A stretch of DNA of 64,000 bases, taken from assembly GCF_030297015.1 (NCBI RefSeq), contig NZ_AP028056.1, positions 2,738,939 to 2,802,938 of the forward strand. Reading direction: 5' to 3'. The stretch comes from Brooklawnia propionicigenes. Its GTDB lineage: Bacteria > Actinomycetota > Actinomycetes > Propionibacteriales > Propionibacteriaceae. The position numbers and the translations under genes were made by a program. A model generated the notes under the pieces. It was not told the DNA's origin, did not search any database, and worked only from the letters and a program-made list of their open reading frames with translations. This document shows positions 1-64,000 of the stretch, one piece after another (the stretch's first letter is position 1; the number at the start of each line of letters is the position of its first letter).

Positions 1-107
1 TTGACCACCCGCCCCGAGGCGCCGATGATTCTTGGCCCCTCCTTGTGAGTGCTCATCTCACAACCTCACTCCTCAATCGTTCGCACTTCAAAGAAGCGAG
101 CTGTGCC

Positions 108-890
108 ATGCCCCATACCGAAATCTGGAATCGCATCCGCGAGGAGGCTGCCTCCGACCTCCTGGCCGAGCCCGCCCTCGGCGACTTCCTGCAGGCCACC
201 ATCCTCGATCACGAGGACCTCGACGAAGCGCTGAGCTACCTGTTGGCCGACAAACTGGCAAGCCCGTCGGTCCCGGCCGAGCGGCTGCGCGAGCTGTTCG
301 TCCATGCTTTCGCCGATGACCCCTCGATCGGTATCGCGGTCCGCGAGGACTTGCGGGCGATCATCAGCCGTGATCCCGCCGCCCGCCGCTACGCCACCCC
401 ATTGCTGTACTTCAAGGGCTTTCACGCCCTGCAGGGCTACCGCATCGCGCATTACTACTGGACGCAGGAGCGCGTGCAGCTGGCGCTCTACCTGCAAAGC
501 CGGATCTCCGAGAAGTTCGCCGTCGACATCCACCCCGCGGCGCGGATCGGTAAGGGCATCATGTTCGATCACGCGACGTCGGTGGTCATCGGCGAGACCG
601 CCGTGGTTGAGGACGATTTCTCGATGCTGCACGAGGTTACCCTCGGCGGTACCGGCAAGGTCGGGGGAGACCGGCATCCCAAGATCGGACGCGGCGTGAT
701 GATCGGCGCCGGCGCCAAGGTGCTCGGCAATATCCGGGTCGGTGAGGGAGCCAAGGTGGGCGCCGGCAGCGTCGTGTTGGACGATGTGCCGCCCTTCACC
801 ACGGTGGCCGGCGTGCCGGCCCGTTCCGTCAGCTACCCCGTCCACGGGCTGCCGGCTCTGGACATCGCCGACCTGGAGGGAAGCCTCTAG
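108..890 (+). CDS. cysE: Serine O-acetyltransferase
   Basis: Transfers acetyl from acetyl-CoA to L-serine, the first committed step of cysteine synthesis; cytoplasmic. The N-terminal half is the helical SATase domain (DPSIGIAVREDL, then FKGFHALQGYRIAH). From about residue 140 a left-handed beta-helix of hexapeptide repeats begins (DIHPAARIG, DHATSVVIGETA with the expected active-site His, PKIGRGVMIGAG). 260 residues is normal for the family. ATG 108 is chosen because an AAGAAGCGAG purine stretch precedes it; a longer in-frame start at 45 adds sequence that does not look like SATase. No cysK lies beside it. It meets the next gene tail to tail with no gap. Confidence 0.93.
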   Translation: MPHTEIWNRIREEAASDLLAEPALGDFLQATILDHEDLDEALSYLLADKLASPSVPAERLRELFVHAFADDPSIGIAVREDLRAIISRDPAARRYATPLLYFKGFHALQGYRIAHYYWTQERVQLALYLQSRISEKFAVDIHPAARIGKGIMFDHATSVVIGETAVVEDDFSMLHEVTLGGTGKVGGDRHPKIGRGVMIGAGAKVLGNIRVGEGAKVGAGSVVLDDVPPFTTVAGVPARSVSYPVHGLPALDIADLEGSL

Positions 891-2258
891 CTATCGCTGG
901 TCCGCTGTCTGGAGCAGATATCGTGCGACCGCGATCTGGCGGTTCGGTGTACTAAGCCCGCTACCGCCCAGGTTCTGCAACACGTCACGGGTCGGTTTGC
1001 TCCATATGTGCACCGCGCGTTCATCGAGAAACGCATCGCCACCGGTTCGCCAGCCGATCCACTCCATGATGCGGGCGGCCTCGTCGAAGCTGTGTAGCCA
1101 GTCCTTGCCGGCCGCGACGAACAGCAGCGCTATCGTGCCGGCATCTTGTTCATGCTGTTTGCCGAGTGGCAGCCGGGTGGCGATGTGGCGCAGCAGGTGG
1201 GGCGGATCGCCGGCGAGCCTTCGTCCGTTCGAAGTCACCGTGAGGCGACCACGGCTCAACCGGACGAGACCGAGCGCGGTCGCAGACCTGCGTAGCGACG
1301 ACACCGTCTGCGATGTGTCTTCGCGGGTGCCTATCCCGACCCATTCGGTTTCGGGACCGAGCTCGGCGAGGATCTGTTGGACGACCCGCGGTGGTAGATA
1401 GCCCGCCTGAGTGAGAGTCAGGCCGTCGCCTATCTCGGCAAGCAGCACCTGGTAGCCGCGCACGGCGTCCGCCATGTCGCGCTCGGTCAGACTCGGTGAG
1501 CCGAGGTCGGCACGCCTGATCAGCTCACCCAGATCGGAGAGTGGTGAGCCACCGGCGTTCCGCATCAGGATGCTCACCATCGGATGGAACTGTTCGAGCG
1601 GGGGCAATAGGCCACGCGCGAGAACCGCATTGACCTCGTCGACGGAGAAGGCTACCGGATCATAGCCGGGAGGCAACCAGTCCAGCACCTGTTGTACCCA
1701 TTCGGGGTCGGCGCCCTCGGTTCGTCCGTCGAGCCAGTTCAGGAGCTCTTCCAGGCCACCGATCCCGCCGAGATCCTCGGGCGGGCAGGCTCGCTGGCCC
1801 GCGAGGCACCATGCGTCCGTGTCGCCCGCGCGCCAGGGCTCGACGCTCTCAAGCTTCATCGTGTGCCACCAACTGTCACCGAAGTCGTACTCGTAGAACA
1901 GGCAATCGCCGGGCTCGGAGATCACCTGGTCGAGATGCACATCGCTTTCGGGGATGCCCTTGTCACCCTCGGCGATGTCGAACGGGGTGAGGAAGTGCTG
2001 CGTGGTCGGATCGTGGGTGTCGGGACCCATGACGAAGTGATGCAGATGGGAATCCGTCCACCCCATCGCGATCTGCACGACCTCGTGCACCTGCGGAAGC
2101 GTGAGATCGCTTGCCAGCCGCAGCTGCCGCCAGATGGGCGGGTGAGCATCATCAAGGTCGAGGCGGACGATGAGCGCCGCCTTGACCGCACGCCTGCCCA
2201 GCGGCGTGGGCGTAGTCAGAGCGAACCCGTCGGGATCAGCCCAGTAAGTGGATGCCAT
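891..2258 (-). CDS. Plasmid pRiA4b ORF-3 family protein
   Basis: Function unknown. Residues about 20-190 carry the pRiA4b ORF-3 fold, seen in PPIWRQLRLASDLTLPQVHE, MGWTDSHLHHF and YEYDFGDSWWHTMKLE, a conserved region in many bacterial and plasmid proteins. The remaining ~260 residues form a mostly helical C-terminal half with a run such as TRDVLQNLGGSGLSTPN that is not part of the core family. ATG 2258 is chosen because the family homology begins ~20 residues later and the longer reading frame would run into the divergent DUF222 gene. It diverges from that gene, so the 126-bp gap must hold promoters for both. Confidence 0.8.
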   Translation of the reverse strand: MASTYWADPDGFALTTPTPLGRRAVKAALIVRLDLDDAHPPIWRQLRLASDLTLPQVHEVVQIAMGWTDSHLHHFVMGPDTHDPTTQHFLTPFDIAEGDKGIPESDVHLDQVISEPGDCLFYEYDFGDSWWHTMKLESVEPWRAGDTDAWCLAGQRACPPEDLGGIGGLEELLNWLDGRTEGADPEWVQQVLDWLPPGYDPVAFSVDEVNAVLARGLLPPLEQFHPMVSILMRNAGGSPLSDLGELIRRADLGSPSLTERDMADAVRGYQVLLAEIGDGLTLTQAGYLPPRVVQQILAELGPETEWVGIGTREDTSQTVSSLRRSATALGLVRLSRGRLTVTSNGRRLAGDPPHLLRHIATRLPLGKQHEQDAGTIALLFVAAGKDWLHSFDEAARIMEWIGWRTGGDAFLDERAVHIWSKPTRDVLQNLGGSGLSTPNRQIAVARYLLQTADQR

Positions 2259-2321
2259 ACGTCGATCGTAGGCAGGAGGCGGACGATCGGACGCGCCCGA
2301 CCAAGCAGCCTGCCGCCGGGA

Positions 2322-2337
2322 AATACTCGCAAGTATT
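2322..2337. repeat. 16-bp palindrome AATACT-N4-AGTATT
   Basis: Perfect 6-bp arms with a CGCA centre, lying between the divergent pRiA4b-type and DUF222 genes just upstream of the SOS-type promoter. It is a possible regulator site; no protein can be assigned. Confidence 0.4.
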
Positions 2338-2349
2338 CGAACGAAAGCG

Positions 2350-2378
2350 TTGTATTCGAACACAGATTCGAATAAACT
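2350..2378 (+). promoter_or_regulatory. LexA-type SOS box inside a leaderless promoter
   Basis: TCGAAC-ACAG-ATTCGA at 2356-2371 matches the actinobacterial SOS box TCGAAC-N4-GTTCGA at 11 of 12 defined bases. It exactly fills the 17-bp spacer between a -35-like TTGTAT (2350-2355) and a -10-like TAAACT (2373-2378). The ATG at 2385 follows the -10 by 6 nt, so the transcript would be leaderless. LexA binding here would block the promoter. Confidence 0.7.
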
Positions 2379-2384
2379 GAGGTT

Positions 2385-3695
2385 ATGGAAGACCCCACCC
2401 ATGACCCAAGACTGCTGGTCGACTCGAAGACCAGCGCGGAAGTGTTCGATGCGCTGGATCATGCGCATCAGCAGTTGATCGGCGCTGAGATCGCCGAGCT
2501 CGTGGCGATCACCCACGCGGCCGACCTATGGAAGATCGACGAGACCGCGGTAGGCGAAGGCATCGAAGGCCTGATGCGGCCCGGCCATGACGGCACACCG
2601 GAGGTAGGCGAGTTCCTGGCTCTGGAGATCGGCCCACTCCTGGGGATTTCGGCCTCATCAGCCATCTGCCGAATCGGAGAGGCGCTGGACCTGCGGCATC
2701 GACATCCCATGTTGTGGCAGGCAGTTCTGGCCGGGAAGATGCGCGTGTGGCAGGCGAACAAGATCTGCATCGCCTGCTCACACCTGTCCGCTGAAGCCGC
2801 TCTGAAAGTCGACCGTGCGATGAGCGCCGGAGTTGGGGCGCTGCCGTGGTCGCGGATCATGAGAGCGCTGCCGGGGCAGATCATCAGTGCGGATACCAAG
2901 CTTGCCGGCAAGCGGGCCGAGGCCGAACGCGAGGCCCGCAGAGTGCGAGTGTCGAAGATCACCGATGGGCATGTCAGTTTCTTCGGTGTCGTCAATCCCG
3001 TGGACGGGATCCTCTTCGATCATGTCCTGACCCAGATCGCCAAGACCTTGCCGGTAGGCGAGGACACGCCCATGTGCAGTGACCTGGATCGGAGGCGAGC
3101 GGCCGCGGTGGGTGTGCTCGCCAGGTCAGCGCTCGGTCAGGACAGCTTGCCCACCCATACGTTGGTCGTGCATATCTCGGCCGAAGATCCCGCGCTGACT
3201 ACCGCGGATGGCGAGCTGACGGAGCAGGCGACGACCACGGGTGTGGCCAGGGTCGAGGACTGGGGCCCGATCCTGACCGACCAGCTGCCTCGATTCCTTG
3301 CTCACTCGAGAGTGATCGTCCGCCCGGTGCTTGATCCGGCAGGAATGCGACCCGTCGACGCGTATGAGACTCCCGACCGAATGCGGTTCGCGGTCGAGCA
3401 GCGGGATCCGGTGGATGTGTTTCCGTGGGGAACCCGCAAAGCCGGTCGTTGCGACATGGACCACACCATCGCCTACATGGATGGCAGACGGGGCCAGACC
3501 AGCCTTGAGAATCTCGGACCACTGTCGCGCAAGGCTCATCGAGCGAAGACCCACGGCAAGTGGCAACTTGAACAGACCACTCCTGGTGTCTTCCGTTGGA
3601 CCTCGCCGCACGGGTACCACTACGAAGTGACCCCCTCGGGAACCACCCGCCTGTTCGTACCCGTGCGGGAACCTCAAGTGCTCGAGACGGCCTGA
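2385..3695 (+). CDS. DUF222 / HNH endonuclease signature protein (13E12 family)
   Basis: Member of the DUF222 plus HNH family abundant in actinomycetes, related to the M. tuberculosis 13E12 repeat proteins; several of those belong to the LexA regulon, but the biochemical role is not settled. The N-terminal ~300 residues are the helical DUF222 region (ISASSAICRIGEALDLRHRH, VWQANKICIAC). The C-terminal part is HNH-like: CDMDHTIAYMDG, followed by NLGPLSRKAHRAKTHG. The first Cys of a canonical zinc-bound HNH appears shifted, so nuclease activity is uncertain. 436 residues is typical. ATG 2385 is read as leaderless because no ribosome binding site precedes it and a -10 lies 6 nt upstream. Confidence 0.85.
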   Translation: MEDPTHDPRLLVDSKTSAEVFDALDHAHQQLIGAEIAELVAITHAADLWKIDETAVGEGIEGLMRPGHDGTPEVGEFLALEIGPLLGISASSAICRIGEALDLRHRHPMLWQAVLAGKMRVWQANKICIACSHLSAEAALKVDRAMSAGVGALPWSRIMRALPGQIISADTKLAGKRAEAEREARRVRVSKITDGHVSFFGVVNPVDGILFDHVLTQIAKTLPVGEDTPMCSDLDRRRAAAVGVLARSALGQDSLPTHTLVVHISAEDPALTTADGELTEQATTTGVARVEDWGPILTDQLPRFLAHSRVIVRPVLDPAGMRPVDAYETPDRMRFAVEQRDPVDVFPWGTRKAGRCDMDHTIAYMDGRRGQTSLENLGPLSRKAHRAKTHGKWQLEQTTPGVFRWTSPHGYHYEVTPSGTTRLFVPVREPQVLETA

Positions 3696-3719
3696 CCCTG
3701 CCGCCCGTCCGTCACTTCA

Positions 3720-4607
3720 CTAGGTGATGGACGCCTTGTAGATCGCGTCGATCGAGGCGGCCAGCGCGGCGTTGAACTCCTCGTCCGTCATGGATTCGGT
3801 CAGCCCTTCGGTGAGTGCACGGGAGAAACTGGCGATCAGGCGGTGATTGCGGGCGAGGCGTTCGTCTGCCTCGTCCCGGCTGTAACCTCCGGAAAGCGCC
3901 ACCACGCGCAGGACCGACGGGTGATCGATCAGTGGCGCGTAGAAGTTGTCGACCGTGGGAATGCTCACCTTGAACATGATCGGCAGGTCGAAGATCTCGG
4001 TTGCCAGTCGCTCCATGATCTCCGCGAGCAGGATCTGCTCGGATTCTTCCTTGTCAGGAGCCTTGATATCGATCTCCGGCTCCAGAATCGGAATCAGGCC
4101 GGCATCGGAGATCTGCCGCGCGAAGGCGAACTGCTGCTCGACATTGCTGGCGATTCCCTCAGCATTGGCCGACAGCACCACAGAGCGCATCTTCGTCCCG
4201 AAGATATGAGCCTTCTTGGCCCGTTCCAGCAGGTCGTCCAGGTCGCCGATCGGCTTCATCAGGCGCACGCCGTTCGCCGGATCGGCCAGGCCCTTATCCA
4301 CCTTGAGGATCGGCAGAATCTTCTTCGTATCCCACAGGTAATCCGCTGCCGGTTGTCCGGCAAAGGTACGGTCCATCGTCTTTTCGAACAGAATGGCCGC
4401 AAGAATGTGCTCGCTGGTGAATGCCGGACTGGTGACGATGCGTTCCCGCATTGCGTGAACCAGATCGAACATCTCGTCATCATTGGAATAACGGTCTTCT
4501 TCGATTCCATACAGCTTCAGAGCGCGAGGGGTGCTGCCGCCGCTTTGGTCCAATGCGGCGATGAATCCTGCTCCAGAACCCATGCGCTCGAGCTTGGTAC
4601 TCAACAT
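3720..4607 (-). CDS. fda: Class I fructose-bisphosphate aldolase
   Basis: Cleaves fructose 1,6-bisphosphate to dihydroxyacetone phosphate and glyceraldehyde 3-phosphate through a Schiff-base lysine. Residues near the N-terminus (GSGAGFIAALDQSGGSTPRA) are the class I signature, PILEPEIDIKAPDK lies on a barrel strand, and the lysine in IMFKVSIPTVDNFY is the expected Schiff-base residue. 295 residues matches the short bacterial fda type. ATG 4607 is chosen because GGAGGC sits 7 bases upstream; the longer start at 4625 would place the ribosome binding site inside the gene. The stop lies 24 bp past the end of the DUF222 gene, convergent with it. Confidence 0.93.
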   Translation of the reverse strand: MLSTKLERMGSGAGFIAALDQSGGSTPRALKLYGIEEDRYSNDDEMFDLVHAMRERIVTSPAFTSEHILAAILFEKTMDRTFAGQPAADYLWDTKKILPILKVDKGLADPANGVRLMKPIGDLDDLLERAKKAHIFGTKMRSVVLSANAEGIASNVEQQFAFARQISDAGLIPILEPEIDIKAPDKEESEQILLAEIMERLATEIFDLPIMFKVSIPTVDNFYAPLIDHPSVLRVVALSGGYSRDEADERLARNHRLIASFSRALTEGLTESMTDEEFNAALAASIDAIYKASIT

Positions 4608-4706
4608 GCTGTCCGCCTCCCACAAGGAACATCAGGTGATACATCTCACGCTACGTCGTTATCCGCCGGACCGAAGCGGAACGATGCGGAAGATCGCCCC
4701 ACGACC

Positions 4707-5016
4707 TCAGTCGATGATCGTGTTCTCGCCGCGACGCTGCAGATCGGCAAGCCCATCGCGCATGGCGCGGATCTGATCGGGGGAGTGCCCGGTACGAATG
4801 GGTGGGATTGCCCGGGAACCGCTTGTCGGTGAGGTTGGGATCGTCCTCGATCTCCCCGATGGGTTCCACGATGTAGATGTGGTTCGAGATGCGCCCGTCC
4901 TCGAAGTTGGACGCTCGCCCCGGCTCCAGGACCTCACCCGGGACGAGGACCGCCTTCGTCCCGTGCAGGTAGATGCCCGGCCGGAACACTTCGAAGGGCA
5001 CAGGTCCGCTGGTCAT
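4707..5016 (-). pseudogene. arr: Rifampin ADP-ribosyltransferase, doubly deleted
   Basis: Arr enzymes inactivate rifamycins by ADP-ribosylation. The reading from ATG 5016 follows Arr closely: FRPGIYLHGTKAVLVPGE, SNFEDGRISNHIYIVEP, IEDDPNLTDKRFPGNPTHSYR. Two pieces are missing. About 23 codons that normally separate the YLTATLDAA segment from YVVEP are gone in frame. After SYR the region equivalent to the VVGEVTDW segment is lost with a frame change, and the C-terminal helix continues in another frame as PDQIRAMRDGLADLQRRGEN, ending at 4707. Loss of the first segment alone would remove part of the NAD-binding fold, so no activity is expected. Confidence 0.82.
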
Positions 5017-5076
5017 GGCGTCAACGGTATCGGCCCAACCGGCCCACGGTTATGGATGTGGGCTTACCGTTGTGAC

Positions 5077-5394
5077 ATGACGTATGTGATTGCTCTGCCT
5101 TGCGTAGATGTCAAGGACCGCGCATGCGTGGACGAATGCCCGGTCGACTGCATCTACGAGGGCGAACGGATGCTCTACATTCATCCCGATGAATGCGTGG
5201 ACTGCGGTGCGTGTGAGCCGGTGTGCCCGGTAGAGGCGATCTTCTTCGAGGACGATCTCCCCGAGGAGTGGGCCGATTTCCTGCCGGCGAACGCGGGCTT
5301 CTTTGAAGGTATCGGCTCCCCGGGCGGTGCTGCGAGGGTTGGCCCGATCGCGAAGGACGATCCGCTTATCGAGGAGCTTCCTCCGCAGGGCTAG
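5077..5394 (+). CDS. fdxA: 7Fe-8S ferredoxin
   Basis: Small electron carrier of the actinobacterial FdxA type, 105 residues. By comparison with Azotobacter ferredoxin I, Cys9, Cys17 and Cys50 should hold the 3Fe-4S cluster and Cys21, Cys40, Cys43 and Cys46 the 4Fe-4S cluster; Cys25 is the extra conserved cysteine. The motifs CPVDCIYEG and CVDCGACEPVCP are intact. ATG 5077 gives the exact family start MTYVI; a longer frame from 4798 overlaps the arr pseudogene and is a shadow. Its partner oxidoreductase is not evident nearby. Confidence 0.93.
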   Translation: MTYVIALPCVDVKDRACVDECPVDCIYEGERMLYIHPDECVDCGACEPVCPVEAIFFEDDLPEEWADFLPANAGFFEGIGSPGGAARVGPIAKDDPLIEELPPQG

Positions 5395-5480
5395 GCCGTC
5401 GGGAGCTCTCCGGCCCCGGGGGCAACCAACCAGCATTCCTGCCGCGGCGATTGCAGTGATGTCGGTGCAATCATGGCTGT

Positions 5481-6485
5481 ATGAAGACCACAGCCATCGG
5501 TTACACCGAGAATCTTCCTGCGTCCGATCCGGCCAGCCTGATCGAACGAACCATCGAGGTGCCAGCCCCAGGACCGCACGACCTGCTGGTCGAGGTCGAG
5601 GCGGTGTCGGTGAACCCGGTTGACGTGAAACTCCGCGCGGGTGCACCGTCGGGAGGATTTCGGGTGCTGGGGTTTGACGCGGTCGGGATCGTCCGCGAGA
5701 TCGGCGATGCCGTGACCTTGTTCCAGCCCGGCGACGAGGTGTTCTACGCGGGCAGCTACGACCGTCCGGGCACCAACCAACGCCTGCATCTGGTGGACGA
5801 ACGCATTGTCGGACGCAAACCCTCGACGCTGTCACCCGAGGATGCCGCTGCACTGCCGCTCACCTCGATCACCGCATGGGAGACGCTGTTCGACCGATTT
5901 GGCCTGACCTGGGAGAGCACCGGCACCTTGCTGATCGTCGGCGCGACCGGCGGAGTGGGCTCGGCGATGCTACAGCTGGCCGAGGTACTGCTTCCGGATG
6001 TGACGGTCATCGCCACCGCGTCCAACCCCGAACGTGAGGCGTGGGTGACCAAGCTGGGGGCCGAGCACACCGTGAATCACCACGGCGACCTCGTGGCCCA
6101 AGTGCTCGCGATCGCACCCGGTGGGGTGGATTGGCTGTTCACCGCACATTCGGAGGGACAGCTGGAGGCCTACGCCCAGATCGTGCGACCGTTCGGGCAG
6201 ATCACCGCCATTGACGATGGCCCCCGAGATGTCTCCCCGCTGAAACCCAGGAGCATCACCTGGCACTGGGAACTCATGTTCACCCGCCCGGTTCAGCAGA
6301 CCCCCGACATGATCGAGCAGCATCTGCTTCTCGAGCGCGTTGCCGACATGGTCGAGCAGGGTCAGCTGGTCAGCACGGCGACTCGCAGGATGACTCCGAT
6401 CAGCGCGGCGACGCTGCGCGAGGCGCACCAGTTGGTGGAGGGCGGGCGACTCGTCGGCAAGCTCGTTCTGCGCGGGTGGGAGTGA
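5481..6485 (+). CDS. Zinc-type alcohol dehydrogenase-like NAD(P)-dependent oxidoreductase
   Basis: Medium-chain dehydrogenase/reductase of the quinone-reductase-like branch, 334 residues. The N-terminal GroES-like domain contains VSVNPVDVKLRAG and FDAVGIVREIGDAV with GDEVFYAG; the Rossmann domain has IVGATGGVGSAMLQLAE and the continuation VIATASNPEREAWVTKLGAEH. No structural-zinc cysteine cluster is visible, so it is probably a zinc-independent reductase of enones or quinones; substrate unknown. Start ATG 5481 agrees with the family start (MKTTAIGY). It stands alone between ferredoxin and a convergent peptidase gene. Confidence 0.85.
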   Translation: MKTTAIGYTENLPASDPASLIERTIEVPAPGPHDLLVEVEAVSVNPVDVKLRAGAPSGGFRVLGFDAVGIVREIGDAVTLFQPGDEVFYAGSYDRPGTNQRLHLVDERIVGRKPSTLSPEDAAALPLTSITAWETLFDRFGLTWESTGTLLIVGATGGVGSAMLQLAEVLLPDVTVIATASNPEREAWVTKLGAEHTVNHHGDLVAQVLAIAPGGVDWLFTAHSEGQLEAYAQIVRPFGQITAIDDGPRDVSPLKPRSITWHWELMFTRPVQQTPDMIEQHLLLERVADMVEQGQLVSTATRRMTPISAATLREAHQLVEGGRLVGKLVLRGWE

Positions 6486-6507
6486 TCTGCGCCCGGCCTG
6501 CGTGGCG

Positions 6508-7698
6508 CTACAGCGCTGCCGCCCCCGCAGTCAGCCACCAGAAGGCGTAGTCGGCGTAGAGAGCGGCGCCGATCGGCAGGGCAGCCTCGTCCAGATCGAA
6601 GTTGCCGTTGTGGTGGGAGTTCTGGGTGTTCGCCACGGCAGGGTTTCCGGTGCCCAAGAACGCATAGACACCCGGGACACGCAACGCCAGGTCGGCGAAG
6701 TTGTCGCCTCCCAGAGAGATCGGACGCTGGGTGATGACCTGGATGTTGTCGTCGATCCGGCGGGCGATCTCGGCGACCTCCTCGGTGATGGCCGGCGGAT
6801 TGACGACCGCGGGAGTGAACTCGCGCCACTGAACCTCGACGGTCGCGCCGAATGCCTCCGCGGTCTGCTCAGCGAGGTGAGTGATCTGCTGCCTCACCAG
6901 AATCCGCGACTCAGGCGTTACAGTGCGCGTCGTGCCTTCGAGTTCGGCGGTTTCGGCGAGCGCGTTGTACGTCGTTCCCGCGTGCAGCTTGCCGACGCCG
7001 ATGACCACCGGCTCGACCGGATTGGTTCGGCGGGTCACGATGGCCTGGATCTGGGTCACCAGGCTCGCCGCCACATAGAGGGCGTCGGCGCCCAGCTGCG
7101 GACGCGAGACGTGCGCCCCCTTGCCGTGAACGGTGATGCCGAAATGGTCGACTGCCGCGCAGTTCAGTCCGGGCACGGCGGCCACCGAACCGGTGAGCAG
7201 ATCGGACGCGGCGTGCAGCCCGAACGTGCGCCCCGCATCGTCCAGCACACCCGCCTCGACGAAGTCGAGGGCGCCGAGCCCGACCTCTTCGCCGGGCTGG
7301 AAGATCAACTTCACCGTGCCGCCGAAGGCTCCGCGGGCTGACTTCAGCGTTTTCGCGGCGCCCAGCAGGCAGGTGATGTGGGAATCGTGCCCGCAGGCGT
7401 GCATCACGCCGTCGATCTGTGAGCGGTAGGGCACATCGTTGGTCTCTTGTACCGGCAGCCCATCGATGTCGGCTCGCAGGGCGATGACACGGTCACCGCC
7501 GAGGTCTCCGGTGAGGGTGCCCAGCACCCCGGTGGCGCCGACGCGGCGATGGGGGATGCCGTAGAGATCGAGCTCACGTTCGATCGCCTCGGCGGTCCAG
7601 AACTCGTGCAGCGCCAACTCGGGATGCTGATGAAATGCCCGGCGTAACCCGGTCAGGTATTCCTGCTGGGCGCGCAGTTGCTCAAAGAAAACGCTCAT
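6508..7698 (-). CDS. M20 family amidohydrolase
   Basis: Metal-dependent amidohydrolase of the IAA-amino acid hydrolase/hippurate hydrolase type, 396 residues. Metal-binding motifs are visible: MHACGHDSHITCLLGA, FQPGEEVGLGA with the catalytic Glu, GLHAASDLLTG and, near the C-terminus, LGGDNFADLALRVPG. The lid domain lies between. ATG 7698 is used because the family start is MSVFFEQLRAQQEYLTGLRR with FHQHPEL following; the longer frame adds unrelated sequence. The MHS transporter gene lies upstream on the same strand, 129 bp away across a strong hairpin, so uptake and cleavage of an N-acyl amino acid or similar amide is a reasonable inference. Confidence 0.88.
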   Translation of the reverse strand: MSVFFEQLRAQQEYLTGLRRAFHQHPELALHEFWTAEAIERELDLYGIPHRRVGATGVLGTLTGDLGGDRVIALRADIDGLPVQETNDVPYRSQIDGVMHACGHDSHITCLLGAAKTLKSARGAFGGTVKLIFQPGEEVGLGALDFVEAGVLDDAGRTFGLHAASDLLTGSVAAVPGLNCAAVDHFGITVHGKGAHVSRPQLGADALYVAASLVTQIQAIVTRRTNPVEPVVIGVGKLHAGTTYNALAETAELEGTTRTVTPESRILVRQQITHLAEQTAEAFGATVEVQWREFTPAVVNPPAITEEVAEIARRIDDNIQVITQRPISLGGDNFADLALRVPGVYAFLGTGNPAVANTQNSHHNGNFDLDEAALPIGAALYADYAFWWLTAGAAAL

Positions 7699-7762
7699 GG
7701 AAGATTCCCTCGTGGTATTCGTGTCCGATCCTGCGATAGCCTTCCGTGTCCACGGTATAGCG

Positions 7763-7803
7763 ATGGCGGTGAGCCCCCGCTCGCGCAGTGGGCCCACCGC
7801 CAT
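7763..7803. other. Intergenic hairpin, 14-bp arms with one mismatch
   Basis: ATGGCGGTGAGCCC (7763-7776) and GGGCCCACCGCCAT (7790-7803) are inverted with one mismatch. It lies between the transporter and the amidohydrolase genes. Read in their direction there is no U-tract after it, so it may be an mRNA-stability or attenuation element rather than a clean terminator; on the plus strand TTTT follows the right arm. Confidence 0.5.
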
Positions 7804-7827
7804 TTTGCAGTGACTGAACGCTGTCTC

Positions 7828-9261
7828 TCAGACTCCGGTGCCGACCAGTTCGTCGGATTCGAACTCGGCCAGTTCGTCCTCGAAGGATGCGGCGTTGTAG
7901 TCGGTGTCCTTGGTTTCGTGGACGATGATCAGCGAGATCAGGGTCAGCACGGAGGCCACGGCCAGGTAAACGCCAACCATCCAGGTGCTGCCGCCGGCCT
8001 TCGCCCACAGCGCGACCGCGATGATCGGGGCCAGCGCAGCGCCCAGGATGCTGGAGACGTTGTAGGCGATCGCAGATCCGGTGTAGCGCACGTTGGTCGG
8101 GAACAGCTCAGGCAGCACGGCGCCCATCGGCCCGAAGGTGATGCCCATCAGGGTGAAGCCGATGATCAGGAAGGCCTGCGTCATTCCGCCGGTCAACATG
8201 GCATCCGGACGCAGCGTCAACCACACCGGGAAGGACAGTCCGAAGACGATGATCGCGACCGTGACACCGATGAGCAGCTTGCGGCGTCCGAGCATGTCGG
8301 CCACCGGACCGGCCAGCAGCGTGAACAGACCGAAGAAGATCACGCCGATGATCTGCATCAGCACGAAGTCGGTGTAGGCGATGCCCAGGCCCCCGGGGGT
8401 CGCAGTCTGCGGCTTGGTGCCGAAGGTCAGCGCGAAGGTGGTCATGAGGTAGAAGAGCACGTAGGTGGCCAGCATGATGAAGGTGCCGAGGATGAGCTCA
8501 CGCCAGTGGTAGCGCACGGTGTCGCTCAGCGGAACCTTGCGGATCGCGCCCTTCTGCTCGGCCTGGACGAAGGCCTGCGACTCGACGAGCTTGAGGCGAA
8601 CCCACAAGCCGATGATCACCATGACTGCCGAGAACAGGAAGGGGATGCGCCAACCCCAGCTGAGGAAGGCCTCCGACTGCATGGTCGGACCGTCGGGATG
8701 CGGCAGGGCCATGTTGATGAGCAGGAAGAGCCCATTGGCGATGATGAAGCCGAGCGGAGCGCCCAGCTGCGGGAAGGTCCCGTACAGCGCGCGTTTGCCA
8801 TCGGGGGCGTTCTCGGTCGCCACCAGCGCAGCGCCCGACCATTCACCGCCGAGCGCGAAACCTTGGCACAGCCGCAACGTCAGCAGCAGAACCGGCGCAA
8901 TCAGCCCCGCACCTTGGAAGGTGGGCAGCAGACCGATGAGGAAGGTCGCCACTCCCATGGTGAGCAGGCTGATCACCAGTGTGGTCTTGCGTCCTCGCTT
9001 GTCACCGAGATGACCGAAGAAAATCGCACCGACCGGACGCGCGATCATGGCCGCGCCGAAAACCGCGAATGATGCGATGAGCGCGGTCGTTTCGTTGCCG
9101 GTGGGGAAGAACAGCTTGGGGAACACGAGGGCCGCGGCCGTGGCATAGACGTAGAAATCGTAGAACTCGACCGTCGTGCCGACCAGGCTCGCGGCGATCA
9201 CTCGCCCAGGCGAGTTCAGTGGCGCTTTCGTCTGGATGGGGTTGGCAGAACTGATCGACAT
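7828..9261 (-). CDS. MFS transporter, metabolite:H+ symporter (MHS) type
   Basis: Twelve-helix inner-membrane symporter of the MHS family (relatives carry proline/betaine, citrate, shikimate or benzoate), 477 residues. Family marks are ASLVGTTVEFYDFYVYATAA in helix 1, FFGHLGDKRGRKTTLV in loop 2-3, GFALGGEWSGAALVATENAP after helix 4, and PELFPTNVRYTGSAIAYN late in the protein. The C-terminal tail is acidic. ATG 9261 gives a short cytoplasmic N-terminus. Likely co-transcribed with the amidohydrolase downstream; substrate cannot be read from sequence. Confidence 0.9.
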   Translation of the reverse strand: MSISSANPIQTKAPLNSPGRVIAASLVGTTVEFYDFYVYATAAALVFPKLFFPTGNETTALIASFAVFGAAMIARPVGAIFFGHLGDKRGRKTTLVISLLTMGVATFLIGLLPTFQGAGLIAPVLLLTLRLCQGFALGGEWSGAALVATENAPDGKRALYGTFPQLGAPLGFIIANGLFLLINMALPHPDGPTMQSEAFLSWGWRIPFLFSAVMVIIGLWVRLKLVESQAFVQAEQKGAIRKVPLSDTVRYHWRELILGTFIMLATYVLFYLMTTFALTFGTKPQTATPGGLGIAYTDFVLMQIIGVIFFGLFTLLAGPVADMLGRRKLLIGVTVAIIVFGLSFPVWLTLRPDAMLTGGMTQAFLIIGFTLMGITFGPMGAVLPELFPTNVRYTGSAIAYNVSSILGAALAPIIAVALWAKAGGSTWMVGVYLAVASVLTLISLIIVHETKDTDYNAASFEDELAEFESDELVGTGV

Positions 9262-9301
9262 GTATGGACTCCTTCTCGGCGTCCATTATCTGACCATTCT
9301 G

Positions 9302-9333
9302 TCTCACCTGTTGGGACCAGTCGATGGGTGAGA
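9302..9333. promoter_or_regulatory. Inverted repeat TCTCACC-N18-GGTGAGA upstream of the transporter gene
   Basis: Perfect 7-bp arms at 9302-9308 and 9327-9333 in the leader of the leftward transporter gene. A GATAAT-like -10 lies closer to the start. It could be an operator; the regulator is not identified. Confidence 0.35.
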
Positions 9334-9349
9334 TCGTTGGGAGCTGGCC

Positions 9350-10390
9350 CTAGGCGGGTGGCGGGGTTCGTTTCCACAAGGCCAGCGCGATCGTCCCGAG
9401 CGCGAAAGGCCCAGCGACGGTGAAGGTCCGCCAGACGAGCAGAGCGGCCAGCGAGGGCTCCAGGATGCCGTCGCCGGCGGTCTGTGCCAGGGATGCGATC
9501 ATCGCCGAGTCCATGATTCCGAGTCCCTGTGCAGGGAACATGGTCAGTGGGAAGGCGAACAGGTAGGCGGCTGCCAGTTCTACAGCGGGCAGCTGGTCAG
9601 GGGTGACGCCCATCGCTCGCAGCGTGATGACCAGCATCAGCAGGTCGATGAGCACGACGGCGTAGCTGACGAGCACAGCGCGCGGGAATCGTCGCGACAG
9701 ATCGGTGGCCATGTTCGCCTGGAATCCGCGCATGGTCTCCGCCCACTTCTCGGGATCGGTCCGTCGGCGGATGATCCGAACCGTCTTGCCGAACAGACGC
9801 CCGAGGGTCGCCGCCCACTCCTGGCTGCGATGCACCAGCAGAACCCCGACGATCAGGGCCGCCGCGACGGCCAGGCTGAGTAGATCGAACAACCGCAGGC
9901 CAGGGCTGACCTTGAGGAATGGCAGCAGCGCGAAGCCCAGCAGCGGTGCGGAGAAGCGAGCGATGAAGAAGGTGACGGCGTTCATCGTCGTCGCGGCAAG
10001 CGCCGACTCCGTCGAGAGGTTCCACGAGCGGAACATGGCTACTCGCAGCACCATGTCGCTGGGTGCCGGTGCGAATGCTGCGGCAGTGCTTGCGGACAGA
10101 TCGTTGATGGTGCATCGATACAATCCGACCCCCGGCAGGAAGATCGCCAAGGGGGCGGCGTTGAGTACCTGCCGCGCGACGAGCAGCACCAGCAGGACGA
10201 GCGGCGTCCACCACGGCAGGCGCGACAGGGCATCCCAGACTGCAGTCGCGTCAATGCGGCGGTAGGCGCGAACCAGTCCGAAGACGACGAGGACGGCGAT
10301 TGCGGCCAGAACGATTCGCCGCATCCAGCCGTTCTTGCGTTCGTGCCGAAGGCTGGTGAGGACCTCGTTCGCGTCCTGCTCTGGTGGCAT
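9350..10390 (-). CDS. Lysylphosphatidylglycerol synthase TM region / UPF0104 family membrane protein
   Basis: Integral membrane protein of 346 residues with 7-8 predicted helices, for example IVLAAIAVLVVFGLVRAYR near the N-terminus. The pattern LPWWTPLVLLVLLVARQVLN, then FLPGVGLYRCTINDLSASTA and FAPAPSDMVLRVAMFRSWNL, is that of the UPF0104 family, which includes the flippase-like part of MprF. It lacks the soluble LPG-synthase domain, so lipid flipping or glycolipid transport is possible but unproven. It starts with a charged segment (DANEVLTSLRHERKNGWMRR). No functional partner is evident. Confidence 0.75.
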   Translation of the reverse strand: MPPEQDANEVLTSLRHERKNGWMRRIVLAAIAVLVVFGLVRAYRRIDATAVWDALSRLPWWTPLVLLVLLVARQVLNAAPLAIFLPGVGLYRCTINDLSASTAAAFAPAPSDMVLRVAMFRSWNLSTESALAATTMNAVTFFIARFSAPLLGFALLPFLKVSPGLRLFDLLSLAVAAALIVGVLLVHRSQEWAATLGRLFGKTVRIIRRRTDPEKWAETMRGFQANMATDLSRRFPRAVLVSYAVVLIDLLMLVITLRAMGVTPDQLPAVELAAAYLFAFPLTMFPAQGLGIMDSAMIASLAQTAGDGILEPSLAALLVWRTFTVAGPFALGTIALALWKRTPPPA

Positions 10391-10478
10391 TGCTCAGCTC
10401 CCGGGTGAAGATGTGTCGTCTCGGTCAAGTGGTCCCGACTCCTTGACCGGCGAGGAAAGCGCCGCGAAGCACACACAT

Positions 10479-10495
10479 CACGATAGGTGATCGTG
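10479..10495. repeat. Palindrome CACGAT-N5-ATCGTG
   Basis: Perfect 6-bp arms in the intergenic stretch between the UPF0104 gene and the VOC gene. Possible operator or weak terminator stem; it has no T-tract. Confidence 0.35.
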
Positions 10496-10527
10496 CTTGC
10501 GGTCTCCTTCAGGCACCGGGAATCTGA

Positions 10528-10878
10528 TCACACGACCCTTTCCGGGCCGTCGATGAGCCCGAGGATCGTGCCGTCGGGCGTGCGGACGGCGGCGACCCGA
10601 TGGCCACCCCCGACCTCGCGCGGCTCGCTGGCGAGTGTGGCACCGAGGTCGAGGGCACGTTGGATCGACGCTTCCAGTTCGGGGACTCTGATGTGGGCGA
10701 CCACGCCCGGAGTTTCTCCAGGTTGGGTCGGCGTGAGGCCGATTTCGATGCCGGAGATCTGGAACCCGACGTAGAAGGGCTTGTCGGTGTGCGGCTCGGC
10801 GTCGAGGATGGACGAGTGCAGTGCCTTCGCGGCTTGCAGATCGGAGACTTTGTAGAGGACATTGTCGAGTCTGTTCAT
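10528..10878 (-). CDS. VOC family (glyoxalase/bleomycin-resistance fold) protein
   Basis: Small 116-residue vicinal-oxygen-chelate fold protein. NVLYKVSDLQAAKALHSSIL is the first beta-alpha module, FQISGIEIGLTP the strand pair, and HIRVPELEASIQRALDLGA with RVAAVRTPDGTILGLID the second module ending in the usual DPDG-like turn. No enzyme class can be chosen: metal ligands are not clear. It starts 4 bp after the stop of the membrane-protein gene upstream and is the last gene of a three-gene leftward operon. Confidence 0.75.
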   Translation of the reverse strand: MNRLDNVLYKVSDLQAAKALHSSILDAEPHTDKPFYVGFQISGIEIGLTPTQPGETPGVVAHIRVPELEASIQRALDLGATLASEPREVGGGHRVAAVRTPDGTILGLIDGPERVV

Positions 10879-10882
10879 GTCT

Positions 10883-11581
10883 TTATGAGACCACCACAGG
10901 GGTGCGGCGGTGACGGCGCTGCACGGCGGTGAAGACCCACCACAGCGACTGCGCCAACAGGACTGTTGCTGCGCCGAGGATCACGGTGATGAGGGATTCC
11001 GGGGTCCAGCGGCCGCCCATGGCGAGGGCGGCGACGGTCACCGACGACGCGACGACGGCAACGATCATGATGATGCGCGCACCGATCTGGGCCGAGTCTC
11101 GGTTGCGAGCGACCGCCAGGGCCAGTTCGATGATCTGCACCACAGCCACACCGCCGCCGGCGCCGATCGCAAAAACGATGACACCGTCGGACAGTGGTCT
11201 GTCGCTCATGGCGAGGACGAATGCGATGGCGGTGATCAGCAGCGCCTGAGCGTCCAGCACGGCTGCGAGGAGCTGCCAGGAGCGCGCGCCCCGGGGATCT
11301 TGCCGCTTCCGCGGGATGAAATCCCAAGCCCGGGCGTCGAGCCAACGGCTTGCGACGAGCGCGATGGCGAACGTACTCAGCGGCGCCACGAGCGAGGCGA
11401 ACAGGTTGCCGCTGATCAGCCATACGATCGCCCCGATGGCCACGACGATCGGAGGCGAGCACAGTCGTCCGAACCACCATCCGCGCACGTACAACGATCG
11501 GGCTTCGGGTAGCACCGTCGGATGCAGGAGCCGTTTCACGGCAGGATCGGGCAGGGTCACTGCCTCATGCATGTCGTTCAT
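10883..11581 (-). CDS. Multi-pass membrane protein, unknown function
   Basis: 232 residues with about six hydrophobic helices (PPIVVAIGAIVWLISG, LVAPLSTFAIALVASRW, LLAAVLDAQALLITAIAFVL, and three more). I do not recognise a family. Its ATG overlaps the stop of the small regulator gene upstream as ATGA, so the two are translationally coupled, and the VOC gene follows 4 bp downstream. The N-terminal part (LPDPAVKRLLHPTVLPEARS) is cytoplasmic in the likely topology. The arrangement suggests the regulator controls this membrane protein. Confidence 0.6.
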   Translation of the reverse strand: MNDMHEAVTLPDPAVKRLLHPTVLPEARSLYVRGWWFGRLCSPPIVVAIGAIVWLISGNLFASLVAPLSTFAIALVASRWLDARAWDFIPRKRQDPRGARSWQLLAAVLDAQALLITAIAFVLAMSDRPLSDGVIVFAIGAGGGVAVVQIIELALAVARNRDSAQIGARIIMIVAVVASSVTVAALAMGGRWTPESLITVILGAATVLLAQSLWWVFTAVQRRHRRTPVVVS

Positions 11582-12048
11582 CTGGACCTCCAAGGAGTTG
11601 TCGTCAGGTATTCGGGATCGATGTTCGGTCTGGCGAGTTCGTAGACCTTCTGCCGTGCCACACCGAGTGCGCCCGCCACGGTCACCGCGCTGAACTCGTC
11701 GAGGAGCGCATCGACACAGACCGACCGGACGCTCGCGGCGCGGGCGACGAGATGAGACATCAAGGCGCTGACCTCGGCAGCGAGCAGAGCAACGGCTCGT
11801 TCTCCGCCGAAGGCGACCGCCCAGGCCTCCTCTCCCGATGCTGCGGCCTGATAAAGACGGTCGCCGGCATCTTCGAGATGAGATTCGACCTCCAGGGGTG
11901 TGACACCGGCCGCCCGGAAGCGCTCGATGACAGCATTGACCGTTGCTGGGCTGTCTTTCCGGCGGTGTGCGAGGACTCGTGTCCACGCCGCCTCCTCGGA
12001 GAGGGTCGTGCCTGCATCGGGTTTGTCACCCCTGGGGTTACTCTTCAT
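11578..12048 (-). CDS. Small HTH-containing putative regulator
   Basis: 156 residues, soluble, mainly helical. The C-terminal segment VTVAGALGVARQKVYELARP looks like a helix-turn-helix of the kind that reads LGVSRQRVYQ in other actinobacterial proteins. The N-terminal part carries a long charged helix region (ATVNAVIERFRAAGVTPLEV). It begins with a basic start (MKSNPRGDKP) whose codons overlap an operator-like palindrome. It heads an operon with the membrane protein and the VOC gene and is divergent from an alpha/beta hydrolase gene. Autoregulation through the repeated GGGGT sites is inferred. Confidence 0.6.
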   Translation of the reverse strand: MKSNPRGDKPDAGTTLSEEAAWTRVLAHRRKDSPATVNAVIERFRAAGVTPLEVESHLEDAGDRLYQAAASGEEAWAVAFGGERAVALLAAEVSALMSHLVARAASVRSVCVDALLDEFSAVTVAGALGVARQKVYELARPNIDPEYLTTTPWRSR

Positions 12049-12095
12049 GGATCAAGCATTACACGCCGGGGTCAAGTCGTCAACCCCGGGGTGAC
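12025..12095. promoter_or_regulatory. Operator array of ACCCC/GGGGT palindromes between divergent genes
   Basis: Site 1 is GTCACCCC-T-GGGGTTAC at 12025-12041, overlapping the first codons of the regulator gene. Site 2 is GTCAACCCCGGGGTGAC at 12079-12095 with a perfect ACCCCGGGGT core. A further half-site GGGGTCAA starts at 12068 and pairs with site 2 as CCGGGGT-N10-ACCCCGG. A -10-like TGTAAT for the leftward gene lies between the sites (12058-12063). This geometry fits repression of both the regulator and the divergent hydrolase. Confidence 0.6.
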
Positions 12096-12142
12096 AAATC
12101 ATTGGCGACCGTGATGCCGCTGCCGTCTTGCAGACTGGCAAC

Positions 12143-12889
12143 ATGACGACGTCAACCAATGGTGGGACCGCGCCCGCGATGCGTCCCCTTCTTCTTCTGC
12201 CCGGATACTGGCTCGGTGCATGGATCTGGGGGCCGATCGTTGAGTCCCTGACCGGCCGAGGGGTACGCGCGCAAGCGGTCACCCTGCCCGGCCTCGAATC
12301 GTCCCAGGCTCGGCGCGACCAGGTGCACTTTGCCGATCACGTGGATTTCGTGGTCGCGAACCTTGAGGCATTTGGTGAGCCTGCGGTACTCGCCGCTCAC
12401 AGCGGCTCAGGTGCAGTCGCAACCGCTGTCTCGGACCGCGTACCCGAGCTCCTCGCGAAGATCGTCTACGTCGACTCGGGCCCTTGCACCGATGGGACGA
12501 TCCCGGTGCCCGATCTTCCTGCCGAGGCCACGGAGTTGCCCTTCCCGGGGGTCGACGCGCTGCCCGCAACCGGGGCGAGCGTGGAGGGGATCAGTGATCA
12601 GGACAAGGCTCGATTCGAGGCGCTTGCGGTTCCGCATCCTGCTGGGGCCTGCCGGGAGCCGGTGGAGTTGCATGATTCACGGCGCAACGCGATCCCGGCG
12701 ACCCTGGTCTGCTGCTCGATCCGCAGCGAGCAGGTGCGCGAACTTGCCGCCGCGGGGGAGCCGACGTTCGCGGCCGTGAACGATCTCACCGACCTCACGT
12801 TCATCGATCTGCCCACCGGACACTGGCCGATGTTCTCCCGGCCGGACGATCTGGCCGAGCTCTTGTACCGCGAGGCCGCGGACGCCTGA
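12143..12889 (+). CDS. Alpha/beta hydrolase
   Basis: Alpha/beta-hydrolase of 248 residues. LLLLPGYWLGAWIWGPI is the oxyanion-loop region, LAAHSGSGAVATA carries the nucleophile serine in a His-Ser-Gly-Ser elbow, a strand KIVYVDSGP follows, and LPTGHWPMFSRPDDLAELL carries the catalytic His. The family includes esterases and small C-C hydrolases; the substrate is unknown. ATG 12143 (MTTSTNGG) is preferred; an upstream in-frame start at 12128 adds five residues. It is transcribed away from the small regulator gene across the GGGGT operator array, which probably controls it. Confidence 0.78.
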   Translation: MTTSTNGGTAPAMRPLLLLPGYWLGAWIWGPIVESLTGRGVRAQAVTLPGLESSQARRDQVHFADHVDFVVANLEAFGEPAVLAAHSGSGAVATAVSDRVPELLAKIVYVDSGPCTDGTIPVPDLPAEATELPFPGVDALPATGASVEGISDQDKARFEALAVPHPAGACREPVELHDSRRNAIPATLVCCSIRSEQVRELAAAGEPTFAAVNDLTDLTFIDLPTGHWPMFSRPDDLAELLYREAADA

Positions 12890-12940
12890 GGCACGAGCGG
12901 AAAAGCTCCGGTTCGGCTAGGGGAGCGATCGGGCGACCAG

Positions 12941-12989
12941 ATAGGCAACTCGTGTTGACTATTGCATATAAGCAATGTAAGTTGCCTAT
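12941..12989. promoter_or_regulatory. Nested inverted repeats around a leaderless promoter
   Basis: Outer arms ATAGGCAACT (12941-12950) and AGTTGCCTAT (12980-12989) are a perfect 10-bp inverted repeat. Inside lies a second palindrome ATTGC-N6-GCAAT (12961-12976). A -35 TTGACT (12955-12960) and, 17 bp on, a -10-like TAAGTT (12978-12983) are enclosed, and the ATG at 12990 follows by 6 nt. The two symmetric elements are centred within about 4 bp of each other. Confidence 0.7.
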
Positions 12990-13226
12990 ATGGCACAGAA
13001 AATGATCCCACCTACGGGTGGCCCCGCAGATGAGTTGGCTGCTGTCGTCGCGTTGCGTGAACTGGCCGATCGGCTGGAGGACGCCGCGGTGGAGAAAGCC
13101 ATGCGGCAGGGCTGGTCATGGTCACAGGTCGCGGAGGGTCTGGGCGTCACACGCCAGGCCGTGCACAAGAAACACCTGCATCGGCTCATCGCTGCGGGTG
13201 TCGAGTTGAGGAGGCGAAATGGTTGA
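12990..13226 (+). CDS. Small helix-turn-helix protein paired with a Clp-N protein
   Basis: 78 residues. After a short N-terminus the chain is a helix (VVALRELADRLEDAAVEKA) followed by a clear HTH: SWSQVAEGLGVTRQAVHKKH. It is presumably the regulator acting on the nested palindromes directly upstream, including its own promoter. The gene is read as leaderless. It overlaps the next gene by 8 nt (stop at 13224-13226, next ATG at 13219), so both proteins are made together. The pairing of such an HTH with a stand-alone Clp N-domain recurs in actinomycetes as far as I know, but I know no established function. Confidence 0.75.
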   Translation: MAQKMIPPTGGPADELAAVVALRELADRLEDAAVEKAMRQGWSWSQVAEGLGVTRQAVHKKHLHRLIAAGVELRRRNG

Positions 13227-13692
13227 CGAGAAGATGAACAGGTCATTGCAGGCGGTGCTGTCGCGCGCGATCGACGAAGCGAGTGCCCGTAGATCGACCA
13301 CGGTAGAAGCGGAGCATCTGCTGCTGGCTCTGGCCACCGATGAGGGATTGATCGCGGCAAAGGTGCTTGCCGATGCAGGTCTGACCCATGATGCGATCGA
13401 GGCTGCGCTGGATCAGGAGCGGGCCGAGAGCCTGGCTGCGGCCGGGATCGGGCCGGTGGATGAGAGTCGTCTGGCTGCGACGCCGCGCCAGGTGCGTCCT
13501 GGATGGGGTCCCTCCGTGAAGGAGGCGATCCTTCGCGGCAAGAAGCCGGTGATTTCGGACGGGCGACACCGACCGTCCGAAACCGAACTGCTGATCGGGA
13601 TCCTGCAGGCGAACCTCGGGACGGTGCCGCGCATGCTGGCGATCGCAGGCATCGACCGCGGCGACCTCATCGAACGCGCTCGGCAGGCGTGA
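13219..13692 (+). CDS. Stand-alone Clp N-terminal (Clp_N) domain protein
   Basis: 157 residues made of two Clp-N repeats and no AAA+ or protease domain. Repeat 1: LSRAIDEASARRSTTVEAEH followed by LLLALATDEG; repeat 2: VKEAILRGKKPVISDGRHRP then SETELLIGILQANLGTVPRM. Clp-N repeats normally bind substrates or adaptors for ClpA/ClpC-type unfoldases. Here the domain is separate and coupled to a small HTH regulator, so it may act as a stress or ligand sensor, an anti-adaptor, or a substrate-delivery factor. The middle linker (ATPRQVRPGWGPS) is basic. None of these roles is shown by the sequence itself. Confidence 0.78.
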   Translation: MVDEKMNRSLQAVLSRAIDEASARRSTTVEAEHLLLALATDEGLIAAKVLADAGLTHDAIEAALDQERAESLAAAGIGPVDESRLAATPRQVRPGWGPSVKEAILRGKKPVISDGRHRPSETELLIGILQANLGTVPRMLAIAGIDRGDLIERARQA

Positions 13693-13734
13693 GTGTCCGT
13701 AGGCCGACGAGGTAGTGAGTGACAGACTCGGGTT

Positions 13735-14127
13735 ATGGAGAGCAGGCATATCAGCCGGGTGATCGCAGCATCCCCCGAAGCGGTCTATGCGTACGCGTCC
13801 GACCCCGACAATCTCGCGAAATGGGCTGCAGGGCTGACGCAAAGCGAGGTGATCCGGGACGGCGACAGCCTGCTCGTAGAGTCTCCGATGGGGCAGGTCA
13901 CCGTCGTCTTCACACCCCGCAACGATTTTGGGGTCATCGATCATGATGTGCGGCTGCCCTCCGGGGAGGTTGTGAACAATCCGGTCAGGGTCGTTGCGCA
14001 TCCTGACGGTGCGGAGATCATCTTCACCATTCGCCAGCTCGGGCTCACCGATGAGGAGTTCGATCGCGATGCGGCGATGGTCGAACAGGATCTTGACACC
14101 CTGAAGATGATTGTCGAACGGCTCTGA
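13735..14127 (+). CDS. SRPBCC family protein
   Basis: 130-residue START/Bet v1-like fold. The N-terminal ISRVIAASPEAVYAYASDPD is the classic SRPBCC entry strand and helix, with NLAKWAAGL next; the C-terminal long helix is FDRDAAMVEQDLDTLKMIVE. Such proteins bind hydrophobic ligands in a cavity; ligand unknown. It lies 42 bp downstream of the Clp-N gene on the same strand and could be part of that transcript. Confidence 0.75.
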   Translation: MESRHISRVIAASPEAVYAYASDPDNLAKWAAGLTQSEVIRDGDSLLVESPMGQVTVVFTPRNDFGVIDHDVRLPSGEVVNNPVRVVAHPDGAEIIFTIRQLGLTDEEFDRDAAMVEQDLDTLKMIVERL

Positions 14128-14351
14128 GGGCGATAGCTACCTTATTAAGCACCCACGTCGCATCGATGCTGACGTAGGGTTGGGATGCGTGCGGCCGCTG
14201 GGCCCCCAATCAGCGAACGTGCCTTGGCTGGCCACGACTTCGACGGCGTTCGCCGTGCGCTTTTCGACCGGAACCCGCCGGACTTCAAGTACTTGCCGGC
14301 GAGTAGGCGCAGCACGTCGCCACACCTCGGGTCGGGCGAGTGCCGCCAGTG

Positions 14352-14858
14352 TCACTGTGAGGGCGACATGCTCTGTCGCAGCTGTCTTCCCCACTGCGTG
14401 GCGCGCTCAAGCTCGCCCTTGCGCAGCGGGCCGTATTTCCCGGTCACGACGAAGCCCTCGGGCCGGGCAATCAACTGGTACCCCTTTGCCCGCAGTCCCT
14501 CAGCCACGGTCGGGGCACCTTTGCCGAACGGACCACGAACGCGGGTATCGAATGCCGCACATTGACCCGTGCCGGGCGGCAATGTCTCCAGCCAGGCACG
14601 AAGCGGCGGAGCGGACAAATCGGGAGCGGGCGCCCCGGACTCCGGGCTGTCCTGGATGCTCTGCCGCGTTCGCTCCGAGGACAGCTGAAACCCGAACACG
14701 GGACCGCCGGCGACCACCAGATCAGCACCGGCAAGCTCCTCGGCCGTGGCCTGCGCGGTGGACAGCACCTTCGCCTCAGGCCCTAGACCCTCGGCAATCG
14801 CATCGGCCACGGCGGCGGTATTGCCCCACAACGACTCATAAACCACAACCATCTTCAC
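14352..14858 (-). CDS. Flavodoxin-domain protein
   Basis: 168 residues. The FMN phosphate-binding loop is ESLWGNTAAVADAIAEGL near the N-terminus and the second loop is LVVAGGPVFGFQL. The C-terminal half (AAFDTRVRGPFGKGAP and YQLIARPEGFVVTGKYGPL) resembles flavodoxin-like proteins of actinomycetes annotated as flavodoxin family. It may be an electron carrier or an NAD(P)H:quinone reductase-like protein. Single gene, convergent with the SRPBCC gene. Confidence 0.8.
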   Translation of the reverse strand: MKMVVVYESLWGNTAAVADAIAEGLGPEAKVLSTAQATAEELAGADLVVAGGPVFGFQLSSERTRQSIQDSPESGAPAPDLSAPPLRAWLETLPPGTGQCAAFDTRVRGPFGKGAPTVAEGLRAKGYQLIARPEGFVVTGKYGPLRKGELERATQWGRQLRQSMSPSQ

Positions 14859-15268
14859 GATTGCCCTCTTCCCAAGCGCCGCTCGTCAAGCCTCCATACC
14901 TGGATCATCCTGGCAACGTGGGCCATACGTCCATGCTAGGGCTGTCTGTGTCGCGGGGCGCGAGATCCGGTGCCTCTCGGCGCAGGAAGGCGTTGCGGCG
15001 GTGAGCGGGGTAGTGGGAGCTTGGCTTGTGGCAGCCGCTATCGGGACTGCTCAGAGCATTGGATCGGATCTCGTGCCTGATATTCTGGTTGTTAGCACTT
15101 GTTGTGCTCTCGCGCAGTCGATGACGAAGTGCTCGTCTGACACATTCGCGGAGAGGACTGGCGTCTGCCAGGACATGTCCGCGGTGGAGATTGCGCAACC
15201 GGCTCCTGTTCGGGGGTGGGTTGTGTTCACCAAGCCGCGAATGCGGCGCGAGAGAAGGGTTGTTTCTC
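14859..15268. other. 410-bp stretch without a supported gene
   Basis: No open frame here has family similarity or a credible start. It contains a short palindrome AGCAC-N5-GTGCT at 15094-15108, reminiscent of but not matching the CIRCE element, and the leader of the DUF1801 gene. Promoters for the flavodoxin gene (leftward) and the DUF1801 gene (rightward) must lie here. Confidence 0.5.
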
Positions 15269-15631
15269 ATGTCGACGATGAAGACGGACAAGACGGTCAA
15301 AGACCTGCAAACCGTTGTGGACAAGATTGCCGAATGGCCGGAACCGTATGCGACGATCGGTGCGCGGCTGCACGAGACGATCATGGGCGCGGGGCCGAAG
15401 CTCAAGCCACGAATCTGGTACGGCATGCCGGGCTATGCCGTTGGGCGTAGTGCTCCGGTGCTGGTGTTCTTCCGCGTGGACGACGGGGTGATGTCGCTCG
15501 GATTGTCCGAGAAGGCGACGGCTGAGCGCGAACCCGACAGCACTTTGCGGCCATGTGCCTGGTTCCTTGATGAGATTGATGACGTCACCGCCGCGAAGGT
15601 TGCAGACCTCGTGCGGATGGCATTTCGCTGA
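15269..15631 (+). CDS. DUF1801 domain protein
   Basis: 120 residues. The segment WPEPYATIGARLHETIMGAG, then KLKPRIWYGMPGYAVGRSAP and LVFFRVDDGVMSLGLSEKA, is the DUF1801 (YdhG-like) pattern with its conserved W-Y-G-M-P motif. Function unknown. ATG 15269 is chosen because the family start follows directly; a longer reading from 15191 begins in non-conserved sequence. Isolated gene followed by a VOC fragment. Confidence 0.72.
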   Translation: MSTMKTDKTVKDLQTVVDKIAEWPEPYATIGARLHETIMGAGPKLKPRIWYGMPGYAVGRSAPVLVFFRVDDGVMSLGLSEKATAEREPDSTLRPCAWFLDEIDDVTAAKVADLVRMAFR

Positions 15632-15649
15632 TCAAGATCGGCACGCGGT

Positions 15650-15868
15650 GTGCTCTTGGTCGCCGATCACCGGCACGCTCCGGTGAATGCGCTGGGCTAC
15701 CTCCGCGCCATGTTCACTGTCGACGACATCGACGAGACACTCGTCCGGCTCGCGAAGTACGGCGCTGAATTCGTCGGTGAGATCGTGCAGTACGAGCAGG
15801 CATACCAGCTCGGCTACCTGCGCGGGCCCGAAGGCATCCTTATCGGGCTCGCCCAGGAACCGGACTGA
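15650..15868 (+). pseudogene. VOC family protein, C-terminal fragment
   Basis: Only the second module of a VOC protein remains: YLRAMFTVDDIDETLVRLAK then GAEFVGEIVQYEQAYQLGYL and RGPEGILIGLAQE. The first module (about 70 residues) is missing; the reading begins at a GTG right after the DUF1801 gene and no first half is found upstream. It is probably inactive unless it pairs with another chain. Confidence 0.65.
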
Positions 15869-15973
15869 CCGGGCGGGTCTGGCGACGTCGGTGGTCGGGT
15901 GCTTGCCGCAGGCCTGGTCGACGAGCGCATTGACGTCGTGGTGATTCGGGGCAACCGGGGCGCTTCATCTGCG

Positions 15974-16534
15974 CTATCGCGTGGGCCGGTATCGTAGGGC
16001 GACCGCTCCCGACCGGAACTCGTGACGATCGACGAGCTCGAGTTGGATGCGCTCGCGCAGACCGGCAAGCAACGCTGGCCCGTATCCGGCAAGAACCGGC
16101 TGCACAACGAACTCGTACTCGTCGATGAGTCCCAGATCTGCCAGCGCCCGGGGCAGGGTCACGCCTCCCACCCACAGGCCCTCGCCTGGCTGCTGCTTGA
16201 GCCGCTGTACCGCTGGTCCCAAGTCGCTCCGCACCAGTTCGGCATTCCAGTCGACCCCGCTCAGTGTGCTCGATACGACGTACTTCTTCGCCTGATCGAT
16301 GGCCTCGGCGAATGGGATTTCCCACTCATTCATCCAGTCAGGCCACGTGCCCGTGGCCGGCCTCCGCCAGGCTGACTCCATCATCTCGTAGGTCACCCGA
16401 CCGAAGAGCAGGGCATCGACCCGCTGCATCTCAGCGGTCCAGTAGCGCATCGACTCCTCGTCCGGGGGAAGCCCGGCCTCGTGATGACAACAGCCGTCGA
16501 GTGTGACGTTGATCGAGTATCGAAGTGGTCTCAT
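15974..16534 (-). CDS. Dihydrofolate reductase family protein (RibD C-terminal domain)
   Basis: 186 residues of the RibD-C/YwjB-like reductase fold. The N-terminal strand LRYSINVTLDGCCHHEAGLP, LLFGRVTYEMMESAW, then YVVSSTLSGVDWNAELVRSD and LWVGGVTLPRALADLGLIDEY are characteristic, as is the late PVLAGYGPALLAGL. Members are NADPH-dependent reductases of pteridine- or riboflavin-related compounds, but most of this single-domain type have no assigned substrate. Single gene, divergent from the ABC exporter genes. Confidence 0.8.
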   Translation of the reverse strand: MRPLRYSINVTLDGCCHHEAGLPPDEESMRYWTAEMQRVDALLFGRVTYEMMESAWRRPATGTWPDWMNEWEIPFAEAIDQAKKYVVSSTLSGVDWNAELVRSDLGPAVQRLKQQPGEGLWVGGVTLPRALADLGLIDEYEFVVQPVLAGYGPALLAGLRERIQLELVDRHEFRSGAVALRYRPTR

Positions 16535-16713
16535 CTCGCTGCTCCCTTGATGCGCCGCGCGTCCACCGGACCGTGCTCAGATGACCAGTCAACACCGTCA
16601 CAGTGTCTCCGCGGCAGTTGCTCGATATCCACCGATCGGTGGATGCGGGAATCAACCCGAGCCGGACGCGATGGGCGATGTGGTGGGGCACCGCGCGTCC
16701 GTAGCCTCGTCTT

Positions 16714-17646
16714 ATGACTGCAATGGAGGTACAGAATCTGCACAAGCGCTATGGCCGGCGCGTTGCTGTCGAGGATGTCTCCTTCACCGTTGAAGCAGGG
16801 GAGATCTTCGGCATCATCGGGCCGAACGGCGCAGGCAAGACGACAACGGTGGAAAGCATCGCCGGCCTACGAGTGCCCGACTCGGGAACGATCTCCGTGC
16901 TCGGGCTCGACCCGGTCAAGGACCGGGCGGAGGTGCGCGAGTGCCTCGGAGTGCAATTGCAGGAAAGCAGCTTCCCGGATGCGATCACGGTATCCGAGGC
17001 GCTCGAGCTCTACAGCTCCTTCTACCGGAACCCGGTCGACTGGCAGGATCTGATGGAACTCCTGGGCCTGGGTGACAAACGCAAGGCGAGATACAAGGCC
17101 CTTTCCGGCGGGCAGAAGCAGCGGCTCTCGATCGCGCTGGCGTTGGTCGGCGGCCCAAGAATTGCCATTCTCGATGAGCTCACAACGGGACTGGACCCGC
17201 AGTCTCGGCGTGACACCTGGAGCCTCATCGAACGGGTCCGTGACTCCGGCGTGACGATCCTGCTCGTCACCCACCTCATGGACGAGGCAGAACGTCTCTG
17301 CGATCGGATCGCCGTCATTGACGGCGGCAGGGTCGCTGCGTTGGATACCCCGGCTGGCCTGATCGCCGCGGCCAGCGTTATGCAGCAGGTCAGATTCCGT
17401 CTCAGCAGGCCGCTGGACAAACGCCTGTTGACCGAACTGCCCGAAGTGAGCGATGTAGAGATCACCGAGGGCCGCTATCTGGTTACCGGCAGCGGGCAGC
17501 TGTTGGGCAGCGTCGCCGGGGCTCTTGCCCGGGCGGAGATCGTCGCCGAAGATCTCCGGATCGATCAGCGCAGCCTCGACGACGCCTTCGTGGCCTTCAC
17601 GGGCCGCCCGCCGGAATCATCGGCACCCCGCCAAGAGGAGGCCTGA
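16714..17646 (+). CDS. ABC exporter ATP-binding protein
   Basis: 310-residue ATPase of the DrrA/ABC-2 type. Walker A is GPNGAGKTT (residues 36-44), the signature is LSGGQKQRLSIALAL, Walker B IAILDELTTGLDPQ (with Leu where Pro is usual) and the switch histidine sits in LLVTHLMDEAERL. After the ATPase core a ~70-residue tail typical of DrrA-like exporters follows. The permease gene starts 6 bp downstream, and a DUF1345 membrane protein, a histidine kinase and a response regulator come next, so this is likely a drug or lipid exporter with its own two-component control. Confidence 0.9.
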   Translation: MTAMEVQNLHKRYGRRVAVEDVSFTVEAGEIFGIIGPNGAGKTTTVESIAGLRVPDSGTISVLGLDPVKDRAEVRECLGVQLQESSFPDAITVSEALELYSSFYRNPVDWQDLMELLGLGDKRKARYKALSGGQKQRLSIALALVGGPRIAILDELTTGLDPQSRRDTWSLIERVRDSGVTILLVTHLMDEAERLCDRIAVIDGGRVAALDTPAGLIAAASVMQQVRFRLSRPLDKRLLTELPEVSDVEITEGRYLVTGSGQLLGSVAGALARAEIVAEDLRIDQRSLDDAFVAFTGRPPESSAPRQEEA

Positions 17647-17651
17647 TCCAT

Positions 17652-18410
17652 ATGAGTGCCCTCACGAACATGATCAAGGTGGAGACGAAGCTCTTCCTTC
17701 GAGACCGTGCCACAGTGCTCTTCGGGGTGCTGTTCCCCACGGCGCTCCTTCTCGGGCTGGGTTCCATTCCCGATCTCAGGACGCCCTCGGCGGATCTGGG
17801 CGGGCTGCGTCCCATTGACGTCTGGGCGCCGACAGCGCTGGTGTTCGGGATCGTGATGATCGCCGTGCAGCATGTGCCCACGGTGATCGCGACCTACCGG
17901 GAACGCGGCATTCTGCGCAGGCTGTCGACGACTCCGGTACATCCGCGCAACGTGCTGATCGCACAGATGATCGTCGCCTTCTCTTCCGTGCTCGTCTCTG
18001 CGGCACTGATGATCTTTGCCGCGTGGGCGGTGCTCGGCATCGCGCCGCCCGAGCAACCTCTGAAATTCGCCGTCGCCTTCGTCATCGGCTACGCCGCCGT
18101 GCTGGGAATCAGCATGATCACCGCAGCGGTGGTGCGCTCCAGCAGCGCGGCAACATCGATCGGCACGCTTCTGTTTGTCGTTCTGATGTTCTTCGGCGGG
18201 GCCTTTCTGCCGCGAGCGATCATGCCCGAGGTGCTCCAGACGATCGGTGATTTCGTGCCGCCGGGCCTGCAAGCGTTGATCTCGTCCTGGTCCCCGGCAG
18301 CAGGTGAGATCACCGGCGCCGGAATGTCGTTCTGGGTGCAGCTCTCCGTCATGGCCGGCATTGCGGTGATCACGGCCGCGGTGGCTGCGAAGCTGTTCCG
18401 CTGGGAGTAG
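17652..18410 (+). CDS. ABC-2 type exporter permease
   Basis: 252 residues, six helices, ABC-2 membrane domain. VETKLFLRDRATVLFGVLFP begins the first helix; ATYRERGILRRLSTTPVHPR is the intracellular coupling segment typical of DrrB-type permeases; the last helices include MSFWVQLSVMAGIAVITAAV. It pairs with the ATP-binding protein immediately upstream. Substrate unknown. Confidence 0.88.
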   Translation: MSALTNMIKVETKLFLRDRATVLFGVLFPTALLLGLGSIPDLRTPSADLGGLRPIDVWAPTALVFGIVMIAVQHVPTVIATYRERGILRRLSTTPVHPRNVLIAQMIVAFSSVLVSAALMIFAAWAVLGIAPPEQPLKFAVAFVIGYAAVLGISMITAAVVRSSSAATSIGTLLFVVLMFFGGAFLPRAIMPEVLQTIGDFVPPGLQALISSWSPAAGEITGAGMSFWVQLSVMAGIAVITAAVAAKLFRWE

Positions 18411-19244
<834 letters not shown>

Positions 19245-19339
19245 GATGGCAGCCAATTGCGGCAATGGCAGGGAACGCACCGAGCACGAGCGCACGCACG
19301 AACACGGCAAGCGCATCCGAGCGGAGCAGGAGGTGGCAG

Positions 19340-20674
19340 ATGCCGGATCCCCGGATCAGTGACCGCCCGAACCTCGGAGCGCCCGCAGTCGCCGCGGATG
19401 GGGAGCGGACGAATCGCGCCCGCCTGGCTCGGAAAGAACAAGACCTGCGGATCTGGGATTATCTCCAGTTGGGCACCCCCTGGGTTCTGCTGGCGCTCTC
19501 CACGACGATCTACTTCTCGTGGGCGTTACCGGCCTCCGGAGAGGGTTACTGGCCCGACGGGGCATCTGTCCTCGGACTCGTTGCGGTCACGGCAACGTGG
19601 GTGCTGTTCGGTCACACGCTGCCCATCAGGAGAAAGACGCTCCGACCTGTGCCCGCCGTCATCTATTTCGTCGGGTTCTTGGCGCTGTGCCTCATCTTCA
19701 TGACCTACTCCGAGGTCTTCGTCATCTTCACCATTTCGGGATTCTTCTACGCCTACCTGCTCACTCCCTGGCCGGTAGGGGTACTCGGCGTCCTGGCCAC
19801 CTCCGTCGTCCTCAATGGCTCGATGCTGCTGCGCAGCGAGCTGACCCCGCAGACGCTAGTGATGTTCATCCTGATCGTCCTCGTCCAGACGGCGGCAATC
19901 GGCGTGGGAATCCCCTTCTCAGCACGAACCGAGACCGAAGAACGCAAACGAGAGAAACTCGTGGAGCAACTCGAAACGACACTGCATGAGAATGCCGGCC
20001 TGCATGCGCAGCTGGTCGCCCAGGCCCGGGAATCGGGCATCCAGGACGAGCGACAGCGACTGGCCGGCGAGATCCACGACACCCTGGCCCAGGGCCTAGC
20101 CGGCATCATCACGCAACTTCAAGCCGCGGAGCGTTCCGCGAACGTTCAGGGCGAGGCGGAGAGCCATGTGGCGGTGGCGCTTCGGCTCGCGCGCAGCAGC
20201 CTGGCCGAGGCTCGGCGGTCTGTACGGGCGCTCGCTCCCGAGGAACTCGGCAGAGCGCAGCTTCCCGATGCTCTCCGAACGCTGGCCGAGCGATGGTCGC
20301 AGGACGAGGGCGTCCCGGTGCAGGTGGAGGTCACGGGCATCCAGCTGCCTATCAGTCCGGCGATCGAGGTGTCGCTCTTCCGTGTCGCCCAGGAAGCGCT
20401 GACCAACGTGGCGAAACATGCGGAGGCCTCGCGGGTCGGCCTGACACTGTCGTATGCGGGCCCCGAGGTGTTGCTCGATGTGCGGGACGATGGACGCGGA
20501 TTCGCGCAAACCGAGAACCCAGGCTTCGGCCTGACGAGCATGCGTCAGCGCATCAGAGGTGTGGGTGGCTACCTCGAGGTGGAGAGCGTGCCGGGCGAGG
20601 GGACATCCGTGAGTGCGCGGGTACCGGCAATCGTTCTTCCGGGGCATGCGAGCGAGGAGGAGGGCGACCGATGA
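19340..20674 (+). CDS. Sensor histidine kinase, NarL-type (HisKA_3)
   Basis: 444-residue membrane kinase. Six helices form the input region, the first being LGTPWVLLALSTTIYFSWAL. A coiled linker follows (RKREKLVEQLETTLHENAGL). The dimerisation/phosphoacceptor motif is RQRLAGEIHDTLAQGLAGII with the phosphorylated His, and the HATPase region has EALTNVAKHAEASRVGL and LDVRDDGRGFAQ plus FGLTSMRQRI. No periplasmic domain is evident, so it probably senses the membrane or a neighbour. ATG 19340 is selected because AGGAGG lies 5-6 nt upstream. The regulator gene overlaps its stop as ATGA. Confidence 0.88.
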   Translation: MPDPRISDRPNLGAPAVAADGERTNRARLARKEQDLRIWDYLQLGTPWVLLALSTTIYFSWALPASGEGYWPDGASVLGLVAVTATWVLFGHTLPIRRKTLRPVPAVIYFVGFLALCLIFMTYSEVFVIFTISGFFYAYLLTPWPVGVLGVLATSVVLNGSMLLRSELTPQTLVMFILIVLVQTAAIGVGIPFSARTETEERKREKLVEQLETTLHENAGLHAQLVAQARESGIQDERQRLAGEIHDTLAQGLAGIITQLQAAERSANVQGEAESHVAVALRLARSSLAEARRSVRALAPEELGRAQLPDALRTLAERWSQDEGVPVQVEVTGIQLPISPAIEVSLFRVAQEALTNVAKHAEASRVGLTLSYAGPEVLLDVRDDGRGFAQTENPGFGLTSMRQRIRGVGGYLEVESVPGEGTSVSARVPAIVLPGHASEEEGDR

Positions 20675-21291
20675 TTCGCTTGCTGATCGTCGATGACCAT
20701 CCGATCGTCAGAGGCGGACTCCGGGACACGTTTGCGAACGCAGAGGACATCGTCGTGGTGGGCGAAGCCGGTGACGGCGCCGAGGGCATCAAACGCGCGG
20801 TGGCGCTGGCGGCGGATGTCGTGCTCATGGATCTCCGGATGCCCGGGACCGACGGTGTGACCGCTACCGCGACCCTGCGCGAGCGAGTCCCGGATATTCG
20901 GGTGCTGATCCTCACCACCTTCGACAGCGAAGGTGACGTCTTGCCGGCGATCGAGGCGGGTGCGATCGGCTACCTCCTGAAGGACGCTGTTCCCGATGAG
21001 TTGATGCGAGCCGTCCGGGCGGCGGCGCGCGGGGAAGCAGTGCTTGCACCGTCGGTGACACAGCACCTCATGGGCCATGTCCGCAGACCGAGCGCCGGCG
21101 TGCTGACCGATCGCGAGAAGCAGGTGCTGGAGCTGGTGGCGAACGGCAACTCGAACCGGGAGGCCGCGGCGGCCTTGTTCATCGGCGAGGCGAGCATCAA
21201 GACCCACCTGCAGCACATCTACGACAAGCTGGGCGTCCGGGATCGAGCCTCAGCGGTGGCCGAAGGCTATCGCCGACGCCTGCTCAAGTGA
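20671..21291 (+). CDS. Response regulator, NarL/LuxR type
   Basis: 206 residues. The receiver domain has the acidic pair in LLIVDDHPIVRGGL, the phosphoacceptor Asp in DVVLMDLRMPGTDG, Thr in VLILTTFDSEGD and Lys in LKDAVPDELMRAV. A LuxR-type HTH closes the chain: LTDREKQVLELVANGNSNRE, then SIKTHLQHIYDKLGVRDR. It is the partner of the upstream kinase (ATGA overlap) and probably controls the exporter operon it belongs to. Confidence 0.92.
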   Translation: MIRLLIVDDHPIVRGGLRDTFANAEDIVVVGEAGDGAEGIKRAVALAADVVLMDLRMPGTDGVTATATLRERVPDIRVLILTTFDSEGDVLPAIEAGAIGYLLKDAVPDELMRAVRAAARGEAVLAPSVTQHLMGHVRRPSAGVLTDREKQVLELVANGNSNREAAAALFIGEASIKTHLQHIYDKLGVRDRASAVAEGYRRRLLK

Positions 21292-21351
21292 ACGCCCGGC
21301 CAAGGACGTCGACGCAAACGCCGTCACGGGGTCGGCCGCGAGCGTCCACCG

Positions 21352-22140
21352 TTACGACAGGCGCCCTTGGATGCGGGCTTGAATGCCGTCGAGGATGGTA
21401 TCGAGGCCGAATGCCAGGGCGTGCGCGGGGTTCTGTGCGGCGTCGAACGCCGCGCCGACAGCGCTGCCGACCCGCGCGGACACGGTGAGGCTGTCGTCTG
21501 TCATCACCTGTTCTAGGACGGGAGCGACGATTCCCCACCACTCGGCATCGGACATGCCGGAGTCATCGCGTGTGCTGGCGGAGCTTCGTCTTGCGCGGGC
21601 TGTCGCGTCGACGAGGCTCAGGATCAGCGTGAGGGCCGCGTCCATCTCGACATCGGACAGCCCGATGCCATCAAGGGGGCGCAACTCAGTCTCGTACTTG
21701 CGGCTGATGTTCGGCCCGACCGTTAGTCGGGATGAACGTAGATCGAGCAGCCACGGGTGCCGGGCGTAGAGGTCCCAGTTCCGCTCGGCAATGAATCTCA
21801 CTGCATCTCGCCAGTCACCTACGCGAGCCGCGGCCTCGACATCGTTGTTGTACAGCTCCGCGTAGACCGCATCGACCATCAGTGCGGTGAGGTCGTCCTT
21901 GCCGGGCACATGCGTGTAGAGGGACATCGTGCCTACGCCGAGCCGTTCGGCGACCTTGCGCATCGAGGTTGCGTCGAGGCCATCGGCATCGGCGATCTCG
22001 ATGCCCGCCTTGACGATCGCCGAGACCGAGAGACCAGACCTTCCTGGGCTGGGGTGGTGTCCCCATAGCAGGTAGATGCTGCGCACCAGGTCCGGCGCCG
22101 GCGAATCGGGCTTGTTGGCCAGTACGCCGCCGTCGATGAG
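21352..22140 (-). CDS. TetR family regulator with tetracycline-repressor-like C domain, native start missing
   Basis: The N-terminal HTH (GLDATSMRKVAERLGVGTMS then LYTHVPGKDDLTALMVD) and the C-terminal TetR_C domain are intact, and PDLVRSIYLLWG is the usual beginning of this family. Upstream of that motif no ATG or GTG occurs in frame before sequence on the other strand of an ABC ATPase fragment is reached near 22143. The next in-frame ATG lies far upstream in unrelated DNA. The native 5' end and promoter were therefore probably lost in the rearrangement; whether it is still translated is unclear. The boundary given is approximate. Confidence 0.6.
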   Translation of the reverse strand, partial: LIDGGVLANKPDSPAPDLVRSIYLLWGHHPSPGRSGLSVSAIVKAGIEIADADGLDATSMRKVAERLGVGTMSLYTHVPGKDDLTALMVDAVYAELYNNDVEAAARVGDWRDAVRFIAERNWDLYARHPWLLDLRSSRLTVGPNISRKYETELRPLDGIGLSDVEMDAALTLILSLVDATARARRSSASTRDDSGMSDAEWWGIVAPVLEQVMTDDSLTVSARVGSAVGAAFDAAQNPAHALAFGLDTILDGIQARIQGRLS

Positions 22141-22143
22141 GAG

Positions 22144-22386
22144 ATGTCCGGCCTGCAGAACCTGATGATGTTCGGTCGGCTCAGCAGGCTTCCGATCCGG
22201 GCGGCTCGCCGCCGAGCCCACGAGTTGCTGGAGCAGTTCGGACTGGCCGAGACTGGATCGAAACGAGTCAGCGCGTACTCGGGTGGCATGCGCAGGCGGC
22301 TCGACCTTTCCGTCGCGCTGATCGTGGACCCGCAGATCCTCTTCGTCGACGAACCGACCACCGGGCTTGACCCCAGCGAGTCGTAG
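22144..22386 (+). pseudogene. DrrA-type ABC ATPase, internal fragment
   Basis: About 80 residues from the middle of a daunorubicin-resistance-type ATPase: GLQNLMMFGRLSRLPIRAAR, the signature VSAYSGGMRRRLDLSVALIV and Walker B ILFVDEPTTGLDPS. Walker A and the H-loop region are missing at the two ends, which abut other gene pieces. It cannot be functional. In many actinomycetes such ATPases are divergent from a TetR gene, so this piece and the TetR piece may derive from one locus with an internal deletion. Confidence 0.75.
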
Positions 22387-22526
22387 TACCGAGGCCATGA
22401 TCCGGCAGGCGAGGCGGAGGCGTCGAGGATCACCGACGCAGTTCCCGCTCTGCCGAGGTGGTGAGCGGCGGCTAGGCCGGCCTGCCCGGCGCCGATCACC
22501 AAGGTGTCTGTCGTCGTCATGTCCAC
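22380..22526 (-). pseudogene. FAD-dependent monooxygenase, N-terminal fragment
   Basis: The first ~47 residues of a flavoprotein of the CzcO/FMO type: TDTLVIGAGQAGLAAAHHLG is the FAD dinucleotide-binding motif and SASPAGSWPRYYDSL the following family motif. After YYDSL the frame enters the ABC ATPase fragment on the opposite strand. The start at 22526 (or 22520) faces the ArsR gene across a perfect inverted repeat, which suggests it was once controlled by that regulator. Confidence 0.7.
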
Positions 22527-22533
22527 GATCGCA

Positions 22534-22574
22534 TCGTATCGTCATTTCCCGAAGTGACGATACGAGACTAGAAT
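22534..22574 (+). promoter_or_regulatory. ArsR-family operator and leaderless promoter
   Basis: TCGTATCGTCA (22534-22544) and TGACGATACGA (22555-22565) form a perfect 11-bp inverted repeat with a 10-bp centre. A -10-like TAGAAT (22569-22574) follows and the ATG of the regulator gene at 22581 is 6 nt on, so the transcript is probably leaderless and self-repressed. The repeat also faces the truncated monooxygenase gene. Confidence 0.65.
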
Positions 22575-22580
22575 GAAGTC

Positions 22581-22898
22581 ATGAGTGGTTCGTTGTTCCT
22601 GGCGGAGACGCAGGCGTTCCTGAAGGCGCTGGCCAGCGAGACGCGACAGCAGATCATGCAGGAGTTCGCCACCGGCGCGGCACTGACGGTCGGTGAGATC
22701 GCTGAGAGGTGTGGGATCGGGCAGTCCACCGCCTCGGAGCAGTTGACGATCCTGAGACAGGGGGGTCTGGTGACCTCAACGCGGGCGGGCAAGCAGGTGC
22801 GGTATCGGGCGGACCCGAGCCGGATCAGTGACCAGCTGGAGGTGCTGGGCGACTTCCTTGCACGCTGCTGCCCGCCAACGGGAGCGGGCGATTCCTAG
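22581..22898 (+). CDS. ArsR/SmtB family regulator
   Basis: 105-residue winged-helix repressor. ALASETRQQIMQEFATGAAL is the entry, LTVGEIAERCGIGQSTASEQ the recognition HTH, and LVTSTRAGKQVRYRADPSRI the wing. The alpha-3 CxC metal motif of arsenic sensors is absent; only a late CC pair (ARCCPPTG) is present, so the inducer may not be a metalloid. It is divergent from a truncated monooxygenase and its stop shares the CTAG tetramer with the stop of the opposing arsC gene. Confidence 0.82.
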   Translation: MSGSLFLAETQAFLKALASETRQQIMQEFATGAALTVGEIAERCGIGQSTASEQLTILRQGGLVTSTRAGKQVRYRADPSRISDQLEVLGDFLARCCPPTGAGDS

Positions 22899-23299
22899 CT
22901 GGCGAGAGAGGCGATCAGCCCCTCAATACGGGCACGGATGTCGTCGCGGATCGGCCGCACAGCATCGATGCCTTGCCCGGCGGGGTCGTCGAGCTTCCAG
23001 TCCTCGTAGCGCTTGCCCGGGTAGTAGGGGCAGGCGTCGCCGCACCCCATCGTGATCACCACATCCGAGGCCTGGACGGCCTCAGGCGTGAGCACCTTGG
23101 GCTGCTCCGCGGCGATGTCGATGCCCTCTTCGCGCATGGCTTCGACGGCGATGGGGTTGATCTGGTCGGCGGGCATGGAGCCGGCGGAGCGGACCTCGAT
23201 CCGGTCGCCGGCGAGGTGGCGGAGGTAGCCGGCTGCCATCTGGGAGCGGCCGGCGTTGTGGATGCAGACGAACAGCACGGACGGCTTGGGGTCGGTCAT
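22895..23299 (-). CDS. arsC: Arsenate reductase, LMW-phosphatase (ArsC) type
   Basis: Reduces arsenate to arsenite in the cytoplasm. 134 residues. The P-loop FVCIHNAGRSQM has the catalytic Cys12 and Arg18; the second cysteine region is MGCGDACPYYPGK, and W-K-L-D-D-P-A-G is the family's late motif. The paired cysteines fit thioredoxin- or mycothiol-linked reductases, and a thioredoxin and its reductase are encoded in the same operon. Last gene of the leftward ars operon, 16 bp after the arsR-arsC fusion gene. Confidence 0.9.
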   Translation of the reverse strand: MTDPKPSVLFVCIHNAGRSQMAAGYLRHLAGDRIEVRSAGSMPADQINPIAVEAMREEGIDIAAEQPKVLTPEAVQASDVVITMGCGDACPYYPGKRYEDWKLDDPAGQGIDAVRPIRDDIRARIEGLIASLAS

Positions 23300-23315
23300 G
23301 GTCGGGTCTCTTTCG

Positions 23316-24308
23316 TTAGTGGGTGGTGAGGGAGTCGAGCAGGGTGCGGACGCGGGCGGCGATGTCGTCGCGGATGGCTTCGACGCCCTCGGCAGAGGCG
23401 AGGGCCGGGTCTCCGACCGCCCAGTCCTCGTAGCGGACGCCGGGGATGATCGGGCAGACGTCGCCGCAGCCCATGGTGATGACGACATCGGCGGCGCGGA
23501 CCGCGTCGTCGGTAAGCGGCTTGGGGAATCGCTCGGTAGCGGCGTCCTCGCCCTCGATCTGGGTGAGCAGCGAGCGCACGTGCGGGTGGACGTCTGGCGC
23601 CGGTCGCGATCCGGCGGAGCGGGCGACGACCTTGCCATCGGCCATCTGGTTGACCAGCGCGGCCGCGAGCTGGGATCGGCCGGCGTTCTGTACGCACACG
23701 AACAACACCTGCGGCACACCCGTCCCGCGGTCGCGGGTGAGGTCGGTGAGGCGCTGGCGGGCGAAGCGCTCGGTGAGCGGCACCAGGTGTCGGGCGATCT
23801 TCGCGGATCGGAGGAGACCGGCGTAGGACTCCCGCACCATCGTGACCACCAGGTCGCGACTCAGCGTGTCGTATTCGTCGGCCAGTTCTTCGGCGAGGCG
23901 ATCGATGACGTGCGAGTCGACCTCACGCGGCGACTCGGGCCGATCCTCTGCAGGATCGGCGGCGACCGTGGATGCGAAGCCGTCCAGGAGGGCGGTGACG
24001 GCCGCCTGTCGGGTGGGGACGAGGCGGTAGTACACCCAGGTGCCGCGCCGTTGGGAGCTGAGCAGGCCGGTGTCCTTCAGGACCTTCAGGTGGTGGGAGA
24101 TGGTGGGTTGGGAGACGTCGGCGAGTTCGGCGAGGTCGCAGACGCAGGACTCGCCGCGCGGGTCGGTGGCGATGGCCGACAGCATCCGGAGCCGGAGCGG
24201 GTCGGCCAGCGCCTTCAACGTGTTGGCCACGGTGGTAGCGACGTCGAGGCCGATTGCGTGCGCCTCGGCAGGTGCGCACGTCTCGACCGTTGTGGGTGTT
24301 TCGGTCAT
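23316..24308 (-). CDS. ArsR-ArsC fusion: metalloregulator plus arsenate reductase
   Basis: 330 residues with three parts. Residues 1-115 are an ArsR repressor domain with the arsenite-sensing CVC motif at Cys55 and Cys57 (SCVCDLAELADVSQPTISHH). Residues ~130-195 are a three-helix segment (VIDRLAEELADEYDTLSRDL and following) like the N-terminal domain found on some actinobacterial phosphatase-type proteins. Residues 198-330 are a complete ArsC with P-loop FVCVQNAGRSQ (Cys205) and MGCGDVCPIIPG. One protein thus carries both arsenite sensing and arsenate reduction. The start ATG 24308 overlaps the acr3 stop as ATGA. Confidence 0.88.
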   Translation of the reverse strand: MTETPTTVETCAPAEAHAIGLDVATTVANTLKALADPLRLRMLSAIATDPRGESCVCDLAELADVSQPTISHHLKVLKDTGLLSSQRRGTWVYYRLVPTRQAAVTALLDGFASTVAADPAEDRPESPREVDSHVIDRLAEELADEYDTLSRDLVVTMVRESYAGLLRSAKIARHLVPLTERFARQRLTDLTRDRGTGVPQVLFVCVQNAGRSQLAAALVNQMADGKVVARSAGSRPAPDVHPHVRSLLTQIEGEDAATERFPKPLTDDAVRAADVVITMGCGDVCPIIPGVRYEDWAVGDPALASAEGVEAIRDDIAARVRTLLDSLTTH

Positions 24309-25420
24309 GGTGTCCTCCTCAGGTCGGTCGTAGCGGTGTCCGGAGCGTAGGGGTCGGTGTGGAACCAGGCGCGTGCGGCCCACAGCGAGACGTAGACGAG
24401 GCCGACGAGCACGGGAACTTCGATAAGCGGGCCGACGACCCCTGCGAGGGCCTGTCCAGATGCCGCGCCGAAGGTGCCGATCGCGACCGCGATGGCGAGT
24501 TCGAAGTTGTTGCCCGCCGCCGTGAACGCCAGTGTGGTGGAGCGGGCATAGCCCAGTCCGAGACCCTTGCCGAGCAAGAGCCCGACGAACCACATCAGCG
24601 CGAAGTAGACCAGTAGCGGCAGGGCGATCCGGGCGACATCGAACGGACTGGATGTGATCGCTTCGCCTTGGAGTGCGAAGAGCAGCACGATGGTGAACAG
24701 CAACCCATAGAGCGCCCACGGCCCCACTCTGGGGAGGAATCGGTTCTCGTACCAGTCGCGTCCCCGGCGCTTCTCGCCGATCCACCGCGAGGCGAACCCT
24801 GCGATGAGCGGGACGCCGAGGAAGACCAGGACGTTCAGCGCGATCTGCCCCACTGACACTTCCAGACCTTGGGTATCGAGGCCGAGCCAGCCGGGCAGTA
24901 CGGTGAGGTAGAACCAGCCGAGCAGCGAGAATGCGACGACCTGGAAGATGGAGTTGATCGCAACCAGCACGGCGGTGGCCTCTCGGTCGCCGCAGGCCAG
25001 GTCGTTCCAGATCACGACCATCGCGATGCAGCGGGCCAGTCCCACGATGATGAGCCCCGTTCGGTACTCCGGCAGATCAGGCAGGAACAGCCAGGCGAGG
25101 GCGAACATGACTGCCGGGCCGATGATCCAGTTCAGCACCAGGGATGAGACGAGGAGACGCTTGTCGCCCGTGACGGCCGCGATCTTGTCGTAGCGGACCT
25201 TTGCGAGCACGGGGTACATCATCACGAGCAGCCCCAGCCCGATCGGTACCGAGATGCCTCCCACCTCCAGGTGAGCGAGCACATCGGAGACGGCGGGGAC
25301 GAGACGACCGAGTAGGAGGCCCGCGACCATCGCCAGTCCGATCCACAGCGGCAGCCAACGGTCGAGGGCGGACAGGCGCTTCGGAGTGGCGCGTGTGGGC
25401 GCCGTTGCGGTCGCGGTCAT
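24305..25420 (-). CDS. acr3: Arsenite efflux transporter Acr3
   Basis: Ten-helix arsenite/H+ antiporter of the ACR3 family, 371 residues. Family marks: LGLLVMMYPVLAKVRYDKIA, the segment GLARCIAMVVIWNDLACGDR with the essential helix-4 cysteine, and TLAFTAAGNNFELAIAVAIG. The start (MTATATAP) is at 25420, where its ATG overlaps the thioredoxin stop. It exports the arsenite made by the two reductases encoded downstream. Confidence 0.94.
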   Translation of the reverse strand: MTATATAPTRATPKRLSALDRWLPLWIGLAMVAGLLLGRLVPAVSDVLAHLEVGGISVPIGLGLLVMMYPVLAKVRYDKIAAVTGDKRLLVSSLVLNWIIGPAVMFALAWLFLPDLPEYRTGLIIVGLARCIAMVVIWNDLACGDREATAVLVAINSIFQVVAFSLLGWFYLTVLPGWLGLDTQGLEVSVGQIALNVLVFLGVPLIAGFASRWIGEKRRGRDWYENRFLPRVGPWALYGLLFTIVLLFALQGEAITSSPFDVARIALPLLVYFALMWFVGLLLGKGLGLGYARSTTLAFTAAGNNFELAIAVAIGTFGAASGQALAGVVGPLIEVPVLVGLVYVSLWAARAWFHTDPYAPDTATTDLRRTP

Positions 25421-25740
25421 GCCAGGAGTCCGTCGATCTTCGCGGCGATGGACGGCTTTGGGTGCGCGCCGATCAGCATGTCGACCCGCTCGCCGTCGCG
25501 GTAGAAGGAAAGAGTGGGGATCGAGGTGACACCAACTGTGGTCACGGTCTCGGGATTGGCGTCCGCGTCGATCTTGACGATCTTGACCCGGCCCGCATAC
25601 TCGGCGGCCAAGTGCTCCAGGATCGGAGCGATGGCCTTGCATGGGCCGCACCACGCAGCCCAGATATCAACTACGACCGGAAGCTCTGATTCGAGCACTT
25701 CGCTGACAAACGTGGCGTCGGTGACGGGGGTGATGCTCAT
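25417..25740 (-). CDS. trxA: Thioredoxin
   Basis: 107 residues, canonical fold with [19 protein letters not shown] as the active site and [12 protein letters not shown] with the cis-proline. In this operon it probably recycles the ArsC enzymes. Translationally coupled to trxB upstream and acr3 downstream by ATGA overlaps, so this copy is likely dedicated to the ars system rather than the housekeeping one. Confidence 0.94.
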
Positions 25741-26714
25741 GCGGAAACCTCCAGAGTGGGACTCTCGATCTGGGTGGGCAGATCGAGGGTCGACAGATAG
25801 TGCTGCGCGTCCAAGGCAGAGGCGCAGCCGGTGCCAGCGGCCGTGATCGCCTGCCGGTAGTTGTGATCCACCAGGTCACCGGCGGCGAACACGCCGGCCA
25901 CGTTGGTGCGTGTCGTTGGATGGGCCACGATGACGTACCCCTCGGCGTCGGTGGACACCTGGTCGGCGACAAGCTCGGAGCGCGGGTCGTGCCCGATTGC
26001 GACGAAAGTGCCCGACACATCCAGCACGCGTTCGGTGCCTGTGATCGTGTCGCGCAGGCGCAGACCGGTGACGTTCGCCTCGCCGAGGATCGCGGCCACC
26101 TCGCTGTTCCATGCGACCTCGATCTTGGGGTCGGCCAATGCCCGCTCGGCCATGATCCGGGACGCCCGGAACTCGCCGCGCCGGTGGACGAGCGTGACCT
26201 TGGCAGCGAAGCGCGTCAAGAACAGTGCTTCTTCCATCGCGGAATCGCCACCGCCGATGACCGCGATCTCCCGGTCACGGAAGAAGAAGCCGTCGCAGGT
26301 CGCGCACCATGACAGGCCATGTCCCGAGAGTCGCGCTTCCTCAGGGAGACCGAGCTTGCGATATGCGGACCCCATCGCCAGAATCACGGCGCGCGCCTGG
26401 AAGGTTCCGCTGCTGCTGGTCTCGATGACCTTCGTGGATTCGGTGAGTGCAAGACAGGTCGCGTCGTCATAGATGATGCGGGCGCCGAAGCGCTCTGCCT
26501 GGGCGCGCATCGCTTCCATCAGCTCGGGGCCTTGGATGCCGTCGGTGAAGCCGGGGAAGTTTTCGACCTCCGTGGTCGTCATCAGCGCTCCGCCGGCCGT
26601 CACCGATCCAGCCAGGACGACCGGCGCGAGGCCTGCTCGCGCGGCGTAGACAGCTGCGGTGTATCCGGCTGGGCCGGACCCTACGATCACTAGTTCCACA
26701 TCTTGCATCGACAT
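25737..26714 (-). CDS. trxB: Thioredoxin reductase
   Basis: FAD/NADPH enzyme that reduces thioredoxin, 325 residues. [20 protein letters not shown] is the FAD site, [11 protein letters not shown] the redox-active disulfide, [20 protein letters not shown] the NADPH site and [13 protein letters not shown] the second FAD motif. First gene of the leftward ars operon. ATG 26714 follows a -10-like CAATAT by 6 nt, so the transcript is probably leaderless; a second ATG two codons later is possible. An ArsR-type box covers the promoter. Confidence 0.93.
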
Positions 26715-26720
26715 GTATCT

Positions 26721-26749
26721 ATATTGAAGGAGATCGAAGCAAGATGCAA
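26721..26749 (-). promoter_or_regulatory. Promoter and ArsR box of the trxB-trxA-acr3-arsRC-arsC operon
   Basis: On the minus strand TTGCAT (26749-26744), a 17-bp spacer and CAATAT (26726-26721) precede the ATG at 26714 by 6 nt. ATTGA-AGGAGA-TCGAA at 26723-26738 overlaps the -10 and spacer and matches the two boxes near arsR and arsD (ATTGA-N6-TCRAT). Confidence 0.6.
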
Positions 26750-26863
26750 CCCGGGAGCGGCGGCGGGTGCTGTTCGGACGCCACGGGCAGGCTGGTCGCC
26801 CCGCCCCGGCGTCGCGGCTTTCGAGGCGGAGTCGGTTGGGAGGGTTGTCGTGGGCCTGGTGGG

Positions 26864-27238
26864 TCAGCAGGTGATCGACGGGTCCGCCGAGCAGTTGTCC
26901 GGGTCCGGCAGTCCGGCGAGGAACGCTCGCACGGTCGCCAGGCCCTGCGGCGTGGCGTGGTAGTGCGCCCACTTGTGGCGCATCTCCCGGCTGATGAGCC
27001 CGGCCTTGACCAGCCGGGCCAGATGGTAGGAGAGGGTTGGCTGGCTGATGCCAAGACTGTCGGGCATGTGACAGGCGCACACGCTGGAGCAGCAGTTCGC
27101 CGAGATGTGATGCAGCAGCTTGACCCGGACCGGATCGGAGAGTGCCTTGAAGGTGGCGGCGACCCGCTCGGCCTCCTCGTCGGCGAGCGCCGACGCGCCC
27201 CGTGGGGCGCAGTCGATGATCGGGAGGTGCTGAACCAT
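26864..27238 (-). CDS. arsR: Arsenical repressor, ArsR family
   Basis: 124-residue winged-helix repressor. [18 protein letters not shown] leads into [20 protein letters not shown], which carries a cysteine-rich sensor site (CC at 49-50, CxC at 54 and 56) just before the recognition helix, and [19 protein letters not shown] forms the wing and last helix. It lies between the two arms of the ars locus and is divergent from arsD. It is the best candidate to bind all three ATTGA-N6-TCRAW boxes and to release them on arsenite or antimonite. Confidence 0.88.
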
Positions 27239-27260
27239 GCGCGCCAGCCTACCACCTCAA

Positions 27261-27310
27261 ATTGACAGACGTCGATATGAGCCCTAGCCTTCATATTGAC
27301 GAACATCAAT
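27261..27310. promoter_or_regulatory. Two tandem ArsR boxes and the arsD promoter
   Basis: Box 1 ATTGA-CAGACG-TCGAT (27261-27276) and box 2 ATTGA-CGAACA-TCAAT (27295-27310) start 34 bp apart. A perfect -35 TTGACA (27262-27267) lies inside box 1; 17 bp on is a weak -10-like TAGCCT (27285-27290), placing the start of transcription in box 2. A GAGAGAGG ribosome site follows before arsD. The promoter of the divergent arsR must lie in the same 90 bp. Confidence 0.65.
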
Positions 27311-27327
27311 CCGAGAGAGGCGTCCTC

Positions 27328-27774
27328 ATGATCCAGGTCTTCGAAGGCCCGCTGTGCTGCAACACCGGGGTGTGTGGCCCCGACCCCGACCAGGCGCTGG
27401 TCGACTTCACCGCCGACCTCGACTGGCTTACCCGGCAAGGCGTGTCGGTGCGCCGGGCGAACCTGGCCCAGGACCCCGCCGCGTTCGCTGACAGCGCCGT
27501 CGCGCGGGCGTTCGTGCAGAAGGTCGGCGCGTCCGGGCTGCCGCTGATCGTGGCCGACGACGTGACGGTTGCCACCGGACGCTACCCCTCCCGCGCCGAG
27601 CTGGCCCGGATCGCCGGCGTCGAGGCGCCCGCCGAGAACACGGCGACCGGGTGCTGCGGTAGCGCACCGTCCACCCCGGCAGCGTCGGTGTGCTGTGGCG
27701 ACGAGGCCCCGGTGTCGTCGGGATGCTGCGGTTCGGACCAGTCGGTGACCATCCAGTCCGGTTCTCAGGCGTAG
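27328..27774 (+). CDS. arsD: ArsD arsenite metallochaperone
   Basis: Hands arsenite or antimonite to the ArsA ATPase. 148 residues. The metalloid site is formed by Cys10, Cys11 and Cys16 (GPLCCNTGVCGPDPDQ), as in ArsD Cys12-Cys13-Cys18. The thioredoxin-like fold continues with PAAFADSAVARAFVQKVGAS and GLPLIVADDVTVATGRYPSR. The tail has three more vicinal cysteine pairs (GCCGS, VCCGD, GCCGS). ATG 27328 is preferred for the GAGAGAGG eight bases upstream. The arsA-arsM fusion starts 12 bp downstream. Confidence 0.92.
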   Translation: MIQVFEGPLCCNTGVCGPDPDQALVDFTADLDWLTRQGVSVRRANLAQDPAAFADSAVARAFVQKVGASGLPLIVADDVTVATGRYPSRAELARIAGVEAPAENTATGCCGSAPSTPAASVCCGDEAPVSSGCCGSDQSVTIQSGSQA

Positions 27775-27786
27775 GGCTGATCGGAG

Positions 27787-30330
27787 ATGATCGAACTGCT
27801 GCACAACCCGCCGAGGTTCCTGTTCCTGACCGGGAAGGGCGGTGTCGGGAAGACGAGCATCGCCTGCGCCGCCGCGGTCGACCTCGCCCGCCGGGGCAAC
27901 CGGGTCCTGCTGGTCTCCACCGACCCGGCCTCGAATGTCGGCCAGGTCTTCGACCAGCGGGTCGGGTACGCGATCACCCCGATTGTCGGCGTTGCCGGGC
28001 TCGACGCGCTGGAGATCGACCCCGAGGCCGCCGCCGAGGAGTACCGCCAACGCGCACTCGCCCCGATCCGGGACTTCCTCTCGGTCAAGGACCTCGCCGA
28101 CGTCACCGAGCAGCTCTCCGGGTCCTGTACCACCGAGATCGCCTCGTTCAACGAGTTCACCGCCTTCCTGGCCGGCAACGACATCGCGCGAGGCTACGAC
28201 CACATCGTCTTCGACACCGCCCCGACCGGCCACACCGTCCGGCTGCTCAAGCTCCCCGGCGAATGGACCTCCTTCCTCGAAGACGGGCTCGGCGATGCGT
28301 CCTGCCTCGGTCCGATGGCCGGCCTTGACAAGACCCGCACCACCTACGCCGACGCGCTCACCGCCCTGGCCGACTCGTCCGTGACGAGACTGGGCCTGGT
28401 TGCCCGCCCACAAACCTCGTCGCTGGCCGAGGCGTCCCGCACCGCCGACGAACTTGCCGAAGCAGGCGTCCACGCCACCCACCTGGTCATCAACGGCATC
28501 CTCCCCAGCGAACCCATCTCCGATGTCCTGGCCGACGCGATCCGCGCCGAGGAGACCGCCGCCATCGCCGCCATGCCCGTCAACCTCGCCGGGCTGGCGA
28601 TCGACCGGCTCCCGCTGCGCTCCCGCGACGTGATGGGCCTCGACGCCCTCACCACGCTGCTCTCCGAGGCCCCGGACCACACCCCGGCGTTAGCCGCACC
28701 GCGCGCCAACGCCCCCGCCGGCTCGTCGGATTCTCTGGCCGCGACGATCGAGCAGCTGGCGGCCAAGGACCACGGATTGATTATGGTCGTGGGGAAAGGC
28801 GGCGTCGGGAAGACGACGATGGCTGCGGCGATCGCCGTCGGTTTGTCCGACCGCGGCAAGGACGTGCTGCTGACCACCACCGACCCGGCCGCGCATCTCG
28901 CCTGGACGGTCGGCGAAGCGGCGCCCTTCGAGGTCTCCAGTATCGATCCCGTCCAGGCGGTGGCCGACTACAGGCGCCACGTCATGGACACCAAGGGCGC
29001 GGGCCTGGACGCCGACGGTCGGGCCAACCTCGCCGAGGACCTTCGCTCGCCCTGCACCGAAGAGGTGGCCGTCTTCCAGGCCTTCGCCGCAGCCGTCGAG
29101 CAATCCGCCCACCGGTTCGTGGTCATGGACACCGCCCCCACCGGACACACCCTGCTCCTCATGGACGCCACCGGCTCCTACCACCGCGAGGTCGTCCGCA
29201 ACCTGCCCGAGCAGGCCGGGCTCACGCCGCTGGCCCGACTCCAGGACCCCGACAACACCAGCGTCATCGTCGTCACACTGCCCGAGACCACCCCCGTCCT
29301 CGAAGCCACCGGCCTGGCCGCCGACCTCACCCGAGCCAACATCACCACCTGGGGATGGATCGTCAACCGCTCCCTCACCCCGACCGACACCACCAGCCCC
29401 CTGCTGGCCGAACGGGTCAACGCCGAACAAACACCTCTGCGAGAGGCCCAGGCGCAGACCGGCCGGGTCGCCGTCGTGCCCTACAGCGACACCCCTCCCG
29501 TGGGTGTGAACCAACTTCGCCAGCTCTCCACCGCCTCGGACCGGGACGCCGGTCACGCTGTCCGTGAGCAGGTACGCCTCCGCTACGCGCAAGCCGCAAC
29601 GGCAGTCCGCGCCGGCGCTCACAACACCGACCTGCTGGCGGACAGTACCTGCTGCTCACCCGCTTCCTGCTGCGGCAATCCCAGCGCTGACATCGGTGGC
29701 TTCGGGGCCGGGCTCTACGACGCGACGGAGGCTGCCGAGTTGCCGCTGGAGGCGATCGAGGCGAGTCTGGGATGTGGCAACCCAACCACGGTCGCAGAGC
29801 TGTGCGAGGGCGAGCGCGTCCTAGACCTCGGTTCCGGGGGCGGAATCGATGTCCTGCTCTCCGCACGCCGTGTCGGCCAGTCCGGATTCGCCTACGGCGT
29901 TGACATGACCGACGAGATGCTCGACCTGGCACGCACCAACGCCGCGAACGCGGGAGCGACCAACGTCGAGTTCCTCAAAGGCACTATTGAGGATGTACCC
30001 CTACCCGACGGCGCAGTCGACGTCGTGATCTCCAACTGCGTCATCAACCTGTCCACAGACAAGCCGGCCGCCCTGGCGGAGATGTTCCGTGTGCTCGCTC
30101 CCGGCGGAAGAATCGGCATCTCCGATGTCGTCGCCGAAGACCATCTCACCCCGGCCGAACGAGCCGAGCGCGGTTCATACGTGGGGTGCATCGCCGGCGC
30201 GCTCTCCAAGAGTGAATACCTTCAGGGCCTCGCCGCAGCCGGATTCAGCGACCCTACCGTCGAGTTCACCCACCAAGTCGCCGATGACATGCACTCAGCG
30301 ATCATCCGCGCGACGAAGTTGGTGCGTTAG
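27787..30330 (+). CDS. ArsA-ArsM fusion: arsenite-pump ATPase joined to arsenite methyltransferase
   Basis: 847 residues in one uninterrupted frame. Residues 1-~585 are a two-domain ArsA: P-loops at 16-23 and 336-343 (GKGGVGKT), signal-transduction DTAPTGHT at Asp143 and Asp448, and the three metalloid cysteines at 114, 173 and 423, matching E. coli 113, 172 and 422. From about residue 589 the chain turns into ArsM: VREQVRLRYAQAATAV is an ArsM-like N-terminus, CC pairs occur at 622-623 and 628-629, the SAM motif DLGSGGGID at 680-688, and conserved cysteines at 663 (SLGCGNP), 751 (SNCVINLS) and 801 (GCIAGA). All catalytic residues of both halves appear intact. ArsA would energise arsenite export while ArsM methylates arsenite; fusion could channel the metalloid. 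Confidence 0.9.
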   Translation: MIELLHNPPRFLFLTGKGGVGKTSIACAAAVDLARRGNRVLLVSTDPASNVGQVFDQRVGYAITPIVGVAGLDALEIDPEAAAEEYRQRALAPIRDFLSVKDLADVTEQLSGSCTTEIASFNEFTAFLAGNDIARGYDHIVFDTAPTGHTVRLLKLPGEWTSFLEDGLGDASCLGPMAGLDKTRTTYADALTALADSSVTRLGLVARPQTSSLAEASRTADELAEAGVHATHLVINGILPSEPISDVLADAIRAEETAAIAAMPVNLAGLAIDRLPLRSRDVMGLDALTTLLSEAPDHTPALAAPRANAPAGSSDSLAATIEQLAAKDHGLIMVVGKGGVGKTTMAAAIAVGLSDRGKDVLLTTTDPAAHLAWTVGEAAPFEVSSIDPVQAVADYRRHVMDTKGAGLDADGRANLAEDLRSPCTEEVAVFQAFAAAVEQSAHRFVVMDTAPTGHTLLLMDATGSYHREVVRNLPEQAGLTPLARLQDPDNTSVIVVTLPETTPVLEATGLAADLTRANITTWGWIVNRSLTPTDTTSPLLAERVNAEQTPLREAQAQTGRVAVVPYSDTPPVGVNQLRQLSTASDRDAGHAVREQVRLRYAQAATAVRAGAHNTDLLADSTCCSPASCCGNPSADIGGFGAGLYDATEAAELPLEAIEASLGCGNPTTVAELCEGERVLDLGSGGGIDVLLSARRVGQSGFAYGVDMTDEMLDLARTNAANAGATNVEFLKGTIEDVPLPDGAVDVVISNCVINLSTDKPAALAEMFRVLAPGGRIGISDVVAEDHLTPAERAERGSYVGCIAGALSKSEYLQGLAAAGFSDPTVEFTHQVADDMHSAIIRATKLVR

Positions 30331-30371
30331 CTTCCGGAACCTTCGAAGAGTGAGCTCGCTGGGGATGAGCC

Positions 30372-31304
30372 ATGGAGGCAAGCAGCGGTGAGATCGACAG
30401 CGCAGCGAGCGGCGTGGTTCGGTGGCCGGTGCGCGTCGAGACCGGCCACTACGCGCACCCTGTAGCGCCGGAGGTATATGACTGTGTGAAGTTCCTGCTA
30501 GCCCGCGAGGGCTCAGGGACTATCACCGGTGACTGGGGCGAGCGTCGGTTCCGCATGGGCGATCTGATGCTGGTGGGCTCAGGCTTGGCTATCGGTGGCG
30601 CGCCGGACGGGACGGCAACGACCTCGACAATCTTTGCCGACAAAGACTACGTAATGGATCAGGTGTACTGGCGCTACGCCGATGTGTTGCAGGACCGGAC
30701 GGCAGCCGAGACCGTGATGCAACGCGCGTTCGGGACGGGCGCAATCATGATCCGTCTGAACGGCCCGCTGGCAGCCACCTTCGCCGCGAGAATCGATGAG
30801 ATCGAGCGGGCGCAGACAATGAGAGAGTTCCATCGGATGCAGGCCGCCTTTGCCGAGGTCTTGCACCTGCTCGGGCAGTTGTTGCCGTGGAGCCCGGCGC
30901 CGTCGCTACGAACCCTGACACACGGGATCGCGGCGATGGTGGCCCGTCGCACCGCCACGCGGCCCGTGCGCAGCGAGGTGCTACAGGTCCGCAACGCCAT
31001 CCAGTGTGATCTAGCCCACCGTTGGCTCGTCGCGGAGATGGCCACGACGGCACATCTATCGGTGCGGCAACTACAGCGAGTGTTCGCTGAGTCGCTGGGC
31101 GTGTCCCCGATCACCTTCCTGGGCCTGTTGCGCACCAAGGAGATGGCCCGAATGCTTCGTGACACCGAGATGACAGTCGGCGAAATGAGCAGAGCCGTAG
31201 GTTGGCGGAGCCGGAGCCACGCTCGGTCAGTGTTCGCGATGTCAACGGGAATGACACCCGAAGGGTACCGGCAGATGGTGCGTGGTCGGGATCACGACGC
31301 GTAG
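30372..31304 (+). CDS. AraC family transcriptional regulator
   Basis: 310 residues. The C-terminal ~100 residues are a double HTH of the AraC type: LVAEMATTAHLSVRQLQRVF, AESLGVSPITFLGLLRTKEM, then TVGEMSRAVGWRSRSHARSV and STGMTPEGYRQMVRG. The N-terminal part (VYDCVKFLLAREGSGTITGD and following) is a ligand-binding region like those of AraC regulators related to RipA or to the AraC-binding-domain-like group. It starts 41 bp after the arsA-arsM gene on the same strand, so it may belong to the ars locus or mark its boundary with the conjugative element. Confidence 0.8.
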   Translation: MEASSGEIDSAASGVVRWPVRVETGHYAHPVAPEVYDCVKFLLAREGSGTITGDWGERRFRMGDLMLVGSGLAIGGAPDGTATTSTIFADKDYVMDQVYWRYADVLQDRTAAETVMQRAFGTGAIMIRLNGPLAATFAARIDEIERAQTMREFHRMQAAFAEVLHLLGQLLPWSPAPSLRTLTHGIAAMVARRTATRPVRSEVLQVRNAIQCDLAHRWLVAEMATTAHLSVRQLQRVFAESLGVSPITFLGLLRTKEMARMLRDTEMTVGEMSRAVGWRSRSHARSVFAMSTGMTPEGYRQMVRGRDHDA

Positions 31305-31622
31305 CGTCGGTATCGCGCCAATGTGACGCCCGCCGTCTCGCCGCCTGGTCCACGCGTCGGATAGGCAGGGATGACGCCAGGTTCCCTGCCGCCACGACTC
31401 TCGGCACCCCTTCTCTGTGTTGCTGACCGTCCCCTCCAGGTTGCCTTGGCGCACCTTCCGGACACCGCTCGCCAACGGCACACCACCCGGCCTCACCCGG
31501 GAGCTGTCTGAGCGGGTGGCACCTGGGACGGACGCGGGACGCGAGCGGCCCACGGTGCCGAGCGTGCCGGTGGTCGAGCCCGAGATTGAGCCCGTAACCG
31601 TGTTGGCGGGTCGGGGGCTGTG
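31305..31622. other. 318-bp stretch before the conjugative-element genes
   Basis: No gene with family similarity. The last 200 bp contain a short rightward frame (see the 31417-31623 entry) that may be the remnant of an element gene. No repeat or attachment site was recognised. Confidence 0.4.
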
Positions 31623-31623
31623 A
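31417..31623 (+). CDS. Short frame coupled to the primase-polymerase gene, possible gene remnant
   Basis: 68 residues from GTG 31417 or a later start; the C-terminal part is Pro/Val/Glu-rich (PSVPVVEPEIEPVTVLAGRG). Its TGA overlaps the next ATG (TGATG at 31621), the arrangement expected of a real upstream gene. No family recognised; it could be the C-terminal end of a larger element gene truncated when the ars/AraC DNA was joined here. Confidence 0.3.
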   Translation: MLLTVPSRLPWRTFRTPLANGTPPGLTRELSERVAPGTDAGRERPTVPSVPVVEPEIEPVTVLAGRGL

Positions 31624-32546
31624 TGTCTGGCCCGGGCCGCTTCACGACGGCGATCAACGAGATGGGCCTGACGACGCCGCTCTCGGTGGCTGCTGCCGGA
31701 TTCGCGGGAGCCGGTGTTCCGGTGTTCCCGTGCGCGCCGGGCGGCAAGCATCCGATCACCGAGCACGGGTTCCACGAAGCAACCACGAATCTCGCTCAGG
31801 TGCGTCAGTGGTGGCGACGGTTCCCGAAGGCGAACATCGGCGTCCCGACCGGTCGGCCGTCTGGGGTGGTCGTGGTGGATGTCGATGTTCATGGCGTCAA
31901 CGGATTCGCGGCCTGCTGCCGAGCCAAGGAGGCGGGGCTTCTCTCGGGGTGGGAGGTTGTCGTCCGGTCGCCCTCGGGTGGGCTGCACGCCTACTATCCG
32001 GCTCACGAAAGTGCCGAGCAGCGGTCGTGGCAGGCGGGCCGGGCCGGGATCGACTTCCGGGGTGACGGTGGCTACATCATCGCGCCACCTTCACGTCGGG
32101 CTGTCAACGGCGAATTGGCCCTGTACCAGGTGACCGCTATCAGCGAGGCGCCGGGCAAGGCCCTGGATGCGACGAGGTTGCGGGACCTTCTCGATCCGCC
32201 CCGGCTCCCGCGCCCACGTTCCTATCGAGGCAACGGTGAGTTGGACGTGCGGCGGATCGCCGAGTGGGTGGCGCGTCGGCCGGAGAACGAACGTAATCAC
32301 GGTTTGTTCTGGGGCGCGTGCAAGTTGGCCGAGCGGGGGGTCGCGCAGGCGGAGGCGTCTGATGTGCTGACCCGCGCGGCGATGACTGCTGGCCTCGGTG
32401 AGCGCGAAGCCGCACGGACGGTCCGGTCGGCCTACCGCACCGTCAACGACGGCCATGTCAGCTCGGGCATTGCGGCCGTCGGTACGGATGAGTTCGCGGT
32501 CTCGGCCGCAGACTCGCGGGCCGCGATAGTACGGGGGCTGCCGTGA
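31623..32546 (+). CDS. Bifunctional DNA primase/polymerase (prim-pol) domain protein
   Basis: 307 residues. The prim-pol core is visible as FAGAGVPVFPCAPGGKHPIT, then QWWRRFPKANIGVPTGRPSG with the catalytic acidic strand VVVVDVDVHG and a later GGLHAYYP. A C-terminal helical region (RPENERNHGLFWGACKLAER) is like the PriCT-type end found on mobile-element primases. It probably primes replication of the excised or transferred element. ATG 31623 overlaps the stop of the short upstream frame; the DUF2637 gene starts inside its stop codon. Confidence 0.85.
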   Translation: MSGPGRFTTAINEMGLTTPLSVAAAGFAGAGVPVFPCAPGGKHPITEHGFHEATTNLAQVRQWWRRFPKANIGVPTGRPSGVVVVDVDVHGVNGFAACCRAKEAGLLSGWEVVVRSPSGGLHAYYPAHESAEQRSWQAGRAGIDFRGDGGYIIAPPSRRAVNGELALYQVTAISEAPGKALDATRLRDLLDPPRLPRPRSYRGNGELDVRRIAEWVARRPENERNHGLFWGACKLAERGVAQAEASDVLTRAAMTAGLGEREAARTVRSAYRTVNDGHVSSGIAAVGTDEFAVSAADSRAAIVRGLP

Positions 32547-33262
32547 CCAGACTTGTTGGAGCGGGTGGTCGCCGTTGGGCCGTGGTCTCGGCGGCGTCTG
32601 GAACCGTGCTGATCGCTGCCGGGGCGTTCTGGTTGTCGTTCACGGCGTTGGCTGATCTGGCGCGTCGCTCGGGCATCTCGTCCGGACAGGCATGGATATG
32701 GCCGCTGCTGGTGGACGGTCTGATCGTGGTGTCCACGGTCGCAGTCGTCGCGCTGGATGGTCGGCGGGCTGCGTGGTACCCGTGGGCGCTGCTGATCTGC
32801 GGAGCCTTGGTGTCGGTTGCAGCGAACGCGATTCACGCGATCGTGACAGCGGATGCCGATGTTCCCGCGCTACTGGCCGCGTCGGTCGCGGCCGTGCCTC
32901 CGGTCGTGCTGCTGGCCAGCACCCACCTGACGGTCGTGCTCATCCGCTCCACCAGAACCGACCCCGTGCCGGAACCAGACGCACCGGCTACTGCGCATCC
33001 GCTCGCTATCGCCGAGCTACTACCACTCAACACCGCAGGTGAGGCTGACGAGCAGGTTGCAGAGTCGAGCGTCGAGGAGTCTGCGCGTAGGGCCGTCTCG
33101 CCTGTGGAGCGGGTCTCGCAGCGGGTAGAGGCGGCGCGGCTGCGGGGCGAGGGGTGGTCGAACAAGCGGATCGCCCAAGAGTTGACGGTGCATCCGTCCA
33201 CTGTGGGGCGTTGGTTTGCCACCGACGCTTCTGAGATTCCCGAAGACAGGAGAGAACGATGA
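32543..33262 (+). CDS. DUF2637 (SpdB2-like) membrane protein with C-terminal HTH
   Basis: 239 residues. Four helices near the N-terminus (for example WAVVSAASGTVLIAAGAFW and WIWPLLVDGLIVVSTVAVVA) form the DUF2637 region, found in actinobacterial plasmids and conjugative elements next to transfer genes. The C-terminal part contains RLRGEGWSNKRIAQELTVHP then STVGRWF, a helix-turn-helix. The protein may anchor a DNA-binding domain to the membrane during transfer. GTG 32543 overlaps the primase stop (GTGA). Confidence 0.8.
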   Translation: MTRLVGAGGRRWAVVSAASGTVLIAAGAFWLSFTALADLARRSGISSGQAWIWPLLVDGLIVVSTVAVVALDGRRAAWYPWALLICGALVSVAANAIHAIVTADADVPALLAASVAAVPPVVLLASTHLTVVLIRSTRTDPVPEPDAPATAHPLAIAELLPLNTAGEADEQVAESSVEESARRAVSPVERVSQRVEAARLRGEGWSNKRIAQELTVHPSTVGRWFATDASEIPEDRRER

Positions 33263-33647
33263 CCATTGACCAGCACACCACGCCGGACCCCGAGCCTCCG
33301 GCCGCTCCACGCCGCGATCTACCCGCTGAGGGCGGAGCCTCCGCGCCGGAGGCGGTGCAGGCCGCCGATGTCGACCGTGGGAGCAGGGACACGAAGGAGT
33401 TGGAGGTTGAGCGGCCAGCGCGGGGGGGGGGGTGGACTGGGTGCGCCCTTCCGACTTGCTTTCGCGGGCGAGTGGAGCGTTGGCGCGCAGCGGTGTCGAC
33501 TTCCAGGCCGGACTCGCGCAGCGCGCCCGGTCGGGGATCGTCGCCGGGGCCAAGGCGTCGGCTTCGCGCGTGCGGCGGCTTGCCCCGTTGTCTGCCTTCG
33601 GGCGAGGCGAGCCCGCTGTTGAGCAGCGTGGCCTGGAAAGGACCTGA
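33259..33647 (+). pseudogene. Element protein interrupted at an 11-G tract
   Basis: The first ~55 residues run from ATG 33259 (overlapping the DUF2637 stop) as DRGSRDTKELEVERPARG. At the G tract 33422-33432 the frame continues into low-quality sequence, but in another frame just after the tract a plausible continuation appears: DWVRPSDLLSRASGALARSG, then VDFQAGLAQRARSGIVAGAK and onward to a stop at 33647. Twelve or nine Gs would join the two. It could be an inactive copy, a phase-variable gene, or a base-calling slip. Function unknown; the spacing fits other elements of this kind. Confidence 0.6.
33422..33432 (+). repeat. 11-base poly-G tract
   Basis: A run of 11 Gs inside a coding region, prone to slipped-strand change. 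It separates two frames that would form one protein with 12 or 9 Gs. Confidence 0.85.
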
Positions 33648-33741
33648 TCGGGGGTGATCCATCATGCACACCATCACGTTCGTCATCGGTATCGCGCCCG
33701 TTTGGGAGGCGATGCGCACCTGCTTGCCAGGAGGTGCCGAG

Positions 33742-34128
33742 ATGACCACACGCACGATGACCGCCGACGAGGGCGGCACAGAGGACTTCACCACGGGCGA
33801 GGGACTGCGCGCCTTGTTGCGACGGCTCCACGAAGCGGGGCCGGATGCGTGGCGCACTGATCCCGTCGCGGCACGTCTGATGGCCTTCGCTGCGGAGAAG
33901 TACGAGGCCCTGGCCAGGAAGCATGGCCTTGATCCGTGGGAGGCCGCAACGGCCGCGTTCGATGTGATGCGCACCCGTTCGGCGCGGGAGGCCGTCGATC
34001 CCTGGGGTGTGGTGACGCACGTGCCACCACCGTGTCGCTGTCGCTGGACATGCGCGCTGCCGCCCGTCAGACTAGAACCGCCGGGGGCGGCATCCGGGGT
34101 GCGGCAAATGTGTTGCGCCAGGAGATGA
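33742..34128 (+). CDS. Element-specific protein, 3' end replaced
   Basis: Starts at ATG 33742 behind AGGAGGTG. The first ~90 residues look real and are typical of proteins found in such elements: EGLRALLRRLHEAGPDAWRT, then RLMAFAAEKYEALARKHGLD and PWEAATAAFDVMRTRSAREA, ending DPWGVVTH. After about 34020 the frame becomes low-complexity (PPPCRCRWTC) because the sequence now belongs, in another frame, to an SCO6880-type gene. The true C-terminal half is lost. I do not know the function of the family. Confidence 0.55.
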   Translation: MTTRTMTADEGGTEDFTTGEGLRALLRRLHEAGPDAWRTDPVAARLMAFAAEKYEALARKHGLDPWEAATAAFDVMRTRSAREAVDPWGVVTHVPPPCRCRWTCALPPVRLEPPGAASGVRQMCCARR

Positions 34129-34790
34129 CCACTCTGACCGCGGCCCTGCGCGCCGCCGACCTCACGGCCTCGGAATGGCTCGGAGCTGGTCAGCTCGCGG
34201 TGATGCTGCGCACCGCCTACGACCCGGCGATCGGCCCCACCCTGGAACGTCACGGCCAGCTCGGGCAAGACCTCGCCACCGCCGGGCCGGTCGCGGTCAC
34301 CGAGACCTGGGACCGGCTGCGCACCGACTCGGGCTACCACGCGGTGCTGTGGATTTCGGAATGGCCCCGATCGATGGTGTACCCCGGATTCCTCGCCCCG
34401 GTGCTGCTGTCCACCGGCATCGGACGTTCGTTCTCGCTGCTATGCACGACGTTGCGCACCGATCAGGCCGCCCGAGACATCCGCAAGAAGAAGGTCGAGT
34501 ACATTTCCGACGCCACTCAGCGGGCCAGGATTGGGCAGATCGAGGACGCCTCGCAGAGCGCCGAGTACCGCGACGTGCTCCGGCAGGAGGCCGACCTCAC
34601 CGCCGGGCACGGCGTGCTGCGCTATACCGGGCTGATCGCCGTCACCGCACCCAGCACCAACGAGTTGGACACCGCTGTCGCCGCGATCGAGCAGGCCGCC
34701 ATCCAAGCCTCCTGCGAGACCCGGCTGCTGGTCGGCCAGCAAGCCCAGGCGTTCACTGCCGCCGCGTTGCCCCTGTGCCGCCGCCTCTGA
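34022..34790 (+). pseudogene. SCO6880-type conjugation protein, C-terminal half
   Basis: About 256 residues matching the second half of SCO6880-family proteins (normally near 490 residues), which sit with transfer genes in actinobacterial elements: VSLSLDMRAAARQTRTAGGG, VLWISEWPRSMVYPGFLAPV, then TTLRTDQAARDIRKKKVEYI and YTGLIAVTAPSTNELDTAVA. The first half and any native start are missing; the piece is joined to the preceding gene near 34020-34030. This points to a deletion that removed intervening DNA. Confidence 0.68.
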
Positions 34791-34862
34791 ACGACCTGCA
34801 ACCCGGGACGGATAGCGCACCTGGCCGATGTCCGCACGTCCAGACGACCGGGGAGGCCTGTG

Positions 34863-35690
34863 ATGCCCACGTTCCACGATCCAACCGCTGACTCACGAGA
34901 GGCCTACGAGGCGATCCGAGGGCTGGCCCACGCCACCATCTTCATCGAGCAGCCGCACGAGGCCTACGGAGTGATCCTGGAACTGCTCGGCGGTGTCCGC
35001 TCGTTGCAGCAGGTCTTCGACCAGCTCGCCGCGATGCACGAGCGCCACCAGGGCCGGGCTTTCACCGCCGCCGGCGACCAGCTCGCCGGGATGGTCGATG
35101 CCTTCACCGCCGCCGATCGGCTCCATGAGACCGCTGCGATAGTCCGTCGGGCCGAGAGCCTGCTTGACGCTGCCGCACAGGCCGCAGGGCGGATCGCGTG
35201 GCACCCCGCAGAACCCGCCGCGCCCGAGGCGGTGAACAGGCCGGCGTGGGTGAACATCGTGTTTCTCGATGGTGAGGAAGCCGACCGGGTGCTCGACCTG
35301 ATCGACCGGGAAGGCAGCACGGCCGGGGTGCTCTACCTGTCGCAGTGGGACATGGGAGCTGACACCGTGGACGACGCGATCGCGATCGGGCACACCTACG
35401 ACGAACTGCCCTCCAGTGCCAGCGACAAGACCGCCACCGTGGATGCGTACACGATGATCTACAACCCGAGCCTGGGTCACGTCGCGCTCTACCGGAACCC
35501 CGACGAGCTGCCGAGCCTCACCCTGCTCGAAGCACATCAGCATGTCGAGATCGGCCCACCACGAAGGGCGCAGTCCGACAAGCCACCGGCCGAGCAGCCA
35601 GCCGGTCGGCATACGGCACCGCCGGCCCGGTCGTGGTTCACCCCGGAGCCGATCACTGAGGTCGCCGAGCAGCGAGGCCTGTCCCGATGA
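34863..35690 (+). CDS. Element-specific two-part protein of unknown function
   Basis: 275 residues, soluble. The N-terminal ~110 residues are helical (VILELLGGVRSLQQVFDQLA, then MHERHQGRAFTAAGDQLAGM). From about residue 120 an alpha/beta region begins (NIVFLDGEEADRVLDLIDRE, then GVLYLSQWDMGADTVDDAIA) and ends near LPSLTLLEAHQHVEI, followed by a Pro-rich tail. I recognise no domain. Its stop overlaps the start of the VirB4-like ATPase as ATGA, so it is coupled to transfer genes and may be an adaptor. ATG 34863 is used rather than the GTG one codon before. Confidence 0.55.
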   Translation: MPTFHDPTADSREAYEAIRGLAHATIFIEQPHEAYGVILELLGGVRSLQQVFDQLAAMHERHQGRAFTAAGDQLAGMVDAFTAADRLHETAAIVRRAESLLDAAAQAAGRIAWHPAEPAAPEAVNRPAWVNIVFLDGEEADRVLDLIDREGSTAGVLYLSQWDMGADTVDDAIAIGHTYDELPSSASDKTATVDAYTMIYNPSLGHVALYRNPDELPSLTLLEAHQHVEIGPPRRAQSDKPPAEQPAGRHTAPPARSWFTPEPITEVAEQRGLSR

Positions 35691-37171
35691 GCGCGCGCCC
35701 AGAACGAGAACGCCTGCACACCGCCGTCCTGGTCGCCCCCGCGAAGGAGAAGCGACGGTTGCGCAAGCAACGCCGTCAGGCTGCCGCCCAGCTCGCCGCC
35801 GAGCAGCATCACCGAGAGGCGCAGGCCCAGCGTGAGAAGGCAGCGGCCGAGCGGGCCGAACAGAAGGCCACTCACTATCTCCCGGCGGCAGGCGAGTCCG
35901 GCCCGGCGGCGTTGCGGTCACCGGGCAGGTTCCGGCTGCCGAGGCATCAGGACACCTCCGCGATGCTCGCGGGCGCCTACCCCTTCCTTGCGGAGGGTGG
36001 GCTCGGCTCGCAGGGAGTGTTCGTCGGTCAAGACCTCTACTCCGGTGGGAGCTTCGTTTACGATCCGTGGGTCTTGTACTCCCGAGGCCTCATCACAGCC
36101 CCAAACATCGTGTTGGCCGGGATCGTCGGGAGCGGGAAGTCCTCGCTCACCAAAAGCCTCTACAGCCGGTCGCTGGCGTTCGGCAGAAGGGTCTACATCC
36201 CTGGCGATCCCAAAGGGGAACACACCGCCGTGGCCGAAGCGGTCGGCGGGCGCGCCATCAAGCTCGGTCACGGACTGCCCTCCCGGCTCAACCCCCTCGA
36301 TGAGGGATACCGCCCCGCAGGCCTCAGCAACGAGCAATGGGCGGCGACCGTCGCCTCGCGCCGCCGAGACCTCATCGGCGCACTGACCGAGACCGTGCTG
36401 ACCCGACCGATGACGCCGCTGGAGCACACCGCGATCGACACCGCTCTGTCGGCCGCGGTGAGGCAGAACACCGTGCCGATCTTGCCGATGATCGTGGATC
36501 ATCTGCTCGCCCCGTCCAACGATCCCGATGGGCGGCTCACCGAAGACGGCCGGATGGTCGGGCACGCGCTGAGGCGGCTGGTCGGCGGTGACCTTGCCGG
36601 GCTGTTCGACGGCCCAAGCACGGAGGTGTTTGATCCAACCTTGCCGATGATCTCGCTGGACCTGTCGCGGGTCACCGAGAACTCGACCCTTATCTCGGTG
36701 CTGATGACCTGCTCCAGCGCGTGGATGGAAGCCGCGCTGCTCGACCCCAACGGCGGGCAGCGCTGGTGTGTCTACGACGAGGCGTGGCGATTGATGAGCC
36801 ATCCCGCACTGTTGCGGAGGATGGATGCGCACTGGCGTCTGGCCCGCGCCTACGGAATCGCGAACATGATGATCTTCCACAAGATCACCGACCTCGACAA
36901 CGTGGGCGACCAAGGCTCAGCCATGCGTTCCTTGGCCAACAGCCTGCTGGCGAACGCGGAGACCAGGATCATCTACCGACAGGAATCCGACCAGCTCGGC
37001 GCGACCGCCCGCGCTCTCGGGCTGACCGGCACCGAGCAATCGCTCCTGCCCGGTCTCGGCGTCGGGCAGGGCCTGTGGAAGATCAAGGGCCGCAGCTTCG
37101 TGATCGCCCACCAGCTCCATCCCGCCGAATTCGCGCTGTTCGACACCAGCAGCCGCGCGGCCGGAGGGTAA
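35687..37171 (+). CDS. VirB4/TraC-like conjugation ATPase
   Basis: 494 residues. An N-terminal charged coiled-coil (KEKRRLRKQRRQAAAQLAAE and onward to about 60) precedes a RecA-like ATPase: Walker A GIVGSGKSS at residues 145-153, the following segment YIPGDPKGEHTAVAEAVGGR, and Walker B QRWCVYDEAWRLM with a later Q-rich motor motif NAETRIIYRQESDQLG. This is the energy-supplying ATPase of a type IV secretion-like transfer apparatus. It overlaps the upstream gene. The cadmium/lead cassette was inserted downstream of it. Confidence 0.8.
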   Translation: MSARPERERLHTAVLVAPAKEKRRLRKQRRQAAAQLAAEQHHREAQAQREKAAAERAEQKATHYLPAAGESGPAALRSPGRFRLPRHQDTSAMLAGAYPFLAEGGLGSQGVFVGQDLYSGGSFVYDPWVLYSRGLITAPNIVLAGIVGSGKSSLTKSLYSRSLAFGRRVYIPGDPKGEHTAVAEAVGGRAIKLGHGLPSRLNPLDEGYRPAGLSNEQWAATVASRRRDLIGALTETVLTRPMTPLEHTAIDTALSAAVRQNTVPILPMIVDHLLAPSNDPDGRLTEDGRMVGHALRRLVGGDLAGLFDGPSTEVFDPTLPMISLDLSRVTENSTLISVLMTCSSAWMEAALLDPNGGQRWCVYDEAWRLMSHPALLRRMDAHWRLARAYGIANMMIFHKITDLDNVGDQGSAMRSLANSLLANAETRIIYRQESDQLGATARALGLTGTEQSLLPGLGVGQGLWKIKGRSFVIAHQLHPAEFALFDTSSRAAGG

Positions 37172-37330
37172 CAGGTTCCGGGCTTCTCGTTCGGAAAGCT
37201 CGGGAGCCTGACTACTCACCGCCGGTCTCGGGCTAGGTGGAGGTGGCGCACTCCCGGGATGGTTGTGGAACAGGCAAGCTGGGCGAGACCATGCCCTGGG
37301 CGTGCGCATCATTCATTCAGCTTTCGCTGT

Positions 37331-37352
37331 ATAGTCACCACATGCTGACTAT
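37331..37352. promoter_or_regulatory. CmtR-type operator and leaderless promoter
   Basis: ATAGTCA (37331-37337) and TGACTAT (37346-37352) form a perfect inverted repeat with an 8-bp centre spanning the -10-like TATAGT (37330-37335) and the first codons of cmtR. The ATG at 37342 is 6 nt after the -10. Metal-free CmtR binding here would repress its own operon. Confidence 0.6.
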
Positions 37353-37701
37353 TGCTTCGAGGTTGGATGTGATGAACCGGCTGGGCCGGGCGATGGCCGA
37401 TCCCACACGTTCTCGGATTCTGATGAGCCTGTTGGAGGGGCCGAGCTATCCGGCGGTGCTGTCGCGGAACCTGGGTCTGACGCGCTCAAACGTATCGAAC
37501 CATCTGACTTGTCTGCGCGATTGCGGGATCGTAGTGGCCGAGCCGGAGGGCCGACAGACGCGGTATGTGATTGCCGACCCACACCTGGCGGCGGCGCTGA
37601 ACGCGCTGGTCGAGGTGACGCTCGCCGTCGATGAGCAGGCGCCGTGCATCAACCCGGCCTGCCAGGTCGCGGGCTGCTGCGAACCGGGAGCGGGCGCGTG
37701 A
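37342..37701 (+). CDS. cmtR: CmtR-type cadmium/lead sensor, ArsR family
   Basis: 119 residues, winged helix. LTRSNVSNHLTCLRDCGIVV carries Cys57 and Cys61, and QAPCINPACQ carries Cys102, the same three positions as the Cd(II)/Pb(II) site of M. tuberculosis CmtR. The tail is longer and adds three more cysteines (ACQVAGCC). The GTG start of the P-type ATPase gene overlaps its stop (GTGA), so sensor and pump are made together. Confidence 0.9.
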   Translation: MLTIASRLDVMNRLGRAMADPTRSRILMSLLEGPSYPAVLSRNLGLTRSNVSNHLTCLRDCGIVVAEPEGRQTRYVIADPHLAAALNALVEVTLAVDEQAPCINPACQVAGCCEPGAGA

Positions 37702-39602
37702 GCGCAGTTACGGGGTCACAGGTCGAGGGCGTCGATCTGGACGACGACGATGACGACCATGACGGGCCGTGGTGGAAGGATCGGGAGATCCTGCTGCCGG
37801 CGTTCTCGGGCCTGGCGCTCCTCGCGGGCCTGATCTGTGAGTGGTCCGGGGCGGAGATTCCCGCCCTGGCGCTGTTCTGGGCAGGGCTCTTGGCGGGTGC
37901 CTCGACGTTCACGCCGGGCGCGATCCGCAAGGTGTTGAAGGGCAAGCTCGGGATCAGTCTGCTGATGACGATCAGCGCGATCGGTGCGGTGTTCCTCGGA
38001 TATATCGAGGAGGCTGCCGCGCTGGCGTTCCTCTACTCGATCGCCGAAGCCTTGGAGGATAAGGCGATGGACCGCGCCCGCGGCGGCCTGCGGGCACTGC
38101 TGAAACTCGTCCCTGAGACCGCCACGATCCGACGCGACGGGACTGCGGTCGAGGTCGCCGCGAAAGACCTGGCGGTCGGCCAGCTTCTGTTGGTGCGTCC
38201 GGGTGAGCGGATCGCGACGGACGGGGTCGTGCGCGCAGGACGCTCCAGCCTGGACACCTCAGCGATCACCGGCGAATCCATCCCGGTAGAGGTCGAACCC
38301 GGCGACACCGTGTCGGCTGGGGCGATCAGCACCGCCGGCGTACTGGAGGTCGAGGCGACCGCGGCGGGCACGGACAACTCGCTGACCACGATCGTGGAGC
38401 TGGTCGAGCAGGCGCAGGCCGAGAAGGGCGACCGCGCCCGCCTCGCGGACCAGATCGCTCGCCCGCTCGTGCCCGGCGTGCTGCTCCTCGCCGCCCTGGT
38501 CGCACTGATCGGGTCGCTGCTCGGAGACCCAGAGCTGTGGATCACCCGCGCACTAGTCGTGCTGGTCGCCGCATCTCCCTGTGCGCTGGCGATCTCGGTG
38601 CCGCTCACCGTGGTCGCCGCGATCGGCTCCGCGAGCAAGTTCGGGGTGATCATCAAGTCCGGCGCGGCCTTCGAGCGCTTCGGCGTGATCCGCCACGTCG
38701 CCGTGGACAAGACCGGCACCCTGACCCGCAACCAGCCCACCGTCACCGCCGTGCTCACCACCGAGACTGCGTCCGAGGCCGAGGTGCTCGGCTGGGCGGC
38801 CGGGCTGGAACAGCACAGCACCCACCCGCTCGCCGCCGCGATCACCCAGAACGCTCCCTGCGCCCCTGCTGCCGTCGACGTGTCTGAGCAGGCCGGGCAC
38901 GGCATGACTGGCGTCATCGACGCCGCGACGATCACCGTCGGCAGCCCCCGATGGCTTGACCCCGGAGCCCTCGCCAGTCAGGTAGCGGAACTGGAGCGGC
39001 AGGGAATGACCGTTGTGGTCATCCACCGGGGCGATCAGCCGGTCGGCGCGATCGGGGTACGCGACGAGCTGCGCCCGGAAGTACCCGAAGTGATCCGCAC
39101 CCTCGCCGGTCAGGGAGTCGCGGTAACGATGCTCACCGGCGACAACACCCGCACCGCCCGAGCCCTCGCCGCCCAGGCCGGTATCGAGGATGTGCGCGCC
39201 GAGCTGCGGCCGGAAGACAAGGCCGACGCGATCAGCAAGCTGGCCGGAGCCGGGCTTGTGGCGATGATCGGGGACGGCATCAACGACGCCCCCGCACTCG
39301 CCGCCGCTGACATCGGCATCGCAATGGGCGCCACCGGATCGGACGCGGCAATCGAGTCCGCCGACGTCGCGTTCACCGGCCATGACCTGCGCCTCATCCC
39401 ACGCGCGTTCGCCCATGCCCGCCGCGGCAGGCGCATCATCAACCAGAACATCATCCTGTCACTGCTGATCATCACAGGGCTGCTCCCGCTGGCACTGTTC
39501 GGCGTCCTCGGCCTCGCCGCCGTCGTGCTGGTCCACGAGATCGCCGAGGTCATCGTCATCCTCAACGGGCTCCGCGCCGCGCACACCCGCACCGCGACCT
39601 GA
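37698..39602 (+). CDS. Cadmium/lead-type P1B ATPase (CtpG-like)
   Basis: 634-residue efflux pump. TGES at 191-194, membrane metal motif SPC at 293-295, phosphorylation site DKTGT at 337-341 and GDGIND before the last helices. The final helix has VLVHEIAEVIVILNG as in M. tuberculosis CtpG. The N-terminus lacks a CxxC metal-binding domain but has an acidic run of six aspartates with one His (LDDDDDDHDGPWW). It is paired with CmtR as in M. tuberculosis, which argues for Cd/Pb export. The pair sits between conjugation genes, so it is cargo of the element. Confidence 0.88.
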   Translation: MSAVTGSQVEGVDLDDDDDDHDGPWWKDREILLPAFSGLALLAGLICEWSGAEIPALALFWAGLLAGASTFTPGAIRKVLKGKLGISLLMTISAIGAVFLGYIEEAAALAFLYSIAEALEDKAMDRARGGLRALLKLVPETATIRRDGTAVEVAAKDLAVGQLLLVRPGERIATDGVVRAGRSSLDTSAITGESIPVEVEPGDTVSAGAISTAGVLEVEATAAGTDNSLTTIVELVEQAQAEKGDRARLADQIARPLVPGVLLLAALVALIGSLLGDPELWITRALVVLVAASPCALAISVPLTVVAAIGSASKFGVIIKSGAAFERFGVIRHVAVDKTGTLTRNQPTVTAVLTTETASEAEVLGWAAGLEQHSTHPLAAAITQNAPCAPAAVDVSEQAGHGMTGVIDAATITVGSPRWLDPGALASQVAELERQGMTVVVIHRGDQPVGAIGVRDELRPEVPEVIRTLAGQGVAVTMLTGDNTRTARALAAQAGIEDVRAELRPEDKADAISKLAGAGLVAMIGDGINDAPALAAADIGIAMGATGSDAAIESADVAFTGHDLRLIPRAFAHARRGRRIINQNIILSLLIITGLLPLALFGVLGLAAVVLVHEIAEVIVILNGLRAAHTRTAT

Positions 39603-39717
39603 ACGGGTTGCTCCCTCTCTACCGCTGGCAGAGCGGGAACATGAGGAACCCGCAATAGTAGAGACAGGCACCTGACAACAGGCTCGGTCCCGGGCGGTGT
39701 GGGCGCACCTGGCGGAC

Positions 39718-40242
39718 ATGAAGCAACCCCATCATGCTGCCGCTCCCGCCGTCCCGGTGTCGATGCCGCAGCTTGTCCTGGATGTGCGTGCCGACGGCAC
39801 GATGACCGCTCTCCTCGACGGCCAGCCGGTCACACCGCCGGTTGGGGCAGGGCCGTGGCGGCGGGCTGGGTTCGCACGGATCATCGACCACGCCACCCGC
39901 GAACGTCAGGTGCCGGTACGGGTCACGGTGCATGAGAGTGACGGGAGCACGTTCACCGACATCCTGCCCGCCACGCGCCGCTCCCGTCGGCAGCCACCGA
40001 CCGCACAGCCGGAACCAACCACGATGGCGCGGAGGGCCGAGCCCGTGCCGATCGACGGTGGTCACGGCTTCCTCGCCGGCGAGGATGTGGCGATCGCGCT
40101 CGTCACCGGCCACACCGATGCCAGTCATCACGGCCAGGTACGCGCCCTCCTCGATCCCACGATCATTGCCGCCACTCACGCGCAGGAGGTTGTGCTGATC
40201 GGCCGAGTCTCGGGCACGATCACGATCCGGGACCTGCCGTGA
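39718..40242 (+). CDS. Element-specific hypothetical protein
   Basis: 174 residues, soluble. PQLVLDVRADGTMTALLDGQ opens an N-terminal small domain, followed by RAGFARIIDHATRERQVPVR and a C-terminal domain (EPVPIDGGHGFLAGEDVAIA, then VLIGRVSGTITIRDL). No recognised family, though the repeated short-strand pattern looks like a compact beta-rich fold. It overlaps the N-terminal part of the coupling-protein gene by 4 nt (GTGA) and belongs to the transfer block. Confidence 0.55.
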   Translation: MKQPHHAAAPAVPVSMPQLVLDVRADGTMTALLDGQPVTPPVGAGPWRRAGFARIIDHATRERQVPVRVTVHESDGSTFTDILPATRRSRRQPPTAQPEPTTMARRAEPVPIDGGHGFLAGEDVAIALVTGHTDASHHGQVRALLDPTIIAATHAQEVVLIGRVSGTITIRDLP

Positions 40243-40625
40243 CCTCGCCTGCCGGGCGACACGGCCAGGTGATGGGTGACGAACTCACCAACATCGCCCT
40301 GGCCGGGATCGGCGGCGTCATCGCCGTAGCCCTGCTCCTGCGCGCCGCCGGTACCATCGCCGCGTTCCTCACCGGGGCGGGACAGCCAGATGCCGGGATC
40401 GCCGCAGGAGTCGGCGTCTTGTTCAACCCCGGCGATCCTGCTGGCGCGCTCGGTGCCGACGGCCTGAGCTCGGTGGCGTACTGGATCGTCGCCGGGCTGC
40501 TGCTCGCCACGATCACCCCCGCCGGGGTCTCGGGCTGGGTGCTGCTGCGTCGGCACGCGCGGAAGGCCGCGTCCGATCCACACCGGCAAGCAGGCACCCA
40601 CCCCGCACGAGGCCGCGCAAGTGGC
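40239..40625 (+). pseudogene. TraG-like coupling protein, membrane part (frame 1 of a frameshifted gene)
   Basis: About 125 residues with two helices (LAGIGGVIAVALLLRAAGTI and VAYWIVAGLLLATITPAGVS), the usual N-terminal membrane anchor of coupling proteins, ending in basic sequence (LLRRHARKAASDPHRQAGT). The remainder of the protein continues in another frame near 40590, in a C-rich stretch (CACCCACCCC). One inserted or two deleted bases would explain it. Confidence 0.6.
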
Positions 40626-42048
40626 GTCTGCGCGGGCACTGACGCGACGAGCAGGGACGCTGCGCCCGTCCCTGTCGCAGCCCACGCCCGCCGACCTCGG
40701 CTACCGGCTCGGAAGCATCGGCAGGCAGGCGGTGTGGGCGAGCGTCGAGGACTCGATGCTGATCGTCGGTCCACCCCGCTCAGGCAAGGGTCTGCACGTC
40801 GTGATTCCAGCGATCCTCGACGCCCCAGGTGCGGTGGTTACGACCAGCACCCGGCCCGACAACCTCACCGCGACCCTCGCGGCGCGCAGACGCGCGGGCG
40901 GCAAGGTAGCCGTGTTCGACCCCCAGCACTTGGCCGAGGGCATCCCGGCCGGCCTGCGGTGGTCGCCGATCCGGGGATGCGAATCGCCGCAGACAGCGAT
41001 GATCCGCGCCACCGGTCTCGCCTCCGCGACCGGGCTGTCGGCTGGCGGTGTGGAAGGCGGTGATTTCTGGGAGGGCAAGACCCGTTCCGTGCTCCAATCG
41101 TTGCTCCACGCCGCGGCTCTCGATCACCGCAGCCCGACTGAACTGTTTCGCTGGACTTTGGACCCCGTTGCGGCGGCCGAGGCCGTCGCGATCCTCACCA
41201 ACCACCCGAACGCGGCGACTGGGTGGGCCGACTCGCTGCACACGATGATCGACGCCGACCCCAAGACCCGGGACTCGATCTGGCAAGGCGTCTCTCTCGC
41301 CTTGGCGTCCCTGGCAGATCCGCGCGTCCTCGATGCCGTCTCCCCGGCCGATGGGGAGAGCTTCGACCCGGAGACGTTCATCCGAGAGCGCGGAACCCTG
41401 TACCTGCTGGCCACCGGTGCTGGCGCCGGGAACAGTGCCGCCCTGGTGGCAGCGTTCGTGGAAGACCTCGTGGAGACGGCCCGCCGTATGGCCGCTCGCT
41501 CCGCTGGTGCCCGGCTCGACCCTCCGCTGTTGCTGGCCCTCGATGAGATCGGGAACCTTGCCCCTCTGCCCAGCCTGCCGACGCTCATGGCCGAAGGTGG
41601 AGGGACCGGGATCACGACGATGGCCGTCCTGCAATCGCTCGCGCAAGCACGGGATCGGTGGTCCGAGCATCAAGCCAACGCGATCTGGGATGCCTCCATC
41701 GTGAAGATCGTTCTCGGCGGAGCATCGAACTCCCGCGACCTGCAAGACCTCTCCACGCTCATCGGAGATCGCGACGAATACACCGACTCCTCAACCGTCG
41801 GGGACTACGGCTCCCGCTCCAACCAGCGATCCGTCCGCAGAGTTCCGATCATGGCGCCCGACCGCATCCGCACACTGCCGTTCGGTACTGCGGTCACCCT
41901 GCTGCGCGCAGCCCCGCCGATCATCACCGACCTGCGTCCTTGGCCGGCTCGTCCCGATGGTCGGCAACTCGCCGCCGACCGCAAGCAGATCGCGGAACAG
42001 CTGCAAGCCGCCGCGCCCCGCGCCAACGCGACAGCCAAGCAGCCCTGA
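40621..42048 (+). CDS. TraG/TraD-like type IV coupling protein, ATPase part
   Basis: 475 residues from GTG 40621. Walker A is LIVGPPRSGKGLHVVIPAIL, the usual motif of coupling proteins, and Walker B DPPLLLALDEIGNLAPLPSL; the TraM-recognition-type C-terminal region includes STLIGDRDEYTDSSTVGDYG. These proteins recruit the DNA-relaxase complex to the secretion channel. The membrane anchor is encoded just upstream in another frame, so as written the ATPase would be soluble; the listed start is the first suitable one and need not be native. Confidence 0.75.
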   Translation: MASARALTRRAGTLRPSLSQPTPADLGYRLGSIGRQAVWASVEDSMLIVGPPRSGKGLHVVIPAILDAPGAVVTTSTRPDNLTATLAARRRAGGKVAVFDPQHLAEGIPAGLRWSPIRGCESPQTAMIRATGLASATGLSAGGVEGGDFWEGKTRSVLQSLLHAAALDHRSPTELFRWTLDPVAAAEAVAILTNHPNAATGWADSLHTMIDADPKTRDSIWQGVSLALASLADPRVLDAVSPADGESFDPETFIRERGTLYLLATGAGAGNSAALVAAFVEDLVETARRMAARSAGARLDPPLLLALDEIGNLAPLPSLPTLMAEGGGTGITTMAVLQSLAQARDRWSEHQANAIWDASIVKIVLGGASNSRDLQDLSTLIGDRDEYTDSSTVGDYGSRSNQRSVRRVPIMAPDRIRTLPFGTAVTLLRAAPPIITDLRPWPARPDGRQLAADRKQIAEQLQAAAPRANATAKQP

Positions 42049-42122
42049 ACCGGGACGCGCACCTGCCTGATGCAACGGCCACCGATCCCGGAGGCCGGTA
42101 AACACGAGCAGGAGCACTCTCC

Positions 42123-42608
42123 ATGACTACCGAACCGCACGAGATGACTTCAGAGGCCCCCGATGTGCGCGAAGGCTTCTACGGCTTCGTCGCCTCCACC
42201 CCGAGGCTGACATACTCCGACGACGGCACGCCGCGGCTCTACTTCAAGGCCGGGCAGGAGCACTACCAGTACGACAACGGCACCCGGACCAAGCTCACGA
42301 CCACATTCCACGATGTCGTCGCGTTCAACGGAGCCGCACAGTGGGGCGCCGACAAGCTCGCCAAGCAGGACTGGTTCCTCGCCCACGGGCGCACCAGCCC
42401 CAACGTGAACCCGAACACCGGCGTCGAGGAACAGCAGTTCATCGCCAGCAGGCTCGGCCACGACCTCGCCCGCACGACCTACGACATCGACCGCTCCCAG
42501 CGCCGCAGCGCAGGACGCGAAGCTGTCGAACGCGGCCAGGACCGCGCCGCCGGTTTCGAGGAACCCGAACGCGATGAGCCCGCTCACGCCGCCGCTCGGA
42601 CGATGTGA
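42123..42608 (+). CDS. Single-stranded DNA-binding-like protein
   Basis: 161 residues with an OB-fold-like beta region: GFYGFVASTPRLTYSDDGTP, then YDNGTRTKLTTTFHDVVAFN and DKLAKQDWFLAHGRTSPNVN. The tail is acidic/polar rather than ending in the short acidic tip of housekeeping SSB. Such proteins protect transferred single strands in conjugative elements. It overlaps the DUF4913 gene region by a few bases. Confidence 0.65.
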   Translation: MTTEPHEMTSEAPDVREGFYGFVASTPRLTYSDDGTPRLYFKAGQEHYQYDNGTRTKLTTTFHDVVAFNGAAQWGADKLAKQDWFLAHGRTSPNVNPNTGVEEQQFIASRLGHDLARTTYDIDRSQRRSAGREAVERGQDRAAGFEEPERDEPAHAAARTM

Positions 42609-42622
42609 ACGCGGAGGTCATG

Positions 42623-43210
42623 ATGAACGAGCACACGCCACGGCCCGACGCCGACGAACCCGACGAGTACGACGAGGTGACCCGGCTCGGTAGCGACGAG
42701 CCTGGGGCCGTACACCCGGTGAACTGGAACCTGCTGTTGTCCCACGACCTCGAACAGGAATGGCTCGCGCTGAACCGTTGGGTCGAATGGCTCCGCAAGA
42801 CCTACGCTCTCCCGGCATCGGTCATCCCGCCGTGTTGGCACCGCCACCCCGAGTTGCAGTGGGAACTGTCAGCGCTGCACCTGCACTGGCTGGGCGCCTA
42901 CGATCCCGAACAGAACGGCTCCGCACCCATCGGCTGGCACCGCGACTTCGCCCTCGCCCGGGCACGACTGCGCGACTGGGTGACCGCCTCCGGCACCCGC
43001 CTCGACCGCGACCGGCCCTCCCGCCAGACAGCCTGGCCGGGCGAGCGGCCGGCCGCCCCCATCGAGGACACGCCGATCGTCAACCGGCGAGACGACTTCG
43101 TGCAGTTCGTCCTCGAACAAGTCGCCCGCCGCAAGGACGCCGAAGACGCCTTCTTCCTCGGTCTCGACTCCCCGCCGCGTTTCGGTACCGCCGACAGCGA
43201 CGACGAGTAG
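42623..43210 (+). CDS. DUF4913 family protein
   Basis: 195 residues. The conserved core is LALNRWVEWLRKTYALPASV then IPPCWHRHPELQWELSALHL, as in DUF4913 proteins of actinobacterial elements. An acidic N-terminus (PDADEPDEYDEVTR) precedes it. Function unknown. ATG 42623 is preferred: GGAGG lies 5 bases upstream at 42613-42617; a longer GTG start at 42605 overlaps the SSB-like gene. Confidence 0.65.
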   Translation: MNEHTPRPDADEPDEYDEVTRLGSDEPGAVHPVNWNLLLSHDLEQEWLALNRWVEWLRKTYALPASVIPPCWHRHPELQWELSALHLHWLGAYDPEQNGSAPIGWHRDFALARARLRDWVTASGTRLDRDRPSRQTAWPGERPAAPIEDTPIVNRRDDFVQFVLEQVARRKDAEDAFFLGLDSPPRFGTADSDDE

Positions 43211-43226
43211 AGCGAAGTGGTCGGGC

Positions 43227-43427
43227 ATGGTGCGGAACTATCAGCCCAAGACTCACCGCAAGCCGGCGGACCGCAACCTGCGGGTGCGGTTCACCAAGCG
43301 TGAGCAGATCGACGCCGAGCAGGTTGCCGAAGTGCTCATCCGTGTGGCACTGCGCGAAGCGGGAACCGGCAGCCCGGCAGGACAAGCCGGAACCCAGCTC
43401 CGACAACTTCTCAGCCCCGAGCGGTAG
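43227..43427 (+). CDS. Small basic element protein
   Basis: 66 residues, basic N-terminus (MVRNYQPKTHRKPADRNLRV) then RFTKREQIDAEQVAEVLIRV. No family recognised. It lies 16 bp after the DUF4913 gene and before the recombinase, where elements of this class often have small accessory genes, possibly a directionality factor; unproven. Confidence 0.45.
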   Translation: MVRNYQPKTHRKPADRNLRVRFTKREQIDAEQVAEVLIRVALREAGTGSPAGQAGTQLRQLLSPER

Positions 43428-43481
43428 AATCCGTGGTGTACGTCCATCCACTGGGCGCTACCGGCAAGACCCCACCATTGC

Positions 43482-43501
43482 CCGAACCTTCAGCGGTTCG
43501 G
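43482..43501. other. Hairpin CCGAACC-N6-GGTTCGG
   Basis: Perfect 7-bp stem with a six-base loop in the 166-bp gap before the recombinase gene, with a second stem-like stretch (CTCGC..TCACC/GGTGA..GCGAG) at 43547-43571 near its start. No T-tract. Could affect recombinase expression. Confidence 0.4.
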
Positions 43502-43593
43502 AAGGCCACCCACTCTCGTTCTCGTGACCGCCATGTGGTGCCCGCGCTCGCCCCTCACCAGGGTGAGCGAGAGCACGAAAGGCAGTCACGAGC

Positions 43594-45468
43594 ATGACTC
43601 TCGCCGACCTTCCCACCAGCCTCGACCTCGGCGCGCTGCGCGCGCTGGTCCGCGGGCCGAAGCAGACCGCCACCCTGGCCGGGCTCGGCGGGAAAGAGCC
43701 CGCGATCTCCTATCTTCGCGTATCCACCAAGGACCAGGCCACCCGCAACGGCCTCGAAGAAGGCCTGTCGATCCCCGCCCAACGCGAGGCCGCCGACCGC
43801 AAGGCCGACCAACTCGGCGCTGTCATCGTGGCGGAGTTCATCGAACCCGGCGAGTCCGCCAAGACAGCCAGGCGCAAAGCCCTCCAAGAGATGCTGGACT
43901 ACATCGCGAACAACCCGGTGCGGTACTGCATCATCAACAAGGTCGACCGGCTCGCCCGGAACCGCCTCGATGACGCGATCATCCACGCCACCCTCCGCGA
44001 GGCCGGCGTCACGCTCGTGTCCGTCACCGAGAACATCGATGAGACACCCTCCGGGATGCTCATGCACGGCATCATGGCCTCCATCGCCGAGTTCTACTCC
44101 CTGAACCTCGCCCAAGAGGTCACCAAGGGTCTCGTCCAGAAGGCATCCCTTGGTGGAACCCCGAACAAGGCGCCCATCGGCTACCTCAACGTCCGCACCA
44201 TCGACGCCAAAGGCCACGAGATACGCGACATCGCACTCGACCCGGATCGGGCCGAACTGATCCGATTCGCGTTCACCGCCTACGCCAGCGGGAACTGGTC
44301 ACTTTCCACGCTCGCCCGCGAGCTGGAGACCCGGGGCCTGAACACCCGGCCCACACCGTCGTTCCCAGCAAAGCCCGTCACCACGAAGCTACTGCACACC
44401 ATCCTGACCAACCCCTACTACCAGGGCATCGTCACCTACCGCGAAGTCACCTACCCCGGCACCCACGAGCCGCTGGTCACCCCAGAGACTTTCGATCGGG
44501 TCCAGACGATCCTCCACCAGAACAACGTCGTCGGTGACAAGCCCCAGAAGTACGACCACTACCTGAAAGGGTCGATCTACTGCGGCTGCGGCAAGCGGCT
44601 CATGTACGAACGCCCCCGCAACCACCAGGGCATCGCCTACGACTACTTCACCTGCACCGGACGACGCCTCAAGCGCAACACCTGCCAGCGCAGCGCCATC
44701 CTCGTCCACCGCGTCGAGGACCACATCACCCACGCCTACCAGCAGCAAGGCGTCACCTCCGACGAGGCCACCCGAATCAAGAGCGTGCTCGGGCGAGTGT
44801 TCGACGCTCTCGCTGCCGCGTCCGCCGACGAACGAGCCACCCTGAGCGCGCAGAAGGCCAAGCTCGAAGCCGAACAGGTCAAGCTGCTCCAAGCCCACTA
44901 CGCCGACGCGATCCCCATCGACCTGCTCAAGACCGAGCAAGACCGCATCCGCGCCAGCCTCCACGCAATCAACAGCCGCCTCGACTCACTCGGCACCCTC
45001 TACGCCAACGCGAAGATCGGACTCGACGCGATCCTCGACATCCTCACCGACCTGGGAGACCTCTACGCCAAAGCCGAACCCGCCGAACGCCGGATGCTCA
45101 ACCGGGCACTGTTCACCAAGATCACCATCGATGACGCCGAACACGTCACCACCGAGCCCGTACAGACCATCGCCACGATCCTGGCCACCGACACCAGCCC
45201 CAACAACGCTCGAACCCTGCCCCACGATGAAGCGGGGCAGGGTTCGAACGTAACCGGTTATGTGGAGCATAGGGGATTCGAACCCCTGACCTCTTCCATG
45301 CCATGGAAGCGCGCTACCAACTGCGCCAATGCCCCAAGTCTTTCAGCACCGCTCGCGCGGCGACCTGAGAAGACTAGCGCACCTTCGAAGCTCGAGCCAA
45401 ATCTCGCAGCACTCCGTCGCGTCGACGATTTCGCGCGGCCGGAGGCCGTCGCTGATGCGCCCGCCTGA
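43594..45468 (+). CDS. Large serine recombinase (site-specific integrase) of the element
   Basis: 624 residues as read. A ~35-residue lead precedes the resolvase domain: AISYLRVSTKDQ with catalytic Ser44, then VDRLARNRLDDAI and MASIAEFYSLNLAQEVTKGL. The recombinase domain has ELIRFAFTAYASGNWSLSTL, a zinc ribbon has YCGCGKRLMYE with YFTCTGRRLKRNTC, and a long coiled coil follows (AASADERATLSAQKAKLEAE). The last ~85 codons are read across the attachment junction and the antisense of the tRNA-Ala gene (HRGFEPLTSSMPWKR), so the native C-terminus is probably shorter. It integrates and excises the element. Confidence 0.85.
   Translation: MTLADLPTSLDLGALRALVRGPKQTATLAGLGGKEPAISYLRVSTKDQATRNGLEEGLSIPAQREAADRKADQLGAVIVAEFIEPGESAKTARRKALQEMLDYIANNPVRYCIINKVDRLARNRLDDAIIHATLREAGVTLVSVTENIDETPSGMLMHGIMASIAEFYSLNLAQEVTKGLVQKASLGGTPNKAPIGYLNVRTIDAKGHEIRDIALDPDRAELIRFAFTAYASGNWSLSTLARELETRGLNTRPTPSFPAKPVTTKLLHTILTNPYYQGIVTYREVTYPGTHEPLVTPETFDRVQTILHQNNVVGDKPQKYDHYLKGSIYCGCGKRLMYERPRNHQGIAYDYFTCTGRRLKRNTCQRSAILVHRVEDHITHAYQQQGVTSDEATRIKSVLGRVFDALAAASADERATLSAQKAKLEAEQVKLLQAHYADAIPIDLLKTEQDRIRASLHAINSRLDSLGTLYANAKIGLDAILDILTDLGDLYAKAEPAERRMLNRALFTKITIDDAEHVTTEPVQTIATILATDTSPNNARTLPHDEAGQGSNVTGYVEHRGFEPLTSSMPWKRATNCANAPSLSAPLARRPEKTSAPSKLEPNLAALRRVDDFARPEAVADAPA
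45211..45246. other. Perfect 13-bp inverted repeat beside the tRNA attachment site
   Basis: CGAACCCTGCCCC (45211-45223) and GGGGCAGGGTTCG (45234-45246), loop 10. It lies 17 bp inside the element from the tRNA 3' end, within the read-through part of the recombinase frame. It may be a recombinase-binding or terminator stem, or part of the attachment site; no U-tract follows. Confidence 0.5.
45263..45335 (-). tRNA. tRNA-Ala (GGC)
   Basis: Complete cloverleaf: acceptor GGGGCAT pairing with ATGCTCC and a G3-U70 pair (the alanine identity element), D arm GCGC, anticodon stem CTTCC/GGAAG around ATGGCAT (anticodon GGC), T arm AGGGG-TTCGAAT-CCCCT. Discriminator A; CCA is not encoded. The serine recombinase gene abuts its 3' end, marking the element's integration point. 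Confidence 0.96.
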
Positions 45469-45518
45469 ATCGGCGGACACCGATCCTCGTCCCCGAATGC
45501 GCCGCTAGCATCGGCCTC

Positions 45519-46394
45519 ATGGTGCAGCCACCTTTCCTTTCACCTCGCCAGACCCGGTTCGTTCCGATGAGTGTGCTTATCGGCGGCATCGTCGCCTATC
45601 TCGCACTCCTGTTCGTCCTCGTGTTGACCCAGGATGCGGCTCTGTTCCCTGCGCTGCTCCTGGTCGGAGCGCTCACGGTGCCGCTGACCGTGCTGTTGTG
45701 GGCATCGAACGGGCCCCGCGGCGAGCTGTTGCCCTCCGGGATCATCCTGGTGACTGCCCTGGTCGGCGGTGTCGTGGGAATCCTCGTGGCAGCCATCTGC
45801 GAATCGATCGCAGCCGCTGTACTCGGAGATTCCATGCTGCTGTTGGTAGGCCTCATTGAGGAGACGGCAAAACTCATCGTGCCCCTGATCATCCTGGCTG
45901 TCGCCTATCCGCGCACCGCGCAGGGTGGGGTCGTCATCGGAGTGGCCGCGGGAGCCGGCTTCGCGGTGCTGGAAACCATGGGCTACGGATTCAATGCGCT
46001 GCTGGGCAACGGCGGCGGTCTGGGTGCAGTCGATGCGACCCTGCTGGTCCGCGGGGTCTTCGCCCCGGCGGGTCACATCACCTGGACGGGCGTGCTGTGC
46101 GCAGCCATCTGGTTCTGGCGTTCCGGAAGACGTCCCGGCCTCGGCGCCCTCGCGACGATCGGCGCCTACCTCGGGGCGATCATCCTGCACACGGTCTGGG
46201 ACGTCGCTGCCTCCATCCCGTTGCACGTGATCGTCGGCCTGCTGAGCCTGGCCGTACTCGTCCGGGTCGTGGTGGCCGCGCATCATGCCCAGGGAAGCGA
46301 CGGCGCCCCCCAGCCGGCCGACGTGCCGTGGACGGGAGCGCCGCCGATGGGTCCCTACGGCCAGGGCCCGACGCTGCCACCCACGATCGGCTGA
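45519..46394 (+). CDS. PrsW family intramembrane metalloprotease
   Basis: 291 residues, about eight helices. The PrsW motifs are visible: LIEETAKLIVPLIILAVAY with the paired glutamates, AGFAVLETMGYGFNA, GHITWTGVLCAAIWF and IILHTVWDVAASI with the late His. PrsW in Bacillus cleaves an anti-sigma factor; in actinomycetes the substrates are mostly unknown. The C-terminal tail is Pro/Gly-rich and cytoplasmic. Single gene. Confidence 0.85.
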   Translation: MVQPPFLSPRQTRFVPMSVLIGGIVAYLALLFVLVLTQDAALFPALLLVGALTVPLTVLLWASNGPRGELLPSGIILVTALVGGVVGILVAAICESIAAAVLGDSMLLLVGLIEETAKLIVPLIILAVAYPRTAQGGVVIGVAAGAGFAVLETMGYGFNALLGNGGGLGAVDATLLVRGVFAPAGHITWTGVLCAAIWFWRSGRRPGLGALATIGAYLGAIILHTVWDVAASIPLHVIVGLLSLAVLVRVVVAAHHAQGSDGAPQPADVPWTGAPPMGPYGQGPTLPPTIG

Positions 46395-46485
46395 ACCGTC
46401 GCCGCAGGGCGCCCCGCGGTTACCTCCCCGGCGTCGTCGTCCCGTCTAGACTGGCCGCGTTCGCTTTTGGACGACAGGAGAAGCC

Positions 46486-48003
46486 GTGAATGCGACCCAG
46501 CAGCTCACCTCGCTTGAGCCGGGCATGATCATCCCGGTCGGGGGAGACCGCTACACCCAGGTCGACGCCGACCTGGCAGCAGCCTTCCAGCCCGGTGACC
46601 GCCTCTACTCCGTGCAGGACACCGGCGTTCTGCTGCATGTGCCCGCCGCGGTGCACGAGGCCGTGACCCTCCAGGTGGACGCTGCCGCGTCCGCCTTCGA
46701 GCAGCTGCGCAGCACCCGCCGCGAACAGATCGCCGAGTTCTACCGGGCCTTCGCCGCCAACCTCACCGCGTCCTGGCCGCAGATCGCCGCCGCCAATGTG
46801 GACGACGAACAACGCGCCAAGGCCGCCGGACGCTCCACCACCCGGCTGGTCGTCAGCGAGAAGACCCGCGACGAAATGGTGGCCGGCCTCCAAGGCTGGG
46901 CCGAGCGTGTCGAACACGAACTGGCCACGGGCGCTGGCAACGAGATCGGCCGCGTCGATCACGACGACTGGAATGTCCGAATCGTCACCGCACCGCTGGG
47001 GGTGATCGCCTTCGTCTTCGAGGGACGCCCCAACGTGCTGGCCGACGCCGCCGGTGTGGTCGCCACCGGCAACACCGCCGTGCTCCGCATCGGATCGGAC
47101 GCGCTGGCCACCGCCCAGGCCATCTGCGAAACCTCGCTCGACCCCGCCCTGCAGCAGGCCGGGCTGCCGGCCGGCACGATCTCGCTGATCCCGGTTCGCG
47201 AACGCTCGGCAGGCTGGGCACTGTTCAGCGACCGGCGGCTGGCGCTGGCCGTGGTCCGCGGCTCGGGACGCGCGGTCACTGAACTGTCCTCGGTAGCCCG
47301 TCAATCCGGCATCCCGGTCTCCGCCCACGGCACCGGCGGCGCCTGGATGATCGCCGACTCCAGCGCCGACGGCGCCCGGTTCGGGGCGGCCGTGCGCCAC
47401 TCGCTCGACCGCAAGGTCTGCAACACCCTCAACGTCGCGGTCGTCGTGGCCGACCGGGCGGAGGAACTGATCCCGGTGCTGCTGGGCGCGGCCGACCAGG
47501 CCGCGGCGGCCCGGGGAGGCGTAGCGCGGCTGCACGTCGCCTCCGGCAGCGAGGGCTGGCTACCCGCCGACGTGTTCACCACCACCATCGAGGTCAAACG
47601 CGCGGCCGGCGTGGTCGAGGAGCCGCGCGCCACCCTGCTGCCCGTCCACCGGCTCGGCACCGAATGGGAATGGGAGGACACCCCCGAGATCAGCATCGTC
47701 GTCGTTGACGGGCTCGAGCAGGCAGCGGGCCTGTTCAACAGCTACAGCCCGCACTTCGTCGCCTCCCTCATCGCCGAGGACGCGACCGCGCAGGCACGTT
47801 TCCGGGCGCTGGTGGACGCACCGTTCCTCGGCGACGGATTCACCCGCTGGGTCGACGGCCAGTACGCCCTCGACCAGCCCGAGCTCGGCTTGTCGAACTG
47901 GGAGCGCGGACGCCTGCTGGCGCGCGGGGGAGTGCTCACCGGTGCCGACCTGACCACCAGGCAGCTGTTCGCCCACCACGACGATCCCCAGCAGCACCGC
48001 TGA
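46486..48003 (+). CDS. ProA-like aldehyde dehydrogenase family protein
   Basis: 505 residues. It follows glutamate-5-semialdehyde dehydrogenase: TAPLGVIAFVFEGRPNVLAD, VVRGSGRAVTELSSVARQSG, and the nucleophile Cys in DRKVCNTLNVAVVV. It is longer than ProA (about 415) because of an extra ~45-residue N-terminus and a longer C-terminal end, and the substrate pocket differs, so it may act on another acyl phosphate or aldehyde. The neighbouring Fes-like gene starts 24 bp downstream, hinting at a siderophore-related role, but a housekeeping proA was not seen in the window. Confidence 0.75.
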   Translation: MNATQQLTSLEPGMIIPVGGDRYTQVDADLAAAFQPGDRLYSVQDTGVLLHVPAAVHEAVTLQVDAAASAFEQLRSTRREQIAEFYRAFAANLTASWPQIAAANVDDEQRAKAAGRSTTRLVVSEKTRDEMVAGLQGWAERVEHELATGAGNEIGRVDHDDWNVRIVTAPLGVIAFVFEGRPNVLADAAGVVATGNTAVLRIGSDALATAQAICETSLDPALQQAGLPAGTISLIPVRERSAGWALFSDRRLALAVVRGSGRAVTELSSVARQSGIPVSAHGTGGAWMIADSSADGARFGAAVRHSLDRKVCNTLNVAVVVADRAEELIPVLLGAADQAAAARGGVARLHVASGSEGWLPADVFTTTIEVKRAAGVVEEPRATLLPVHRLGTEWEWEDTPEISIVVVDGLEQAAGLFNSYSPHFVASLIAEDATAQARFRALVDAPFLGDGFTRWVDGQYALDQPELGLSNWERGRLLARGGVLTGADLTTRQLFAHHDDPQQHR

Positions 48004-48026
48004 ATCGGGCTGTAACCTTCGAGATC

Positions 48027-49313
48027 ATGGACGAACAAGCCAGGCGCGCCCGATTGATGAGGACGATCCCTCCGCACAGCTTCCGGCCGTGGCCGTTGCC
48101 GCGGGCAGTCTCCCCGGCTGTGCAGCGCCTGGAGGCTGCGCTGGCGGCCGCGTCCGCCGACCAGGTGCCGGCGCTGGTCGACCGGTTCGTGGCCACCGAA
48201 CTCGCTGATGGCACCCCGCTGATCGAGCAGTCACCGAAGCCGGGCCACAGCATCGTGACGTTCTGCTACCGCGGTGCCGGCGCCAAGCTGGTCTATCTGG
48301 CGGCCAACCGGCTGACCGACCACCTCGACCCCGCCGACACCTTGATGCGCAGGCTCGACCGCACCGACCTTGCGGTGCTGAGCGTCGAGATGCCGAACGA
48401 CTGGATCGCGGGCTATCAGTTCATCACTCCGCCCGCACCGCTACCCAGCGCGGCGCTGCACGAGCCATTCACCGCGCGCCAGCTGCAGTCGATCTCCAAG
48501 TTCATCCGCACCGACCCGCTCGCCCGCGAGCATCTGCCCAACAAGCTGCACCCCGAGCAGCACAGTGTCGTCGCCTTGCCCGACGCCATTGCGCTGCCGG
48601 CCTCCAGCCGTGCCGAGGGCTGGCAGCGCAGCGATCACCAGATCACCACGCCGGTCAGCGGCAGCGACGTGCCCGTGACGGTCTTCCGGCACCCGCAGGC
48701 CGGGGCGGACGCACCGGTCGTGCTCGTCCTCGACGGCGAGGTCTGGCTGCAGGACGATCTGCTCATCAACTCGCTGCATCAGGCGATCGGCACCGGTCGG
48801 ATCCCGCCGATCCAGTTGGTTCTGCTGCATGCCGGTGGCGCGGGCGCTCGGCAGCTGGACTACGCCTGCGAACTGGACGAATCCGAACTGCTGCTCGAGA
48901 AGGTCGCCGATGTGCTGGAGGGCAGCGTGAGCGCGCCGTGGATCACCGCCGGCTCGAGCCTGGGCGGCCTGTTCGCGATGCTCAGCGCGGTCCGTCACCG
49001 GGGCCCGATCGCTGGCGCCGTCGCCCAATCCCCGTCGCTGTGGTGGCCGAGCGACGCCCCGATGAACCCGGTCGTGGGGCGCTGGTTCACCGAGTTCGCC
49101 GACGCCGCCGGGGCCAGCTCTCCGGTCGTCGTCCAGCTGGGGCTGCTCGAGAACACCCTGGCCACGACCGTTCTGGAGGCTCGGGAGGCGCTTCGCTCGC
49201 GAGGCGAACTCATCGAGACCCCCGCCGATCTGGTGCGCGGCGGGCACGACATCGTCTGGTGGCGGCGTGCGCTGCCGGCCGGGCTGATCGCCCAGCTGTC
49301 GCGATTCAATTGA
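48027..49313 (+). CDS. Enterochelin esterase-like (Fes-type) alpha/beta hydrolase
   Basis: 428 residues. The N-terminal ~200 residues are a beta domain (SIVTFCYRGAGAKLVYLAAN) as in Fes; the C-terminal alpha/beta hydrolase has VLVLDGEVWLQDDLL, the nucleophile elbow AGSSLGGLFAML, the motif AVAQSPSLWW and GGHDIVWWRRALPAG with the catalytic His. It probably opens a ferric siderophore inside the cytoplasm. It precedes the iron-siderophore importer genes, separated from them by an IdeR-type box. Confidence 0.82.
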   Translation: MDEQARRARLMRTIPPHSFRPWPLPRAVSPAVQRLEAALAAASADQVPALVDRFVATELADGTPLIEQSPKPGHSIVTFCYRGAGAKLVYLAANRLTDHLDPADTLMRRLDRTDLAVLSVEMPNDWIAGYQFITPPAPLPSAALHEPFTARQLQSISKFIRTDPLAREHLPNKLHPEQHSVVALPDAIALPASSRAEGWQRSDHQITTPVSGSDVPVTVFRHPQAGADAPVVLVLDGEVWLQDDLLINSLHQAIGTGRIPPIQLVLLHAGGAGARQLDYACELDESELLLEKVADVLEGSVSAPWITAGSSLGGLFAMLSAVRHRGPIAGAVAQSPSLWWPSDAPMNPVVGRWFTEFADAAGASSPVVVQLGLLENTLATTVLEAREALRSRGELIETPADLVRGGHDIVWWRRALPAGLIAQLSRFN

Positions 49314-49392
49314 GCTGACGGGGTTCGGCAGCTCGGCTCCAACCGTTATGGGGTTGTGACCATATTTCCTGCACGAACGCCACCAGGACCGT

Positions 49393-49411
49393 TTAGGCGA
49401 GGCTAAGCTAA
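49393..49411 (+). promoter_or_regulatory. DtxR/IdeR-type iron box
   Basis: TTAGGCGAGGCTAAGCTAA matches the 19-bp consensus TTAGGTTAGSCTAACCTAA at 16 positions. It precedes the siderophore-binding lipoprotein gene at 49456, as expected for iron-repressed uptake genes. Confidence 0.78.
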
Positions 49412-49455
49412 CCAGCGTTTGGTCCGAATCCGAGTCCCCGAAAGGAACTCCGTCT

Positions 49456-50454
49456 ATGACACGCAGCCTCGTCCGCTACGGCTCAGCACTGGTAGCGGCC
49501 GCCGCACTGGCATTGACCGCCTGCGGTGGTTCGTCCACCGAAGATGCCGGCTCCAGTGCCAGCCCCTCGACCGAGCAATCGAGTTCGGCAAGCTTTCCGC
49601 TGACCTTCGAAAATGCCGACGGCACGACCACCGAGATCCCCGCACAGCCGGAACGTATCGTCTCGACCGCGGTCACCCTGACCGGCGGCCTGCTCTCCTT
49701 CGATGCCCCGGTGATCGCCTCGGGTGCGGCAGCCAACGGCAAGTTCTTCGCCCAGTGGGCCGACGTAGCCACCCAGCACGGCGTCGAGACCCTGTGGTCG
49801 GCCGGCAGCGTCGACCTGGAGGCCGTCATCGCCCAAGATCCCGACCTGATCGTCGTCGCCGCGTCCGGCGCCGACTCGACCAAGGACAACATCGCCGATC
49901 TGCAGGCCATCGCCCCGACGATCGTTGTCGACTACTCCGACGGCACCTGGGAGGACACCACCCTCAAACTGGCCGAGGCGGCCGGGCTGACCGACCAGGC
50001 CGAAGTGACCATCGCCGACTTCGAGGCGCACGTCAGCGACGTCGCCGGCAAGATCACCGTTCCCGAGGGGAAGGCGAACATCGTCTCCTACAACGGTCCC
50101 GGCCAGAACAACCCGATCGGCATGACGACCGGCCCGCACGCTCAGCTGCTCGGTGAACTGGGCTTCACGATCGAGGAACCGAAGGCCGAGTGGCATGCTC
50201 AAGAGGGTGGCGCGCGTAGCGACTTCGTCTTCGCGTCCTACGAGAACCTGACCGAACTGACCGCCGAGACCACGTTCATCCTCTCGCAGGACAACGAGGG
50301 CGCCCAGGCATTCGCGGACGACCCCGTGCTGGCGAACGTGCCCAGCGTGGTCAACAAGCAGGTCTATGGCCTCGGCAAGAACTCCTTCCGCATCGACTTC
50401 TACTCAGCGACCGAGATCGCCGACGGCATCCTGCAGAACTTCGGGAACGCCTGA
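49456..50454 (+). CDS. Iron-siderophore ABC transporter substrate-binding lipoprotein
   Basis: 332 residues. Signal peptide with lipobox LTAC (Cys23) after AALALTACGG. The mature protein has the FepB/FhuD fold: TEIPAQPERIVSTAVTLTGG, SAGSVDLEAVIAQDPDLIVV, and a late EIADGILQNFG. It captures a ferric siderophore outside the membrane and delivers it to the two permeases encoded next. An AAAGGA site precedes ATG 49456. Expression should be iron-repressed through the upstream IdeR-type box. Confidence 0.9.
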   Translation: MTRSLVRYGSALVAAAALALTACGGSSTEDAGSSASPSTEQSSSASFPLTFENADGTTTEIPAQPERIVSTAVTLTGGLLSFDAPVIASGAAANGKFFAQWADVATQHGVETLWSAGSVDLEAVIAQDPDLIVVAASGADSTKDNIADLQAIAPTIVVDYSDGTWEDTTLKLAEAAGLTDQAEVTIADFEAHVSDVAGKITVPEGKANIVSYNGPGQNNPIGMTTGPHAQLLGELGFTIEEPKAEWHAQEGGARSDFVFASYENLTELTAETTFILSQDNEGAQAFADDPVLANVPSVVNKQVYGLGKNSFRIDFYSATEIADGILQNFGNA

Positions 50455-50461
50455 TCCGTTG

Positions 50462-51493
50462 TTGCGACCATCGACCGACCAGACCACACGGCGTGTCCTC
50501 AGCGGACGCGCCGTGTGGCTCGTCGTCGCCGCGGTCGTGCTCGTCGCACTGCTGCCGGTATCGGTGCTGGTCGGCGAGGTACCGATCACCGCGCAGCAGG
50601 CATGGGACGCCTACTTTCACTTCGATCCGCTGGTGACCGAACACCTGCTGGTACGCAACGTGCGGGTGCCCCGCACCATCATCGCGGTCATCGTCGGCGC
50701 GGCGCTCGGAGCGTCCGGGGTCATCATTCAGGCATTGACCCGCAATCCGCTGGCCGAGCCGGGCCTGCTCGGCGTCAACGCCGGCGCCACCTTCGCGGTC
50801 GCCTGCGGTATCGCGATCTTTCAGTATCAGGCGTTGACCGCCGGGCTGGTCTTCGGCTTTCTGGGCTCCGGCCTGGCCGGTGCCGCCGTCTACCTGCTGG
50901 GCGGGGTACGCCAGGGTGCGGGCCCGGTCAGGCTGGTGCTGGCCGGGTCGGCGCTCAGCGTCGTACTGCTGGCCGCGACCCGGATCGTCATCATCAACTC
51001 CGACGAGCAGGTCTTCAACCGTTTCCGCTCCTGGACCGTCGGTTCGCTCGAAGGCCGTGGCCCCGATCTGCTGCTGCCCACCGGCCTTGCCGTGCTGGCA
51101 GGATTGCTGATCTGCTTCGCGCTGGCCAATTCGTTGGACGCCAGCGCCCTCGGCGCGGATCTGAGCCGCTCACTGGGCGCCCACCCCGGCAGGGTGCTGA
51201 GCGCTGCCGCGCTGGTGGTCATGCTGATGTGCGGTGCTGCCACCGCGGCGGTAGGCCCGATCAGTTTCGTCGGCCTCACCGCGCCCCACCTCGGACGCCA
51301 GATCGTCGGCCTCAACCATCGCAAGCTCATTCCCGCCACCGCGCTGCTCGCCGCTGTCATCGTGCTGGCCGCCGACATCGCCGGGCGCCTGGTGGTCAGC
51401 AGCGGAGAAATCAGCGTTGGCATCATGATCGGCTTCATCGGCGCGCCGGTGTTCATCGGGATCGTGCGGCGCAGGAAGCTGGCCCAGCTGTGA
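50462..51493 (+). CDS. FecCD-type iron-siderophore permease
   Basis: About 343 residues, nine or ten helices. RVPRTIIAVIVGAALGASGV, then IIQALTRNPLAEPGLLGVNA is the FecCD signature, and VGPISFVGLTAPHLGRQIVG is the coupling-helix region. No ATG lies at the expected place; TTG 50462 (or 50459), 4-7 bp after the preceding stop, is the likely start. It pairs with the second permease (GTGA overlap). Confidence 0.85.
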   Translation: MRPSTDQTTRRVLSGRAVWLVVAAVVLVALLPVSVLVGEVPITAQQAWDAYFHFDPLVTEHLLVRNVRVPRTIIAVIVGAALGASGVIIQALTRNPLAEPGLLGVNAGATFAVACGIAIFQYQALTAGLVFGFLGSGLAGAAVYLLGGVRQGAGPVRLVLAGSALSVVLLAATRIVIINSDEQVFNRFRSWTVGSLEGRGPDLLLPTGLAVLAGLLICFALANSLDASALGADLSRSLGAHPGRVLSAAALVVMLMCGAATAAVGPISFVGLTAPHLGRQIVGLNHRKLIPATALLAAVIVLAADIAGRLVVSSGEISVGIMIGFIGAPVFIGIVRRRKLAQL

Positions 51494-52566
51494 ACCGCGC
51501 GACCACGCGCGAGGCGTCGTCCGGCTCGCAGCCCAGCCCCATCGTCACCGGGCGGGTGTTGCGCGGCAGGGACTTCTCGCTGCTCGTCCAACCCCGGGCG
51601 CTGCTGGTCATCGGCATTCTGCTGGCTGTCGCGGTGCTGCTGGCCCTCATCGGCCTCACCCAGGGCAAGGTGGCAGTCCCGCTCGGCGACATCATCCCCG
51701 CCATCTTCGGCAACGGCGAGCGGAAACATGTGCTCGCCCTGGGGCTGCGGATGCCGCGGGTCGTGGCGGCGCTGACCGCAGGCGCGGCCCTCGGCGTCTC
51801 GGGTGCGGTGTTTCAGTCGGTGTCCAACAACGCGCTCGGTTCCCCGGACGTGATCGGCCTGACCACCGGCGCTGCCAGTGGCGCGATCACCCAGATCGTC
51901 TTGTTCGACGCGGGGCCGGTCCAAGTGATGCTCGCCGCCCTGGCCGGCGGCGTCGGTACCGCGCTGGCGATCTACTTGCTGAGCCTGAAAGGCGGGGTGA
52001 CCGGCGGCTACCGGCTCGTCCTGATCGGGCTGGGCGTGGGAGCGCTGCTCGGCTCCTACAACAGCCTGCTCATGGTGCGCGGTCAGGTGGAGCAGGCGGT
52101 CTCGGCCAATATCTGGATCGCCGGATCCCTGGACGGCCGGCAGTGGACGCAGGTGCTGCCCGTGCTGATCGGCACCATCATCGTCGTGCCCATCACGATC
52201 CTGCTTGCCAGGAGGGCAACGCTGGTCGAGATGGGCGACGACATCGCCAGTCAGCTGGGGGTTCGGGCCGAGCCCACCCGGCGCTGGCTGATCTTCTGCG
52301 GCGTCGCGCTGGCCGCGCTGGCCACCGCGGCCGTCGGCCCGATCGCGTTCATCGCGCTGTCCGCGCCGCAGATCGCGCGGCGTCTCAGCCGGGCCCGAGG
52401 GCTCAGCATCGTGCCGGCGGCGCTGATGGGGTCCTGTCTGCTGCTCGGCGCCGATGTGGTCAGCCAGGCCATCCCGACCGCGACCACTCTGCCGATCGGC
52501 CAGGTCACGGGCCTGATCGGCGGCATCTACCTCGCCTGGCTGCTCACCCGCAGTAAACAGCTCTGA
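51490..52566 (+). CDS. FecCD-type iron-siderophore permease
   Basis: 358 residues, second half of the heterodimeric channel. LRMPRVVAALTAGAALGVSG then AVFQSVSNNALGSPDVIGLT is the FecCD signature; AVGPIAFIALSAPQIARRLS is the ATPase-coupling segment. The GTG start at 51490 overlaps the stop of the first permease. The ATPase gene starts 24 bp downstream. Confidence 0.88.
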   Translation: MNRATTREASSGSQPSPIVTGRVLRGRDFSLLVQPRALLVIGILLAVAVLLALIGLTQGKVAVPLGDIIPAIFGNGERKHVLALGLRMPRVVAALTAGAALGVSGAVFQSVSNNALGSPDVIGLTTGAASGAITQIVLFDAGPVQVMLAALAGGVGTALAIYLLSLKGGVTGGYRLVLIGLGVGALLGSYNSLLMVRGQVEQAVSANIWIAGSLDGRQWTQVLPVLIGTIIVVPITILLARRATLVEMGDDIASQLGVRAEPTRRWLIFCGVALAALATAAVGPIAFIALSAPQIARRLSRARGLSIVPAALMGSCLLLGADVVSQAIPTATTLPIGQVTGLIGGIYLAWLLTRSKQL

Positions 52567-52589
52567 GCCCGTCCGAAAGGAACCACATC

Positions 52590-53456
52590 GTGAGCGCAGC
52601 ACCACACATCCACGCTCAGGAACTCACCTTGGCCTACGACCAGCGGGTCGTCTCGCACGACCTGAGTGTCGAGATCCCGCACGGCAAGATCACGATCATC
52701 GTCGGCCCGAACGCCTGCGGCAAGTCCACCCTGCTGCGTGCCATGTCGCGGCTGCTGACCCCCGAAAAGGGCGTCGTCATGCTCGACGGCAAAGCCGTCA
52801 ACTCCGTCGGATCGAAGGAATTCGCCCGCCGGCTGGGGCTGTTGCCGCAGCAGTCCCAGGCACCCTACGGCATCACCGTGGGCGACCTCGCCGCGCGCGG
52901 GCGCTATCCGCACCAGAAGATGCTGCAACAGTGGTCCTACGACGACGAAGCCGCCGTGCGTCGCGCGCTGTCGGCCTGCGGGGTGCTCGACCTGGCCGAT
53001 CGTCCCGTCGACGAGCTGTCGGGTGGCCAACGCCAGCGCGTCTGGATCTCTCTGCTGCTGGCCCAGGATCCGCCCACCATGCTGCTGGACGAGCCCACGA
53101 CCTACCTCGACATCGCCAATCAGCTCGAGGTCTTGGAACTGGTGCGCCAACTCAACCAGGACGAAGGCCGCACCATGGTGCTGGTGCTGCACGATCTGAT
53201 GCTGGCCGCTCGCTACGCCGACCATCTGATCGTCATGCACGACGGCGCAATCGCAGCGACCGGCCCGGTGCCCGAGGTGCTGACCGAGCAGCTCTTGGCC
53301 GAGGTCTTCCAGATCCGGGCACAGATCAGCGTGGATCCCCTGACCGGACGGCCGCTGGTCGTCCCGCTGATGTCGCTGCGTCACGAACGCACCGTGCAGC
53401 GCAGATCGGCCGGAGATCAGGAGACCAGCGGCACAACCCCGCCGATGCCCTCATGA
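52590..53456 (+). CDS. Iron-siderophore ABC transporter ATP-binding protein
   Basis: 288 residues, FepC/FecE type. Walker A GPNACGKST, the Q-loop LLPQQSQAPYGITVGDLAAR, signature LSGGQRQRVWISLLLAQ, Walker B MLLDEPTTYLDIA and the switch LVLHDLMLAARYADHL. GTG 52590 follows a GAAAGG site. Last gene of the uptake operon; its 3' end overlaps the convergent HAD gene by 40 bp. Confidence 0.9.
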   Translation: MSAAPHIHAQELTLAYDQRVVSHDLSVEIPHGKITIIVGPNACGKSTLLRAMSRLLTPEKGVVMLDGKAVNSVGSKEFARRLGLLPQQSQAPYGITVGDLAARGRYPHQKMLQQWSYDDEAAVRRALSACGVLDLADRPVDELSGGQRQRVWISLLLAQDPPTMLLDEPTTYLDIANQLEVLELVRQLNQDEGRTMVLVLHDLMLAARYADHLIVMHDGAIAATGPVPEVLTEQLLAEVFQIRAQISVDPLTGRPLVVPLMSLRHERTVQRRSAGDQETSGTTPPMPS

Positions 53457-54235
53457 ATGGCCACCGGGCGGAACGGGTAGGTGCTGACATCCTCCAGGGC
53501 GGTTGAGCCCGACAGCACGAGGTGGGTCTGCAGGCCGGCCTCCAGACCCGACCGCATGTCGGTGTCCATCCGGTCACCGATGAAGGCCGTGGTCTCCGAG
53601 TGCACACCGATGCGGTTGAGCCCTGCCCGGATCATGATCGGATTCGGCTTGCCCACGAAGTAGGGCTTGCGGTTGGTGGCCGTGGTGATCAGTGCAGCCA
53701 CCGAACCGGTGGCCGGCAGGGTGCCTTCGGGCGAGGGGCCGGACGCGTCCGGGTTGGTGGCGATGAACTTGGCGCCACCCTCGATGAGCCGGATCGCCTG
53801 GGTGATCGCCGAGAACGAGTAGTTGCGGGTCTCGCCGAGCACTACGTACTCGGGTTTGGTGTCGGTCATCACGAAGCCCTGCTGGTGCAGCGCGGTCGTC
53901 AGGCCGGCCTCGCCGATCACGTAGGCGCTGCCGCCATGACTTTGGGAAGCCAGGAAATCGGCGGTGGCTACGGCACTAGTCCAGATTCGCTCCTCGGGAA
54001 TGTCCAACCCCGACGTCGCTAGCCGGGCCGACAGGTCGCGCCGGGTGAAGATCGAGTTGTTCGTCAACACCAGATACGGTGTTCCGCTGGACTCGAGGGC
54101 GCTGATGAACTCCTTGGCGCCCGGCAGCACGAGGTTCTCGCGAATCAGCACACCGTCCATGTCGCACAACCAGGCGTGTGGGTGCGGGAGGGCTGCGAGT
54201 TCTTCTGGAGTCGTGATTCGGATCCCGTAGGTCAT
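53417..54235 (-). CDS. HAD-IIA family phosphatase (NagD-like)
   Basis: 272 residues. Motif I is WLCDMDGVLIRENL, motif II YLVLTNNSIFTRRDL, motif III/IV ALNRIG then TAFIGDRMDTDMRSGLEAGL, and the GKPNPIMIRAGL segment is typical of class IIA. Such enzymes hydrolyse small phosphate esters; the substrate is unknown. ATG 54235 is used because GGAAAG lies upstream and the family start follows; the longer frame has no similarity. Confidence 0.85.
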   Translation of the reverse strand: MTYGIRITTPEELAALPHPHAWLCDMDGVLIRENLVLPGAKEFISALESSGTPYLVLTNNSIFTRRDLSARLATSGLDIPEERIWTSAVATADFLASQSHGGSAYVIGEAGLTTALHQQGFVMTDTKPEYVVLGETRNYSFSAITQAIRLIEGGAKFIATNPDASGPSPEGTLPATGSVAALITTATNRKPYFVGKPNPIMIRAGLNRIGVHSETTAFIGDRMDTDMRSGLEAGLQTHLVLSGSTALEDVSTYPFRPVAIHEGIGGVVPLVS

Positions 54236-54350
54236 CTTCGTCTTTCCTTCCGTGCGGGCGACTGCCACGCGCAATGAGGGAGTCTGATTCCCAGTGTGGC
54301 GTATCGCGGTAACGCGGGGATGAATTATCGCCGAACCGCAGCCGGACGAT

Positions 54351-55121
54351 TCAGCCCTTCACCGCGAGCATGGTCACGTTGTTGCCGGTACTCTCGCTGA
54401 GCACGATCTGAGTGTCGCCGCGTTCCTTGGTCACCTGGACCACGCCGGTCACCGACTCGCCCGCAGACAAGGTGCCCTCGGCCAGGCCGTCCGGGGCGGG
54501 ACCGGCATGCATCACCTGAATATCGCCCGAGGCCATGTCCATCACCAAGAACCGGTACCTCAGCACGCCGGTGTCAACCTGGACGGTGACGTTGACCGAC
54601 AGCGTCGAGTCGTCGTCCCACCAGGAATCGTTGATGGTGAAGGTGCCGGTCAGTCCGTTCGAGCTGAACGGGGTGGAGTTCGCGAACTCGCCGGCGGGCG
54701 GCACGCTGGGAGCCGACCGCACCACGGTCGGTGTCGGGGACGCCCCGGGCGTCACCTCGGGGCTGGGCCGGATAGCCAGCCACCAGATGCCGGCGAAGGC
54801 GACCACGGCGACCACCGCAAGCACCAGCGGAGCCAGCCGGTTGCGGCGCGGCTTGAACTGCTCGATCGAGATGGCCGGCTGCCGGACAGTGGTCTGAGCG
54901 GCCTGCTCGGCAGGCTGGGAATCATCGGAAGCCTGCGGGGGAGCGTCGACCGCCTGCCGGCGCGGGCCGGACTGTGCGGGGGCCTGGTTCCATGCACCGG
55001 AGGGCTGCCGCCAGGCCGAATTGCCCTGACCCCATGCGGAATTCTGCTGGCCCCACGCCGAATCGCCTTGTGAGGGCGTATGCGGGTCGGACGAGCGGGG
55101 TGGCTGCGATGGTGTGCTCAT
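54351..55121 (-). CDS. Membrane-anchored protein with extracytoplasmic DUF4352-like domain
   Basis: 256 residues. The N-terminus is cytoplasmic, with four 7-residue repeats at 20-47 (DSAWGQQ, NSAWGQG, NSAWRQP, SGAWNQA). A single helix (LAPLVLAVVAVVAFAGIWWL) at about 98-117 is followed by an exported beta domain (GEFANSTPFSSNGLTGTFTI, then SVNVTVQVDTGVLRYRFLVM). The fold resembles immunoglobulin-like DUF4352 proteins; role unknown. ATG 55121 follows GGGAGG. It is divergent from the DUF4192 gene. Confidence 0.65.
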   Translation of the reverse strand: MSTPSQPPRSSDPHTPSQGDSAWGQQNSAWGQGNSAWRQPSGAWNQAPAQSGPRRQAVDAPPQASDDSQPAEQAAQTTVRQPAISIEQFKPRRNRLAPLVLAVVAVVAFAGIWWLAIRPSPEVTPGASPTPTVVRSAPSVPPAGEFANSTPFSSNGLTGTFTINDSWWDDDSTLSVNVTVQVDTGVLRYRFLVMDMASGDIQVMHAGPAPDGLAEGTLSAGESVTGVVQVTKERGDTQIVLSESTGNNVTMLAVKG

Positions 55122-55160
55122 GGTGCCTCCCAGGGTAGCCGAGAAGGTCAACGGCGTGAC

Positions 55161-55214
55161 TTGTCCACAGACGGCGACGTGTTTGACCGATTCGGCAGGC
55201 CGCTTACCAATCCT
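55161..55214 (+). promoter_or_regulatory. Upstream module shared with comEA (TTGTCCACA box, TTGACC, AATCCT)
   Basis: TTGTCCACAG at 55161, TTGACC at 55183 and ACCAATCCTT at 55206 precede the ATG at 55221. The same blocks occur before comEA with the same 22-bp first interval and the same 15-bp last interval. TTGTCCACA is the actinobacterial DnaA-box form. The core AATCCT is 6 nt before the start, the position a leaderless -10 would take, but it is not a normal -10 and the gap from TTGACC is 20 bp. Confidence 0.6.
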
Positions 55215-55220
55215 TTGGAC

Positions 55221-56285
55221 ATGAAACCAACAGAGCCCCCCGCCTCGTCCGCTCAATCGACCGACGCCTGGGATCGCGCCGCAGCATCGAGTGAACTGGA
55301 CGCACCGCTGCGCCTCAAGAACGACGCGGATGTCGTCGCCGCGGTTCCCTACCTGCTCGGCTTCCAGCCGCGGGAGTCGATCGTTGCCCTGGTCTTCCGC
55401 GACAAGACGCTGACCACCACGGTCCGGTTCCCGATCGAGCTGGCCGACGTGCCCGCTCAACTGGCCCATCGCATCGGCGCCATCGTGAGGCAGTTCCCCG
55501 GATCGAGCTGGATACTCGCCGGCTACGCCGCCGACCGGGAGCGGGCGAGCCGCGTCGTCGAGCAGATGACCGCGGTGATCGGCGCCGACGATGTTCTGGA
55601 GTCGGTCTATGTGAACGCCGGGCGCTACTGGTCGCTGTCGTGCACTGTGCCGGGCTGCTGCCCGCCCGAGGGGCGCCCGATCGACGCCGAGGGTTCGCCG
55701 GTGGCTGCCCGAGCGGTGCTGGCCGGTATGCAGGTACTGGACTCCCGCTCACAGCTGGACGAGTCCATCCGGCCGCCGCGCGGTTGGCTCGGCAGAGCCG
55801 CCAGCCAGCGCATGGAGGACGCCCGGGCCGCCGTCCGCGAGCTCGAGATGACAGAGATCGAGGACTTGTTCGTCGAGATGGTGCAGCAGGGCCTGGCCGA
55901 TCCACGGCTGGTTCGTCCGCAGGAGGCAGCCATGCTCGCCACGATCGCGTACTATCCGACAGCCCGCGACCAGGCGTTGCGGCTGCTCCGCCGGCCGGAT
56001 GCGCACCGCCACGTCGAACTGTGGCGGACCGTGGCCCGGATGACCCCGCGGGGCTGCCAGCCGCCGGTGCTCGGGATGCTGGGCCTGGCAGCCTGGGTGA
56101 GCGGGGAGGGCGCCCTGCAGGTTGCCTGCATCGAACGCGCCGAAAAGATCGCCCCGCATCATCCGTTGATCGCCCTGCTCGGCCAGATCAATGCCGCGGC
56201 GGCACCCCCGGTATTGTGGGACCAACTGCGCGCCGACTTGTTCGATGATGACCGGGTGGACGATGCCGCGCCGTCCGACGACTGA
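55221..56285 (+). CDS. DUF4192 domain protein
   Basis: 354 residues of a family restricted to actinomycetes. APLRLKNDADVVAAVPYLLG then FQPRESIVALVFRDKTLTTT is the conserved N-terminal domain; the C-terminal half is helical repeat-like (RDQALRLLRRPDAHRHVELW, then GLAAWVSGEGALQVACIERA). Function unknown. ATG 55221 is taken because the family homology begins ~25 residues later and the shared upstream module ends right before it. It is leaderless in that reading. Confidence 0.85.
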   Translation: MKPTEPPASSAQSTDAWDRAAASSELDAPLRLKNDADVVAAVPYLLGFQPRESIVALVFRDKTLTTTVRFPIELADVPAQLAHRIGAIVRQFPGSSWILAGYAADRERASRVVEQMTAVIGADDVLESVYVNAGRYWSLSCTVPGCCPPEGRPIDAEGSPVAARAVLAGMQVLDSRSQLDESIRPPRGWLGRAASQRMEDARAAVRELEMTEIEDLFVEMVQQGLADPRLVRPQEAAMLATIAYYPTARDQALRLLRRPDAHRHVELWRTVARMTPRGCQPPVLGMLGLAAWVSGEGALQVACIERAEKIAPHHPLIALLGQINAAAAPPVLWDQLRADLFDDDRVDDAAPSDD

Positions 56286-56311
56286 CGCTGACGCCGGCCG
56301 GTGGGGTTTGA

Positions 56312-57010
56312 TCAGCCGGCGAAGACCGTGCCCAGCAGATAGGTTGTCGTCATCGCCAGACTTGCGACGAGCATGTTCCGGACGATCGCCCGGCCCGGAT
56401 CGGCTCCGCCCAGCTTGGCGCTGACGTAGCCGGTCAGCAGCAGCGCGAGCTCGACGCCGATGATCGTGGCCACCACCCGCATCGACACCGGGGAGGCGAC
56501 CATCAGCAGCAGGGGGATCAACGCGCCCAAGGCGAAGGCGACGAACGACGATACCGCGGCAGACCACGGGCTGGTGAGCTCGCCGGGACGGATTCCCAGC
56601 CGCGTCTCGGCGTGGGCAGCCAGCGCGTCGTGATGGGATAGTTCGTCGGCCACCTGTTCGGCGAGCACCGCCGACAGTCCCCGCTCCTGGTAGAGCCTGA
56701 TGAGCGTGCCCCGCTCTTCGTTGGGCTGCGAGGTGAGCCGATTGCGCTGTGCGGCCAGCGCGGCCCGCTCCGTGTCGGTCTGGGTGCTCACCGAGACGTA
56801 TTCGCCGCCGGCCATCGACAAGGCCCCGGCGACCAGACCGGCGAGACCGGCGATGAGCAGTGCCCGCGAGCCGGCCTGCGCACCGGCCACACCCATCAGC
56901 AGGCCCGAGACCGAGACGATTCCGTCGTTGGCGCCGAGCACGGCCGCACGCAACCAGTTCAACTTGCCGGCCAGGTACGTCGCCTCCGTGGCGCCGCGGA
57001 TGATCGTCAT
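56312..57010 (-). CDS. VIT1/CCC1 family transporter
   Basis: 232 residues with five helices. NWLRAAVLGANDGIVSVSGL is the family entry motif, followed by GALSMAGGEYVSVSTQTDTE with the conserved acidic/Met residues of the metal pathway. The central hydrophilic segment (LSAVLAEQVADELSHHDALA) holds the metal-binding Glu/His region. Members move Fe2+ or Mn2+. Single gene, convergent with DUF4192. Confidence 0.88.
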   Translation of the reverse strand: MTIIRGATEATYLAGKLNWLRAAVLGANDGIVSVSGLLMGVAGAQAGSRALLIAGLAGLVAGALSMAGGEYVSVSTQTDTERAALAAQRNRLTSQPNEERGTLIRLYQERGLSAVLAEQVADELSHHDALAAHAETRLGIRPGELTSPWSAAVSSFVAFALGALIPLLLMVASPVSMRVVATIIGVELALLLTGYVSAKLGGADPGRAIVRNMLVASLAMTTTYLLGTVFAG

Positions 57011-57186
57011 ATTTCCATGGTGGGGCTAGCCGAACGCTCGTCCAAGCGCTTCGGGGAGACTCTGAGGCAAGCCTTGGCTGACACATAATGCCTAGTAGAT
57101 GCCCACTAAGCTGAGGCCATCCTGAACTGTCGCAATGGCCGGGTTCGGCGGGCAGTCGCAGGTGCCGGCCTCCGGCGCCGATCGGC

Positions 57187-57290
57187 TAAACTGTGCGGGT
57201 GCACCCGGCGCAGCTTCTTCCCATGCCGCGGCGCGATTGATGACAGTCGAGCCGCGGTGACCCTGATGCCCTTGGGCTTCGGGGTTTTTT
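57187..57290 (+). promoter_or_regulatory. Probable leucine attenuator upstream of leuS
   Basis: A -10-like TAAACT at 57187-57192 is followed 6 nt later by GTG 57199, which opens a 13-codon peptide VHPAQLLPMPRRD ending TGA at 57238-57240. It contains tandem rare leucine codons CTT CTT. A stem CCGCGGCGCGA/TCGAGCCGCGG (57226-57236/57247-57257, one mismatch) overlaps its end. A terminator stem CCCTGATGCC/GGCTTCGGGG follows (57261-57284) with six Ts at 57285-57290. Leucine starvation would stall ribosomes on CTT CTT and allow read-through into leuS. Confidence 0.65.
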
Positions 57291-57344
57291 CATGTCGGGA
57301 GAGACGATCACAGGCTGGGACCAGCGGACAAGGAGACGGGAACG

Positions 57345-59837
<2,493 letters not shown>

Positions 59838-59907
59838 CTGAGGGGACTGCGCTTCCCACAGAGTTGCTGTCCGGATCGTCTCACCGATCTGTCTCAGCGT
59901 CTCCGGT

Positions 59908-59960
59908 TTGTCCACAGCTGCGGGCCTTCTTGACCGATTCCGCGGCCACTCACCAATCCT
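59908..59960 (+). promoter_or_regulatory. Upstream module shared with DUF4192 (TTGTCCACA box, TTGACC, AATCCT)
   Basis: TTGTCCACAG at 59908, TTGACCGATTC at 59930 and ACCAATCCTT at 59952 precede GTG 59967. TTGACCGATTCSGC and ACCAATCCTT are identical with the copy before DUF4192, and the intervals are 22, 22 and 15 bp against 22, 23 and 15. Confidence 0.6.
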
Positions 59961-59966
59961 TGGTGT

Positions 59967-60893
59967 GTGCTACGGCGGGACGATTCCGAGAAGGTATCCG
60001 GGCGACTTCGCGTGGTCCTGGGGGACGCGCGGCCACCCGGCTCGCCCAGACGCGCCCAGCCGGGTGGCCGGTCATCGCTGGACGATGAACTGCGCGCGGC
60101 TGAACTCGATGATCTGAGGTCTCCGGCGAGCATCGAGGCTGGTGAGCCGCAGAGTCCGCGATCAGCCTGCGGGAAGTCGGATAGCGCTGCGGCTGAGCAT
60201 CACGGCACCGCGTGGACCACGGTCGTCTTCCGGCTCGGACGCGCACATGCCGGCGCGCTCACCGTGCTGCTCGTGGTGGCGGTTGTGCTGACCGGAAGCC
60301 GGCTGACCGCTGCCCGCGGTCATGAACTCGACACCGTCAGTGCAACCCCGGTGCTCACTCCGGCGGCCAGCGTGTCGTCGCCCACCCCGAGCCCGGTCCC
60401 GCTGCGGGTGCACGTCATGGGCGCGGTAGTCGCTCCCGGGGTGGTCAGTGTGCCCGCTGGCTCCCGGGTGGCGGACGCGATCGCGGCGGCCGGCGGGCTC
60501 GCCCGGGATGCGGACTGTGCGGAATTGAACCTGGCTGCCGAACTACCCGACGGGGCGCAGATCGTCATCGGCACTACCGCCGACCCGCGCGGCGAGATGC
60601 GCACCGGCCAGGCTGATTCGACCGGCGGCTCAGGCAGCGGAACAGGTGGCAGCGGCGCGGGCGGTAGTGGCGGCGCAGCGACCGGCGGGGGCACATCGTC
60701 GTCCACGGTCAACCTCAACACCGCGACCGCCGCCCAGCTGGAGACCCTGCCCGGCGTGGGTCCGGTCATGGCGCAACGGATCATCGACTGGCGCACGGCC
60801 AATGGCGGCTTCACCCGGGTCGAGGAGTTGCAGGAGGTGGATGGCATTGGCGCGAAAACCTACGCGAAGCTCGCCCCGCTCGTCCACGTCTGA
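59967..60893 (+). CDS. comEA: ComEA-like DNA-uptake protein (SLBB + helix-hairpin-helix)
   Basis: 308 residues. A cytoplasmic basic N-terminus (~90 residues) leads to one helix (GALTVLLVVAVVLTGSRL). Outside follow an SLBB domain (VHVMGAVVAPGVVSVPAGSR, then DAIAAAGGLARDADCAELNL), a Gly/Ser-rich linker and a double HhH (VNLNTATAAQLETLPGVGPV, then GGFTRVEELQEVDGIG). It binds incoming double-stranded DNA and hands it to ComEC. GTG 59967 matches the shared upstream module. comEC starts inside its 3' end. Confidence 0.88.
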   Translation: MLRRDDSEKVSGRLRVVLGDARPPGSPRRAQPGGRSSLDDELRAAELDDLRSPASIEAGEPQSPRSACGKSDSAAAEHHGTAWTTVVFRLGRAHAGALTVLLVVAVVLTGSRLTAARGHELDTVSATPVLTPAASVSSPTPSPVPLRVHVMGAVVAPGVVSVPAGSRVADAIAAAGGLARDADCAELNLAAELPDGAQIVIGTTADPRGEMRTGQADSTGGSGSGTGGSGAGGSGGAATGGGTSSSTVNLNTATAAQLETLPGVGPVMAQRIIDWRTANGGFTRVEELQEVDGIGAKTYAKLAPLVHV

Positions 60894-63186
60894 GGCCGGG
60901 CGTCCGGTCGATCTGCGGCTGCTGGCCCCGGCCGCGGCTGCCTGGGCCTGCGCGGCGATCGCTGTTCAGGGCGGACGCTGGATCGGCCTCGTCCTGGGGT
61001 TGGGCGTGGTGGCCGGGTCCTTGGGGCTGCTGCGGCGGTCCTGGACGGTGTGTGCCGTGGGCGTGGCGATGGCCGGGGCGGCGGGGGTTGCAGGGATGTG
61101 GGCAGCGGCGCTCAATCACTCCCTGCCGGCCGAGTGGGCGCGTGAGAAGGCGCTGATCGAGGTGACGGCCGAGGTCACCTCGGACGCCAGACAATGGCAG
61201 GCACGTGGTTATCAGCCCGCCGCCGCTGTGCTCGCGATCGAGCTTCGGCAGGTCACAGCGCACGGCGAGGTTTGGCAGGGCCGTCTGCCGGCGCAGCTGC
61301 GTGCCAGTGGGGAGATGGCCGCGCAGCTCGATCAGCCGGTGGGTGCGGCCATCACGTTCCTGGCGATCGGCCGGCCTCCCGATGCCGCGGATCGTTCGGT
61401 GGGCACCCTCGTCCTGCGTAGTGAGATCACCTCAGTAGAATCGCCGGGGCCGGTGGCTCGGCTGGCGAACAGCTTTCGTGCCGGCCTGAGGCAGGCGATG
61501 GCGCACTCGCCGCCGGAGCAGGCGGGGCTCGTGCCCTCGCTGGTCGTGGGCGACATCTCCCATCTTCCCGAACAGGTCAAAGCCGATTTCAAGACCACGG
61601 GTCTGACTCACCTGACCGCGGTCAGCGGCACCAATCTGACGCTGATGCTGGTGTTCACCCTCGGGCTAGCGCGCCAGGCCGGGGTTCGGGGCTGGTGGCT
61701 ACGGGGGATGGCGGTGCTGGTGGCAGCGGCGTTCATCGTCGTCTGCCGTGCCGAGCCGAGCGTGTTGAGGGCCGCCGCCATGGGGCTCATCGCGATGGCT
61801 GCCACCGGACTCGCCCACGACCGGGCGCGCGGGCTGCGAGCGCTCAGTCTGGCGGTGCTGGTGCTGGTGCTGATCGACCCCTGGCTTTCGCGATCGTGGG
61901 GGTTCGCGTTGTCGGTCACCGCCACGGCGGGGATCTTGTGGTGGGCCGGACGCTGGCAGACCGCGATGCGCGGCTGGGCGCCCGGCTGGCTGGCCGAGTC
62001 GGTGGCGGTGCCGTTGGCGGCGCAGTTGGCCACCCAGCCCATTGTGACCGCGCTGTCGGGGCAGGTCAGTGTGGTGGGGCTGGCGGCGAATCTGTTCGCG
62101 GGGCCATTCGTGGGGCCGGTGACGATCCTGGGGCTGGCGGCAGGACTGATCTCACTCGTCTCGCCGGGGTTGGCGGGGCCGGTGGGTTGGGCCGCGGGGT
62201 GGTGCGTCCAGCCGATCGTGCTGGTGGCGCACCTCGCGGCGTCCGCGCCGGCCGCTGCCTGGAGCTGGCGTAGTACTCCGGCGACGCTGGTGCTGCTCGG
62301 CGTGGCCTGCGTGATCTGCGCCGCTTTGGTGATGCCGCGGGTCTTGCCGAGGCGATGGCTGGTGGCAGCATTTGCCGTGCTGCTGGTCATCGGGGCATTT
62401 CGTGCGCCGCCCCAGGCTGGTTGGCCGGGGGAGTGGGTGGTGATCGCCTGTGATGTGGGGCAGGGCGGCGCCCAACTCATCCGAGCCGCGCCCGGCCGGG
62501 CGATACTCGTGGACACCGGTCCCGATCCGGATGCGTTGCGCGCCTGCCTGGCCTCTGCTGGCGTGAGCCGGATCTCGGTGCTGGTGCTGACGCATTCGCA
62601 TGCCGATCATGTAGGTGGGCTGCCGGCGATCGCCGGTGAGATCCCGGTCGAGATGGTGCTCGTCGGATCGGATGCCCCGGCTGCCTCCGATTTGGAGGGG
62701 CTGCCCGAGACGACCCGGACGAGTGCCGGCGACACTATTGAGCTGGGCCCACTGAGATGGACGACCATAGCCGCCGGTCCTTCGGCTCGGGCGTCGCCGC
62801 TTGCTGACGGGTCGTCGGCCGGTGAAGACGCGGGCCAGAACGACGCTTCGATTGTTGGGCTGATCGAGACCGGTGAGCTGCGGATCTTGGTGACCGGAGA
62901 TCTCGAGGTGGCGGGTCAGCAGGCCGTGGTCAGTTCCGGGGCGGACATCCGGGCAGATGTCCTCGTTGTCCCTCACCACGGCTCGCCGCGGCAGGACCCG
63001 GAGTTCATCGACGCCGTGCACGCCCGGATCGCGCTCGTCCAGGTGGGGGAGAACAACGGCTATGGCCACCCCGCGTCGTCGGCACTGACGATGCTGCGCG
63101 GCAGCGGGGCAACCGTCTTCCGCACCGATCAGCAGGGAGCAATCGCCGTATCGGCCGATGGCGGCTCGGCGGTGACCCAGCGCTGA
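60841..63186 (+). CDS. comEC: ComEC-like DNA-uptake channel
   Basis: 781 residues. The N-terminal part has several helices and an OB-like DUF4131 segment, then the competence domain with SLVVGDISHLPEQVKADFKT and HLTAVSGTNLTLMLVFTLGL. The C-terminal soluble domain is metallo-beta-lactamase-like: VIACDVGQGGAQLI, VLTHSHADHVGGLPA and VPHHGSPRQDPEF. It carries single-stranded DNA across the membrane. ATG 60841 is chosen for AGGAGG a few bases upstream (60833-60838); it overlaps comEA by 53 nt. Confidence 0.88.
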   Translation: MALARKPTRSSPRSSTSEAGRPVDLRLLAPAAAAWACAAIAVQGGRWIGLVLGLGVVAGSLGLLRRSWTVCAVGVAMAGAAGVAGMWAAALNHSLPAEWAREKALIEVTAEVTSDARQWQARGYQPAAAVLAIELRQVTAHGEVWQGRLPAQLRASGEMAAQLDQPVGAAITFLAIGRPPDAADRSVGTLVLRSEITSVESPGPVARLANSFRAGLRQAMAHSPPEQAGLVPSLVVGDISHLPEQVKADFKTTGLTHLTAVSGTNLTLMLVFTLGLARQAGVRGWWLRGMAVLVAAAFIVVCRAEPSVLRAAAMGLIAMAATGLAHDRARGLRALSLAVLVLVLIDPWLSRSWGFALSVTATAGILWWAGRWQTAMRGWAPGWLAESVAVPLAAQLATQPIVTALSGQVSVVGLAANLFAGPFVGPVTILGLAAGLISLVSPGLAGPVGWAAGWCVQPIVLVAHLAASAPAAAWSWRSTPATLVLLGVACVICAALVMPRVLPRRWLVAAFAVLLVIGAFRAPPQAGWPGEWVVIACDVGQGGAQLIRAAPGRAILVDTGPDPDALRACLASAGVSRISVLVLTHSHADHVGGLPAIAGEIPVEMVLVGSDAPAASDLEGLPETTRTSAGDTIELGPLRWTTIAAGPSARASPLADGSSAGEDAGQNDASIVGLIETGELRILVTGDLEVAGQQAVVSSGADIRADVLVVPHHGSPRQDPEFIDAVHARIALVQVGENNGYGHPASSALTMLRGSGATVFRTDQQGAIAVSADGGSAVTQR

Positions 63187-63197
63187 TGAACGGAAAC

Positions 63198-63230
63198 GGG
63201 GGCGCTTCCAGGAGTTCTGGAAGCGTCCCC
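63198..63230. terminator. Hairpin terminator between comEC and the epimerase gene
   Basis: 13-bp stem GGGGGCGCTTCCA (63198-63210) with TGGAAGCGTCCCC (63218-63230), one G-T pair, loop of seven. It lies between convergent genes and could end both transcripts, but no T-tract is present on either strand. Confidence 0.7.
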
Positions 63231-63253
63231 GCTCAGTAGTCCGACGAAACCGA

Positions 63254-64000
63254 TCAGGCCTCGAACAGCGGCTTCAGATGGCGCTCGTAGAGATTCTCGG
63301 TAACGTTGCGCTCCACGTGCTCACGGTGCTCGTCCAGAGCGTCCAGGTAGCGCTGGCCCATCTTGGCGGCGAGCTTGAACGAGACGTGCAGCAGCTGCCG
63401 CAGGTTCAGGTTGTAGGCCGGATTGGATTGGTCGTGGCGCAGCGCGTCCGCGAACTGCTTGCCGGTCCAGGCGTCCACCTCGTCCGGGCTCGGGAGCGCC
63501 GCGGGGTCGATGTCGATGACGTCGGCGTACGGCGCGGTCAACTCGTCCAGCATGCCGTAGGCGGTGCGATAGATCTCCTTGGCGATCGCCAGGCCCTCGC
63601 CGCCGCCCTCGGCCAGGCCGATGAGCTCTTCCAGCCAGGTGGTGCCGGCGGTCTTCAGGTGCAGGCCGGTGTTCAGCTCGCGGATGATCTGGCCCATGCC
63701 AGGGTAGATGGAGAACTTGTCCGAGCCGGTGTGCACCGACAGCTTGAGGTTCTCGTGCAGCCCGTACTTCTTGATCGCGTACTGAATCACCGCGACATCG
63801 GCGCGGAACTCGGCGAGGAACTCGTCCACATCGCCGACGTAGTCGACGCCCTTGTTGAAACGACCGACGAACTTCACCGCGACCGTGTCGATCGGCAGCT
63901 GCTCGTGGGCGACCTCCGACAAGACGACCAGCAGATCGGCCGGGCCCTGCCGCTCCGGGGATTCGTCCATGGCCAGCTCGACGTGGCGGATGTCGCCACC
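63254..64000 (-). CDS. Tagaturonate epimerase (UxaE)-like protein, 5' end beyond the window
   Basis: 249 C-terminal residues; the frame stays open to the window edge (GGDIRHVELAMDESPERQ), so the start is outside. AVKFVGRFNKGVDYVGDVDE, LSVHTGSDKFSIYPGMGQII and LHLKTAGTTWLEELIGLAEG follow the UxaE family, which epimerises D-tagaturonate to D-fructuronate in hexuronate breakdown. Other uronate genes are not visible in the window. It ends 24 bp from the terminator hairpin. Confidence 0.8.
   Translation of the reverse strand, partial: GGDIRHVELAMDESPERQGPADLLVVLSEVAHEQLPIDTVAVKFVGRFNKGVDYVGDVDEFLAEFRADVAVIQYAIKKYGLHENLKLSVHTGSDKFSIYPGMGQIIRELNTGLHLKTAGTTWLEELIGLAEGGGEGLAIAKEIYRTAYGMLDELTAPYADVIDIDPAALPSPDEVDAWTGKQFADALRHDQSNPAYNLNLRQLLHVSFKLAAKMGQRYLDALDEHREHVERNVTENLYERHLKPLFEA

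Follow-up and report, generated by a model that had tools for sequence, protein, structure and literature searches.

The locus described here lies in the genome of Brooklawnia propionicigenes, a single contig of 3.2 Mb, and was analysed within a stretch of 64,000 nucleotides which we call the window. Two small genes on the forward strand are preceded by a densely packed control region (Table 1). The original prediction was a 78-residue HTH gene overlapping a gene for a double Clp-N domain with no AAA+ part, and both the open reading frames and Pfam agree with it. The two genes are read in different frames, each from its own start, and share 8 nt; the GGAGG in front of the Clp-N gene is kept at the same place in relatives. 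The Clp-N protein scores above the Pfam threshold (Clp_N, E=4.6e-10), and its second repeat becomes visible only when the protein is aligned with its relatives and with ClpC N-domains. An AF2 model of this protein alone reached a pLDDT of 42 and was set aside. The HTH protein matches the generic HTH models of Pfam weakly, and its structure model is a confident helical HTH (pLDDT 88). A locus identical to the one in the window is found in a metagenome-assembled Propionibacterium sp. A phage origin of the pair was considered and dropped, as no relative was found in viral_contigs.

Table 1. Features of the HTH/Clp-N locus; positions refer to the window.
Feature	Position	Strand	Remarks
Outer inverted repeat, perfect 10 bp	12941-12950 ATAGGCAACT / 12980-12989 AGTTGCCTAT	.	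half-sites of the two operators paired crosswise
Distal operator (putative)	12944..12959	+	GGCAAC-TCGT-GTTGAC; overlaps the -35-like TTGACT
Promoter (putative)	12955..12983	+	TTGACT-N17-TAAGTT (TANNNT type); by inspection, layout shared by relatives
Inner palindrome	12961-12976	.	ATTGC-N6-GCAAT; within the outer repeat, likewise operator half-sites paired crosswise
Proximal operator (putative)	12971..12986	+	AGCAAT-GTAA-GTTGCC; covers the -10 region and ends 3 nt before the ATG
HTH repressor gene (putative)	12990..13226	+	78 aa, ATG 12990 to TGA 13226; ClpC2-N-terminal-domain-like
Shine-Dalgarno sequence of the Clp-N gene	13209..13214	+	AGGAGG; 4 nt ahead of the Clp-N ATG
Stand-alone double Clp-N gene	13219..13692	+	157 aa, ATG 13219 to TGA 13692; Pfam PF02861
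SRPBCC-fold gene, possible third operon gene (uncertain)	13735..14127	+	PF10604; 42 nt downstream of the Clp-N gene

The control region had been described as a promoter wrapped in nested palindromes. Both repeats are present, and the outer one can be extended to 14 nt at 93%; no repeat of its type arose in 2000 dinucleotide shuffles of the 100 bp upstream. It consists of the left half of the distal operator and the right half of the proximal one, and the region is better read as two tandem 16-bp operators with centres 27 bp apart. A sigma-70 consensus scan did not call the promoter which we place there. Because the ATG sits where transcription would start from the -35-like TTGACT and the TANNNT -10, the mRNA of the pair is probably leaderless and would begin with the A of this codon.

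Relatives of the window type, here called class A, were defined as loci whose Clp-N protein reaches 85 bits or more against the profile of the window family, which gave 79 unique loci. The unit conserved among the relatives is a 16-bp site which reads AGCAAC or GTCAAC, four arbitrary bases, and GTTGAC or GTTGCT, the window variants included. This site is doubled, with centres 26-29 bp apart and the downstream copy a few bases before the start codon; what has been conserved is this tandem arrangement rather than the perfection of the outer repeat. In 74 of the 79 class-A loci the proximal core CAA[CT]N4[AG]TTG lies 4-6 nt ahead of the start codon, and 68 of the 79 have both operators, while shuffled upstream regions gave one site in 0.6% of the cases and a pair in 0 of 1560. 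In the window the twin pattern is expected 0.00 times and found once, and it does not recur elsewhere in the genome. Exact matches to the 17-bp motif of a single operator are likewise confined to the two window sites. Since the twin pattern is unique and the single motif exact only at these two sites, the HTH protein is, judged from the sequence, a local autoregulator and not the controller of a regulon.

The HTH gene lies directly upstream of the Clp-N gene in all 71 dereplicated class-A loci. Run against 394 Actinomycetes genomes, the HTH profile gave hits in 219. A separate Clp-N gene comes right after the HTH gene in 78 of 80 further loci from this search; 78/80 should not be taken as a ratio of split to fused forms, as weaker, fused-like hits were left out of the sample, which favours split forms because the profile was built from split proteins. 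Of five loci with no Clp-N match to the profile, two (L054, L058) nevertheless carry a Clp-N-like ORF. The original prediction had proposed that pairing and palindromes be followed in relatives, and both turned out to be decisively conserved. The distribution of the module is patchy: it was found in 10 of 396 genomes across the phylum and in 42 of 200 in one large-genome family, and it was absent from the five congeners sampled. In identity to the window the HTH protein (61-73%) is the better conserved half compared with the Clp-N protein (36-46%).

A recent frameshift in a fused clpC2 gene, either by decay or by a sequencing error, would also produce two overlapping frames, and fused ClpC2 is indeed found in the taxonomic order of the host (L020, L024, L029, L033). 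The chance of this is practically negligible. The split, with its own Shine-Dalgarno sequence, is present in essentially all relatives with differing overlaps (-8, -4, -1 and +2), two genomes (G048, G054) carry both split and fused copies, and the independent metagenome-assembled locus is identical. In one family sample 38 loci were split and one (L207) was a single reading frame. The conserved split with its varying overlaps refutes a decaying fusion.

The split Clp-N proteins fall into classes: the window type (A), proteins fused to an SRPBCC domain (B), proteins with a long glycine-rich linker (C) and proteins with a ClpC-like start (D). Class D proteins begin with MFERF and contain GHIPFT..KK.LEL as in ClpC, and they occur in Mycobacterium-like and many other genomes. 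Eight split proteins (L051, L052, L056, L064, L083, L092, L096, L105) carry a C-terminal SRPBCC domain (PF10604), and by their domains they might be combined sensors with both ClpC docking and hydrophobic-ligand binding. At L050, L058 and L061 the split Clp-N protein is about 290 aa long, the repeats being separated by a long Gly/Arg-rich linker which is probably disordered. A fused HTH-Clp-N protein (L018) has cysteine motifs resembling the ClpX zinc finger (CxxC...CxxC, twice).

Both halves of the pair are related to ClpC2 (Rv2667) of M. tuberculosis and M. smegmatis. The HTH family profile matches the ClpC2 structure 8ADA with E=0.0012, a modest sequence link, and hhalign gave 96.7% probability over 32 columns when the profile was aligned with the HTH of fused ClpC2 from the order of the host. 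Comparison of the HTH model with known structures (Foldseek, VIA-align) returned generic HTH matches only, the best with Z 6.1; 8ADA is absent among the matches listed, and this absence proves nothing. The Clp-N profile matches ClpC N-domains (E=6e-12) and the C-domain of ClpC2, 8AD9 (E=4.7e-5).

ClpC2 has been characterized by Taylor et al. (2023, PMC10030653), who showed autorepression, induction and sponge action for the fused protein. It forms a dimer through its N-terminal domain and represses its own promoter at a palindrome, CGTCAAC-N5-GTTGACG, which lies one or two bases upstream of a leaderless ORF and is often doubled. Cyclomarin A releases the repression through loss of DNA binding and gives a 263-fold induction, after which ClpC2 reaches an 84-fold excess over ClpC1, the compound is sequestered and the cells are protected (PMC10030653). 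The window pair has the same order of parts, an HTH followed by a double Clp-N without AAA+, both domains being homologous, and its palindromes share the CAAC/GTTG core, the position and the doubling over a probably leaderless promoter before the ORF. The main differences are that ClpC2 is one polypeptide whereas the window has two overlapping genes, and that the operator spacer is five bases in ClpC2 and in the fused copies with a recognisable operator, but four in the window, as in 96 of the 97 proximal sites of split loci; the window operators thus do not read CGTCAAC-N5-GTTGACG. By sequence the window pair is a two-gene form of ClpC2, and its class of mechanism is already known. The original statement that no mechanism was known has to be revised accordingly, as autorepression and sponge action are published for the fused homologue.

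For the DNA contact of ClpC2 the authors propose an arginine pair in the Clp-N half (PMC10030653). These arginines (positions 93 and 97) are not conserved in class-A Clp-N. Because class-A Clp-N lacks the pair and the HTH is the better conserved protein, the HTH protein alone is expected to contact DNA, and the Clp-N protein would be a co-repressor or anti-repressor working via protein contact. Nature's separation of the two parts thereby offers a clear way to tell which half of ClpC2 binds DNA.

The ClpC2-like HTH is also found in other company. According to parts of a paper on RelS-RelI (Rv2664-Rv2663; PMC13284704), RelI has a ClpC2-like HTH, RelS is a toxin with an RNase fold, and proteins with such an HTH lie next to RelS toxins or are fused to other domains; these parts do not mention HTH/Clp-N pairs. 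RelI resembles the window HTH protein in having this HTH encoded as a separate small gene, and it is also matched by our HTH profile. The pair might by this likeness be toxin-antitoxin-like, the HTH protein being an antitoxin-type repressor and the Clp-N protein a restrained effector. We regard this as highly improbable. The partner of RelI is an RNase-like toxin whereas the Clp-N partner has no catalytic features, the gene order is reversed, relS coming first (PMC13284704), and derepressed fused ClpC2 is non-toxic in M. smegmatis (PMC10030653). No RelS-like toxin gene adjoins the window HTH gene; its neighbours are the Clp-N gene and an alpha/beta hydrolase. At four other loci (L104, L106, L114, L140) a Clp-N subtype of the MGQVYLDANTEALRR-like kind is immediately followed by an alpha/beta-hydrolase gene.

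The ligand was approached through the residues which contact cyclomarin in ClpC1 (F2, F80 and E89 in ClpC1 numbering). All three are present in the host's own ClpC, and the F and E contact residues are kept in ClpC2, whereas the window Clp-N protein has no F at position 2, W at 80 and L at 89. Class D has F2 and F80 in 14 of 14 proteins and E89 in 11 of 14 aligned; in class A F2 occurs in 0 of 17 and position 80 is W, I, L, M, V or F. Given the substitutions in the window protein, cyclomarin is unlikely to be its ligand. Since class D keeps the pocket residues while class A, including the window, has changed them, the split forms include proteins that could bind cyclomarin-like compounds (class D) and others that appear re-tuned to some other ligand (class A). 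ClpC3 of M. smegmatis is, according to passages of PMC10864484 and PMC10914731, a small Clp protein with an N-domain-like fold which binds cyclomarin and ecumicin and, in their account of Hoi et al. (2023), is induced together with ClpC2. It may be a class-D split Clp-N protein with the pocket kept, unlike the window. Mycobacterium genomes do contain split Clp-N proteins; the one tested has no close match in the solved "Clp amino terminal domain protein" 8B9O. Neither the split into two genes with its different spacer nor the class with the diverged pocket and the linkage to exporters is described in the literature searched, to which Hoi et al. (2023) on ClpC3 does not belong.

This linkage, a further difference from ClpC2, concerns the genes downstream of the pair in relatives. 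An ABC-2 exporter ATPase gene follows the Clp-N gene on the same strand within 450 nt in 21 of the 68 class-A loci with enough sequence, compared to 1 of 106 flanking genes taken as controls (Fisher p=5e-9), the one being the ABC gene of the window itself; the ratio is approximate because the ATPase profile was made from seven such neighbours and the gene calling was crude. The ATPases belong to at least three distant lineages (35-41% identity), which suggests that exporters were recruited repeatedly. In a genome of the same genus (G006) and in another one (G029) the last 4 nt of the Clp-N gene are shared with the start of the ATPase gene, behind which comes a permease. DrrAB-type exporters (TIGR01188, DrrB family) are cargo in many class-A modules: the G006 ATPase is DrrA-like and above the curated DrrA cut-off, and those of L174 and L188 are above the TIGR01188 cut-off. 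An annotated set of four genes with this layout, preceded by the same twin operators, is also present on the 85-kb plasmid pSCO1 of Streptomyces collinus. Other class-A loci have different cargo, in one subset a DUF998 membrane gene sharing 1-4 nt with the end of the Clp-N gene, and in a few loci genes for beta-lactamase-fold hydrolases.

In the window no exporter gene lies directly behind the Clp-N gene; the SRPBCC gene is found there instead. It belongs to the same Pfam family (PF10604) as the domain fused to other split Clp-N proteins, but a link between these fusions and the gene at 13735 was rejected, as direct similarity is near random, and stays a hint. Some 3 kb from the Clp-N gene the window contains a DrrA/DrrB-like ABC pair (16714-18410), the same general kind of exporter as the cargo of the relatives, followed by a HisKA_3 histidine kinase (16714-20674 in all). 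This pair was considered as a member of the regulon and dropped: it has no twin operator, and its ATPase shares no more than 36-43% identity with the exporters of the modules.

Our preferred model, to which we assign a probability of about 0.68, is that the pair is a ligand-inducible, self-repressing sensor and decoy of the ClpC2 type for molecules which dock on the ClpC N-domain, and that in relatives it often comes with an efflux pump as cargo. It builds on the ClpC2 homology of both parts, their pairing, the conserved operators, the single genomic target and the exporter linkage in relatives. From the analogy we infer that the window pair acts as ClpC2 does, that its two proteins are in contact and that a compound directed at ClpC is the ligand. 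The HTH protein, presumably a dimer, would bind the two tandem operators over the -35 and the -10 and keep the pair switched off. The Clp-N protein would mimic the ligand-binding N-domain of the host's ClpC unfoldase. When a molecule targeting this domain appears, be it a peptide antibiotic or some other toxin or protein that binds ClpC, it would be bound by the Clp-N protein, whose altered effect on the HTH repressor would then induce the operon. Surplus Clp-N protein would serve as a decoy sparing ClpC, and in many relatives the same transcript would also encode an ABC exporter which removes the molecule. The original idea of a self-regulated pair of an HTH protein and a free Clp-N protein, probably a ligand-binding switch, gains support from the conserved pairing and operators.

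The ligand need not be a small molecule. The Clp-N protein might bind unfolded or aberrant proteins, or adaptors and substrates of ClpC, so that its occupancy would induce the operon and buffer ClpC; heat induces fused ClpC2 about twofold, and at high concentration the protein shields casein from ClpC1 (PMC10030653). The heat induction is however weak compared to the 263-fold induction by cyclomarin, and the frequent ABC-2 exporter linkage and the patchy, partly plasmid-borne occurrence fit a xenobiotic better. Such a proteostasis sensor is in our opinion unlikely.

A role as protease adaptor, which had been suggested originally, is not borne out. The Clp-N protein would here deliver the HTH repressor, or some other protein, to ClpC, and induction would come about through proteolysis of the repressor. 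The two genes are coupled and the Clp-N protein is a homologue of the domain which serves ClpC as docking site for adaptors and substrates, but the ClpC adaptors known to us are partners of the Clp-N domain and none of them is one itself. Fused ClpC2, moreover, works by a ligand-caused loss of DNA binding, with no degradation reported (PMC10030653). Taken together we find adaptor function rather improbable.

A wider proposal, put forward tentatively and at somewhat less than even odds, is that class A represents a hitherto undescribed family of actinobacterial resistance switches which respond to a ligand, and in which a free, re-tuned, ClpC-derived Clp-N protein controls an HTH repressor in trans and thereby an exporter or other cargo. 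If this is true the module would be a target-mimic sensor, in which the docking domain of the drug target is both sensor and decoy and in which sensing and DNA binding are placed on two polypeptides. ClpC1 is a drug target in tuberculosis, and decoys of the ClpC2 type blunt compounds directed against it. The widespread, sometimes plasmid-borne and exporter-linked two-gene form suggests that sensing of ClpC-directed compounds may be a general and mobile trait of actinobacteria, and that there may be as yet undiscovered ClpC-directed natural products to which such sensors would be tuned.

A few minor observations were made along the way. The DUF998 overlap is seen at many class-A loci of one genus (L014, L158, L161, L166, L167, L168, L170, L171) and may be a functional hint for DUF998. 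At L013 a short ORF 3' of the Clp-N gene looks as if the ATPase start VLDVARLRMRYGTK had been joined to the permease end GRMARRESG of an exporter operon, and it is possibly a deletion remnant of such an operon. In the window itself a 156-aa ORF on the reverse strand (11578-12048) has no Pfam match and an HTH-like stretch, GALGVARQKVYELARP, near its end. Its start lies amid a 20-nt inverted repeat (12022-12098, TTTGTCACCCCTGGGGTTAC / GTCAACCCCGGGGTGACAAA), the second arm of which, GTCAACCCCGGGGTGACAAA, resembles the fused-ClpC2 operator with its N5 spacer; this is perhaps another self-regulated HTH gene.
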